This document shows, piece by piece, positions 1 to 64,000 of a stretch of DNA of 64,000 nucleotides (position 1 is the first letter of the stretch; each line of letters begins with the position of its first letter). Position numbers and translations under genes: made by a program. The notes beneath the pieces are model-generated. The model made no database searches, was not told the DNA's origin, and worked only from the letters and a program-made list of their open reading frames with translations. Origin of the DNA: Aselliscus stoliczkanus (taxonomy: Eukaryota > Chordata > Mammalia > Chiroptera > Hipposideridae); contig CM066728.1 of assembly GCA_033961575.1 (NCBI GenBank), positions 34,596,352-34,660,351 of the forward strand, given 5' to 3'.

Positions 1-1314
1 GGGTACCTCCTGATGGGACGTTCTAGCTTTAGTCTCATCTTGTGTTCTGCCATCAGAAATACCTTCTGATCAGGCTGCTCTTGAAGAAGCACCTTCAATG
101 CCTGGGCATTCAAGATTGTCTGTAGGTCCCCAGCTTTACTCCCTAGCCCATATTTCATGTTTCCCCTATATAATCTATAGCCTGGTCGCTATGGATAACT
201 CATCTTTCCAAGAATGTGCGCTTCATGTTGTCCCTTGTGTCTCCCAACCTGTGGACCCCTCCTCCTCATCCCCTCCTTTCTCCCCTTCTGGAAGCTTCCT
301 CACTCGCCTCCGCCGTGGTCCTGCTCTTCCCTGATCCCCTGATGGGACTGACTGCCTTCCCCCATCAGGGGCCCGCAGAGCAGTGGGTGGTCAGCGAGCC
401 TCCTCACAGTTCAAATCCATGTCCAACTTCCAACAGTCTGCCCAGTTCTAGAACTCTTTCTGACTTGAGGAAATCCAACCATCATTGGCCATGAGGGAGA
501 AAAGATCTTACCGATCAGTCCCTGTTTAAGCTGCTGTGGGTTAATACTGTGTTTGAGCCGTACAGATGGTGGAATGAAATAGGACTAGGGTGGGATCCTT
601 TTAAGAGGAGCCCCCACGGCGCAAACAAGCCGCAGAATCTTCACCGCTTTATTAGTGGGACTGTTATTTTAAAAGGTGCTGTTTTATACATTTGCACTTG
701 CTGATTCTTCACATCTGGCTGATTTATAATAGTAATTAGGCAGTGGATGTTGTACTTAGAGTTGCATAAATGCATAGGGGTCTGCAGGACGATACCAGCC
801 CGTGAGTTCGTTATCACAGAAACAGGCTGCTGAGCTCCAGAGCGGGGCCTTGAGGGGCACAGAGGAAGACGGATGCTCGTCCCGGGGGTGAGCTGGCGTT
901 TTTTTGGGTAACTGAGATTTCTGTTCACTTCTGTCAGTGCCCCCATGTTCCAGCAGCTCAGAAAGAAGCCTTGCCCGGGATCGTATAAAGGCAGAGCGAT
1001 GGGTAGCTCCCCACAGCCCCCAACCTGTGACCACCACAGATGCATTTCCTGGGCAAGAAGTACGTTCAAGGGAGAGTCTGGGCCAAAAAACATAGACTGT
1101 TACCACCATCTCACTGCTATACCTGGCAAAAGACAGCCACACGCAAACATCCCTACAGAAGGACAGTTTCCCTGGGGACACCTCTTCTTAGTGCCACAGG
1201 CCTGTGCTCTTTGCCAGGTATTATCTCCGGCCCTTTATGGGTCTCAGCGTCCTGCAGTGAGATAGGGGGGCTCTCTGTTTGAGGAGGGGGCACAGCACTG
1301 CAGGTGGGTTACTG

Positions 1315-1420
1315 GTTATCAGCACCATGGTCTCTTAACTGTGCCACAAGTTCCTCATTCATAACATTAGAATATTAATAGTACTGACCTCAAGGGTTGT
1401 TGAGAATTAAATAATATTAT
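1315..1420 (+). mobile_element. MIR-like fragment
   Basis: cctcaagggttgttgagaat and the preceding cctcattcataacattagaa follow the MIR consensus loosely. Confidence 0.6.
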
Positions 1421-1549
1421 CCTTGGTTAGGACTTAGACTTAGCTGTTACCCTCTGCCTGGAGTTTCTAAAACATAATAAGTAGTTATAGATTGTGATGT
1501 TTACCATGAAGGAAATACATAGGGTGATGCGAGAGTCACTGGAGATTTT

Positions 1550-2048
1550 TTTCTTTTTCTTTTTTTTTTTTTATGATTTTTTTAATTGGGGAATTGGGGG
1601 AGGGGGCCAGCCAAGTTGTTGTTCTTCAATCTTCATTGTGGAGGGCGCTACTCTCCATCTGGCTTCCCATCGGCAGCTCGTGGCCTCTAAGCTCAAGGTG
1701 CTGAGTTCAGTCTTAGTTGCAGGTGGGCTTAGCCACCATCCCATGTGGGAGTCGAACAAGCAGCCTTATTTTTAAGAGCTCACACTATATATCCTCTGAG
1801 CCATCTGGGAGGCAGCTCAGCTCAAGGTGCTGAGTTCAGTCTTAGTTGTGGGTGGGCGTAGTCCACCATTGAACAGGCAGTCTTGTTGTTGCACTAGCTG
1901 AGCCATCCTGCCACCTGTTGGCAACTCAGGGACAGCTCAGCTAGGGCACAGCATTCACTGGCCCATGTGGGAATCAAACCGGCAGCCCTGTTGCTCAGAG
2001 CACACACTCTAAGCCAACTCTTAAGCAACTGAGCCACTCAGCTGGTTC
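1550..2048 (-). mobile_element. Composite type-B SINE
   Basis: Reverse-oriented, with a T-rich left end and repeated units (aaggtgctgagttcagtctt occurs twice). It ends ccactcagctggttc and is homologous to the composite copy at 51488-52106. It is interrupted and diverged. The boundaries are approximate. Confidence 0.82.
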
Positions 2049-2089
2049 TGAAGATTTTTTTTTAATTCAATATAGATTGCAATGAATAT

Positions 2090-3170
2090 GGAAGAAATGA
2101 CAAAGAGCTCTGATGTCATAACTCTGAGATATCTGTTTAAATGGGTGGGCTTCTCTGGGGAGGTGGCATTTAAGCTGAAATAACAAGTAGCTGAGTGGAG
2201 GAAGTACGTCGGAAGCAGAGGGAAGGGACTGCTGTGCCATGGGGAAGAGCGTGGTGTGTGCTAAGCACTGGTAGGATCCCAGCACACAGCGGGGAGACTG
2301 GGAGGCAGGGGTCAGGTCAAGCATTCAGGTGAAAGGAAGACCACAGAATGGATTCCAAGTGCAGGTAGAAGGCACTGCAGGGCAGTAATATGATTTGTCA
2401 TATTGAAAAGTGTTTCTGGCTGCTCTGGGAGAACCTGAAACAGAAGGGTGCAATACAGAAACCACTAGGAGGCCCTGTGGTTATTGGGGGAGAACTGATG
2501 GCCCTGGGGAGGTGCTGGCAGAAACAGCCAGGAGAAGAGATTTAGAAGGCGGGCTTTGCTGTTGACTGGATGTGGAGGACGAGGGGAAGGAAGGAGTGAT
2601 GGCTGACTTAGGACTGGTGTCAGCAGCCTGGCAGATGGTGTTGCCATGCTGACAGGGGAGGGAGGGTAGATTTGGGAGGTCAGCTCAGAAACCCTGCTTT
2701 GGACATGTTAAACTGAAGCTGCCTGTTAAGGAGAGATGTCACATAGACAAGTCCAGAGATGGGAGGAAAGGCCTGGCACTAAGATTTGGAAACTATTAGC
2801 ATGTTTTTAGGAAAATACTTGGGAATGGAGCGAATCAAGTAAAGAAAGGGTAGGATCTAGAATACGGTCCAGGCCTGAGAGTTAAGCATGCTGAGTATTT
2901 GGGGTTGGAACAGCAAGCGATGAATCTGCAGGAGGCTCAGGACAGCTGGTGAAATCCAGGCACCCCCAAGTAAAGACGTGCATGAAGCAGAGAAGGTGCT
3001 GATAAGAAGGCCAGGACAGTGAGATCTTTGGATATGACAGCACTGAGATCATTGGTGACCTCGTGAGCAGTTGTGGAGCCAGGAGCCTGGTTGGGGTTAA
3101 GTAAATGGAAGGTGAGGGAGAGAGGGACTGCTTTGCAGACACTGCTCTCAATGACTAATTCCATGTAATG
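2090..3170 (-). repeat. Ancient interspersed repeat, family not assigned
   Basis: Purine-rich text such as ggtgttgccatgctgacagg, ccctgctttggacatgttaa and gtttctggctgctctgggag recalls a common, very old mammalian repeat of about 1 kb. I could not name it, and the strand is uncertain. No coding potential was seen. Confidence 0.4.
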
Positions 3171-3674
3171 AGCAATTGCTGAGAGATCCTAGGCCTTGTG
3201 GCTGCATGGCTGTGACTCCCTGCCGTCTGGTCTGATTACAGCTCCTCTGAGAGGTTCCTGGTGGCTGCAGAGCCACTCACTACCTCATCAGGACCAGCTC
3301 TCACCCTGGTGACCACCCCCCAGCTCCACATTTGGACTTTGTGATTGAAGGGCTGCTGCTGGCCTTTTTATTCTGGGGGGAATGCAGCCTCCTCCCTGAT
3401 TGCTCGGAGAGCCCTGCGCCCAGCTCACTGGCAAACCACCTGCTTCTTCTTACCGCCTGCAAACTCCCACCAACAGACTGCTTCTCAGCTCCCCTGTGTA
3501 TATGCCACTGCCTGAAATTATGTATTAGTTAAAAAGAAAAAAAAGTATCTCCCTGGCTGTGTGATTAGAGTAAGATTCCTAGGGCTTTTTGTGACCAGAA
3601 ATAACCTTCATTTTTGGTGGAGCGAGCATGTGTGGGTGACTTGGGTTTTCATCATTATAGCGTAATCCAGCAGT

Positions 3675-4085
3675 CTTTTTTTTTTTTTTTTTAAGATTTT
3701 ATTGGGGAATCGGGGAAGAGAAACAGACAAGTTGCTGTCTTTTTGTTCTTCAGTCTAGTTGCGGAGGACGTTGCTTCACTGGCCCATGTTGGTATCGTCT
3801 TTGCACTCTTCCCGGATGAGGCAGATGGGTCGCCGGCCTCTGGATAGTCGCTCACCGCGGCTATTGGCAGCTCACGCTGGCTGCCGGCCACTCACTGTAG
3901 CCTATGGCAGCCCACTGCAGCAGGGGCTGCAGCCTACACCGTCGCCAGGGCTTGCACAGCCCAGCTCCAGGTGGAGCTGTTGTTAGCTGTGGAGGGCCCT
4001 GTCACTGGCCCTCATATGTGGTATCTGAACCTGGGCTGCTGGTGTCCCAAACCAGCTCTCAACCAATGCGCCACTTGGCCGGCCC
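3675..4085 (-). mobile_element. Long tRNA-derived SINE
   Basis: Starts (reversed) at aagattttattggggaatcg and ends ccacttggccggcccc. Body with gttgcggaggacgttgcttc. No clear TSD. Confidence 0.9.
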
Positions 4086-4529
4086 CATCTTCTTACTTGA
4101 TGATACAGGCATGTATCTTGAGTGAAAAAAAAACAAGACAGGAAGAAAGGGCTTATGCCGTTTGGGGCGTTCCAGAAAAAACAGTGTATGAATGCGTTAC
4201 TCTTGAGGGGCAAACAGTGGAGTGTCTGATTTTTATTTGCTCATCCGCGTGGAGCCTGTGAAAGTGCTCATTTTAGCCTTCTTACTTACCTAGACAAACT
4301 ATAAATTCTTCCTGAGCTGGAGGCCAAGCAAATTTGAATTAGAAACTGGAAGGAACGGGACATGAATGGCTGAGGTTCCAAAGTGACTTGAGTTAGCAGG
4401 CTTGTGGTTCTCACCTGTCATCCTGAGAATCCGAGGAGGCCGTAGCTTTCAGGAAAGGATGCCCGGGCGTGGACCAAGCACCCAGAGCTCCAAGACCGCG
4501 GAGCTCATTCGCAGACCCAAAGGAGAGCC

Positions 4530-4950
4530 GTCCGCCTTAGTACAGTGTCCCAGATCTGCCTGATAATGTGAATCATCGAGGGCGCTTCTTTAAGTATAAT
4601 TCCTAGATCTCAGCCCAAACCTCCTGAGCTGGAATCCAGGGCAACGCCCAGTGCTGTTGCTGTAAACCCATGCCCTGTAAACCACTAGTCATATCACACG
4701 CATCACAGGGACAAGCCACCTGCGTAATTTTAAGTTTTCTAGTGGCCACATTTCGAACTGTAAAAAGAAATGGGGAAATGAACTTTAGTCACATCTTTAA
4801 TCCAGTATACCCCAAATATTATTTCAACATGTAATCAGTATTTTTTAAATTATTGAGATACTTCCCATTCTGTTTTTCCTATTAAGTCTTCAGACCCCAG
4901 ACTTAAAGCACATCTCAATTCGGACCAGCCACATTGCAAGTACTGAGATG
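4530..4950. repeat. DNA-transposon-like fossil(s), tentative
   Basis: gcacatctcaattcggacca and gccacattgcaagt, preceded by gtggccacatttcgaactgt, resemble an old hAT-type mammalian element. A second scrap (about 4540-4665) may be another family. No inverted repeats can be seen. Confidence 0.35.
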
Positions 4951-4959
4951 CTCCTGCAA

Positions 4960-5003
4960 CACCCCCCCACACACACAGCCTCCCCCCCCCCGCCCCCCCT
5001 GCT
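4960..5003. repeat. C-rich low-complexity tract
   Basis: Runs of C with CACACA interruptions. It could form a G-quadruplex or i-motif. No gene. Confidence 0.9.
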
Positions 5004-7842
5004 CCCTCGCAGGCTGTGGCTGCTGTAGAGGGGGCTTCTGTGCAGAGTTGTTACTTCTCAGGAGCTCAGTGTTTGTTTTGGTCCAGAGGAGAAAGGATGG
5101 AGGCATGACTCTTTTAACTGCAGGTGTTGCGTCTGCCTCCCTCACACGAAAACGGGTCAAGTAACCCACATTCTAGGTTTAAGTTTGAGATCTGGCCTGC
5201 CTTCTTTTAAATAAACCAGCCTCCTGGTTCTGTCCTGTAGTTTGTATGAGCTCACTGCCATTGCCCTGAGGCCCAAGGAGTTCTTGGGGGGCAGCTCTCA
5301 GCTCCTGGCCGTGGCTCCCTCTCACCCTCTGTTCCCTTCCTCCTACCTCCTCCGCCCCTGGCTGGGGCTTGGCAGGGTCGGTGGGGCTTCCGCTGCCTTC
5401 TGGGGTTCTGTCCTCCCTTAGAAACCGCCAGGACTGGGAGGGGCCTGGGAGCTGAGGAAGGAAGCCCTTTGTTTTTGGGGGTGGGCTGGGATTTCCATAC
5501 TCACCCTCTGCGAGGTGGGGCAGGGCTGTGGATGCAATTGAGAATAATGATATTGCTCTGGGCAGGGTTTTTTTGTTGTTGTAAATTAATTATTGAGTGC
5601 ATGGTGACATTTTAAATTCTCTTCACAATTTTTTTTCCTTTTGCACTATTAATCAACTTTAGAATGAAAAATAAAAGCAGCAAAACAGTGACAAAATGCA
5701 GGACAAATAACCCTTCTCTATTGTTTTCAGCCTGAGGGAACGGGAAAAAATCTTTCCTGTTCTAAGCTTCCTCAGCTGACAGTGGGCTGCCTGGAAAGCT
5801 CAGAGAATGGGTTAGGAGGGAGCCGCCCTCCCAACACACTATTCTTACTTCTGGTAGGAAATGGTGCCACTCTCAGATTCCTGTAGGAAATGCAGCCAAA
5901 TTTCCTGGTAGGGGCTGGGCCCAGGAGAAACCCCCATTCCTCAGCTAGTGGAAGCTGCTGGAAGGTTCTGCAGTGTGTCCTTAGGGTGCGAGGAACGATC
6001 CCTTGAAGAATGTTGAACCTTAGGACCTAGGGCTGTTGTTCAGCCTCACTCAAAGAGATCTTTCCCCCTCCATCCTCACTCCCAAACGCAGGCCTGGATT
6101 TTTGTGTTGCAACTCCTTTATTACTCATTTTGGAAAGCTTGACTTGCACTTATAGTAGCTCAAGGCAAAAATGTAAAAGATGAGATATTTGAGAAGCCAG
6201 GGAGAACCGGTGCTGAGCCATCCATCATGTGCGAGTCCTCCACCCCAGGCCAGCCTCCCGCACCCCTGCTGCGGGGCAAGCACAAGTACTGAGTGTCAAG
6301 TGTGTGAGAGGGTTATAAAAAATTTCAAGCAATGCAAAAGCGAGTCAAGTAGAAAACGAAAGCCTTCCGTCACCCCCCTTCTGTGAGTGAACCTTTGTTA
6401 AGTGGTGCAGAGCCTTCTGGTTTATTGATAATCAGATAGTCACACTCAGCTTTTTAGTTGTTTTTGCAAAAATGGCATCCAATAGAACTCACCCTTTTCA
6501 CCTGCCAATATATCAGGTATGAGGGTATTTCTCTCTGCACTTTTTTTTTTTTAAGTTGCAGAGCAGTACAGATGTACCTTAGCCAGTCCCCTGCACTTTC
6601 CCACTTTTACTCAGCTGAGGTAACCAATGCTCCCGTGAATGAATGCAGCTCTATCTCATGGATCTCTAGGCACCTCCACTCATATTTCTGTAAGGACAGT
6701 TCCTAGAAGTCAAGTTGCTTCGTCAAGTGATGAGTTCATTTTTTATTTTGCTAGGGACTGCCAAACCACTTTCCAAAAACGATTGGGCTAATTTACATTC
6801 CTCACACATAGTTCTTCCTAGAGAATTTCTTACATAAATCCTGGCTTCTCAGTATGCTCCAAGTACCTTCACTGCGTTGTTCTGAAGCTGCTTTAACCAT
6901 TGTCACTGAGAAGCTGTTGCCCAGGCACGGCGCTCAGCACTGGGGAACCAAACCAAATGAGGTCCTTCCTTGCCGCCCTAGAGCCTACATGCCACTGGAG
7001 GAACCTGCTGAGTTCAGATACATAACCCGTCACGGCAGATTGTCACGCACATGATACACGCACAGTGACACTGCGTGTGATGGGGATTTCTCGGGAGGCA
7101 GGGTGATCACTGCTTCCCTGCCCAGGTCTGTACTCCTGTGCTCCTGTGGGAATCAGAAGGCAATAAGCAGCGTGGACACTAGAAACCTCCCATAACTGAC
7201 TCCCAAGTCTGCCAGCTTGGTTACTATAGCAGTAAAGAGCCCACGGGACTTGAAGCCTTGGGGTGGGGGTGGGGTGGGTCAAATGAAAGTGCAGATATAA
7301 TTTAAGAACTTTAAGGGGAACAAATGAGAAGATCAATTCTGCTCTATCAGTACCACCCTTTCATGTTTGACTTTTTGCAGGGTAGGATCATATTAATTTC
7401 AACGAGTAGACTTGTCCAAGGTAGGCAGTCCGGAGCGGTTCAGATGTTAGGACACTTGGGAAAGGACCTGGAGACGGAGACAGGGTTTTGTGGTCAGGCT
7501 GCACTCGCAGACCATCTGGCACCCCCACAGCAGAAAGGAACTTCTAAATTAGTTTCCCCATCTTGAAGACTAGAAACAACTTCGTCTTGTTCCATTGTGA
7601 CACATGCTTAGATCTCTAAAGGCCCGTATCATTAAAGGAAGCAGGCACAATCGACTTTCAGGCATGCTATGGCGAGGCGTTCTGTCTCCGCTGAGGGCAA
7701 GGGGAACTCTGGGGTCTTCCTTTTTGTCCCCCTGCCTTCTGACTTGGCCAGCTAAACCTTCCTCCTCTCTGCCACCATTTTCAGGGTGGTAGCCACCTCC
7801 ACCATCTCATTACTCATGGTATCCTTTGTCTCTTTGGTACAG

Positions 7843-7965
7843 AGAAAAGAAGTTAAAGGCTAGAGTTCAGGAGTTGGTGAGCGCCTTGGAAAGACTAACC
7901 AAGAGCAGTGAAATCCGACACCAGCAATCAGCCGAGTTCGTTAATGACCTAAAGAGAGCCAACAG
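7843..7965 (+). CDS. MCC: MCC penultimate coding exon
   Basis: The acceptor is tttggtacag and the donor AACAG|GTAAAG. The exon is 123 nt: one base completing an upstream codon, 40 codons, then AG of a serine codon. The translation, EKKLKARVQELVSALERLTK and onward to NDLKRAN, is coiled coil with no stop. Both splice sites are canonical and the frame continues cleanly into the next exon. Confidence 0.94.
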
Positions 7966-9615
7966 GTAAAGCCCTTGTTTTGTAGATTCCCCAAGGGCAC
8001 TTGGACTGTACACCAGGGAGAACGTTTCCATAATTGCTGGGAACTCACTCTGGAGAGGGGCGAGTTCTCACCTGCGCCTTCCGCCCACCCTTACAGCCTG
8101 GTCTTCCCTGTGGCCGTTTCCCAGTGTTCCCTAGAAACCTAAGAAATGCTTCGTAAAGACAAGTCCTTGGGCCAAATGTTTGGGAAATGCAGCGTACTGT
8201 GTGTGGTCTGTCCCCTCTTAATAGTTCATATAGTAAAGGTTCTGAAGCCATAGAATTTTTAAATTCTATTTAGTTGTGTTTAAGCCAATGTTTCCCAAAC
8301 AAACTGTCTCCAGAACTTTTTATTTGAGCAGCACTTAATATCCGGTGGAACATACTTTAGGAAGTACTGCTCTAAGAAAGCAAGCACAGATTTTTGGGCT
8401 CGGGATGCCTTTATTCTCATCAAAAACTGAGGTCCTCAGAGAGATGTGTTCTTATAAATTGTCAATTGACTTCATTTTAGAAACAAAAAGACAAAATTTT
8501 TAAATTGTCAATTGACTTCATTTTAGAAACAAAAAGACAAAATTTTTAAAGTTTTTATTAATTCATTTTAAAAACAAATTCACTACATGAAATACACATG
8601 GCATTTATTTAAAAATAACATTTTACCAAAAAAAGTAGTAATAGCCCTATTACTGTTTTACAAGTCTCGAATGTCTGGTTTAATAGAAGACAGCTACATT
8701 CTCACATCTGCTTTTACAGGCAATATGTGTTTTTAAATGTTAACGGAAAAACCCAGCTTTACCCAGATTGCAAGTATAAAATACAGCACTTCGCAGACCT
8801 CCCCGGAAAGGGCTCAGGCCACTTTGAGAACCTGAATGTACACGGGATTCGGGGTGCTGCTTTGAGCAGAGAGGGTATCAGGACTTACCTAGCCCTGGGC
8901 TCTCAGGGGAAGAGTTCAGAGGCCTCCAGTCTGTGTTCTGCGTGCAGCATTCGCTTATGAATGGCCTGTGTGCGCTGAATCCGGGGGGGGGGGGGGGCGG
9001 CGGTGCCTCCTCCATCCTGGGTGGTCCCTTAGACCTCAGTGCTGAGGAACTGGCTCCTGTAACTTACACTTGACCAACTGTTGCAGGCAGCCAGGGAACA
9101 ATAGACAGACACGCTATTTGTATTTAAGTGACAGATTGCTGGAATTCAGTTACCTTTTCTGCTTATCTATTTTGGATGTGGCTAGCTTAGACTGCTGGTT
9201 TAAACGTCTCCTTCTATGTTAGTGACCAGCCTCTAGCAGTCTGGCTGAATTAATCATGGTTAAGCCAACACGTGCATGGCCGGAAGTGTTGAACTACTAA
9301 CCTGATTTCCTTCTTACTGAAGAGGCTGTCACGTTTCTGCAGCGTGCTGCTTACTGGACTAGTTACCAATGACAGTGTGCGTCTCAGTGCTCCTTAGGGG
9401 GACTGCACTCTCATTTCCCTCTGTTCCCACCCAGCAACCTAGTGGCTGCCTATGAGAAGGCAAAGAAGAAGCATCAAAACAAACTGAAGAAGCTGGAGTC
9501 TCAGATGATGGCCATGGTGGAGAGACACGAAACCCAAGTGAGGATGCTCAAGCAACGGATAGCTCTGCTGGAGGAGGAGAACTCCAGGCCACACACCAAT
9601 GAGACGTCACTTTAA
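7843..9615 (+). CDS. MCC: MCC, C-terminal two coding exons (gene continues upstream of the window)
   Basis: MCC (mutated in colorectal cancers) is a long cytoplasmic and membrane-associated coiled-coil protein. It is described as a negative regulator of Wnt/beta-catenin signalling that binds Scribble-type PDZ proteins. Joining 7843-7965 to 9435-9615 gives about 100 residues of continuous heptad-rich sequence (KKLKARVQELVSALERL onwards), ending in NETSL and a TAA at 9613-9615. I recognise this as the MCC C-terminus. The last four residues, ETSL, form a class I PDZ-binding motif (S/T-x-hydrophobic). The first exon starts with the third base of a codon begun upstream. The shared codon AG|C (Ser) joins the two exons. 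The rest of the gene lies to the left of the window. The gene converges on DCP2. Confidence 0.95.
7966..9434 (+). other. MCC: MCC last intron
   Basis: A GT-AG intron of 1469 nt. It contains a perfect 46-bp tandem duplication (8455-8546), a G-run of 13 or so bases near 8985-9000, and weak resemblance to an old MER5-like DNA-transposon fossil around 8160-8380, which I cannot confirm. No other feature was seen. Confidence 0.85.
8455..8546. repeat. Perfect 46-bp direct tandem duplication
   Basis: The unit begins TAAATTGTCAATTGACTTCA. It occurs at 8455-8500 and again at 8501-8546 without a mismatch, followed by the first few bases of a third copy. Zero divergence in non-coding DNA points to a recent event. 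Confidence 0.95.
9435..9615 (+). CDS. MCC: MCC terminal coding exon
   Basis: The acceptor is gttcccacccag. The exon completes the serine codon and encodes NLVAAYEKAKKKHQ through LLEEENSRPHTNETSL, then TAA. It is basic, heptad-repeat coiled coil with a terminal PDZ ligand. The reading frame runs on past 9599 only in a different frame, which is not coding. Confidence 0.95.
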
Positions 9616-10722
9616 GTGGCACCCGGGCACCCACGTTCGGCCTGAGTGGGAGCAGCGGAAGCAGGTCACCGAGAAGGGCTGGGGACAGTCCCTGCTGGGA
9701 GGATGGGAAATGGGAGGGGCAGGTAGGTCAGCACTTGGACTCAGCCCGGGGGGTGGGAGGCGGGGAGTGGCCCTGGTGACACTGTGCAGACTGTGCAGGG
9801 CCCCTGCCCCTCCCAGACCTGCGGACAGCATGTACATCCCAGCCCTGTGTGCCGTACCCAGCAGGCCCCGCTTTGCTTTCAGCACTGGCTGGGTCTGTTC
9901 TGGAGGGCGTGCCTCAGCGGAGTCGCAGGCGTTTGTTTTGTTAAGTTTCCATTCTTTTCTTCTGTTAGGCAGACAGTGACCTTGTCTCTGGCATCCCCGA
10001 TTTCTCTTCTTTCCTTCTTCAGGGGAAAACTGACACAGTATGTTTCCGTCTAGCTTTGCCTACTGCAGCCAGGCTTCGGTTTTCAAGTCCCACATATCAA
10101 CTCTAAGACACAGACTGTCACTCAAGAGAGGATGGGAGGCAGATTACAGGGTAGTATGCAGTCTCCTTACTGGTAGGGCCCCAGGCGCTGTGCCTGATAG
10201 CTCTGTACGGAAAGACAGGGAGCGGTCTTCTGACTGGGGTTCCCCTCCCAGTGGAGCCATGGTAATAGCCAGTATTCGGAGTTTCCTCAGGGGCAGGAGA
10301 GCCCGAGCCCCCTCCCACACCCAGCACTTGTAATTCCTGGACCTGCCTCATTTCTCTAAGGGCAAGAGGCAGGTCACTGAGTAGGTGTGTTGCAGGCCAG
10401 TCCCACCTATAAGACTCCTGCTGTCAGGAATGGCAGGGGGTGAGGGAATGGTTACTGAGGTCCCTTGTATCCCCCATATGGTTCACTTACGTTGCTTTAA
10501 CAGATGACATGTTGAGCAGAATGCTGCTGGCAGGACCACAGGATCTGAATTCTTTCAGGAAGGGCTTCCATCAGAAAATAAATTCGTTATTCCTTTCCTA
10601 CTGTGACGGTCACTGTCTCACCCTTTCCCTTTCTTCTGTCGCTGCCCTACACTGATACATTTTAAAAGGACCACTTGCCATTTAGTCTGTAGCGCCTGAA
10701 GATCCTATAAGAAATATGTCCC

Positions 10723-10827
10723 TCGGGCCAGCCAAGTGGCGCAGTGGTTAAGCACTGGCTTGGATGCCAGTGGCCCCGGTTCGGGTACCATATATGAGGG
10801 CCAGTGACACTGCCCTCAAAAAAAAGG
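10723..10827 (+). mobile_element. Short tRNA-derived SINE in the MCC 3'UTR
   Basis: The head reads gccaagtggcgcagtggtta, with an A box (TGGCGCAGTGG) and B box (GGTTCGGGTACC), ending cactgccctc plus an A-tail. A perfect 14-bp TSD AAGAAATATGTCCC flanks it (10709-10722 and 10828-10841). It lies in the sense direction of MCC. Confidence 0.93.
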
Positions 10828-13800
10828 AAGAAATATGTCCCAGTGCCACCGTTCACAAAGTTTTGCTTATGACCAGGTCACTACATTAGGGTCCCCATGT
10901 TCACAAACTAAATGTCTGTTCAGAACTCATGATGTAAGTTCCTCAGCCTTCTGCACAATGAGAAAAGACCCGTGAGCCACCATCTTGGAGGAGAGAGCAG
11001 TTTTATCCCCAAAGCAACCAACTTTCTCAGGTAAGCAGTGAGGCTGCCCCATCTTCCAAAAAAGGCAACTGCTATCAGTCTAGAAGGACCAGCTTCTGGA
11101 TGCTTCGATCCCTGTGAACATGCCTTCTGGCTTCTGTTTCTGTTATGAAGCTCTCATTTTGTCAGAGGTGGATCTTGTGATTTTTTTTTAAAAAACAATT
11201 TTTACTGTTTGGGTTAAAATTTCATTTTGTGACAAGGAAAATGTTTTCACTGAAAACTATGTGCAAAAAAAAGTTTAACAGACAAAAAATGAATTTTCCC
11301 AGCTCGCCTAAGGAAATGTCCTCCCCTAAGCAAGTTGGGGAACCATTCATGGCTTTTTCTTTTGTGCCTGGACAGGCATCAGAACAGTTGATTTTCACCA
11401 GCACTGAAAAGGGTAGCTGACACAGGAATGTATACAACCCTGTCTGCTGACCTGTCTGCCATTCTTGTTCCAAATTAGAGGTAACCCCTCCAGACCCAGG
11501 CCTCAGCTGTTCCATTAAGAGCCCCACCCTGTAGTTACTGATACCCGGTCTGATTTGGAGTTTATACTTCAACACAATACTTTTTAAACATGGTGAATGG
11601 GTGAAAACTATTTCCCCAGTAAAACTGTTACTTCTATAAATGTGTAGAATAAAAAAGCTATTAAATAGTTGATTTCCTTTCCTTGTATTTTTCAAGTACT
11701 CCCTAAGACACAATCCTTGCTGAAGGTGAACCGACAGGCACTTGGTTATGCTAATTAGGGTGCCTCCTAAATAGGCACTGATTAAATGATGGCAGGTGCC
11801 TCGATAATTTTCCCTTTTCATTACCTGAATTTTTCTTTCCAAGTAGGAGCTGGTTTATGTTCACATCTCCATCAGGAATAAACAATGATCTTAATTCTAA
11901 CGTGTATGAAGTTAAAAACCTTCAGATGTTCATATTTTTCATTTTGTTTCCTCAACAGTTACTTACCCCTTTTAAGCAGTGACCTTCTCTGTTCAGAGTT
12001 CAGTCTTCGGCTCTTAGAGAGGGGGGCAGGGAAGCGAAGGACCCATTTCACAGTTCTTTTGGAGCTGAACTGAGGCAAAAATCACAGGCAAAAGAGACCT
12101 ATTTGCAGCCATCACTGGGTGGGCCCCCCAACTGGATGTGATGTTCTGCCACCTCCAAGTGTGCCAGCAACAAAAACTGCCACAGAGTTGTAGGTGGTAA
12201 GGTTCCTTTTAAGACATTCACCAAATATTGTTCATCAGGCCCCCTACCTCTGTGCTCTGGCCCCAGAAGCACACTAGATGTTGCATCATTGCCTAGACCG
12301 GTAATGAACTCTTTCATACTCTCATTTGCTGGCATGTTAGGGTTTTGAAGTTAATATCCACGCTGCCTGAAACTGAAATGTTAGGTTAATAAGAAATGAA
12401 GTGCCAGTTAAACATAATTGTTTAATTCTCCTTTGAGATGCATGCACTTCTTACGAAGTTGTCCTGAGCCTGCAGCCATACCTAACAGGAACATCAGAGA
12501 ACTCTACAGCCTTGATAGTCTGTTACCCCAGAAAGGCAGTCCAAATTAGAGCCTAGAAGGCTTTTTCTTAAAAATTGTTAGGATGAGGCTAGTGAGGATT
12601 TTACTACCCTAAGAAAAATTTGAAATTATTGCAAAGTCTCCTAGTTCCTAGCTGCATAGAGGTTACATTTCAAATGAAAGAGTGCCCCATGGCTGGCTAC
12701 CTGACCTGGGCTGGACTGCCTGTCACTGGCATCAATTAAAAACCGCCCAAGTTGCCTGTTCCCTCTACAGGTGTTTTCCTCTGGCCCACAAAAATTATCC
12801 TGCAATTCTATCAATTATCTTAACCAAATCTCTCAAGAGTTTAGGGTATCATGTTTGTTTTAAGTGATGAGAAAGACATTAAGAATACAGAAAACAAATT
12901 TTTATAACTTCTGAAAGTCATAAGACTCCAAAGCTTTAAATCATTTGCAAAGTATAAATCATTAACTGCAAGTGTATCTCATCCATGAAACTATTTGAGG
13001 TGAAAATTTCATTGTGTTCACTAAGTTTATACCTATTTCTAGATGCAGCAAACAAAGCTATTGTTAGAAAGTTTTTCAAGACCAAAAGGGGAGCGAGTTC
13101 TCTGATTGAAATTTTTGCATTTAAATAGTCCCAGGATTGCCAGGGCTTTTGAGGGGATGTGGGGAGCATAAGTAATATTTTTATTTTTCCTGCAGTAGGT
13201 GACACTACTAAAACAACTGAAAGTCATAGCGACTATTTTTCTATTTATCCAATGGAATGGCCTACCTATGTGACAAGAAGTGATACAGTCACTATGTGTT
13301 TTACTGAGGCTTCCAGACTCTCTAGTGCTCAGCTGGGTACCACTGTGTAAAGAGGCAAGACTTGTTACCAAACAAAAATGACGCCTTTGCCACACACACA
13401 GTTCTTACTGAAGTTCACCCAAGTCTTGTTCTAGTTAACTGAAACCTCGTGTGTAGGTAGCTAGGCCAGGCTGACGGTAGCTTCTGCGGTTCCTCCCATC
13501 TCACACACTTATTAAAAGTTATTTCTGCCGACTAACTCGGTTTGTATTCACTTAAACAGATACATGGCCTCAGGCTGTCAAGTACTAACTTTTTAGAACT
13601 GGAACCAGAATTATCAATTAGTGTAATTAATGCTGGCTGCTGTGACCACAGCCTCACTGAGCACTCAGGAGCTGGGAAATAGTACAAGTGGGAATAGCAG
13701 CTGCTGAGGAATTCCTGTAGAGGAAGTTTCATACAGACAACAGTTACATTTTTGGTTGCGAGTTATGTTGGATACAGTCTCTACTGCCTGCATCTAGGGA

Positions 13801-14578
13801 GATTTTGTACGTGACCATGACAAGAAATCATTGTGTCCCAGTTCCAGCAACTGCTATTGGATACCATGTCCTTGCCTTGTAAGTCGTACTTGATTTTTCC
13901 ATAGTCGAGGGGTACAAACCACTCATCCACTAATACCAGCTCAGCAGAACACAGCAAGCTACATACAAAACCCCCTGACGACCTGCTTGGTAGTTCCTGC
14001 TCTACCATTCACTTTTGCACTTTTTTGCAAATCAAATCCATCTGGAAAATGTTCTGTTTGTAGAACTCATAGTATTCACTTATAGTGCTCATGTCATGAC
14101 TGCCAAGTCAGTAAGAGTCCCGAATAATCTGCTTCTGTCTGAACCTAATGCAGATACCGAAACATGGCTCCTGCTTTTCTATTTGAGTTTTTAGACATTG
14201 TCAAGATGTACTTACTTTGCATGAGATTTAAGTTTCCTATTAATTAAAATGTGCTATTTAAACCACTTGAATTATTAGAAAAACCTGCTTGAATGTACTG
14301 TCATTAAAGCACATGTGACTAAGTTTGCATTTGTCAGTATTGTTCTACTGTTTGTATTGAAAGTCTCATTTTAAAGTTGCCACTTAACACTGTACTATAT
14401 ACATTGTAATTTTTAGATTCTTCATTTGTATGCTTTAAACGTTTCCAGATGCCTTTAGTTTTTAGCTGCTATAAAATAGCTACTTTGTGTTATTTGATAT
14501 AGAATTGTTTTTAAAAAAAAAACTCCATTTATTTATACAGAGACATTTATAATATTTTACAAACATTCTTATATTCTG

Positions 14579-14584
14579 AATAAA
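14579..14584 (+). promoter_or_regulatory. MCC: MCC polyadenylation signal AATAAA
   Basis: This is the last canonical hexamer before the convergent gene, within an A/T-rich context and with T/G-rich sequence about 30 nt downstream. It is the best candidate for the distal MCC cleavage signal. Confidence 0.65.
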
Positions 14585-14603
14585 TATTTCTAATTCCACG
14601 ATG

Positions 14604-15229
14604 CACTTTAACTGTGTTCCTTAAACAGCAAGGCTGTCCTTCTGTAATAACTGTTTGTGTATCGAATATGTACATATCAAACCTGTAATGCCTCACATTA
14701 AAACACGCGCTCTAATCAAAGCAGGAGGCTAGAAGACAGACTCCATTAGAGAAAAAGAGCCAAAGAAGCCACAACTATCACCAATTTCTACTTGGCTGCC
14801 TTTTCAAATCTGGTATGAATGGGGAGTGAGCTACCGAAGGATCTTTCTCCCTTTCTAAAAAAAAAAATCACTGAAATCAAATATAATCAAGAACTGGAAG
14901 TACAAGTCATACATGACTATCAGAAAGGACGGCAAACAGCTTTACAGAAATGTCTGTTAGCCGGACCATTACTGCACTGCTGTCAGTTCTCACTATCAAA
15001 GTACCTTTGACAATAAGAGTGTAATACCTTGGTCACTCTTAAAATTTTAAATAAAATTTACAAGGTCTCTACTACAGAAACATTCTCTCCTGAGCTCCAA
15101 GGCCTGTCAAGCATTCTATTCAGAAAACCTGGTTCTAGTACAAATTTAAGAACTGCTGGATTTTATGTATCTAGTTAACTCACACCATAATCTTCCTTTA
15201 AAGCAACAACCAAACTAATTGTCTCAGAT
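14604..15229. other. Intergenic gap between the convergent MCC and DCP2 3' ends
   Basis: About 0.6 kb lies between the inferred MCC and DCP2 cleavage sites. It is A/T-rich and single-copy, with no gene seen. If either gene uses a further site, the two 3'UTRs would overlap here. One such site is the TTTATT at about 14529, which is AATAAA on the - strand. Confidence 0.55.
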
Positions 15230-15248
15230 GGAAAGTACACACCAGTTC

Positions 15249-15254
15249 TTTATT
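15249..15254 (-). promoter_or_regulatory. DCP2: Candidate distal DCP2 polyadenylation signal
   Basis: TTTATT on + reads AATAAA on -. It is followed downstream on the - strand by a T/G-rich element (tttggttgttgc). It would give a 3'UTR of about 7.9 kb, in line with my recollection of a long DCP2 3'UTR. Other hexamers near 15450 and 15737 are alternatives. Confidence 0.5.
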
Positions 15255-18200
15255 TTCATTTATGCAGAGACACTCTACATTTTAATATTTCTTCCTATCA
15301 TATAAACATATCTTTATCTCATATTTGTCAGTTTTTATTGGTCCAAAGAGATGCAACCAAAATATGAGCAACTTGGAACCCATAACAACAAGTAACAGCA
15401 GAAATCAGGTTAAGGTAGTAATTAAAACTGCCCAAGCAGCAAAATTTATTGATATTGCACTACAAACAGTCTAAATTTAACACAATGTTTTTACAGAAAG
15501 CCGGTATTTGAACAATCAACTAAAAAAATGTTTTCAGATACAAAGGAAACCTTCCATCACTCAAATTGTATTTTGTAAATTCTAAACTGGTGCTATTTAC
15601 ATCACAAAGAACATCACTGTTAAGACATAGGGCTCTGTTCATTTTCTCACTGGAGAGTAACAGCTGGCATTTCCAGGCAACTCAAAGTGTAGTAACCCTG
15701 CGAACATTTGAACTCCCAATTCATAAACACGAGTCGCTCCTTTATTTATGATGGTCACACCCAATATAAGTGAAAAATCAGTCCTTACACTTTCGTTAAC
15801 ACTGAGGGAAAGAGACAAAGCTACTGTTTAGTCAAAAGGTAATAAATTCACTCTAAAGGTGTCAATTCTTACAACGACAGGGTGAACTGGACTGGTATCC
15901 TGGGATTCCTTTTCTGCTCTTGGTAAATGTTTGACAATTAGCCAAAACAAGCACTAAGAACTTCATTACCACAGACAGAATCACTCCAATGGTTTACTTA
16001 TAGTCTTTCTCCAAACAATAAAATGCCCTAAGGTAAAGAAATAAAATGCTGCTATAATTAAGGCAAAAATTAAGTGTTAAATTATTTCACATAAGACAAA
16101 AATGATTCCAAATCTAGTTATCACATTTATTCTAAAGTCCAGTTTTCTCAAATGTCAAATATTTAGTGAAACCATTTCATCAATTTTTTTCTCCCAAGCT
16201 TTTTAAGTCCCAAATAAAATAATTTAACATGACTCAGCATAAATATCTTCACCCTTTTCAGACTACTACTCCCAAGAAAACTGTTTTAAGACTACAAATC
16301 TTCCATGAACATTACCTAGTCCACACAGCATAATAGACACTTGTTCATAGTTTATTTTGGAAATAGGGTATAAAAAGAAATCAATTATTATTCCCTTTCC
16401 CATCCCAACTAAATTGTATGCCCTTATTTTGTTTAGATGAAAGACAACCTTATATATGAGGATTACACTTAAATTAGCTAATATATGAACTATTAATTTC
16501 ATTTGATTAATCATTTTACTCTAAAATACGATTGTTTAAAATTTTCATTAAAGCCAACAAAATTAAAAATCTGAATTATGAGTCAATACCTAACAAAGAA
16601 TTTTATAAGGTATTAATAAACAAATTTCAAAAACAATTATAAGAAAAAAATGTGTGTATGTGTGTATACACACAAATATATATATATGTAAAATAGTTGT
16701 TTTTTCCTTCCCTATTTGTTACTGAAGAGTCTGTAATAATATTTATAAAATGGAAGTCAGCTTAGCTGTCTCCTGTCTTAACTCTGAAGTGAAATATGAA
16801 TAAAAAGTAAAAAACAGTTCTTAGACACTTGCATTTGAAATTAAAAGGTACTTGTGCAAGATCCAAACACAAATCTAAAATGAGACAGCAGTGCCCTAGA
16901 AGAGTGGCAAAATGCACAAGCAACTCTTACAGATGTCGTTTGTGCTCTTCTATCAGTGCACAGCATTTGTATGGTACAGGAAGGGTGCAAGCCCACTGCT
17001 GCCCACCCCTTCCAAGCGTTAGCACATCTAACCAACCGGGCTGCTGAGGCATACTTACTGCCCTTCTCAATTTCATTCACAGTTGAAAACCTTCACTTTG
17101 CTTTCATTTGCTGCTATCCAGTCTATTTTTAACTATCACAAAAGCATAATAAGCCAAGCAGAACACTGCCCATTTCAGCCTAGAAGCAACACGCACAAGT
17201 TTTCTTGATTCTCAACCCAATTTGACAGCTTACATGCATTGAGACCCTCACAACAGCATAGGTTTCTCCAGTCCCCCAATCTGCTTGTGGCCCAAGGCTC
17301 ACTGCTTACAAATTCCCAGTGGCAGATTCACCCTAGGGGTGCAACACACAAAGGAAAAAAAAAACACAAAAAAAACCTCTCCATCTACAGAAGGGACAAG
17401 ATACAAAGGAGGTGGGAAAAGGGGATAGCGGGGACAGGGACTCAATGGCCTCTTCCTGGCCAGTCACACCAGGAAAACAGATTAAGAAATATGTCTTCAA
17501 ATGGCACTCGACAGACTCAAGGCAATAACCAAAACCACCCAACCACCTGCAAGATCCGTCCCACCAAAAAGCAACAAATAAAAATATATATGTTTGGGGC
17601 CTCATTCGTCCACCACTGGACTAAAGGACTAAAGGTCTAAGGAGAGTCCATGCGGAACAGAGTTAAAAGGCAACAATTTCTCTATTGACTCTCTTTTCCC
17701 ATAACACTCTTGACCAATACTACACAGTTAACACAAGTGCCTCATCAAGGTGCAGTCTGTTTATTATAGATTTGGCTTTCAAGCTGCTACCATCACTAGA
17801 CCATCCCCCTCTCTGGTAACCACAGAAGACCCAAGACAAATGGAATCTTTTTAACTGGTGATTTCTTAATCTGGGGGCCCAGGGTAAAGATTCAATTAGG
17901 AACATCTCTCAAGATAGAAGACTTCCATACTTTATGATAGGTTCTCTTTATGTATACTTCTTTACACTTTATGTTCAAGTCTCAGCGACTAAGCTCATGG
18001 AAGTCAGCACTTCAAGTCCACTCCCATCCACGAGAGGTAACTTTTTTCCCTAACTAGAGACTACTATTTCAATAGTAAATGCGGTTTGTCACAAAGCAAC
18101 TAGATGAGAAGAAATGGGTCACCATTCAGGACAAATGTGTAGCCACCCCGTGAAGTGACCGTGACACACCTGACTATGCCGGTGCTAGCTGTGGGCTACG

Positions 18201-19450
18201 TTCCTGTATAAAAGCAGTGCACTTACTTCAGTGTGACGAGCTGTCAAGTACCAGCACAAGAAGGAGCAGACTCCCTGACACTGGCCTTTAGAGGGAGAAA
18301 AAGGACTTTAGATATACTGGATCGCTGGGCCACCGTACTTAGGAAAACTGAACTATCCAGATCTAGAAAACGCTTGATAATGGCCACCTAACAGTAACAC
18401 TCTGCTTGGGCCAGGCAATGCTCCCATTCCTACCAGTACATCACACAGCAGTCAAGAACTGATTTATCTTCTAAATGTCTTCCTCATCCTCTCTTTGCCC
18501 AACAATCACAGCCCTCGTCTCCCTTCAGGGCACTTTTGTTCTACAATAAGAACCTATCAGTTTTTGAAACTGCAATCCAGAATTCGACTTTGAAAGCACA
18601 GGACAGAGCCTTTCCTGTCATCTTTATAATAACACAGGAGTACCAACTTCAAGAGTAACTCAATTCTAAAACTTAACAAAAAATAAACAAATTAAAAAAA
18701 AATAACTCAATTCTAGGAAGAAAAGGATTCTGAGAAAGTCTATCATAATCTAATCTCACTTTTAGAAATTTTGGCAAGTATACAAATGCCCTTTAAAGTC
18801 TTAGAACAGAAGACTAGCTAGCAGGAATTAAGTTTACCAGAACTGCTGTTTTATGATTACCTATCAACCTAGAGACAGGTACTTAAAGGTAAAGGATATT
18901 GATACTGTCAGACAAAAGAAGAGTTTGTTTTGCTTATCATTAATCTAAAGTTAAAACAATACATATGAGCCCCCTCCCCAGGCTAGAAAATAATCCAAGT
19001 CAAAATTACTAAGTAACACTTCTTTTTCTTCAGTCAGAAAAATGTAAATAAATCTGACCTCATAACTATAAGTAAAATGCAAAGAAAATACTGCCTCAGA
19101 GTACTGAGACACAACAGATGTCAATCAATAAAATCTCTAAGCAGGCAGAGGGCAATCACCTGGTACAAAAATCTAGAAAGCCAAGAAATGCTGTCACAGT
19201 AAGAAAAACGACTTGGCAAAAGTCTCATTTTCATAATTGACTCTGCTCCTTACTGTTCAAGTTAACTAACTACTTAAGAAAAAAAAAAAAAGATAAGTTG
19301 AGGGGACAGGTAATGAACCGTTTTTAATGCACACATGCACTTAGACTTGAACATTTCTAAAGACCACCACAATATGTTGAGTTTTAAAGAATTTAATCCC
19401 CCTGTGGAAGGATGCTATTCACTTAGATTTGAGTTTTTTATTTGATATTA

Positions 19451-19531
19451 CAATAGTCCTTCCTTACCTGCGGAGATGCATTCCAAGACCCCCACTCTGG
19501 GCCGGAAACCATGGACAGGACCAAACCATAT

Positions 19532-19575
<44 letters not shown>

Positions 19576-19595
19576 AATATATATATACACACACT

Positions 19596-19637
<42 letters not shown>

Positions 19638-20042
19638 ATGTTTTTCCTACACATACATCCCTTTTCACTAAAAGGAAGCATTTTACAGGTTCTCTTTGGG
19701 TATGTGAATTGCTGGCACCACCACTCTTGTGCTTTGGAGCTGCTGTTAAGTCAAGCAAGATTTGAACACAAACACTGTGACACCATGACAGCTGATCTGA
19801 TAACCCAGAGGGCTACTCAGTGACTAACAGGCGAGCAGCTAGGCAGCGTGGATCCCTTGGACAAAGGGAGGACTCACCTCCGGGCTGGAGGGAGCGCGGC
19901 CGAATGAGATTTCATCGCACTACTCAGAACACACAATTTAAAACTCATGAATTGTTTATTTCCCATTTATTATTTTCAGACTGCAGTTGACTGGGTAACT
20001 GAAACTGCAGAAAGCAAAACCACAGATAAGGGGGGACAACTG
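19451..20042. mobile_element. Tigger-like non-autonomous DNA transposon with internal AT microsatellite
   Basis: The left end caatagtccttccttacctg and the right end cagataaggggggacaactg are diverged inverted repeats. Motifs such as gcattccaagacccccactc are, from memory, typical of a common mammalian Tigger-class MITE. A TA precedes the left end; the right flanking TA is not preserved. A long (TA)n tract at about 19532-19640 lies inside. Confidence 0.6.
19532..19640. repeat. (TA)n microsatellite, interrupted
   Basis: About 110 bp of almost pure alternating T and A, broken by ACACACACTATG in the middle. It is self-complementary, so the DCP2 3'UTR transcript could fold back here. The apparent ORF with YIYIYI repeats is an artefact of this tract. 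Confidence 0.95.
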
Positions 20043-23000
20043 CACACAGATGACTAAAAAACTAATAAGTACCAACCCAACCTTATATCTTAAAATTTTG
20101 CTAAGTTTTGCTCTACATCTTCATTATCTGTACTTACTGATATTTAATAGAAAAATAAGGATATCCAAAGCTCAAAGCAGCAAGCAAGGACCACACATTA
20201 TTTTGACAGCATAGGCTTGCCTTTATACACTAACATGAAAATCCAACTTAATTTTCAAATGTCTTCAATCAAATTTCACCCATGCTTATCAAAGTGTTCT
20301 ATTAGGTTCTCAGACTTCTCCAAATGCTCCTTTCTCAGGAGAGCATCACTGTTTGAAATCCTAAAACCATTCTTTTGCTATGTCTTAATAAAAACTTATG
20401 AAAGCATGTAAGCCATACCCCTATCTTTTGGATTACAACGGTTAAATACAAAAACAATTCATTTGACATCCTACGAATCATTACAGTTATACATAAAAGC
20501 ACCTACAAAATTAAAAAAAAAAAAAAGATTCACAGTGCACTGAACCTTGTAACACGTAAGGTTGAAACATAAGAACATTTAAAAGTGGATTCAAAGACCT
20601 ATTTCTCTTTGAAAGACATGAAGCCAACACAACTATTCTCCTCATCGAGCTTCTTAAAATGCAGCACACAGAAGTAAATTATTGCATATTGAGGACACTC
20701 TGTTATCATTTGATGTCTTCAAACCATGCTAAAATTTCTCAAAGGAGAAATCCAGCTCTGTGCTAAGCATGGCCTTTCTCAAGGAACACTGAGAAACTAA
20801 TACACAGGCTCGAGGGAATAAGTATACGCGATGTACATAAAGCAGGTGCATCCAGCGTACACATTTTCTGCATAGTTAAGTCACATCACACACAAACTTA
20901 GTCCCATCTTTTAACATTTTTTTTAAATCTCAAACTGTCAAGATCGTTAAAAGCCTCAAGTTATCAAAATCCCATCCCAAGAACACCCTTATTTTGTTCC
21001 ACAGTGCGTTAAGTGAAGCGGCACAACAGCATAACATTAACTATGGTTACACCACCGGAATTGAAAAGACTTCATTTGTTCGTTCTTGAAAAGGTTCAAC
21101 ACCATTACTAGACATACTTCTGATAAAAACAAAAAACAAAAAAACCTCTAATCTCTTTTGCTGTAGTATTGAGAGCTGAAAATGCAGCTCTAGGCACCAG
21201 AAGACTGACCATAATATAGTACTCACCTAAAAAGAAAAAAAAAAAAAAAACACATACAAAATTTCCAAAAATTAAAAGGTTTCCTTCCAGATAACAGTAA
21301 ATGAGTGAAAATGATTTACCTGTCAGGCAAACGAAGTTTTTACTCCCTTAGCAACTTAACAGAAATCTGGAATGCTGGGACCAACTATAAATATGGCTCA
21401 AGAAGACCCAAGCAAAGCAGCTGTATTTCTGGAAAGGACAGTAAGAGCTTCCAAACATAATCATATAATGTATTTTTAAAAAGGTCACAGAAGGATTCAC
21501 AAATCTGTCACACTGAAAGATGCAGGATTGAAAATAACCTAATTTGAAACACAATGCTGTGTTTCACGTAATTATGAAATGTAATTATGAATTCTCCTGC
21601 TTAGCACCAAGAGGGTGACACTCTTATTAATAAATAGAATTTCTCCTTTAAAATCAAGCCATTTAAAAGCTAAAGCAAAGTAATACCAAGTGAATTCCTT
21701 ACAATAGCATTTCTTTTGAAAGTCCCACTGGGTTAAATAGAACCCCTATTAAATAGGCTATCTATACAGAATAAAGACTTCTACAATAAAATTTACAAGC
21801 AGAGATATATTTTGTGGATACCACATGTAAAAAATGATTTTTAAAACCCACATGACAGATGCACACGCACGCATATGCTCAAAACCCCCCCACACCCCCC
21901 CCACAAAGAAATACCTTCACTGAGGTCAGAAGCAGCCCAAACACTAAAGCCCCCTTAAAGCCCTGGTGATTGTCCTCATTTATAGCTAAAACCCTTCTTA
22001 AAATGGGCACTGCCATCCTTATTTGGATTTCAGAATCCTGAAAGAGCAAAATACATTCCTAGGAGTGAGTTACGTGCGCTACTTTTGTGTTCTAATCCCC
22101 CCCTAGTGAAATGCTTTATCTGTACTGGCGTTCATGGCGTATCCCTTCCATACCGCTCCATCACCCCGGGGCTTCAGCATGCTGACAGACACAGGTCCGT
22201 CTCTGCTATGACTGCAAATAGGAACCTAATAGAAAATCAGTTTCCAGAGAGCAACACTGAGATGCAACATAAAACCTAATAATGTCAGTATTCCATACGT
22301 ATTTACACAACCGTAATACAGATTACATTTTCACGAGCGCAGAATCATTGCACAACACCAAAGGGCTGGCGACAGGACGGCAGACATGACCAGAGGAAGC
22401 AGCGGCCGGTCTTGGCCTCTGTGCTCTCTGCAGCACTCCCACAGGTTGACCGCCTGCACGCAGCACAATGCAACATCAGGGCAGCGACTCCCCACCCAGC
22501 CAGGCTGAGGACTTTGCCCTTTAGTGAAGCGCTAAGAGTTCATTTTGAACATGAACATTGTATAATAGATGCTGGCTCCAAATAAAACCTTTCAATAAAA
22601 CACACAGCAGAGGAGATTAAAGGACCTAAGTGGTTAAAAGCCAAGTAATGTATGAAATGTCACCAAAGCAGATGACCTGCAATCTGGACTTCTGCGACAT
22701 TTCAGTTCTTGTATTCACTTAATAATTGTGTATTTTAAGTTTCTTTCAAAATTTCAATATAAGGAAACTATTATTATAATCACTGAAATGGGTAGATGAA
22801 GCATTCCCATGAACCTGGCTACTTGATAACTCAAAACACTGTTTTCTTGATCAGAACATAAAATAAAAAACACAATCACAGAAAAAAAAAAATGCCCTCA
22901 TAAAAGGCAACTTAAATTCATTAGCCAAACACTGAAAAGGTACATCTGTATAAAAGGTTATAAATGCATTTACAGTTCAAAGTCATATTTCTGTCTACTC

Positions 23001-23131
23001 TCTTTTCTGCACACAGAACATCACTGCCTCCCTGCATTTCTTTAAAACACCTGAGAAAGGTAAGGCTCAGAGAGACACCCACTCAAATGCAACAGGTCTC
23101 TGATCCTGGGGCTTCCACAACATGCCTGCTG

Positions 23132-23298
23132 CTATCCAAGTTCCAAGATTTTCATGATAGCACTGTGGTCAAACTTGAAACTCAGAAAGGCTCTGGAGGA
23201 AAAGGGGAATTTGCAGTGTCCATTACATGCCACCGGCTGTCCCTCAGCATGTTCCAGCAACTGGTCTTCACCAGAGCAAGGTAAGTCATATGCAGCAT
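23132..23298 (-). CDS. DCP2: DCP2 coding exon 11 (terminal)
   Basis: The acceptor is gtttttcccacag. The exon completes D369 (G|AT) and encodes [20 protein letters not shown] through [15 protein letters not shown], then TAG at 23134-23132. The sequence matches the conserved DCP2 C-terminal segment, apart from the last residues. Confidence 0.93.
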
Positions 23299-26200
23299 CT
23301 GTGGGAAAAACAAAATAAGCTCAGTAACCGAGTAAGAAATAAAATACTGCCCTTCACCTTTTGTTATAAAGGAATTCATGTACAATGTATTTTTATCTCC
23401 TATACTCTAAATCCAGCCTAAGTAGAACCACCAAGATATTTTCCTTCCCTAAATTCAACCTAATTCCTAATCTGTTATTGCTTATTTCCACACTAACGTT
23501 CAAAATCTTAATTAATCTCCATCTTCTAAGCCCTTAATATTCACTTGTTTTCAAAAATGGGCACACCTTGATTAGACTCCAATATTTATCATCTGAGCCA
23601 ACATAATGGGAGCTTCTTGACAGAGATAAAAATGTAAACATTGCAAAGATTAAAATTACAATATTAAGATTTGTAAGGATTTCAATTCTAGAAAAATAAA
23701 GCTGGAGCTTATCAAATCTTCAGGGAACATATGAACCTAAAGAAAAATCCAAATTTTCAAAACCATAGTACAACAAAGCACCAACTTATCAGGGTTGCCT
23801 CTTTTTCTTTTTTTTTTTCAGGTTGAGCAGGGAACCTGACTAGGAAAATAGGCTTGGCATAAACACCAAGAGTCTGAGGCAGAGGAAAAGTCTCAAATTC
23901 GGTTTCCCAGGACAAGATTTCTTTTATACTTCCTTCTCAAGACAACTCAAAATTGTATATATCCATATCACGCCCAACTAAGCTGGTATAGTGCACCTTC
24001 TTTAATGTTCCTGAACATAGGGTGTTTTAAAGATTGTGTGAAAATATTTCTGAACTTATGTTAATTAAACCATCAGCCTATCATGTCCCGACTACCCAAG
24101 GTGGCCAGAAAAATCCTCTTAAGAGGATTTCTCCCCCCCCCCCCCCGTAACTTATCTATACTAAACTAATGATAGTTCCTACTTCTTCAGAGTTAACCTG
24201 AACTTTCCAAGATAAGGTTAAAGCATCGATTTAAAAAGTACCTTTTACATTGCTTAAATCATAGTAAATAGTAAGTACTCCAAGAAAATATGATTATAAT
24301 GCTTTTTTCTTAAGTTTTTTTATACGAAAACCTTAAATTAGATAGTGAATAAATGCAGATTTACAGCCCAGGGAATTTCATACAATTCAAACTAGCACCC
24401 AAGAAAAAAAAAACAGTCCACTGAACTTCCAACTGGTATCTATTAATATTACCCAAGAATGTTCTATATTCATTGGCATTTTTCAAATCAGACCACACAC
24501 CTACTCTTCATAACTGACAACAGAGAAGTCACAAATGTCATTTTCATAAGTTATCCCTAGCACCGCCTTAAAAACTTGCTCGCCACCTCCAAAACGGGGA
24601 GATGTTCCCCTTCTGAAGTCTGTGCTCCCGGTTCAAATACTCCATGCAGCACACAGAATAAGGTCTCCTCAGTTCTACAATACTTGGCTCTACTCTCCTC
24701 CTAAACCTTAAGCAACTATTTATCTATCATATTTACAATATTCATGCACAGCTCCAATGCTTGCCATTCACAAAGAAATAGCACACTGAAAGAACAAATA
24801 ATTTCATCATTTAAATAACCTCATTTTAGCTAGTTTTAAAGACCCTGACCACATATATGCACTTTCTCTATAGAACCCGAGCAAATCTTGCTGCTGACCT
24901 GTTACAATGTATCATTCACTCCCTCTAAGATCAAGGTTAGTCCAAAACCAAACCAAATCTCACCAGGCAGATATTTTAAAAAAGAAAATGACTTGCCTGT
25001 TTCAAAATTATCCTGAAGTTTTCGTGGATGAAGTTTTTTTTCACATTTCTATAAAAAGAAGAATAAACAAACACAACATGCCACCTCCATGTATTTATTT
25101 CACTTATTATAAATAAAAACATCTTTTATCAAATTTCTCAGAAAATTAAACCAGCATATAATCACAATCCCCATTCCTGCATTGGTATTTTTATTTATTT
25201 TGAGGGCAGTGTCACTGGCCCTCACCTGTGGGACCGAACCGGGGCCGCTGGCTTCCCAAGCCAGTGCTTAACCACAGCACCACTCAGCCGGCCCTTGGTA
25301 TTTTTAATTTTATTTTTTAAGTCTAAAACTTTTTAAGTTTTTTAATACATATACAATGTAGAAACACCAGAAAAAATAAAATTACTCATTACATTTCTCA
25401 ACCCAGAATTACTGTTAACATTTCAGTGTAAAAAAAAAAACAAAAAAAAAAACTAGAAAGCCAGCTTTTCTTCTATGAAGATACATGTGAATTATTTTCA
25501 CATAATAAAATGGAGTTCAATATATACTACTATTCTATAACCTACTTTTTAAATGCAATATACTGTGAACATATTCCTTTTTCAGTAAATACAAATCCAC
25601 CATTTTTTTTAATGACTACATGGTAGCCTAGTGCATAGATTTACAATATTGCATTTAATATTATCTTCTTGGATATTTACATTGTTTTCATTATTAAAAA
25701 GAGTAATGGGGTGAATATTCTTTATTTTTTTTTTTTTTAAGGTTAGGTTTCCTTATTTATTTTTTTTAAGATTTTATTGGGAAATTGGGGAAGGGGAACA
25801 GACAAGTTGCTGTCCTTTTCTTCAGTCTAGTTGCAGAGGACGTTGCTTCACTGGCCCATGTTGGTATTATCATTGAGCTCTTCTCGGGTGAGGCAGATTG
25901 GTCGCCAGCCCCTGCACGGCCATTCACGGCGGCTCTTGGCCGCTCACGCTGGCTGCCGGCCGCTCACTGTAACCTGTGGCAGCCCACTGCAGCAGGTGCT
26001 GCAACTATGCAGACCCCGGGACTCACAGCAGCCCAGCTCCAGGTGGAGCTGTTGTTCACCATCTTAGCTGTAGAGGGCAGTGTCACTGGCCCTCATGGGG
26101 GATCCGCTGGCGTCCCAAGTCAGCTCTTAACCAATGTGCCACCGGCCCTTTAAATTTCTCTTTTAAAGAATCAGGGTGGGAACTGTTTCAGGCTTTCAAT

Positions 26201-29200
26201 ATAACCAAACTACAGTCTAGACAGTTGTATCAATTATTATTATTTTTTTAAAGATTTATTGGGGAATTGGTGGAGGGGAACAGCGTTGGGGAATCAGGGA
26301 AGGGGAACAGACAAGTTGCCGTCTTCTTGTTCTTCAGTTTTAGTTGCGGAGGATGTTGCTTCACTGTTGGTATCGTCATTGCGCTCTTCCCGGATGAGGC
26401 AGATCGGTCGCTGGCCTCTGGATGTCGCTCATCGCAGCTATTGGCAGCTCACGCTTGGCTGCGGGCCGCTCACGCTGGCTGCGGGCCGCTCACTGCAGCC
26501 TATGGCAGCCCACTGCAGCAGGGGCTGCAGCCCACACCATCACCGGGGCTGCAGCCCACACCATCACCAGGGCTCGCACAGCCCAGCTCCAGGTGGAGCT
26601 GTTGTTAGCTGTAGAGGGCAGTGTCACTGGCCCTCATGTGGGATCCGAACCGGGGCCGCTAGCATCCCAAAACCAGCGCTTAACCAATGCGCCACTCGGC
26701 CGGCCCGGTTGTATCAATTATTAATCTTAAATGTTGCCAACACACTCAACAATACTCAACTGGATATCTTTCCATCTTTACTAACTTGACGGGGAAAAGT
26801 GTAATAACAGTGAAGGGCACTCAGTCTAGAGTAAACCAATCTTGAACATGTCTCTCCTAGTGGAATCAACAAGCCCCTAGTTGGGTACAGCACCTAGGGA
26901 ATTCAGGTAAAATATTTTTGCTAAAAACTTAAAATTACTGTTATCACCCAATGTTAAAGAAAAAAAAAAATAGGTGAAGCTAGTACAAAATTCAACATAC
27001 AAACGTCAGGACTCACAGAAAAGATAAGCAAGGAGACCATTAATCATGAATTGCTTTCCGGAGCACAGATTAAAGGAATGGAAGTAAATGCCTTAAAATG
27101 CTCAATAATTTGTCTTTGGGCCTAATCTATAACGATGGCACTGGGTGTGTTTTATTTTTAATTTTCTAAATTCTGTCAACTTGAAGGGAGATACATTGTG
27201 ATTTTCTTCCAAAATTAACTTCATTAAAATAATATAGACTCTATTTAGAAGAACATAGAACAGCAGCCAAGGACGTGCTGTGGAAAGCAGGGCTGAATAT
27301 AGCATTAACATTAATTTCAATAACCACATAAAAAAACTAAGTTTACATGTGCAATTCAATGGTATGCACCTGTAACAGAAAGCAGCCAAACAGATTTTTG
27401 GTGGGTGAACTGCACAATTTCGCTCCATGAAAATCCTGTCAATAAATCAATTCAATGTGCCCTGGCAACACCCTGCCCCACACTTAAAGAACTAAACAGG
27501 GTGAACTGCCTTGTTTTTTTTTGTTGTTTTTTTTTGAGGGCGGTGTCACTGGCCCTCATATGCAGGATCCGAACCGGGGTCGCTGGCTTCCCAAGCCAGC
27601 GCTTAACCACCACGCCACTCGGCCGGCCCGAACTGCCTTTAGTATGAGGGCTGTAACTCTTACCATCAAGGGATTCTGCTGCTTGGCTGGCTGGCTGTGG
27701 ACCCCATTTGTTCTTTTCTTTTGATTAGGTGAGTCTTGATACTGTTTTCTGCCATTTCCCCTCATACTTTGATTCTGTTTTTGCAATAAGAAAAAATAAA
27801 ATGTAAACCTATAGTATAATATAATAGGACAAAAGAATATACCCTTATGAATCTGTTTAGTGGTTGAATCGAAGTTTAGCAAAGCACCCCCCACCCCAAA
27901 TCTTTTGTAAAACATTAGGGAACTACACCATATAGGTATTTTTTCTTATAGAAGATTGTGTTTTATAAAGCAAGGCCCCGAGGAATCTTTCCACATCTCT
28001 TGTCTTATCCCCATTTCTGCTTTTAGTTTTAAATGCATGAGTTAAAAACAATGGAAGGAGGACAGGAACAAGTTTGAAAACCTTATAAGACTGATTATCA
28101 AAGAAAACCTCTCTGTGAGGAAATGCTGAAGCACACTGGCCACAGCTCTCAGAGCAGGAAATACACAGATCAACTGTTACCCTATAATCTACTTTGGATT
28201 ATTAATAAGCATTTTTAAATATTTTCTTAGTAAAGAATATATAAGATGGGTGGTTTTTAAATTTGGGCCATTATCTCTAAATTTATACCTAAAACTTAAA
28301 CATGCAGTAGCTGACATCTTGTTGCTTTAAAATTAGTTAATTTTCTTACAAAAAAAAAAAAAAAAAATTCTAAGTTTTCAACAAAAAAAAAATCATTTAG
28401 GGCCTGCCGAGTGGCGCGTTGGTTAAGCGCTGGCTTGGGACGCCAGCGGCCCCGGTTCGGGTCCCACATGTGAGGGCCAGCGACACTGCCCTCAAAAACA
28501 AAACAAAAAAAATTCTAAGTTTAACTTAAAACACAGGTTTTAAACATTAATGTATCTTTAGAGGTCTAGAAAAGACAGCTCTCCAAGAAGACTGGCTAAA
28601 ACTATGTGAATAAAATAATAACTTTATTATTTAAAAGCATAAAAATACATTTATTTATTTTCCATCTACCCACAGAAGAAAAATAAGCAGTTCCTAAAAT
28701 AGCTTGAAAACAAGAAGTTAAACTAAATGAAGAATAGTAGGGAAATATGGGTTTTTGAAACTCATGATATCACATTTTAATTCAATTCCATTCTGCTCTT
28801 CCTGATATTTATTGTGGTACAATGTACATAAAATTGACCACTTTAACCACTTGTAAGTGTATAATTCAGTAGTTACAATGTTGTACAGCCACCACTAGTA
28901 TCCATCTCCTGAACTTTTTCATCATCCCAAACAGAAACTTTGTACTCATTAAATAATTCCACATCTCTCTCCCCACCCCTGGTAACCTTAAATTAATTTC
29001 TGTCTCTATGAATTACCTTATATAAGAGGAATTATACAATATTCGTCCTTTTGTGTGTAGCTTATTTCACTCACCATGTGTTTAAGGTTCATCCATATGG
29101 CCGTATGTATATGTAACAATTTCATTGCTTTTTAAGGCTGAATAATACTCCATTGTATATATATATTTATCTATTTATCTGCTGACAGACATATGGATTG

Positions 29201-32200
29201 TTTCCACCTTTCGTAAATAAAGCTATTATGAACACATATATAAGTTATGTTTTGAGTCCTTCATGGGCTAGGAGCTAAGACCTCCATTTAGGATCTGTTG
29301 AGTCCCTGCTTTCAATTCTCCTGACTATATTATATATCTACAGAGTGCAATTTCTGCATCATATGGTTTTAACTTTTTCAGGAACCCCAAACTTTTCCAT
29401 GGCAGCTGCACCATGTCACATTCCCACCAGCAATGCGTGAGGGTTCCAATCTGCCTCCACACCCAACACTTGTTATCACCAACACTTGTAACCTTCCATT
29501 TTTTTGTTGTTGTTATACTCATCCTAATATGAAGTGATATCTCATGGTAGGTTTTTTAAAAAGATTTTATTGGGGAATTGGGGAAGGGGAACAGCGTTGA
29601 GGAATCAGGGAAGGGGAACAGACAAGTTGCTGTCCTTTTGTTCTTTAGTCTAGTTGTGGAGGACATTGCTTCATTGGCCTATGTTGGTGTTATCATTGCA
29701 CTCTTCCTGGGTGAGGCAGTCGCTCGGCAGCCTCTGGATGGCTGCTCATGGCAGCTCATGAAAGCTCACACCCACTGCCGGCCAGCCCCACTGCAGCCTA
29801 CGCCATTGCCAGCAACTCACAGCAGCCCAGCTCCAGGTCCAGCTGTTGTTCACCATCTTAGCAGTAGAGGGTACAGTGTCACTGGCCTTCATATGTGGGA
29901 TATGAACCGGGACTGCTGGCATCCCAAGCCAGCTCTTAACCAACGAGCCACTCGGCCAGCCCTAGAATGTTTTTGAACTTAAGTGACCATCAACTTACAA
30001 TAGACTGCTATAAACATAGCTAGGTATATGAAGTGCCTGGTAACCACAAACCAAAAACCTATGAGAGATATACAAGAAATAGAGAGGAATCCAAAGACAA
30101 CACTATAGAAAATCATCAACATACAAGAGAGCAAGAGACTAAGAAAGGAACAGAGAAGAACTACAAAAACAATCAGAAAATAATAAAATGGCAAAAACTA
30201 CATACCTATCAATTACTTTAAATGTAAATGGATGAAATTCTCCAATCAAAAGATGACTGGATGTGGTACGAAGATGTGGTATATATATACAATGGGATAT
30301 TAATCAGCCATAGGAAAAAAAAATGAACTTATCATTTACGACTACATGTTTGGACCTAGAGGGTACTATGCCAAGTAAAATAAGTCAGACTGGGGCTAGC
30401 CGAGTGGCTTGTTGGTTAAGAGTTGCCTTGGGAGCGTGGGCTCTGAGCAGCACGGCTGCCAGTTCAGATCCCACATGGGCCAGTGACACTGTCCTCTATA
30501 GCTAAGATGGTGAACAACGGCTCGATCTAAAGCTGGGCTGCTGTGAGTGGCCAGTGACAAGATAGGCTGCAGTGGGGCTGCAGTGCGCTGCCATAGGCTA
30601 CAGTGAGTGGCCAGCAGCCAGCGTGAGCACCAGCAGCTGCTGTGAACTGCCGTGAGTGGCCGTCCAATGGCCAGAGAGCAACTGCCTCACCCAGGAAGAG
30701 CGCAATGACAATACCAACATGGGCCAGTGAAGCAATGTCCTTCACAACTAGACTAAGAACAAAAGGACAGCAACTTGTCTGCCCACCTTGCCCAATTCTC
30801 CAATGCTGTTCCCTTCCCCCATTTGTCTGTTCCCCTCCAATTCCCCAATAAAATCTTAAAAAAAAAAAAAGTCAGACTCACAAAGACAAATACCATGATT
30901 TCACGTATATGTAGAATCTAAAAAACAGAACAGAAACAAACTCAGAAGTACAGAAAACATTTTGATGGTTGCCAGACTGGGGGTGAGGCAGTTCAGGAGC
31001 TGGGTGAGAAGGGATTAAGAAGGACAAATTGCCAGTTATAAAAACAGTCACGGGGATGTAAAGTACAGCATAGGGAATATAGTCAATAATATTGTAGTTA
31101 CTATGCATGGTGTCAAATAGGTACTAGACTTACCAGGGTGATCACTTCATAAGTTATATAAATATCTAATCACTATGTTGTATACCTGAAACTAATATAA
31201 TATTGTATGTCAATTGTAATTGAAAACTAAGAAATAAAGAGTAGAATGGATAAATACTGGTATAATCAAACACTAGAATACAGTACACTAATGAACCTTT
31301 CATTAACAGCAAATACCCAAGTCAAATGTCAATTCCTATTACTTACTACACTGGATTTATAGCAAAGCTAAAGGTTAAGGAGTCTCACCCCGCTTCACAT
31401 CACAAGTCAGGAACACAGGAGCCTTTGACCAACAATACAGAGCTCTGGGAATGTGAATTTGCAATTCCTCAATTCAGATACATTTCAAAGTCAAATGATC
31501 TAAAGTTATGAAAATCTTTAAATGTGCTATCACTCACCTTTGCTTTTAAAAGGTCAGACATTTCAGAATAATTAGTATATGGCTTTTGCTGCAGTGGTTG
31601 CCTGTGCTTTACCCACTGGTCACCAGGAGAACCGTCTGGAAATAATTGCTGACTGTGGCGGAATTTGGTTCGACTATACCAAGATTTAAAAAAAAATAAA
31701 AAGCAGATCAGAAAATTTTCACTTATAGTTCTTCCAACACCTTGATAGTTTATCTCACAGACTACAAATATTGCTTTGCTATTTATTGTCTATCTCCTTC
31801 TAATACGTGTAAGTTCCATGAGGGCTGGGGCTCTTGCCTGCTTTGTCCACGATCCTCAGCAGGTAGAATAGTATCTGGCATTCACTGTTTCTTGAATTAA
31901 TTCTGTTATGTTTAATCACAAACTTTTCTAAACTATCCACACCATCTCCTCCCTACAAATGATTACTTTTAAAAAATCTGAAGAAAAGAATTCTTCCTAA
32001 ATTTAGTTGAAATAAAACAAATGTAACCGGATTTTCCTCCTTAATAGGAAGACAACTCCTATTCTTAGTAGGATCCTTCAAGTATAGAATTTGACCCTGC
32101 ACAGGTCATTTATAGGCCCCCATCCATGCTGGAAGAGGATATGATAAATTAAGCTAAAGCAAAAAAAAAGGGACCTAAGACAATGGCTGAACAAATTAAA

Positions 32201-33329
32201 GATCCAGTCTCAAATTCTTGTATAAAAAAAGCATGTGACTGTAAGATTGTACTCGTGCAGTGGTTTGTAATCAAGATAAGAAATATCATTCTATGGTACC
32301 ACTTACATGTATAATATAGTCCAGAATCACTTATCCCAAGGGCTGTATTATAGTAAGATTGTTTCTAAATATTTCAGAGTTCTTCCCCTTTACCATTTAA
32401 AAATTACAGTAAAATTACAGCCTCTCTACTCTCTCTTTAGACAAAATTCAGATATTTCCTCCACCCATCATCACAGACATTAGTCATATATTTAAAACAC
32501 ACACTACGCTCCCTAAGAAACCTGGAATTTGGTTAAGAAGTTGGTTTATTATCTCCTTATTCTAATCCCCAAGACCACAAACCCTAACACTAAAAAATAT
32601 GGGAATTACATCACACTATGATAGATGTTCCCAAACATGCAGTCATACAATTTTTTTTCAAATACTCACTATTTCCTAACTTTTCAGTGTCTTTGTTTCT
32701 TTTTAATCCTGGCTGCATTCCTATCACTTTACTTTTTCTATACGGTTTCACTTATGTCTAATGGTATATAATTTGGTGATTATAATCATAATTCTGACAG
32801 AATTGACAAGGCATTTAGCCCAATTTCCTGTCCCTATAAAACCCAACTAAAATAGAATATTCTCTATGTATTTAGAAATATCGACAGATGTGGTTTACTC
32901 TTATACCATTTTTGAAGCTCTAGAAAAACAGAATATCTAAATTAGAGAAAATGTAAAAAAAACTATCTCTGAACCTAATATAGGCAAAGTTCTAGCAAGT
33001 TGATGACAAATATATGCTTATTTAACAAAATTACTTAGCCTGCTCTGTAACTGTGGTTTAGATACTATTAAGTCCCAACCAAGAAAATTTTTTTGTGGTT
33101 CTTATCCATGTAATAGTCACTCTTTATGATACTATAGAAAGAAGGAAGCCCGTCCCACTCTTCATAGTTCTTTTACCTCAGCATCCTTCCTCTCCCCCTA
33201 CACAAAACCAGACCTCAATATATCCTCCATTCAACCATCTTCAGAAACTCAATTTTATCTCTGAAGTGGAATATGGGAGAAATAGCAGTATAAATGTACA
33301 GATTTCTCTTTTCCTCCTCTTCTTTCTTC

Positions 33330-33376
<47 letters not shown>

Positions 33377-36300
33377 AAGAATTGGTACCCTCTTGTGTAC
33401 ACTTTCAAAAAAATGTGCCTGAAGCTCCTTTCCAACTCCAGTTAACCTTTTTCATCTCATCAAAAACTCTTGGAAAAAAAAAGTTTCTACTATCTGACCA
33501 GTAACAAAATAGTACCTATAAAAGGAATCCAACACCTCCACAAACTTTAGAAGCAAAATGCTACTGTATTAAAAACTATTAGAAAGTCAGAATCCTGTGA
33601 ATGTATTATTTTACCTCAATTTTTCCACCGTGGGTTTAGCTGGTGTGCTACTAGCTGAGGAAAATCCATTGTCGCTGTCTGAGGAATCCCCAAATCTTCG
33701 AGAAAGCCAGTCCCTTAATGGTCTATGGAAACATTAAGAATTCACTTTTTTTTTTTTTTTAGCTGACCCATCCTGCCACCTGTTGGCAGCTTAGCGGCAA
33801 CTTAGCTCGGACTGGGCGTCGAACTGCTGTTGCTCAGAGCTCAGCTTGCTCTCTTGAGCGAGCTCTTAACGAACTGAGCAACTCAGCTGGCCCTAAGAAT
33901 TCACTTTTAAAATTGGCTAAAGAGGGCCGGCAGAGCGGCACGGTGGTTAATAGCTGGCTTGGGATGCCAGTGACCCGGGTTCAGATCCCACATATGAGGG
34001 CCAGTGACACTGTCCTCTAAAAAAAAAATAAAAATAAAAAAAATAATAAAATAAAATAAAATAAATAAATGAAATTGGCTAAAGAAACTTACAATCAAAA
34101 TTATGAAGGTTAGTTTTGTATTTCAAGAAATACGAACATACCTGATAAAGGGAATAGCCATAAAAAATTTGTTAGGTGCCAAACCAAGTTTGGATTTTGG
34201 GGTCATATCATTCCTATGGCAGGGCAATTTCTCTATGGAGAACCACTCAATGTTCTGAAACACAAAAAAAACAATCATTTAGTTAATTATTAAGGAGTTT
34301 CTAAAAGCAATTTCCTATTTTATTCAATTGGGCTACTGTCCAGCAACCTGAAAATACTTTCAATTACATACCCGAATTTCTCTTCTGGTTTTTGGATTAA
34401 ATTTTGTATCCTTTGGAATTCCTGGAATGATGTACAAACGAGCAAGCTGGTCATTGATTCGAAGTTCAATGTAATCATCCTTACAAATATAATCTTTGAT
34501 ATCAAAACCAGTTTCTTCAAAGACCTGGAAATAACAAATTTGGATGATGATTTTCAATTTTTTCTGTCAGACCTCCAATTCATTAAAATTTATTTCAAAG
34601 GCAAACATTCAGAAATATGTAGGCAATTAAAGGCATGAAAACATTAGGCAGGAAATCAGAGTACTCCCTGGGCTAGTACTAACTCAGCCTCTACTGAACT
34701 GTTCCACGATGGAAAAACCTCTTTACACATTTAAGCCTAAGTTTCTTCACCTATTTAATGAAGGGACATGTGTGATATTGTGATTTACAAAAAGAAATAT
34801 ATATTTGGTCTTTGTCTCCCCTTTCTAAAACCCTTGGAATTTCCTAAGATCAACAAAGATGACTTTTATTAAGTTAATGAAGTGGCGTTTGCAACATACC
34901 TGAGAAAAATAGGATTAGCTGTCAGGAAAACTAACCAAGTGAGAAGGTGGGAGCCCTCCAGGAAGGGGAGAGGCTAGAGATTGGGCTCAATCGCAAATGG
35001 CCAATGGCTTAAACTACCATGCCTCTGTCATGAAGCCTCCATAAAAACCCAAAAGAACAGAGTTCTGAGAGCTTCCAGGTTGGTGAACACATGGAGATTT
35101 GGGAAGAGTGGTGCTCTAGGAGAAAGCATGGAAGCTCCACGCCCTTTCCCCATCCCTTGCCCTATGCATCTCTTCCATCTCGCTCTTCCTGAGTTATATT
35201 CTTTTCTATAATAATTAACCAGTAATCTGTAAGTAAAATGTTTCTGAGTTCTGTGGGCTGCCCTAGCCAATTAATCAAACTCAGGGGGGAGGGGGGGGCA
35301 CTGGAACTTCTAATCTATAGCCAGCATAATGTCCTCAATGTTGCCAAAAATGGCAGGATTACTTGCCATTGTTTTTTATGGCTGAGTAATATTCCATTGT
35401 GTGTGGAATATTACATATATGCAAAATGATATATATACCGGGGGTGCCCAAAAAATGTATACACATGATTTGTATTCAACATTTGTTATCAGTATATATT
35501 AAATATTACCATTTTAAGTGTTTTTCTTTTCTTAAAATGTGTATACATTTTTTGGACACCCTCTGTATATATCACAACGTCATCTATCAACGAACACTTA
35601 GGTTTTTTTCCTTGTCTCGGCTATTATAAATAATGTTGTTATGAACACTGGGGTGCAGATATCTGTTCAAGGTAATATTTTCACGACCTCTGGATAAATA
35701 CCCAGAAGTGGAATTACCGGATCATAAGGTAGTTCTATTTTTAATTTTCTGAGGAACCTCCATACTGTTTCCACAGTGGCTGCACCAGTTTAGAATCCCA
35801 TCAACCATGTACAAGGGTTTCCTTTTGTCTACATCCTCACCAGCATTTATTATCTCGTCTTTTTGATAACCGCCGTTTTAACAGGCATGAGGTGATATCT
35901 CATTGTGGTTTTGATTTGCATTTCCGTTTTCATGTACTTGTTGATGATTTGTACATCTTTGGAAAAACAGCTAATCAGGTCTTTTGCCAATTTTTTCAAT
36001 TGGATTTGTTTTTGCTAAGCTGTATGAGTTATTTATGTATTTTGGATATTAATCCCTTATATTAAATAGTTTGCAAATATTTTCCCCATTCCATACATTG
36101 ACTTTTTACTTTGTTTCTTTTGCTGTACAGCTTCTTAGTTTGATGTAGTCCCACTTGTTTATTTTTTATTTTGTTGCTTGTGATTTAGGTATCATATTCA
36201 AAAAATCATTGCCAAGATCCAAGTCAAGGAGCTTTTTTCCTATGTTTTCTTCTAGGAGTTTCATGGTCTCAGGTTTACATTCAAGTCTTTAATCCATTTC

Positions 36301-39300
36301 AACTTTTATGAGTGGTGTTAAGATAGGGGTCTCGTTTCATTCTTTTATATATGGGTATCTAATTTCCCAGCACCGTATACTGAAGAGACTGTCGCCTCTC
36401 CTTTGAGTGTTCTTGGCCCCATTGTCAGATGTTAGCTGACTGTATATGCTAGGTTTCTTTCTGGGCTCTTGATCTGTTCCATTGATCTATTTGTCTGTTT
36501 TTATTCCAGGACTATACTGTTTTGATTACTATAGCTTTACAGTACAGCTTGAAATCAGGAAGTGTGATGCCTCCTACTCTTCTTTTTCAGAATTGCTTTG
36601 ATTACTCAGGACCATATAAATTTTGGGATTGTTTTTTTCTACTTCTGTATAAAATGCCATTAGGATCTTGATAATCTTAATGGGGGAGGGGTTACATTGA
36701 ATCTATAAATGGTTTTTGGTAGTATTGGCATAACAATGTTAATTCTTCCATTCCATGAACACAGGATAAAAATTTTTAAATTGATAATTCTACCTGTAGG
36801 CCAAGAGAACTAAAATTCTCACATGCAGGTGGTGGGAATGTAAATTGGTACAACCATCTGGAAAACTATTGGTAATACATACACAGCTTCTCTATGGTTC
36901 ATTAAATCCACTCCTAGAGAAAGGAGGGCTTCTTTACTTCAAAGGACACATATAAGAATATCTGCAGCAGTTTCAATCATAATAGCCAAAAACTGGATAC
37001 AATCCAATGCATAAGAGAATGGATAATGAATTGACTATTTACACACTGAAATACTACACAAACAATAAAAAATAACCAGTAACTATAAAAATGATGAAGT
37101 CCTCTATGTCCTTTAAACCTCCAGGAAGAGGTAGAATAATAAGCCAACCAATAGTTCCACTGCACAAATTCTATGAAGATAAAATCTTATACAACATTGC
37201 TTTGCCATATAATAAGTAACGATATGAAATCTTAAAACCACAAGTGAACTGCCAAGTGTCATTTGCTTGTTCTCAAGAACGGTCAGTGTGTCACCACAAC
37301 TGACAACAAAAATATACTGAGGTTATCCTTACACATCCTCTCAACAATATCTAGAAAAGATTTTTCATTTTTGTCCTATACCTACTTCATTGAATAAAAG
37401 TGATCAGAAATAACCCGATTCACAAAAGTGAGCCAAAAAGGTCACAAAGAAGATTAGAAGTACTAATTAAGATGGTCCTTAGCTATCCACCAACAATTAT
37501 TCAAACCTTGTCCCTGAGAAGCCAGCTTGTCACTGCTTCTATCAGCACAGCCCACATACATAGACAGGCTGTGTCAAATTCTGCTACAGCATAATGAAAC
37601 ACCCCTGGGCAGCCATACATAGTGAAATAATAACACTAATACAACTATAATAAACCAAAATAAAATGTTATAATAACTAAATCAAACTATTAGCAACTTA
37701 AGGGTAAGCACCGATGGTAGAACAGCATAACTTCAAAAAGTGCTTAAGGCGTGAGCCTAAGTCTAACAAACAGCAGCTAAAAATTAGAATAAAACTTCTC
37801 CGTATACGTCAATTAATAAGGTAAAAATTAAACACTGTGATAGTAACACAAACTCCTATAAAGAATGGAATACCAATCTAGTTTTCAACTAAGAATTAAA
37901 CACTGGTGGTTCTCGGCCTCCGTCTGGGCCGCTTGTTATACTGCAGCACCACCATGTGGCAAAAGACATACTGCAGCACTAGAACTAGTTGGATACTTTC
38001 ATCACTCAAAATGACAACTGCTGTGGATTGATCAGTGTCCGTCCAAAGTCTTATTGAAGTCCTAACCCCAGGGTGACTGTATTTGGAGTTAGAGCCTGTG
38101 AGAAGGTGATAAAGAGTAGGACCCTAATCCAACAAGGCTGGTGCCCTTACAAGGCGAGACACTAGTGCTGTCTGCAGTCACCCAGGAAAGGCCACGCGAG
38201 CACACAGAGAGAAGGCTGCCATCTGCCAGCCAGGGTGAGAGTCCTCACCAGGAACCAAATCAGCAGGCACCTTGATCTTGGGGCTCCCCAACCTCCAGAA
38301 CAGTGAGAAGTAAATTTCTGTTAAGTCACCCAGTCAACAGTGCTTCATTATGGCTTCCTGAGTAGACTGATATGGCAACATTCCACCTTAACACAATTTT
38401 TGCGGGAAACGAGTAAACTCGTCATATAGCTCAAATGCCCGATTACAAAGTGTTAATACCAAAACTTCTTTCTTTATGTCAAAGGTAGTCATTTATTGAT
38501 AAAAATCAGGAATAAAAGTCAAAGGCTTGCCTTTAAAACTTCTAATCCAAAAATGTATAGAAATGAAAAGTTAAGCCTTTTCTGACAAGGTCCTTTATCA
38601 GCTAAAAGACAATGTTATTTAGATCAGAAAGGTTAGAAGTTAGGATCAATTATCAAAGAAAATTTTTCCCCCTGAAATTAAAGGAGTATGGCCCTCAGAA
38701 TGCCTGTGCTTTCCTCAGAGCAAGACAAAAACTCTAAAATAAAACAAAAAATTTCATATTGAGCCAAATCAGAAAAGTGAGTTTTATTAGAAAACATACA
38801 CACATAAAAATCTCAAATTCCTTGTTTTTGTCTGTGTATCTGTGTGTTTAGAAATACCCCTTTTACAAATATTCCTTGACTGCCTAAAATGTAGAAGTCA
38901 AGAACGCAGACTCCAAAGCTCGGTCACCACCGTTTACATCCCTAGCCAGCTGCTCACTAACTTAACTGTGAGACTCTGGGCATGTCACTAAATGGCTCCA
39001 TGGCTCAGCTCTTCACCTGTAAAATGGAGATGATAACCTCCCATAATGGTTGTATCCCCCACCACAAGACTCTCTTCAGATTCTATCATCCACACTCCAT
39101 TTCCCACTCCCTGTGCCCTAAGAATACATTTTATTTACTTTCCAATTGGGGTAATCTATAGTCACTACTGAAATTAGCAGCACATGAACAAGACAACCCT
39201 CTATCTTAGTATCCCAGAGCAGAGAACAAACCAGATAAACCCAAGTGACATCTGGATGTTTCAGTTCACAGGTTAACTTCCTTTCTCTCTCACCCAAAAT

Positions 39301-42300
39301 ATCCTATTTCTGCATCATCCTCTTTACAATATAGCATATAACACTCATCAGATGGAAGTCATAAATAAGAATCCAGTGCACAATCTATCACAAGGTGCTA
39401 TACAATCAATGCCAAGCAAATGATAAAGACGACAGCTGCTCAGAGACAACTGAGGGAGAGAGCTCACTAGTTTCATTTAAAAATAAATAAAATGTAAGAA
39501 TGAACTTTAGAAATTATTCACTCTAAACCTCATTTTACAAAGAAGTAACTCAGGTCCTGTATACAGAGCTAGCTGATGGCAGTCCTTGAGAAAAAAAAAA
39601 CAAAAAACGGGGTGGTGGTGGTGGTAATTAGAGCTGGATCTGGAAAGGTACCTAGACAGGATTTGAAAAGTCAGGAAGAGATGACTTTCCAGGTAGGGAA
39701 ATAATATAAGCAAAAGTTTAAAGGCTGAAACAAACAGTCAAATTCAGTGTACAAAGAATAAATCCTTTTGACTGTGAATAAAGATAAATTTAGGAAGGAC
39801 TAAGTCTTGTGTTGGAAGTAGATTTCAATACTTCAAGGATTAAACTTCATCCTATAGATTGTGGGAAGCTAGAGTAGGTTTTGAGCAAGAAATGTGAATT
39901 TCTTTAAAAGTCCAAATTCTGCACTTGTCTGGAAGTCAAGATTATAAACATAAAACAAGTGTTGTAATAACTAAAACGTTTTACCAATTGCATATCGAAT
40001 TCTAAAAGGAAAGGTAAAGATATCAAAAAGAAAAAAGTTCAAGAGACATGGAGTAAAAAACAGGCAATGAAAGAAAATGGAAACAAGGGAAGAATAAATT
40101 ATAGGGAGATGTGATCAAGAGAATCAACCGTTGTGTTATAAGTTACTTCATGTAGTTAAGTTCTGGAAAGAAGTTAAGATGGTCCAAACAAGGCTCTGGC
40201 TAAAAATACAAATTTGTATCATAACCACCAAATGCTACTATGTTTCAAACTACAATAACTCACCTCTCTAGCAGCACAATCATGAGGAGCTTCTTCTTTA
40301 TTTACTTTTCCTTTTGGAAATCCCCAGCCTGATTTCGCTAGGTACCCCTGAACAAGTAGTACCTACAAAACAAGCAGAAATTAAAATAAGTAACTTATTC
40401 TTTCCCATGCTCCTTTCTAAAAGTCAAAGGTGTTTTTCTTGTTACTTCAGGTAACTGTTATCACCAATAATTTTATACAGTACTTGGTTTAAATATCTCC
40501 TATCAGTTTGAATATACTACTACTGTGAAGACATTCTGCCCATTTTAAAGTATTTTTTCAACAATGAATTAAAAGTGACACCTCTTGGGCAGGCCGAGTG
40601 GCACATTGGTTAAGAGCTGGTTTTGGGATGCCAGCAGCTCCGGTTAGGATCCCACATATGAGGGCCAGTGACACTGCCCTCTACAGCTAACAGCTCCACT
40701 TAGAGCTGGGCTGTGCAAGTCCCGGGGACGGTATAGACTGCAGCCCCTACTGCAGTGGGCTGCCATAGGCTACAGTGAGTGGCCGGCAGCCAGTGTGAGC
40801 GGCCGGCAGCCAGCGTGAGCTGCCGATAGCCACAGTGAGGGACCATCCAGAGGCCGGCGACCGATCTGCTTCATCCAGAAAGAGCGCAATGACGATACCA
40901 AGATGGGCCAGTGAAGCAATGTCCTCCACAACTAGACTTAAGAACAAAAAGACAGCAACTTGTCTGTTCCCCTTCCCCAATTCCCCAAAGCTGTTCCCTT
41001 CCCCCAATTCCCCAATAAAATCTTTAAAAAAAAAAAAGTGACACCTCTTTGCAATAAGCCATATATCAACAAGTATAAAATATTAAGACACATAATGCAG
41101 GGCCGGCCAAGTGGCGCGGTGGTTAAGCGCTGGCTTGGGAAGCCAGCGGCCCGGGTTCGAACCCACATATGAGGGCCAGTGACACTGCCCTCAAAAAAAA
41201 TAAAAATAAAAAATAAAAATAAAAAAAAGACACATAATGCAGACAAAATATGCAAAATCTGACCTGTTAGCACTAAAAATCTGAAACCTCAATTCAGAAC
41301 ATTATAGAAATAACACATTTTATTAGTAGGATGAAAACAGTTGATCATTTCATTAAAAATCTTTGATTTTGTTACACTCACATTTTCAAGTGTCTCATCA
41401 AGAATAATTGCACCATATGTTGGTACTCCCATTTTATATTCCTTCCATTCATCCAAAACTTTTTCCACATCTTCACCTTGAGGCAGCAAAAATGGACAAT
41501 GACTGAAGAGTATACATAGTGTTAAGGAAGTTACTTTCTCCCTGAAAACAGCTTGAGTACTTATATACAGAAAGACACCTATTTAAATCAACTATGTTTT
41601 ATATGAACTTACTCAAATCTTCACCTCACTTAAGTTTATCCCTGTTTTGTTTTTTCACATTTATTTTCTCTTAATCAAGTCACTGCTAACTTCTGCATTT
41701 AGCCTAGAAACAAATCAAGTCAGCTTTGCGTATTCACAGTCCTGGGTCCCTAAGTTAACACAAAATCAGGACCACGTGTACGACTCAAATACTTCTCATT
41801 CATCCTATCAGGAGTCAACAGATTCTGAAACAAGTAGCAAGAAGCAAGCACAGTGCACATATACACTGGTTAAGAGGGAGAAGCTGTCAGAACAAGTTCC
41901 AGTGGCTAACTGTGGGAAGTAGAGCTAGGGAATGCGGTATACCACGCTATATGCTGTATTTCTTTACTAGGTAACGTGTGGCTTTGATCATCAAAAATAT
42001 TTTTAAGGTGACGATTATATAGAGAAAGGTGAATCTGGGTATTAAGGAAAATCTAGCCTGGTTCAAAAGAAAATGGGCATGCCCCTCCCCAAAACTGAAA
42101 AGAGTAAAATTATTTTTTTTATTTATTTTTTTAGCAGAGCCATCCTGCCACCTGTTGGCAGCTCAGCAGCAGCTCAGCTCGAACCCATGACCCTGTTGCT
42201 CAGAGCTCATACTCTTGAGCGAGCTCAAACAACTGAACCACTCGGCCGGCCCTTAAAATAATTTTTTTAAAAAGTAAAGCCTAGGGCTGGCCGAGTGGTG

Positions 42301-45300
42301 CGGTGGTTAAGCGCTGGCTTCGGAAGCCAGCAGCCCCGGTTCAGGTCCCACATATGAGGGCCAGTGACACTGCTTCAAAAAAAAAAAAAAAAGGAAAGCC
42401 TAAAACTGTAAAGTATATGCTAAGGCTTCCAGTACTCCATGTTGTCAAATGCCTCATCACTACCACACTGTTATTATGAAAAGTGTGGGGAAAACTGTAA
42501 TTTGATAGTGTTTCTCAAACCAAGGACATAATCTTAAGGGTCCTCAAATCCTCTATGAAAACATAATATTCTGTGTTTCTATTCTCATGTTAATCTAGAA
42601 ACATGCAATATAAGCATATTTCCCATCATTTGGATGATCACAAGTATCAAGAAATATCACTTGATTTCAGAGACCACATTGGTACTAGTATTACTTTAAC
42701 TATTTTAGGCTACTAAAAACAGAAGAAATCTAACATGCAAATGATGCATAAAGGTGAAATATCTGAACAGAATACAGAAAGAAAGGTTTTATAACAGAAT
42801 AACGGAAGGTGGCAGAAAACTGGAGTACAGGCATGTCTAAACACCCTCAAAGAAGTCAGTATTATATTCACATTGCGATTCATGGTTTGGTTTAAACAAA
42901 AGCATCACAATAAATTCATTTTATGAAAATAAATTCTGTATGTCCTACAGTTTTGTATTTAAAAATTTGTTTTGGTTTTATAGTTGTAGTAAGAAATAAA
43001 GAGGCCCTCAAAAATACCAAAGAGGTCCACTATCTATGACAACCTTGTATTTAAAAGACAAGCATTAGGTTAATCTCAATATAATTATTCCATGCTTCAT
43101 TTGGGGAGGGAAAACGGATCAAGTTCGGATACAACATTAACAATGTCATGAAGCCCTATGGCTGCTAAGATTCTGAAGGTGATTTTCCAATAAAAGTCTG
43201 GCTTCAGATGTTTAATAAAATCCCTTATGTGTTTTTAAAGTTATCACAGATACTTTTTAATCTAAGTATAAATTTTAAATAAATGGGTTTTTCCATTAAA
43301 AATTTAACCATAGTAAGAAACGGAAAAATACCCAGAAACAGAGACAGTATCCAACAGTTCAGACAGTAAATACTTATCCAGTTTTTGTCTTTCTCTTCCT
43401 TCACCCTATACTGTTCCTAATGAATTTCAAGGTACATCAATGTCCTCATTTTTCTACACATTAAACTTTAAAAACAGTACTAGTAGGTTGGCCAAGTGGC
43501 TCAGTTGGTTAAGAGCTTGCTCAAGAGTGTGAGCTCTGAGCAACAGGGTTGCCAGCTCGATTCCTGGCCGGAGCTCACCTGCCATTAACTGCCAACAAGT
43601 GGCAGGATGGCTCAGCTAAAACAAACAAACAAAGAAACAAAAACAGTAGTAAAGGTTTAGCAAGAGAAATTACATCAATTGACTTAACTCTGGAATCTAT
43701 TTACACTCTTTGCTTATCCATTCTTTTTTCTATCCCAAAACTACAACAAATTAAGTGAGCTGTCTGAACCAACCACCTAGAGTTCAAGATACACTTGGAT
43801 TTAAGATTGGAAAGAACCTGTTAAGTATTTGGCTCAAGTCCACACAATTAGCAACAGACCCAAATCCACAATGACATCAATTTGCCCACTGACAACTCGT
43901 CATCCTCCTTCATACTTAAGAGTACATAAAAGTAATTCAATTCAAACATCGGAGTGGAAAATTTTTAAATACCATTTTTATTTAATGAGATATTTAATCA
44001 AAAATTTTGATTTTTACATGCACTGAATAATTATCATTTCTAATTTTTACTAAAATTCTTAATTACTGATTTTCTTAACCCCCCAACCAAATTATTTTGA
44101 GTCTTGAATCTGGGGTACTGGGCCTTACACAGTAGAGAGAAAGATAGGTTCCACTGATTAAAGAATGTAAGAATTTAAAGCTTGTCCGCTTGTATTACAT
44201 GTGTTTTCTTTTTTTTTTTACAATTCAGTGAATTTTTTTTATATACACTCTTTTTATTCTAACGTTTTTTGCATAAACATGAAAAATCTGTTTTAGATAT
44301 AAACCGTTATTAGATAATAATCTCCACCCAAAATCTTACCGTTGTCTTAGATGATGTCACGTACCCGACACACATCGGGCCTCAGTTCCTACATTCCTTG
44401 TCTTTCACATCCACCCCCGACTTCCAGGACCAATTCCCACAGCAAACATCACTAGAACTACTCTGGCAGTTTGATTAAAGTAAAACATCTTAACCATACT
44501 TTTTTATGGCATTCTTTTAATTACTCACACTATATCACTATTCCACATCAATCTGTTTCCCTTTCTCCATCTTAGCACCCTCTTGCTTTTATTTTCTTCC
44601 CTAACAGTGGTCCACCAGTTTGATCAATCCCCTAGCAATTCCCAAAATCCCTTTGCCCTGCTGTTCTCTGAATATAGCTCCCTGGCAAAACTTCAACCCA
44701 GAAACAAATCCAGGATACCCACATTGCTGAGTGCTTCCTGAAGAAAAAAAATCACAAGACTGTGTACAATTTACGTAAAAGAAAATAGAGGCATAGAAAA
44801 AAAGACCCGCAATTTGCCCACGGTTGCATGGCTAGTAATGCCAACCCAAGGAATCTGCCTCCAGAACTCATGCAAGTTAACTTTTATTCTATTCAGTCTC
44901 TCCACTTCAATATCCAAAGGTACCACAAACCCACTTGTCCATAACTGGACCCATCATTCCCCCACAAGATTTCTCTTCCTTTATTTTTCTACAAATGGAA
45001 TAGCATACCCATCCACCCACCTGCTAAACCAGAAACCAGAGCACCACCCTTAATTCTTTCCTCCACTTCTCTTCAGACAGCCAACTTAATATGAATTTCA
45101 CCTCCTAAGTATCATTCAAATTTAACCTCTTCCCTTCACTTCTATCACAGGTGTCCATCTCTAATTCATAAATTAGTGAAAGAGCATCTTAACTAGGTTC
45201 CCAGTCTCATCTTCCCCCAATTCACCATCTACACTATTCCAGAGTTCTTTCAAAACAGCCCTAGAGGGCCGGCCGAGTGGCGCATTGGTTGAGATGGTTT

Positions 45301-48300
45301 GGGGATGCGAGCGGCCCCAGTTCAGATCCCACATATGAGGGCCAGTGACACTGCCCTCTACAGATAACAACAGCTCCACCTGGAGCTGGGCTGTGAGAGC
45401 CCCTGCGACGGTGTAGGCTGCAGCGGGCTGCCATAGGCTGCAGTGAGTGGCCAGCAGCCAGCGTGAGCTGCCAATAGCCACAGTGAGCGACATCCGGAGG
45501 CTGACGACCGATCTGCCTCATCCGGGAAGAGCGCAGTGATCACAATACCAACATGGACCAGTGAAGCAACGTCCTCCACAACTAGACTGAAGAACAAAAG
45601 GACAGCAAGTTGTCTGTTCCCCTCCCCCAGTTCCCCAATAAAATCTTTAAAAAAAAAACACCCCTAGAGAAAAAAGCACATGTTGCAAAACATTAACAAA
45701 GGGTGAATATATAAGGTATGATGGCAGTTCACTGTAATGTTCTTTAAACTTTAAGCTCAAGTTTTTTCGCAAAATAAAAAGCAAAGCTTCATTTTATTTA
45801 TTTTTTTGAATTTTAAATTTTATTTTATTAGTTTCAGGTGTACAACACAATGCAATAGTTAGGCTCTTTACCCCCCAAAGTGAAAACCCCCCCTCCCCCA
45901 GTTCGCCACCCTACTCCCCCCCCATATCATACATATCCATCACAACTCCCCTGACGCCCCTCCACAGTACACTCCACATCCCGTGACCATCCACATATTC
46001 AGTTGCAGTTGGCATACAATACTATACAACATCAGCTTCAGGTGTACAATGCAGTGATCAAGCCTCTACTCCATCCATGAAGTGGTCTCCCTAACAAGAC
46101 ATGTGACTATCTGACACACAACAAAATTTTTACAACATTATATTCCCCGAACTGATTCATATCCCTGTGGCAATATTGTAGTTGTCTATTTATGCTGTCT
46201 AATCCCTTCCCCTTCCCCCCCATCCCCACCCCCTTCCCAACTAGCAACCCTCAGTTTTTCCACTACATCTACGAGTCTGTTTACTTTGATCGTTCACTCA
46301 GCTCTTCAGACTCCACACACAAGTGAGATCACATGGTACCTGCCCTTCTCCAACTGACTTATTTCTCCCAACATAATAGTCTCTTCACAACATCATCAAT
46401 TACATTCCCAGAACTGCCCCCATATCCCTGCGGCAACATTGTAGTCCCACATACACTGTCCAAAAACATTCCCCCTCTCCCTCTTCCCCACTCCCTCCCA
46501 GCCAGCAACCATCAGTTTTTCCTTTATATCTGCTTGATATGACTTCAATCTTCTTAAATTGTCTCTCTGGGTTAGTTTGTTTACCCCTTTCTTTTGTTTA
46601 AAAAAGCCCTTTTAACATTTCTTGCAATGCTGGCTTGGTGGTAATGAATTCCTTAAGCTTATTCTTTTCTGAGAAGCTCTTTATTTCTCCTTCAATTTTA
46701 AGTGATAGCCATGCTGGGGAGAGCAATCTTGGTTGTAGGCCTTTATTTTGTGTCACTTTGAGTATCTCCTGCCACTCCCTTCTGGCCTGCAGAGTTTCTC
46801 TAGACAAGTCAGCTGTTAGTCTAACAGGAGTTCCTTTGTATGTAACCAGCTGTCTTTCTCTTGCAGCCTCTAGGATTCTGTCTCTGTCTTTAACCTTTGC
46901 CATTTTGACTATGATGTGTCTTGGTGTGGACCTGTTTGGGTTCAGCTTGTTTGGAACCCTCTGCACTTCCTGGGCATGTATGTTGATTTCCTTCACCAGG
47001 GTGGGGAAGTTTTCAGTCATTATTTTTGCAAATACATTCTCGACCCCTTGCTTCTTCTCTTCTCCTTCTGGTATCCCTATGATTCGAAGGTGGTTGCGCT
47101 TCACCTTGTCCCATAGGGCTCTTAAACTATTTTCATTGTTTTTTATTCTTTGGTCTTTTTGCTGTGCCAACTGGGTGAGTTCTGCTATTTTATCTTCCAA
47201 ATCGCTGATCCGCTCCTCTGCTTCATCTACTCTACTGGTGATTCCTTCGAGTGTGTTCTTCATTTCAGTTATTGTATTCTTTAGTTCTAACAGGTTGTTT
47301 TTTATGGTTTCCCTATCCTTCTTTATGTCCTCGCTAAGTTCCTTAAACATTCTTATCATCAGTGTTCTAAACTGTGTCTCTGAAAGGTTGGATCCCTCTG
47401 TTACATTTGGTTCCATTTCTGGAGGTTTCTTCTGATCTTTTACTTGTGACATGTTTCTTTGTTTCCCCATTCTGGCTGTTGCTCTGGGATAGCTTTGATG
47501 TATTAGATAGATCAACAAGAGGGCCCTGGCTGGATCACACAGGCACACAGCTCACGGCCCAACACTCCCAGGAAAACTCCCAGTCTCAGCCTGTCCTAAT
47601 CAGCCGCTTGCAGACCAGGCCTAGCAGCCCAACAACCAATCACCAGCCTGACAACTCTGCAAGCCGAGTGCAGAGAGCAGAGACCCCAGGCGGCTTGCGC
47701 GCTCCCGGGTCTCAGTGAGCAGCCGTTGGAGCCGGAGGGCACCCGCCCTGCATTTCCCTGGCAACGCAGTATAAGCTGGGCAGAGGGTGGGGATCCAAGG
47801 CCGCAGGCGCACGCACACGCACACGCGCACACGCACTTCTGCGCCAATTCCACCAGACCAATGAGGTCTCAGACCTGATCCTTCGTGGGAGGGCTCAAGC
47901 CCGACAAAATGGCGTCCTCCCTACACCACTCGCGTGCAAGCTCCGCACCACGGGAACAATAGTCTAAAAACCTTTGCACCAAAGGTACTCAGTTCAGTCC
48001 GTCCCCGCAGGCTCCCAGCTCACACAGCCACTCCCTCCACCAGGAACCAGGCAAGTGCTCACCGGCGAGCAAGCCCAGGCTCCGGCCCCACTGGTTCTCC
48101 AGCCGCTCTTAGCCTCACCGAGCTGAGCAAAGAGAGTCCTTACTAATTTACTGCCAGTTATCTTAGAACTTCTCTTCCCGGCAAAGGAGCTCTGGGCTGG
48201 TGAGCTTGGGGTGCGGCCGGAGGGTCTCTCCCCCAACCGGAGAAGCCTCTCCACAGCTGGGACCTCCCTCACGGGGCTCGCCCTCTCTCGTCTCTGCCCG

Positions 48301-51300
48301 TCCTACCAGACCTGATGCGGCTTCCTCTTTAAGTTCTTCGTTTAGTGGTTCTGTTCCTCCAGTGTTCCGGGGACCTCCAGGGTTGAATGCTGTATAATTT
48401 GCTTGTAATTTTGGTGTGATCCTGGGAGGCAGTTAGCACAGTGTCTGTCTATTGCACTATTTTACCGGAAGTTCCTCAAAAGCTTAATTTTTTAAAAAAA
48501 AAACCTCTTGGGGCCGGCCGAGAGGCTCAGATGGTTAAGAGCTCGCTCAAAAGTGCGAGCTGAGGAGGCCGGCCGAGTGGCATGGTGGTTAAGCGCTGGC
48601 TTGGGAAGCCAGCAGCCCCGGTTCAGATCCCACGTGTGAGGGCCAGTGACACTGCCCTCAAAAAAAAATAAAATAAAAAGAGTGCGAGCTGAGCTCTGAG
48701 CAACAGCAGTTCGATGCCCAACCCGAGCTGAGCTGCCATTGAGCTGCCAACAGGTGGCAGCATGGCTCAGCTAAAGAAAAGAAAAAAAACAACCTCCTAT
48801 ATTCTAGTACTCTTATAAAGACCAAACAAACATGGCCTACATGACCCTTACATGCTTTAGCCCTGACTTACTCTCCATTGTCCCACATCACTTGTTCTTT
48901 AAAATGCAATCATATTAACTTTTTTCACTTTCACACAGACCATTATCACAGACCACTTCCTCCAAAGGAAACTCTTCTGTCTGGGCTGCGTATTCCTCTC
49001 CTGTGTTCTTACTGAGCACCGTCCCTACCCTATCATAACTTACATAACTGCTCCACAATTTCCTTTCCTGCCTCCCCCTCCCATCTTCGTGAAGACAAGG
49101 ACCAATCCTGCCTTGTTCACTGCATAATGCCTGGCACAGAGGAAGCACTGCTCTTTAATCAAGTCTACCACATTAACAATTAAGATTTTGGTTCTCCATG
49201 TAACTGAATTTAAAGAAACATAACTAAAACAGGTTTTTTTTATTTTTGTAATAGCAAGGAAGTTTAAAACTCATGGCATACACATACAGAATCTTATCCA
49301 GAACCCCAAAGTTCATCAAGTTCCTCTGACAGAACAGTCAATGGAAAATACACCAAAACCACAGAAGAGAATTTGGCAGTTTTCACCATGTTTCTATAGA
49401 TTATAGCTTCTTAAAAGTAAAGTTTTCTATGATTTCTCCACAGAACCTATCGCCAAGCCTTTAACAAAGAATGCTGAATAGTACTTCTATTCCGCTTTGA
49501 TTCCTCATTTACTTCCCCATATTTAACCAGCAAAATAGCTTAATCATTTCTTCCACTGACATGTCTCTTCAGTCTTTTCTTTGTGGTCCCTCTACTACGG
49601 TTCAGGGCAGTTCAAGTATCGTAACAGTCTGCCCTAAGGTTCAACCTATCCTGCCAAATAGATAAGCCTTGAATACAATTTTTAAATGATCTGAGTAATA
49701 TTCTTTAGCCTTGCTCAAAAACTTTCTATGGTTAGCAGTTATCTAGAACAAACAGTATTAATTCATTTTTCTACAGGTTCTTTAGGGGGTTCCTTACTTC
49801 ATGGGGCTCAAGGAAAATTCTAGGGAGTTGAGTATGAGGGTTATTTTAGGTCACCTACTCCAACTCTAGTGTAATACAGTGAACTTGTGGAAATTCCACT
49901 TGAACACGATTTGTGGTTTAAAACAATGACTTACAGAATAAAATAGCACTTTGGCTCAAGATTTTAAAACCCACAAATCCCCCCTATATATCTTCCATTC
50001 ATATCTCCTATTATATCCCCATAAGAGCCCTTTGCTCCATTCAAACTTCTTTGTTTCCTGAGATATCCCTTTACAATTTTGCTCACTTCATTTTCTTTAC
50101 ATGGAACACAGTCCCCACTCCTATATTTAGAAAATAGTCCTATATCCCCTTAAAATTATAGATTTGCTTAAAATCGTTCCACGCTTTTTCCAAATTCTAA
50201 AAAATTTACTATCAGGACCATCTGCAAATTGTCAAATTTTTTGCCCTGTGAATAACCTTTTATAATTTTAAATATTCATGTGAATCTTTTATTTTTTTAT
50301 TTTTTTTTGAGGGCAGTGTCACTGATCCTCATATGTGGGACCCGAACTGGGGCCGCTAGCTTCCACAAGCCAGCGCTTAACCACCGCGCCACTCAGTCAG
50401 CCCTCATGTGAATCTTTTATATCTAATTATGCAAGTTTCTACTTTACCTGTAAATAGGGAAGGGGAGGGAGCTTCCTTAAAGACAAGGATTTCATTATTT
50501 GTCACAAAACCAAAAACACTGCTTTGAACACAGTAAGTATTCAATAATTATTTAAGGATTTCTATCCCAGAAAGGTAGTAATCTGATTATAAATATCATC
50601 TGGTTAAATCGAACAGCAAAAGGAAAGTAACAAACAGATCAATTGTAGAAATAGGCTATCTATTTTTGAAAGAAAAGAAAATCAAATTTAATTCTAATCA
50701 TCAATGCACATTTCAAGGAGTCCTCTACCTAAAAACAAGAATACTGTTAAATTATCTACTATTTATATATGACAATTTTTAGAAATCAAGTATGTTTTAT
50801 CTAATTGGTTATAAATCTGAAAGACAAGCAAGTGGAAATTTGTGCTAAAATATTTTACTGACAAGAATGAACGACAGTCATTATAGTAATAAAAAGGATA
50901 TCAGCTTTAGCAAAGTCTCTTATCCCACACTGAGGTAATCCTGGTGTGTTCTGCATGTAGAAATCCAAGTAAAACCAATGGGCAAGTTCAATCTGAAAAC
51001 ACACTCGAATAGCATTGTCTCTTTCCTCGCTGGGAATATGCAAAATAAATCGGCTGTCAAAAACAAAAACATACAAAAATTACATATACAAACCATAACG
51101 ACTTATTTTAACCTATTTAATTGCTTCATCCCTGACCCACCACCATAGAAAAGGGGCCAAAAGCCATGCTAATCAAGGGTGCAAAATTTGGGGGAAGTTA
51201 CCATAAGGAAGATGAGTCTAGGGGGAAAAAAAAGGATATCACATGCAGCTCACTCAGAATTTTTTTTAAGAGGTCTTTTATCCTCTACTCACAAAACAAA

Positions 51301-54300
51301 CTGAAGAGCTCACTAAAATAAACTAAAGGCAAGCAAGAAAATAACCTTCACTATGATTTCCTCCCATGTCTGGTAACATTTTCTAAGAACGTATGCAAGA
51401 ATGTATGCAAATATATTTATACAATCCAACAGAAAAGATGTTAGCTGCTTAATCTTCACATTTTAAGTATTACAAAAAAATTAAATTCGTCGGCCGAGTG
51501 GCTCAGTTGGTTAAGAGTTGGCTTAGAGGGAACTTGCACATGGCTGAGCCTGCCTGCGGGATGCTGGGGTGCAACCCTTTCCCCCCGCCCTCCCCAGTAA
51601 ATATTTTTTGGTAAGAAAAAAAAAAAAAAGAGTTGGCTTAGAGCGCGTGCTCTGAGCAACAGAGCCCCAGGTTCAATTCCCACATGGGCCAGTGAGCCCT
51701 AGCTGAGCTGTCCCTGAGCTGCCAACAGGTGGCAGGATGGCTCAGCTGGTGAGAGTACGTGCTCCTAACAACAGGTTGCCTGTTCGATGGAGGGCTATGC
51801 CTGCCTGCAACTAAGAATGAACTCAGCACCTTGAGCTGAGCTGCCACCCGGATGGCTCAGTGGATAGAGCATGCGCTCTTAACAACAAGGCTGCGGGGGT
51901 TCGACTCTCGCATGGGATGTTGGCAACGCCCACCCACAACTAAGACTGAACTCAGCACCTTGAGCTTAGAGGCCAGGAGCTGCAGACGGGAAGCCAGATG
52001 GCGACTGGCGCCCTGCACAACGAAGATTGAAGAACAACAACTTGGCTGGTCCCCTCCCCCAATTCCCCAATACTGTTCCCCTCCCCCAACTGCCCAATAA
52101 AATCTAAAAAAAATTAAATTAAATTACCACTGTTGCTCATTAATAGACTAGAATTCCCAAAGAGCCTCATTCACAGGGCCCAAGTCCAAACTAACTTTCA
52201 AATATACTCTATTTTAAAAATCCTAAATTGCCTGGGGGGAAAGGCATATTTATTATATATAGTATAAATGTACACTGTATTGTATGTACATATGTGTGTG
52301 TGTATATATATATATATGACTTAAATAAACCCATTTTTTTTGTGCAAACAAGTCAGAATTCATCTGACTAAACGTAAATCTAAGTAAACGTGATTTACAA
52401 CAGTCATTAAGCAACCACCAACTGTTTCTCCACTCCACTGTACTCTTGGTAATCCCTTCTTGTAGTGACTTTAGAGATGGATTGAACTATATAAAAGAAA
52501 TCTATTGGTTTTCAGTGTCATTTTCAAAAATTAAAAATAGTATCACCCAGGACCGGCCGAGGGGCGCAGTGGTTAAGAGCTGGTTTGGGACGCCAGTGGG
52601 GGCCCCGGTTCGGGTCCCACATATGAGGGCCAGTGACACTGCCCTCAAAAAAAAAAAAAAATTAAATTAGATTAAAAAAATTAAAAATAGTATCACCCAG
52701 TTTGATCACTTACACCCTTCACTAGCTATGGTGCTTAAATGTTCTTGGTTGTTTCCAAGTTTCAACTCAAACTTTAAAATACTTTTAAGTTATAAAAATA
52801 ATGTAACAGTCCAACAGAGGAAGTAGTAAGTAAATGGTAGCACGAAGGTATGTACAATAACCTACATTTCGATACAGAAAAAATGATGTGGAAAAGGATC
52901 TTAAACTGCACATACACTAAGAACAAAATGTGTAGCATGCTACCCTGATGGCATCACCTAAGATATAAAATCTGAAATCTTCCACATGGCATTCGATAGC
53001 TGGTCGCCGCTCACCTGCACAACGTCTTATATCACCCTAAGAGGTTCTTTACACCCAGCAATACCTAATGCTTGGAACTCCTAATGCCACCCACATACTA
53101 TATCTACACTCCCCTTCTCTTATATCTACGCTCCCCTGCTCTTGTCCATGTAAACTCATAATTTATCCTTCATGACTTATAAACACCGCTTTTCCTGTGT
53201 CGGCACACCCACTCCTCTAAACAGATAATACTCTCTCACACTCCCACTCCATTACATCAATTATCTGATTTTTACTACTATTGCCCACAAACTCTTCCAA
53301 ATTAGTTCAGAGATAATGTAGTAACCTTGCATATTTTTATTCCCAGTCTAGCAAACTGTCTGACATATACTGATAGTGATATTCTGATAATTATAATTAT
53401 CTTTAAAATGTTTTAGAGGTTCCTATGCCTGTTGAGATGGAGCAAGCACACTTCACTTTGTTCCCTCCCATAAAATGCAGCTATCAAACCTGGACAAAAT
53501 GCATGGAGCAGCTATTTGAGCACTGCAAAGTAAATAGTAGCAGGAAGATTGGGAGAAAAAACTAGTATTCAAAGTGCATTACCATTCTCTACTTCCTAGC
53601 ATCCGCTGGCTGGATAGAGGAGAGGAGTGGGCACCAGCGGTACAGAGCACGCTCCAGGTACAGAAAGGAGTCTGAAAGGGTCTCCTAATGCTCAGAGACA
53701 ATGCGGGGAAATTCCCCCTTTTTTTTCTCTTTTCTCCATTTGTTCATGCCACAGTCCCAAAGCAGTGACATCATGGTTACAAGAGAGCAGGGCCAACCTC
53801 CACTACTTTTTTTTATCTCCCTGTTGCTTGGTCCCAGACAAGGGCACTCACATGAAGTGTGTGGCAGAGTGGCTTTCTGGACCCAGCACCAAAAAGGGGA
53901 GATCTAAGGAACTGAGAAGTACCAAGAGATGGCAAAGGAAACGCAGCTTGGGAAAATGGCCCCATGAAATTGTTTATGAACTCTTATGAATTGTTTATGA
54001 AGCTGTACAAGCTTGAATTAAGACTACAAACAGACCACAAACTTTGTGAACTGAACGAACTATAAGACAGACCACTGCCCAAGTCTCAAATTGGTCACTG
54101 GAGACAAGGAGCACTGCAAAAACTAACCTTCTTTCATCTGATTTTATTTAACTTACCCTCCATGTCTCAAAAAAAACCCCTATTTTCTGAGTTTGAAGCA
54201 TTTTCTACTTCCATTATGGAAGATGTGGAATTAGCAGTGTTTCCACACCCATTCTACCTAACCTTCTGATTTCTCCATCCTCCCAACAAAATTGTATCAC

Positions 54301-57300
54301 AGATTTGGTCAGCTTGACAACTTCAGCACTATTGACATTTTTGCAGCACTTCACTCTCTGCTGACGGAGCTGTCCTGTGCACTGTAGGATGTTCAGCAGC
54401 GTCTCTAGCCTGTACCCAGCAGAGGTCAACAGCACTCCCCACCAAGTTGTGACAGCCAAAAAAGATCTCCAGGTATTGCCAAATGTTCCAAGGGGAGCAA
54501 AATCACTCCCAGTTGACAACCACAGGGTTAGATCAGCAGTCAGTCTTTCTATTACTACGACTCTGTAAATGCAACTCACAACTGTGCCATGATTTTTTTC
54601 CTTTCCTGCAGTTGTTTGTTCTCCCCACAATTAATAAAGGTCTTGTCATTGCCTTTGTTTTGTTTTCTCTATATTTTTCACTAAATCAACCTTCCACTAG
54701 TTTCCGAACATTTTTTCTCAAGACATTAATTTGGATGGATCAGTTTCATCTTGAAGACTATCCTTGAGACTTCTGATACGAGGTGTGATCAAACAATATG
54801 GTGAATGTTTAAATTTAAAAAGAGTTATTACAGGGCAGGCTGAGTGGCGCGGTGGTTAAGCGCTGGCTTGGGAAGCCAGTGGCTCCGGTTCGGGTCCCAC
54901 ATGTGAGGGCCAGTGACACTGCCCTCAAAAAAAAAAAAAAAAAAAAAAATTTATTGCAGTAAAAGACACATTGTCATCAATCCCTCTCAAAATACTCCCC
55001 CTCACTTCGACTTATCGTTCATTCTTGCCACTTTCTGAAGCAGTTCTGGAAGACCTCTTTCGTGTCTTTAGTTACACTGCCGTGGCCGCCTCAATGTCCT
55101 GAATGGATTCAAAACGTTTACCTTGCATGATCGTTCAACTTTGGGGAAGAACCAGAAGTTACATGGTGCCAGATCCAGTGAATAAGGTGGATGAGGACAC
55201 ACTGCCATGTTTTTATTTGACAGAAATTGCCGTACCAGAAGCGATGTGTGACACGGAACATTGTGAAGATGGAGGATGATTTATGGCACACTTCAAAACA
55301 CAGCTTCTCTCAACCGGAGCTCACACCCAATGCACAGAACAAGTTGAAACTTGTCACACACTGTTACTAAAATTCGACACACCACTTCGGGCATTGAATA
55401 TCCCTGCCTTTCCATTGGATGGGACTCAGCAGCAGCTTTCACCATATTTTGTGATCACAACAGAAAGGTCCACATCAGTCATTGCTTCTGGTATGGCATC
55501 TTAAGTGTGTTTGAATCAAGGGGGAGTATTTGAAAGGTATTAATGGCAATGTGTCTTTTACTGTAAATTTTTAAAAATTTAAACATTCACCATATTCTTT
55601 GATCACACCTAGTATGTACCAATCTTGACTGTTGTCTACAACTGATGCGCATTTGTCCTCCTATGCTATCCTTTCATAGCATCCTACAATTGGTGCCCTA
55701 TGCCTCTACCTATATTAAATCTCATGTTTCTTGTATCCTGTTCTCAATTTACTTCCTTGTTTTCACAAAGTACTTCCTCTCATACCTTCTGGAGGAAGGT
55801 CGCAGGGGAGATAAATACGGAGACATTGTACATCTGAAAATATCTTTACTCTTTCCTCACACTTGATAAGCTGGGTTGGAAATCATTTTCCTTCAGAATT
55901 CTGAAGACAGTGCCCTCCTGCCAGTGTCCCATCACGATGTTAAGACTGAACTATTCCAATTCTTAATCCTTTTTATGACCTGTTCTTTCAGCCTGGAAAC
56001 TTCTAGGTTCTTCCTTATGTCCCGGTGTTCTGAAATTTCTCAGTGTCTATTTTTCATCCACTGCACTAGCCATTCAATGGACCTTACCTATTTGGAAACT
56101 GTCCTTCAGTACTAAAGGACCTCATGGACTGATCCTTTTATGATTCTTTACCTTTATCTGACATTTGCTACCTCTGATTTCCTCCCCACCCTTTCTTGAA
56201 AAAGTTCTTAACTTTATCTTGCAAGCCATCTATCGAGGTCTGTGTTCCTGTTCTATTTTTAATTTCCAACTGCTCTTTTTGTTTAAATTTTGCTTTTATA
56301 GATTACCCTGTCATTTCATGGTTGTAAAACGTCTTCCTCTCTAAGATCAATGTAGTTTGTGTTTTCTTAAGTTTTCTTCTATCTGCATAATTGATTCTTC
56401 CCAGCTTGTTTTTCCTGTTAGTTTTAAGCTTTACCTTGCCTGTAAAGAGGTCTACTGCAGATGTTCATATTTAAGTGTGACAGACCACAAAGCTATTTAG
56501 GAAGGTTGTCAAACTATGAGGCACCATTTACGGTGATCGGGCTGAGCCATTTAATGAGGAACCTTCCATATCAGTATCTTTTCATGTCTTTCCTTGGGCT
56601 AGTCAGACCATCTAGAGAAGAACCTTCCAGTCTCCTGCCTGGAGAGTAAAGCCCAGGTTATCATATTCTGGAAGCTGAGCTGAAGAAGAGGACTGAGGTT
56701 TTCAGCATGTATACAGGATGAATCAATTCACTTTTGGGTATTCTCTTATTCTGGAGTAGACTGACTCTACAGCAGTCTCTCATTCAGGTCTATCAGGTCT
56801 ACATCACTTTCCCTTCTGTTTCATCCTTCCCAAATTTTGATGCTTTCCTCTTCACCCATTCTTCCTTTCCTTGTGGGTTTATGCATTTAATATTTTAAAA
56901 ACAAAACACTTTATTAGTGAATAGGGGTTTGTGTTCAATCTACTATCTTTAACTAGAAAATCCCATTTCAACAAATTTCTGTATGCCCCTAACCACAACC
57001 TAAATGTGGTAACAAGGTACCTAAGACAAACCCAATCCCAATCCCATCCCCATCCGGAAAAGCCCCAAGTGAAGAAAGGTAAACTGGAGAATGATAATAA
57101 AAAATAGGACGGGGGGCGGGGAGGGGGGTGAGGGGGAGGACGACAGCAAGGTCTGTTTATGTAACAGAAGAATATCTACTACTCTTTCACTCTTTTTACA
57201 GAAGTCTCTCCTACAAAAGAGTGGGGGGAAGGGGAAGAACCCCCAAGACTCTTTTCTAACTCTAGTAGATAGATTTGGGTATTGGCACCCAAAACAAAAT

Positions 57301-60300
57301 TCCCACACACTGGTTCTCGAGGGTCCTCCAGTGTAAGAGCCAGCTAGCTTTCTATCTATTCACATAAAGAAAACTATCCAGGGCCGGCCAAGTGGCGCAT
57401 TGGTTAAGAGCTGGCTTGGGACGCTAGTGGCCCCGGTTCGGATTCCACATATGAGGGCCAGTGACACTGCCCTCTACAGCTAACAACAGCTCCACCTGGA
57501 GCTGGGCTGTGAGCCCCAGTGACGGCGTAGGCTGCAGCCCCTGCTGCAGTGGGTTGCCATAGGCTACAGTGAGTGGCCGGCAGCCAGCGTGAGCAGCTGG
57601 CAGCCCATGTGAGCTGCCAATAGCCGCGGTGAGCGACCATCCAGAGGCCGGCGACTAATCTGCCTCATCCGGGAAGAGCGCAATGACGATACCAACATGG
57701 GCCAGTGTGAAGCAACGTCCTCCACAACTAGACTGAAGAACAAAAAGACAGCAGCTTGTCTGTTCCCCTTCCGATTCCCTAACACTGTTCCCCTCCCCCA
57801 ATTCCCCAATAAAATCTTAAAAAAAAAAAAAGAAGCCTATTCATAGGCCCCTCTACTCTACTACCTCACCTTACATATGAAAAGACAACCAAGAATCACC
57901 CAACATCTAAGGAAAACCTGGGCATGATGGGAAAAAAAATTAAATAAATTAAAAAACTGGTCCTGAAGAAAAGACAGTGTTGAGATCATCTCCTAGAACC
58001 TTAATGCTTAAAATGTGGATCCTGGGGCCGGCGGAGTGGCTCAGTTGGTTTAGAGCTCGCTCAAGAGTGCGAGCTGAACTCTGAGCAACAGCAGTTCGAT
58101 GCCCAGCCTAAGCTGAGCTGCCACTGAGCTGCCAACAGGTGGCAGGATGGCTCAGCTAAAAATAAGTAAAAAAATAAAATGTAGACCTGGACAGCCTGGG
58201 AGAATAAGTGTGAGAAGAGAAACAGACATTTTAGTCAAGTCATACAAGGGCTGAGAAAATTTACTTCCTAATGACCCCCTCAAAGGAAATGACTTTAGAC
58301 TGTGCATCAGCAGAGCAAGAGTGACCACCAAGAAAGCATAAAACATGATATTCAAGAGAGAACAGAGCCAACCTGGGAGAGCTGTGAAAAGGAAGGCTGG
58401 TACACGAGTTGTTTGGTAAGTGAGCCAGTCCAGATTGGACTAGGAGAGTGGAGTCTCCAAGAGGGCACTCTGGAGGAAAAAATGCTGTAGAAAAGAAGGT
58501 ATCATTGAGAGTGTGACTGAGGATATAATAAAGGAGCAGATGGGGGGAGGGGAGGGGATGGCAGCTAGAAACTTTGGACATGTTGGGGGAGAGGGGTAGA
58601 TGTACAAGAGAAGCATAGCCCAAATGTGAAGCAAAATGCCAAAATTAGAACACAAGACAATCCAAGAAAAATAAAGGATTTCAAGAACAGCTAGAAAGAA
58701 TCGGAATAATCTTTCTCCAAAAGGAAAAACTAAAAGGCAGCATTATTTTGATCAATGTGTAGAATGTGAGATAGGGAAATATGGATATTCTCTCTGAAGA
58801 TCCTTACCAAGGTATCCTGAGAATGGCCTGATGGAAAAGAAACAAAATCCTAGCCACTGTAACTTGCCTCTTCTGTGAAAAATATATACATAGTTATAGT
58901 GTATAACAAATGCTATTATTATTGTTCAGCTTTTGCAATCAACAGACTTCACAAGGTTACAAAATGAAATGTAAATATTATCAATCTTAATTTTTATTTT
59001 AGGTAAACCTGGATAGAAGCTGAGGGAATGGGTAAGAAAGAAATGGAAGATGGGGCACTAATTACCTCACTTTATCAAATAAAGACTCAAGAGATACTTT
59101 TTACAAGTTCATAAAATAAATACATATAATTTTAAGTATATAAAATCACAAAGGTAACCAACGGAACAACTTAAATTAGTAATATAAACATACTGGAAGT
59201 AGGCCAAGGTTAGTGGTAGGTGTGGTAAACTAAACCCTCACCTACTGTCTACCAAGGTAAACTAAATCCTCAATCTAATATGGGAAGTTGATAAAACAAG
59301 AAACTGGTGTTAAGTATATTTTAAAATATTGAAGTAGTCTCCAGACTTCAACATAAAATTGGTACCAGACTGGAGAGCAGAACTGGGATAGAAAGGGGTA
59401 GGGCAAGAGACTGTTACTTTTCATTTATAAATTCTTTAGTGCTGTTTGATTTTTTAAAACTTCTTTAATAGTTAAAAGCTGACTTCTTTAAGAAATTTTG
59501 TAAGGAAAAGGAAATTTTATATATTAAAATTACACTTCAATGCTTTCATTCTGTGCATGTTTTTCAACTGTTTTAAAGACATAAAAGTATATGAATATAT
59601 AAATATAATACACATAGAAATAAAATGCTTTCCACAATAATTTGTTATGGGGAAAATTTCTCCAACTCACAGAATGTCATTGAACACTAAAATGTAAGCT
59701 GAAGATGAGCACAAATTATTTAATTAACCTATGCAATCACCAAAATAGCAGCAACATTCATTGCCAGAAAAACATTTCTCCTTTTATTGCTAGATTAGTC
59801 TCATCATTTAATTCTTAAAGGGGTTTTTTAAAACCCTCCAAGCATCTCTTTAAAAGAGAAATAACTTACCAAATTGTAGTTTTCAGTTTTTACTTTAAAA
59901 ACATGCTTTCCAATTATTTAATAAGCTAATTTAAATAGTATTGAAAAGCTGACTTTTAATGTCAAAAATCATGGTGCACCAATAAATATCACCATAAAAT
60001 TGGTGATTATCTTTTTTACATAAACATACATGCTTTATTATAAAGCAATTTTGTTCATTATAACATTTTAGACAAGGGTCTTCCCTTCTCCTCTAATTCC
60101 ATTCCACCCAGAAGTAACCAGTATTAATCAGTTTGGTGTACAGTTGACCCTTGAACAACACAGATTTGAACTGCACAGGCCCACTTATACATGGAATTTT
60201 TTTCAATAAATACTATGAATGTTATTTTCTCTTCCTTATGATTTTCTTAATGTTTCCTTTTCTCTAGCTTACTTTATTGTAAGAATACAGTGTATAATAT

Positions 60301-63300
60301 ACATATAATTTGCAAAATATGTTAATCAACTGTTTGTTATCAGTAAAGCTACCTGCAGTTAAGTTTTTGAGGAATCAAGTTATATGCAGATTTTTGACTG
60401 CCAGAGGGTTGGCGCCCCTAAGCCCCACAACCCCCATGTGCTATTCAAGGGTCAACTGTACATTCTTTTCAGATTTTTCCTGTGCATACACACACATATA
60501 CACAAAACATTTAAAAATTTGTTTTAACAAAAGGCATCAAATGAGTAGTACATTACACTCAGTAGGAGATTCTGTGCATCTTTTCAAGACACAAATATTT
60601 TCCCCTCAGTTTACTGTTTGCTAATTTCCTTAGGAATTTCTAATGGCTGCACAGTATTTCAGTAAATGAAATGTTGTATATTAAACTATCTAAAAATAAC
60701 ATTCCATGTCTTAGGTTATAAGCGGTCTAATGGTCACAAAGTCCCTATACTGAAATTTTAAATCTCTTGCTCTAATTTTTCACATCAAAATCAATCTCAA
60801 GTTTTAACTTTGTTCAAAATATATGGTCAATTACTGAAGTAGACAAGATTAGCAGGAATATGTAATTTATCAAAAATAAAATTAGCACGAAACAAAAAAA
60901 CCTTCTTATATATATTAATAAACAGAATTGGGGAAAATACAGACTAAAAACAAGAATCAAGACCAAACTCAAAGATCAAGAGGTGCTTAAAAACACCAAA
61001 AGAAATGCAGAAAAATTAACCTTTTCCAACTTAAGCTTCACTTTTATAGAAATGAGAAATTACATAAAATTCTAAGAGTAAAAATTCCTGAAAAAGCCCA
61101 TGGTCAAAAAGCCTGAATTGTTAACATTTAAAAATATTTAAATTAATAAAAGATATTATAAATATTAACTCAAAAACGGCATTATTTTTAAAACCTGAAG
61201 TTTTAAAAAAATGGTTATTTGGCACTCATGGGATGTAAAGTACGGCATAAGGAATAGTCAATAACAGTGTAATAAAAATGCATGGTGTCAGATGAGTACC
61301 TGACTTATCGGGGTGATCACTTTTGTAAGTTACAAATGTCTAATAACTTTGTTGTGCACCTGAAACTAATATGATATTGAATGTCAACTATAATTGAAAA
61401 AAATTTTTTTAAAGAAATGGCTATTTTTGGTTCATTATTAGTTTATCAAGTATCTACCCCTAATTTGTAAATACATCATCCTTACTTATATAGCCAAAAC
61501 ATAATTGCAAAATAATTCTTAAAGGAAAAAAGATGTTACTCTATTCTAAGATTTTTGTAAAACATCTTAAATACACTGTGTGGTAAACCAAGTAAGAATT
61601 CTTAACACTCAATAGATGTGTAACATAGTGTTTACAAACACAACATAAGTAGTTTGCGAGTAAACAGGTCTACACATAAAATCAATCACCTTCACAATGG
61701 TTGATATTTCTTTAAATGATGTAATCCTCCATAACATACAAAATAAACCCAACACTAGTTAAGATTAGATGCCTATAAAAAGTATGATTACCATCTTTTT
61801 CTAAATAAACCTCCATTCCTATTAATCCATAGATAATTATTGCTCCTTTCAAAATACAGATTTTATTTTTTTCTAACTATGAAATGCACATCCTTTTAAA
61901 AACCTGGAAAACATGAATAAGAAAATAAAATTCATACTCCCACTTTTGGTGTATGTTCTTCTAGTCATTTATTCATACAGACATACACATGTATCAAATC
62001 TTTTTTTCTTAAAAAATTGGGATCACAGAAAATAAGTGTCTCTTAAGTGGTTCATTTGAATGTATCTTATTCCAAAAATTAGAATACCGTCACCAAAGAA
62101 ATACAGTGACATTCTTATTTGTTGCAAAATTATTCTATTCATTTATCTACGTGTACCTTTCTTTTGTGAGGTTTAAAATGTTAGATTTGATTTTCTATTA
62201 CATCCACCTGGTGTAGGTATTGTAGAGAATAAGGCATAGGTTTGAAATCTTGATTTTTTGAATCAAGATCAACGTGACCTTGTGTAAATTACAACCGCTC
62301 TGAATCTGTTTGTCAGATGACGATTTAAATAACTCTACCTACCAAATAGGGTTGTTTTGAGGATTAAATAAAATATGTCAAAGGAGAACGCAGTGCCTGG
62401 TATGCAATAGTAACCCTACAAACATTAGTTCTTTCTCATTTTAAAAAAAAAGAAAAAAACCGCCTGAATGAGACACGACTACTAAAAAGTCAGGCTTAGA
62501 GACAAAAATATACTAACTATAATTGAAAAGGTGTTATTTTATCAGAGTTTTTAGGGCCGGCCGAGTGGCTTGGTGGTTAAACACTGGCTTGGGAAGCCAG
62601 CGGCCCCGGTTCAGGTCCCACATGAGGGCCAGTGACACTGCCCTCAAAGAAAAAAAAAAAAAAAAAAGAGTTTTTACTCACTTGTAATTTCAATTATTTC
62701 ACCACCCACTTTACATCTGGCGACCATCAAAAAATTTAGTTAGGGGAAAAAAAATATATTTTAACTTCATTGTACACGTGTTGGGCTAGCTGAAATCATA
62801 CCTAAGAAGAAGAAAGAATGCAGAAATTTTCTCTCGTAAAAGTAACCCGTGCGTTAAAACCTTGCGGTTGAGAATGTCCTTTAAGAAGGATAATTACGTG
62901 AGGAGCAGAAAAGCAGCTCTAGATTTTGTTCCCCCCTGCCAATGTTAAGTTTCGGGATGAACAAGAGAGCAATTCTTTATAGCAGTTACAGAAAAATGCC
63001 ACGGGGGAAAGGGTAAGTTTGTAAACTGCTCCCTGCGTAGGTCTGGGGACGTGGGATTCTAAGATTGAAAACCTTGAAGGCTTTCCACATACTTGGGAAA
63101 TGAGGCGGTGGGAGGAGGGACAAACGGCCTGTGCGAGTCAGAGAGGCAGAAAAGGCAACAGGAGGGGGAGGGGGCCGCTGAAACACGCGAGGACCCTGCT
63201 TCCGCGAAGTAGCTCCGCTTACGGAAAAAGAAAACACTTGGGGAACTAAGCAAAGGAGGAAAGAAGCCCCGGGGCTCCGCGAAGAAGGATGGAAGGGGCG

Positions 63301-63561
63301 TGAGCAGCAGGAAGGCTGCGGCGGAACAAGGGGGGTGGTGTCCGAAAAGAAGGGTCGCCCCGGGAAGGGGAGCAGCGGCGGGACCGGAAAGCGAGGACAA
63401 GGATGTGGGCGGGGGGAGAGAGACTCGGAGGCCACTGCGGTGGTCGACTCTGAGGGTAAAAAAAAAAAAAAGGAAAACGAGCAAAAAGACCCAAGGGGCC
63501 GGGGGTACCTGCAGAGATCGTCCAGGACGCTGCCGGGAATCTCCACCCGTTTGGTCTCCAT
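23132..63561 (-). CDS. DCP2: DCP2, mRNA-decapping enzyme 2 (11 coding exons)
   Basis: DCP2 is the Nudix hydrolase that removes the m7G cap from mRNA, releasing m7GDP, and acts with DCP1 and EDC proteins in the cytoplasm and P-bodies. The join, 5' to 3' on the - strand, is 63561-63509, 51053-50902, 41509-41382, 40362-40264, 34524-34372, 34254-34142, 33722-33615, 31673-31538, 27774-27664, 25048-24997, 23298-23132. It is 1272 nt, 423 codons plus TAG, close to the roughly 420 residues of other mammals. Residues 1 to about 94 are the regulatory (Box A) domain, including HWFYLDF with W44. The Nudix box runs from G129 to F151 (REVFEETGF, catalytic E147 and E148) and is split by intron 4. Box B follows to about 255. 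The C-terminal tail is low-complexity. Frame and phase agree at every junction. Introns 2 (AT-AC) and 10 (GC-AG) are unusual. The C-terminus reads LELG rather than the LDL I recall for human. Confidence 0.97.
23299..24996 (-). other. DCP2: DCP2 intron 10, GC-AG type
   Basis: The donor is ACAG|GCAAGT and the acceptor CCCACAG. The GC dinucleotide is needed to keep the frame, and the surrounding donor bases match the consensus well. The intron is A/T-rich, contains a C-run near 24130-24146, and holds no recognised gene or repeat. Confidence 0.9.
24997..25048 (-). CDS. DCP2: DCP2 coding exon 10
   Basis: A 52-nt micro-exon encoding [17 protein letters not shown] plus the first base of D369. The acceptor is tttttatag and the donor is the non-canonical GC. 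The peptide matches the conserved DCP2 tail, so the exon is real despite its size. Confidence 0.93.
25194..25294 (-). mobile_element. Short tRNA-derived SINE
   Basis: Reverse orientation, ending ccactcagccggccc. It is flanked by a 12-bp TSD TTGGTATTTTTA (25182-25193 and 25295-25306). Confidence 0.92.
25755..26149 (-). mobile_element. Long tRNA-derived SINE
   Basis: It has the same head as the short form but carries an extra body of about 280 bp ending in CCCAATAAAATCTT plus an A-tail on its own strand. It is slightly truncated or deleted near the head. Boundaries are approximate because no clean TSD was found. Confidence 0.88.
26240..26707 (-). mobile_element. Long tRNA-derived SINE with internal duplications
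   Basis: Flanked by a perfect 16-bp TSD GTTGTATCAATTATTA (26224-26239 and 26708-26723). It carries two internal tandem duplications absent from sibling copies: ggctgcagcccacaccatca twice (about 26520-26568) and a ggctgcgggccgctcac unit twice (about 26457-26495). Confidence 0.93.
27513..27629 (-). mobile_element. Short tRNA-derived SINE near the exon 9 donor
   Basis: The TSD is GAACTGCCTT at 27503-27512 and 27630-27639. The SINE lies about 34 nt downstream of the exon 9 5' splice site and is in sense with DCP2. Confidence 0.92.
27664..27774 (-). CDS. DCP2: DCP2 coding exon 9
   Basis: The acceptor is ttgcaaaaacag and the donor ATG|GTAAGA. It encodes 37 residues, [20 protein letters not shown] through KQQNPLM (315-351), a basic, Gln/Asn-rich, disordered part of the DCP2 tail. 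Confidence 0.96.
28400..28503 (+). mobile_element. Short tRNA-derived SINE
   Basis: Starts ggcctgccgagtggcgcgtt, with B box GGTTCGGGTCCC, and ends cactgccctcaaaaac. The sequence aaattctaagttt occurs on both sides, but the left copy lies about 25 bp away, so the TSD is unclear. Confidence 0.9.
28790..29550 (-). mobile_element. LINE-1 3'-region fragment (- orientation)
   Basis: Motifs such as ctgaataatactccattgta and aagtgatatctcatgg are the antisense of the mammalian L1 ORF2 end and 3'UTR. The fragment is heavily mutated and truncated at both ends. Confidence 0.8.
29551..29962 (-). mobile_element. Long tRNA-derived SINE
   Basis: The reverse-oriented A-tail and aagattttattggggaattg mark the 3' end. 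The head ends ccactcggccagccct. It inserted at the junction of two L1 fragments. Confidence 0.88.
29963..31235 (+). mobile_element. LINE-1 fragment (+ orientation), interrupted by a SINE
   Basis: A partial ORF2-like piece (aatggatgaaattctccaat) joins the 3' region (gtggtatatatatacaatgg; cctgaaactaatataatatt). An internal deletion is implied. The long SINE at 30392-30868 splits it, and the L1 text resumes exactly after the TSD. Confidence 0.78.
30392..30868 (+). mobile_element. Long tRNA-derived SINE nested in L1
   Basis: The TSD is AAGTCAGACT at 30382-30391 and 30869-30878. It ends CCCCAATAAAATCTT plus an A-tail. The host L1 reads through once the insert is removed. Confidence 0.93.
31538..31673 (-). 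CDS. DCP2: DCP2 coding exon 8
   Basis: The acceptor is ttggtatag and the donor AAG|GTGAGT. It completes S269 and encodes [20 protein letters not shown] through MSDLLKAK (270-314), matching the conserved linker after Box B. It reads PYTNYSEM where I recall PYNNHSEM in human. Confidence 0.96.
31674..33614 (-). other. DCP2: DCP2 intron 7
   Basis: GT-AG, 1.9 kb, A/T-rich and mainly single-copy. It contains an L2-like fragment at about 31795-31910 (gttccatgagggctggggct) and a TATC microsatellite (33331-33376). Confidence 0.85.
33331..33376. repeat. (TATC)n tetranucleotide microsatellite
   Basis: About 11.5 uninterrupted TATC units. Its purity suggests it is likely to be length-polymorphic. Confidence 0.97.
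33615..33722 (-). CDS. DCP2: DCP2 coding exon 7
   Basis: The acceptor is aatgtttccatag and the donor TTGAG|GTAAAA. It completes R233 and encodes [20 protein letters not shown] through PTVEKL, with AG of S269. It covers the end of Box B and the acidic serine stretch. A SINE sits immediately upstream of its acceptor. Confidence 0.96.
33750..33894 (-). mobile_element. Short type-B tRNA-derived SINE beside the exon 7 acceptor
   Basis: This is the second SINE head type (gagctcgctcaagag, ggcaggatgggtcagct). A perfect 14-bp TSD AAGAATTCACTTTT lies at 33736-33749 and 33895-33908. It is in sense with DCP2, so its A-tail lies directly before the exon 7 splice acceptor. Confidence 0.94.
33924..34071 (+). 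mobile_element. Short tRNA-derived SINE with long A/T-rich tail
   Basis: Perfect 14-bp TSD AAATTGGCTAAAGA at 33910-33923 and 34072-34085. The tail is expanded into an AAATAAAATA-type simple repeat. Confidence 0.94.
34142..34254 (-). CDS. DCP2: DCP2 coding exon 6
   Basis: The acceptor is tgtttcag and the donor AG|GTATGT. It encodes [20 protein letters not shown] through FFMAIPFI (196-232), the end of the Nudix fold running into Box B. Confidence 0.97.
34372..34524 (-). CDS. DCP2: DCP2 coding exon 5
   Basis: The acceptor is gttatttccag and the donor CGG|GTATGT. It encodes [20 protein letters not shown] through TRREIR (145-195), including catalytic E147 and E148 of the Nudix box. Intron 5 downstream is only 117 nt (34255-34371). 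Confidence 0.98.
35330..36785 (-). mobile_element. LINE-1 fragment (- orientation)
   Basis: The text reads gctgagtaatattccattgt, then ccagaagtggaattaccgga, then gaggtgatatctcattgtgg: antisense L1 ORF2 and 3' sequence in order. A MITE interrupts it at 35439-35565. It is old and carries no open ORF. Confidence 0.85.
35439..35565. mobile_element. Mariner-type MITE inserted in L1
   Basis: About 127 bp with terminal inverted repeats of about 28 bp (GGGTGCCCAAAAAATGTATA at the left; the right end is its reverse complement with GGACACCC), flanked by TA on each side. The host L1 continues on both sides. Confidence 0.85.
36800..37110 (+). mobile_element. LINE-1 ORF2-end fragment (+ orientation)
   Basis: Contains tcataatagccaaaaactgg and ggtgggaatgtaaattggta, diverged L1 text in the opposite orientation to its left neighbour. 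Confidence 0.7.
38020..38345 (+). mobile_element. Ancient solo-LTR-like fossil, probably ERVL-MaLR type
   Basis: Phrases such as gaaggctgccatctgccagc, ccttgatcttggggctcccc and gagaagtaaatttctgtt are, from memory, typical of an old mammalian LTR family. There is no coding sequence. The family name is uncertain. Confidence 0.55.
38895..39050 (+). mobile_element. MIR element
   Basis: gactctgggcatgtcactaa and ttcacctgtaaaatggagat match the MIR core and its downstream part. Confidence 0.8.
40264..40362 (-). CDS. DCP2: DCP2 coding exon 4
   Basis: The acceptor is cttgttttgtag and the donor GAG|GTGAGT. It encodes exactly 33 codons, [20 protein letters not shown] through DCAARE (112-144), the first half of the Nudix box with G129 and E144. 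Confidence 0.98.
40587..41033 (+). mobile_element. Long tRNA-derived SINE
   Basis: Perfect 16-bp TSD AAAAGTGACACCTCTT (40571-40586 and 41034-41049). It ends ccccaataaaatcttt plus an A-tail, and a near-duplicate of the AATAAA-proximal segment precedes it. Confidence 0.94.
41101..41226 (+). mobile_element. Short tRNA-derived SINE
   Basis: Perfect 16-bp TSD AAGACACATAATGCAG (41085-41100 and 41227-41242). The head reads gggccggccaagtggcgcgg if the shared G is counted. Confidence 0.94.
41382..41509 (-). CDS. DCP2: DCP2 coding exon 3
   Basis: It begins after an AC dinucleotide (gtatac|TCTTCAG) and ends AAT|GTGAGT. It completes V69 and encodes [20 protein letters not shown] through LDETLEN (to N111), joining the regulatory domain to the Nudix domain. 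Using the AG six bases downstream instead would break the frame. Confidence 0.97.
41521..41529 (-). promoter_or_regulatory. DCP2: U12 branch-point sequence
   Basis: TTCCTTAAC is an exact match to the U12 branch-site consensus TTCCTTRAY. The likely branch A at 41522 is 12 nt from the intron end, within the narrow spacing typical of minor introns. Confidence 0.93.
42111..42253 (-). mobile_element. Short type-B SINE
   Basis: Reverse copy: ccatcctgccacctgttggc and gctcagagctcatactcttg. An imperfect TSD (taaaat..attttt) flanks it. Confidence 0.9.
42284..42389 (+). mobile_element. Short tRNA-derived SINE
   Basis: Starts gggctggccgagtggtgcgg and ends acactgcttc plus an A-tail. TSD-like aaagtaaagccta / aaaggaaagccta flank it. 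Confidence 0.91.
43484..43637 (+). mobile_element. Short type-B SINE
   Basis: gccaagtggctcagttggtt through gtggcaggatggctcagcta plus a CAAA-type tail. The flanks share aaaaacagta. Confidence 0.9.
45267..45654 (+). mobile_element. Long tRNA-derived SINE
   Basis: Head gccggccgagtggcgcattg, body with tgaagcaacgtcctccacaa, end ccccaataaaatcttt. The TSD of about 15 bp (aaaacagccctagag / aaaacacccctagag) has one mismatch. Confidence 0.93.
45783..48491 (-). mobile_element. Full-length half-LINE-1 (HAL1) retrotransposon: 5'UTR, ORF1, 3'UTR, no ORF2
   Basis: The unit runs 5' to 3' on the - strand: a GC-rich 5'UTR of about 1 kb (48478-47471), an open ORF1 (47470-46598), and about 0.8 kb of G-rich 3'UTR ending acctgaaactaataaaataa and an A-rich tail. 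It is bounded by a 13-bp TSD, aaagctt(c/a)atttt, at 45783-45795 and 48479-48491 with one mismatch. No endonuclease or reverse transcriptase lies between ORF1 and the 3' end. Known HAL1 elements have this ORF1-only layout and rely on L1 proteins in trans. A single L1 copy that lost ORF2 by deletion is the alternative; intact TSDs do not exclude it. Confidence 0.85.
46598..47470 (-). CDS. LINE-1-type ORF1 protein (HAL1 ORF1p), intact
   Basis: ORF1p is an RNA-binding nucleic-acid chaperone that trimerises and packages retrotransposon RNA in the cytoplasm. From the ATG at 47470 the frame is open for 290 residues. That start gives [16 protein letters not shown], typical of an L1 ORF1 start; the frame extends 26 residues upstream but without L1-like sequence. 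Domains in order: basic N-terminus, coiled coil (about residues 40-130, [20 protein letters not shown] and following), RRM starting at the hallmark [13 protein letters not shown], and a C-terminal domain with [20 protein letters not shown] through [15 protein letters not shown]. It is somewhat shorter than the 338 residues of human L1 ORF1p. The absence of stops implies a young insertion. The 266-codon + strand ORF over the same bases is a shadow. Confidence 0.92.
   Translation of the reverse strand: MGKQRNMSQVKDQKKPPEMEPNVTEGSNLSETQFRTLMIRMFKELSEDIKKDRETIKNNLLELKNTITEMKNTLEGITSRVDEAEERISDLEDKIAELTQLAQQKDQRIKNNENSLRALWDKVKRNHLRIIGIPEGEEKKQGVENVFAKIMTENFPTLVKEINIHAQEVQRVPNKLNPNRSTPRHIIVKMAKVKDRDRILEAARERQLVTYKGTPVRLTADLSRETLQARREWQEILKVTQNKGLQPRLLSPAWLSLKIEGEIKSFSEKNKLKEFITTKPALQEMLKGLF
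48510..48790 (+). mobile_element. Type-B SINE split by a nested short SINE
   Basis: gggccggccgagaggctcag begins the outer element and ggtggcagcatggctcagct ends it. Outer flanks share AACCTC. The outer sequence is interrupted at 48565 and resumes after 48693. Confidence 0.92.
48565..48680 (+). mobile_element. Short tRNA-derived SINE nested in a type-B SINE
   Basis: Perfect 13-bp TSD AGTGCGAGCTGAG at 48552-48564 and 48681-48693, made of host SINE sequence. This shows directly that the short type-A SINE moved after the type-B copy. Confidence 0.94.
50293..50403 (-). mobile_element. Short tRNA-derived SINE
   Basis: Perfect 17-bp TSD TCATGTGAATCTTTTAT at 50276-50292 and 50404-50420. It is inverted and ends ccactcagtcagccc. 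Confidence 0.94.
50902..51053 (-). CDS. DCP2: DCP2 coding exon 2
   Basis: The acceptor is gttttttgacag. The exon completes S18 and encodes [20 protein letters not shown] through CGIRDFAKA (19-68) plus the first base of V69. It ends at a U12-type AT donor. It includes HWFYLDF (W44), the conserved regulatory-domain motif whose tryptophan contacts the cap in yeast Dcp2. Confidence 0.97.
51488..52106 (+). mobile_element. Composite (multi-unit) type-B SINE, interrupted by a retrocopy
   Basis: At least three related tRNA-like units lie in tandem: cgagtggctcagttggttaa, ggatggctcagctggtgaga and ggatggctcagtggatagag. The element ends ccccaactgcccaataaaat. The TSD is AAAAAAATTAAATT at 51474-51487 and 52107-52120. 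The layout resembles SINEs I recall from yinpterochiropteran bats. Confidence 0.88.
51529..51627 (+). mobile_element. 5'-truncated retrocopy of an unidentified RNA
   Basis: A body of about 85 bp (gaacttgcacatggctgagc to attttttggtaag), then A14-15. A perfect 16-bp TSD AAGAGTTGGCTTAGAG of SINE sequence flanks it (51513-51528 and 51628-51643). AGTAAA sits about 15 nt before the A-tail, like a variant polyadenylation signal, so it may be a fragment of an mRNA 3' end. The source gene is not recognised. Confidence 0.85.
52551..52675 (+). mobile_element. Short tRNA-derived SINE with a long TSD
   Basis: Starts gaccggccgaggggcgcagt. A direct repeat of about 25 bp containing TTAAAAATAGTATCACCCAG flanks it (52526-52550 and 52676-52700). 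Confidence 0.94.
54313..54529 (-). mobile_element. MER20-like hAT-Charlie DNA transposon fossil
   Basis: gtcctgtgcactgtaggatg, gttgtgacagccaaaaaaga and cagttgacaaccacaggg match, from memory, the MER20 consensus in reverse. It is about 217 bp and diverged. Confidence 0.7.
54779..55612. mobile_element. Mariner-type DNA transposon, internally deleted and decayed
   Basis: The left end CGAGGTGTGATCAAACAATA and the right end, whose reverse complement is CTAGGTGTGATCAAAGAATA, are flanked by TA. The inverted similarity continues past a SINE for about 100 bp in all (cagtaaaagacacattg is shared). About 0.7 kb of own sequence remains, shorter than a roughly 1.3 kb mariner. No intact transposase frame was found. 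Confidence 0.8.
54834..54950 (+). mobile_element. Short tRNA-derived SINE inside the mariner-type element
   Basis: Starts ggcaggctgagtggcgcggt and ends ccctc plus an A-tail of about 23. TSD-like TTATTACAG / TTATTGCAG flank it. It postdates the transposon. Confidence 0.91.
57381..57832 (+). mobile_element. Long tRNA-derived SINE
   Basis: Head gggccggccaagtggcgcat, body gaagcaacgtcctccacaac, end ccccaataaaatctta plus an A-tail. The flanks are only loosely similar (aaagaaaactatcca / aaagaagcctattca). Confidence 0.92.
58026..58175 (+). mobile_element. Short type-B SINE
   Basis: Begins ggccggcggagtggctcagt and ends gtggcaggatggctcagcta. Flanks aaaatgtggatcctgg / aaaatgtagacctgg form a slightly decayed TSD. 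Confidence 0.91.
60141..60458. mobile_element. Tigger-like MITE, both ends present
   Basis: CAGTTGACCCTTGAACAACA at the left and TGCTATTCAAGGGTCAACTG at the right form terminal inverted repeats of about 21 bp, with TA on both sides. 318 bp, non-coding. It is a familiar old mammalian family of the pogo/Tigger group; the exact name was not checked. Confidence 0.85.
61225..61415 (+). mobile_element. LINE-1 3'-end fragment
   Basis: gatgtaaagtacggcataag and gcacctgaaactaatatgat match the L1 3' end also seen at 31050-31230. 5'-truncated. Confidence 0.82.
62225..62430 (+). mobile_element. MIR element
   Basis: atagggttgttttgaggatt, gcagtgcctggtatgcaata and accttgtgtaaattac are MIR-like in the right order. 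Confidence 0.75.
62554..62666 (+). mobile_element. Short tRNA-derived SINE
   Basis: TSD AGAGTTTTTA at 62544-62553 and 62667-62676. The head reads gggccggccgagtggcttgg. Confidence 0.93.
63509..63561 (-). CDS. DCP2: DCP2 coding exon 1 (start codon)
   Basis: ATG at 63561 in the context atcATGGAG, then [16 protein letters not shown] and AG of S18, donor AG|GTACCC. This is the known DCP2 N-terminus. The frame is also open upstream, but that sequence (Arg/Ser-rich) is GC-rich 5'UTR read through and does not resemble DCP2. Confidence 0.97.
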
Positions 63562-63720
63562 GATGAGGACCCACAGCAGGAGCAGTGCATCCCGGCTCCG
63601 CACGGCCAGGGACCGAGGGGATGGCACGGAGAGCGAGCAGCAGCGACGGCGGCGGCTCCAACGAGGACGACGGAGGGAAGAGGGCGAGACCCGCTTACTT
63701 CTGTTCCGCACCCTCAGCCC
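63562..63720 (-). other. DCP2: DCP2 5'UTR (approximate)
   Basis: GC-rich sequence between the start codon and the CCAAT-box cluster. The true transcription start cannot be fixed from sequence. I infer it at roughly 63650-63780 from the distance to the CCAAT boxes. Confidence 0.5.
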
Positions 63721-63789
63721 TGGACCCCAGAGGCTGGGCCGAGGCGCGGGGCGGAGCCCCGGGAGCTACGCCCCCTCTGCTTGAACGGC

Positions 63790-63866
63790 CCAATGGGAAG
63801 CTGGAGCTTCGGGAGGCTGCACACGAAGCCAATGAGATGTTTGCTTATTGGTCCGTCGTCTCCAAT
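63790..63866. promoter_or_regulatory. DCP2: Cluster of four CCAAT boxes
   Basis: CCAAT at 63790-63794, 63829-63833 and 63862-63866 on +, and ATTGG at 63847-63851 (CCAAT on -). Such clusters are typical NF-Y targets in CpG-island promoters. Confidence 0.75.
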
Positions 63867-63940
63867 CCATCTTCAAGCTGCTCAGTTGCTACTCAGAAAA
63901 CCAACTTCCCGCGGCCTTTGACTGAGCCCTGCGATGGATG

Positions 63941-63952
63941 CGCGCATGCGCA
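63941..63952. promoter_or_regulatory. DCP2: NRF1 binding site
   Basis: CGCGCATGCGCA is a perfect palindromic-core NRF1 motif. It lies about 380 bp upstream of the DCP2 ATG, at the far side of the CCAAT cluster. Confidence 0.8.
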
Positions 63953-64000
63953 CAATAACTCCTCTGCACTCCTAGGAAGTCTAGAGAGCTCAGGTCTCTT

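Follow-up and report, generated by a model that had tools for sequence, protein, structure and literature searches.

The window analysed here is a 64 kb stretch (64,000 nucleotides) of the Aselliscus stoliczkanus genome that carries the DCP2 gene. Intron 2 of DCP2 starts with ATATCCTT, carries TTCCTTAAC at 41529-41521 and ends in AC, and these AT-AC termini and internal sequence bear out the initial annotation, which had placed a retrotransposon within a U12-type intron of this gene. The retrotransposon is a complete-looking LINE-1 (L1) derivative of 2683 bp (45796-48478, minus strand) and it lies on the same strand as DCP2, in sense orientation within intron 2. The span originally assigned to it, 45783-48491, does contain a real element, but it also takes in both of the 13-bp repeats that flank the element proper. 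The coordinates of these features are collected in Table 1.

Table 1. Features of the L1 derivative and of the DCP2 intron that holds it, in window coordinates.
Feature	Position	Strand	Remarks
5' TSD, AAAATTAAGCTTT	48479-48491	-	T10-AA precedes; compatible with an L1 endonuclease TT/AAAA site
5' region, probable L1 5'UTR	47471-48478	-	1008 bp; from composition and position
ORF1	46598-47470	-	290 codons, open; trimerization, RRM-like and dsRBD-like domains
Spacer, ORF1 stop to M1	46554-46597	-	44 bp; candidate inter-ORF remnant or L1 3'UTR start
M1, first L1 3'UTR block copy	46399-46553	-	G-rich run 46471-46499; rests on match to M2
ORF2 C-terminal remnant	46306-46380	-	24 codons and TGA; DNA likeness from 46393
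M2, second block copy	46137-46295	-	G-rich run 46204-46238; L1 3'UTR likeness continues to about 45998
Repeated distal L1 3'UTR end (…TGTACACCTGAAACTAATAAAATA)	45821-45889	-	49 of 69 columns identical to in-window L1 3' end
A-rich tail	45796-45820	-	AATAAA starts at 45829 and 45802
3' TSD, AAAATGAAGCTTT	45783-45795	-	1 mismatch in 13 against 5' TSD
DCP2 intron 2, AT-AC U12-type	41510-50901	-	holds the element in sense orientation

The flanking repeats had been described as 13-bp target site duplications (TSDs) with a single mismatch, and this description holds. A match as good as that between AAAATTAAGCTTT and AAAATGAAGCTTT arose 23 times among 3000 pairs of flanks with matched A+T content, 7 times among 3000 unmatched pairs and 6 times among 3000 shuffles of the element's own flanks. 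TSDs and an A-rich tail are hallmarks of L1 target-primed reverse transcription, and the presence of both points to mobilization by L1. The motif with which the sequence ahead of the 5' TSD is compatible, TT/AAAA, is described as that of the L1 endonuclease (PMC13174262).

No other stop-free stretch in the six frames of the window is as long as the frame that contains ORF1 (317 codons). The 290-codon ORF1 that had been called within it on the minus strand was recovered as an open frame from ATG to TAA, and its product is an L1 ORF1 protein: comparison with Pfam matched the L1 RBD-like (E-value: 8.9e-26), dsRBD-like (E-value: 5.6e-20) and trimerization (E-value: 3.1e-7) domains, and residues 76-287 match the solved L1 ORF1p 2ykp (E-value: 7.2e-62). 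The C-terminal end of the protein resembles the ends of its relatives. Among the best 120 of 1528 matches listed, identity is never above 71%; by identity, the closest named relative among them belongs to Rhinolophus ferrumequinum (71%, covering 77% of the query), and the top relatives by score are fused proteins of Cnephaeus nilssonii (52-56% identity). From these best 120, 65 relatives with lengths of 270-330 aa were kept, and positions with at least 90% conservation among them were defined as conserved. Eight of the 68 conserved columns are changed in the ORF1 studied here; the median among the relatives is three, and 61 of the 65 have fewer changes.

The region upstream of ORF1 is probably an L1 5'UTR, judging from its composition and from where it lies relative to the TSD. 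The G+C content of 47471-48484 is 0.58 and its CpG observed/expected ratio is 0.54, compared with 0.33 in the window once the element is removed and up to 0.81 in the best windows elsewhere. Presumably, 47471-48478 resembles mammalian L1 5' ends, and an internal promoter is predicted to lie within it. This CpG level does not decide the age of the insertion without a family consensus.

The region downstream of ORF1 had been described as a 3'UTR, with no ORF2. It is correct that there is no full ORF2: 1.8 kb is too short to hold one, the distance from the ORF1 stop to the 3' TSD is just 802 bp, and no long frame is found in this interval. Unlike an autonomous LINE-1, the element has no ORF2 with endonuclease and reverse transcriptase, and all that is left of this gene is 24 codons. 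What the description missed is that this C-terminal remnant lies downstream of ORF1 together with a 3'UTR block that is present twice (M1 and M2). As a yardstick for this region we used an old L1 found elsewhere in the window (30.24-31.24 kb, plus strand), which we take to be of Laurasiatherian type and which was read across an inserted SINE; for the peptide and DNA comparisons that were counted, the SINE was excised at its own target duplication. The ORF2 remnant and 3'UTR taken together align to this L1 with a score of 176 (255 of 370 ungapped positions identical), a value reached by none of 1000 shuffles (maximum 50), and the 3' end of the element is thus derived from L1. With autonomous LINE-1s of this type the element shares ORF1p domains as well as this 3' sequence, and the doubling of the 3' blocks sets it apart.

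The DNA of the ORF2 remnant matches the in-window L1 by itself, with 58 of 84 ungapped positions identical and a score of 51 (maximum 39, none of 1000 shuffles as good). At the peptide level, the remnant was matched in one of three frames, with a score equalled by 1 of 2000 shuffles; following a rougher excision of the SINE, which broke the frame, the best frame was equalled by 72 of 1000 shuffles, and this comparison was not counted. A search of the 24 residues against the PDB gave no chain at E-values up to 10. We assume that the remnant (46306-46380) resembles the human ORF2 C-terminus.

M1 and M2 align with a score of 130 (the best of 300 shuffles reached 41), and 118 of 152 ungapped positions are identical, giving a divergence of 22.4% (bootstrap 15.8-28.9%). 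Because a direct comparison of M1 with the in-window L1 falls short of significance (equalled by 13 of 300 shuffles), the L1 nature of M1 rests on its match to M2. The distal segment at 45821-45889 matches the 3' end of the in-window L1 with a score of 52, which none of 300 shuffles reached (maximum 41). The spacer between the ORF1 stop and M1 has a weak likeness to L1 sequence past the ORF2 stop: the match to the in-window L1 was equalled by 21 of 1000 shuffles, and that to the element's own second copy by 315 of 1000. Tandem Repeats Finder reported no long-period array in the 3' region because the 3' duplication is too diverged, and a search of Rfam with 44000-50000 gave no match. As the ORF2 remnant lies between two copies of a 3'UTR block, ORF2 must have been lost from an L1. 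Immediately beyond M1, the ORF2 portion has the sequence ATGTTGTGA, and M2 continues at the equivalent point with ATGTTGTAA; the string shared at these two joints fits, and does not prove, an origin by template switching or recombination.

When the element was compared with the rest of the window using BLAST, no second copy was found, and there were four short matches only (22 to 61 bases). The matches near 31.2 and 61.35 kb are positioned in L1 3' ends and that at 34.0 kb falls in an A-rich SINE tail, and these were rejected as sister copies. Scans of viral contig and genome contig collections (not bat genomes) gave no relative of the element.

The founding paper on mammalian HAL1 (half-LINE-1) elements is reportedly that of Bao and Jurka in 2010. 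HAL1s are described as L1-dependent derivatives that retain ORF1 only and have a poly(A) tail and TSDs (PMC5322556), and several origins have been ascribed to them (PMC5753468). Young HAL1 families are recorded in marmoset and guinea pig, and the table that gives young families in the same source has no HAL1 among those of Myotis lucifugus or Pteropus vampyrus (PMC3183009); in rat, HAL1 activity has been reported (PMC8535693). Among the matches listed from the literature on HAL1s and bat LINEs, a scope that did not extend to Bao and Jurka 2010, there was no report of a bat HAL1. Like the mammalian HAL1s, the element has L1 ORF1 only, an A-rich tail, TSDs and a need for L1 enzymes. The doubled 3'UTR block that flanks an ORF2 remnant may set it apart from the HAL1s as these sources describe them. 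Chimeric LINE-1 insertions offer a second comparison, as these also have same-orientation joins inside one TSD pair, ascribed to RNA ligation or template switching (PMC13174262). They differ in that they consist of L1 joined to other RNAs, and the terms HAL1 and L1-L1 are absent from the main text of that paper (PMC13174262).

Our preferred interpretation, to which we give a probability of roughly 0.62, is that this is a HAL1-type non-autonomous LINE-1 derivative whose 3' end combines at least two L1 3' ends and which L1 copied in trans. It seems to be a further member of an established class, the half-LINE-1, with an unusual pieced-together tail. The initial annotation had reached the same class, and a HAL1-type anatomy (L1 ORF1 alone, L1-type 3' sequence, an A-rich tail and TSDs) was upheld, but the ORF1-to-3' junction is more complex than it claimed. 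Since the element encodes neither endonuclease nor reverse transcriptase, both would have come from another L1. The observations on the side of a HAL1 are the intact ORF1 with L1 domains and a native-like end, the TSDs, the tail, the position of the remnant between 3'UTR blocks, the divergence between those blocks and the young HAL1 families of marmoset and guinea pig. Those on the other side are the absence of a second copy from the window and the scanned non-bat collections, the lack of any protein beyond 71% identity among the best 120 of 1528 matches, the changes at conserved ORF1 columns and the weak homology directly past the ORF1 stop. The most economical origin is that ORF2 disappeared from the interval separating the ORF1 terminus from the L1 3'UTR and that L1 3' ends were joined.

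The strongest alternative, although we consider it somewhat unlikely, is that a single L1 copy lost ORF2, either at insertion (through a spliced or internally deleted RNA, or a template switch) or later, and left no descendants; its parent would be an L1 already bearing doubled 3' blocks. The lack of a sister copy in the window and in the viral and genome contig collections (not bat genomes) is consistent with such an event, and the altered conserved ORF1 residues suit a dead copy. Two features argue against it. First, ORF1 is kept to its native stop and the sequence resumes at or near an L1 3'UTR, an arrangement that random breakpoints would seldom produce; that the deletion ends within 44 bp of the ORF1 stop would be more understandable if ORF1 had been retained for use. 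Second, a simple deletion in a standard L1 leaves the 3'UTR block ahead of the ORF2 remnant unexplained.

A host-domesticated ORF1 gene comparable to L1TD1, which is a known domesticated ORF1 (PMC4161310), would account for an open ORF1 within the intron of a gene, but we regard it as highly improbable because ORF1 is embedded in a whole element with TSDs and a tail and is changed at conserved columns. Long interspersed repeats are generally prone to misassembly, but an artefact in which an ORF2-bearing stretch was dropped or two repeats were misjoined is equally hard to credit, given the matching TSDs on either side, a window that contains no N, and copies M1 and M2 that are 22% diverged and not near-identical.

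The age of the insertion was approached by modelling how long ORF1 would stay open without selection, with a transition bias, an indel share and a rate of 2.2e-9 substitutions per site per year as assumptions. The probability of an open frame is 0.27-0.42 at 1% divergence, 0.07-0.18 at 2%, 0.02-0.08 at 3% and 0.001-0.013 at 5%. As ORF1 is still open, the insertion has probably diverged by about 3% at most, unless the frame was maintained by selection. The proposal that the insertion is recent is therefore favoured by the open frame, but the eight altered columns among the 68 conserved ones of ORF1 and the mismatch in the TSDs speak against a very young age. The divergence between M1 and M2 exceeds by a factor of more than two the few percent compatible with an open ORF1, which makes it likely that the element received its 3' duplication from ancestors that were replicating; at least one such duplication seems to predate the insertion. 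Its age does not show whether these ancestors still had ORF2.

If the element is a HAL1, an ancestral L1 would have been stripped of the inter-ORF region and of almost the whole ORF2, with ORF1 kept to its native end. The composite 3' end would have been put together from pieces of two or more L1 3' ends, possibly by template switching or recombination, stranding the 24-codon remnant between two 3'UTR blocks. RNA transcribed from the 5' region would yield ORF1p (both the promoter activity and the function of this protein are predictions), and, by analogy with established L1 biology, ORF1p trimers would coat the element's own RNA. Target-primed reverse transcription would depend on ORF2p, with its endonuclease and reverse transcriptase, provided in trans by an autonomous L1, and the element would descend from a replicating ORF1-only lineage.

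G-quadruplexes have been an idea for L1 3'UTRs; among papers on G-quadruplexes, nothing was found on L1 3'UTRs. It is conceivable, but in our view quite unlikely, that a bat HAL1 lineage was founded when L1 3' ends recombined or the template was switched from one to another, and that in this lineage the doubled G-rich blocks improve the RNA as a substrate for L1 enzymes in trans and the element's own ORF1p gives it its own RNP. Intact LINE ORFs have been reported in Rhinolophus ferrumequinum (PMC10239488). In the six bats studied in the same source, LINE and SINE accumulation dropped in recent times, which counts against strong recent activity (PMC10239488).

Half-LINE-1s are natural tests of which L1 proteins are needed in cis and which can be borrowed. 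A one-off would be ordinary genomic debris. If a bat family exists, ORF1-only elements would have originated one more time, and the joints around the ORF2 remnant, flanked as it is by doubled blocks, could be dated and would show how such elements arise.

The host gene was also compared with its relatives, using eight DCP2 proteins chosen from at least 120 matches listed. The comparison makes a bat host likely but does not single out a family, since the window's DCP2 protein lacks two residues common to the Hipposideros and Rhinolophus proteins. It is 97.1-97.7% identical to the proteins of four bats (Rousettus, Myotis, Hipposideros and Rhinolophus) and 93.8-96.2% identical to those of manatee, porpoise, takin and rat.

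The old L1 in the window, which served as the yardstick for comparisons with the ORF1-only, probably HAL1-type element in DCP2 intron 2, is split by a SINE-bearing insertion with AGTCAGA repeats on both sides. A further, short L1 3' end scored 80 against the 3' region of the element, whereas none of 300 shuffles exceeded 41.

Features in the window
Feature	Position	Strand
3' end of old L1, including ORF2 tail	30240-31240	+
SINE-bearing insertion	about 30390-30876	
SINE copy	33920-34070	
DCP2 AT-AC U12-type intron	41510-50901	-
G-quadruplex-like runs	46204-46238, 46471-46499	-
Frame antisense to ORF1	46635-47435	+
SINE copy	48510-48700	
Short L1 3' end	61200-61400	+

AT-AC ends such as those of the DCP2 intron may mislead annotation, as the Rousettus DCP2 entry P0121 carries additional residues at the place of this intron that resemble intron read-through. 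The 266-codon open frame (TTG start) antisense to ORF1, the 290-codon frame of the element, is probably a shadow of ORF1 codon bias. Each 3'UTR block of the element contains one G-quadruplex-like run, and the remainder of the window has 6 per strand. The SINE copies, recognised by eye, begin with a tRNA-like stretch and carry ends of the GGCCGGC type; one of them sits shortly upstream of the element, at its 5' side.
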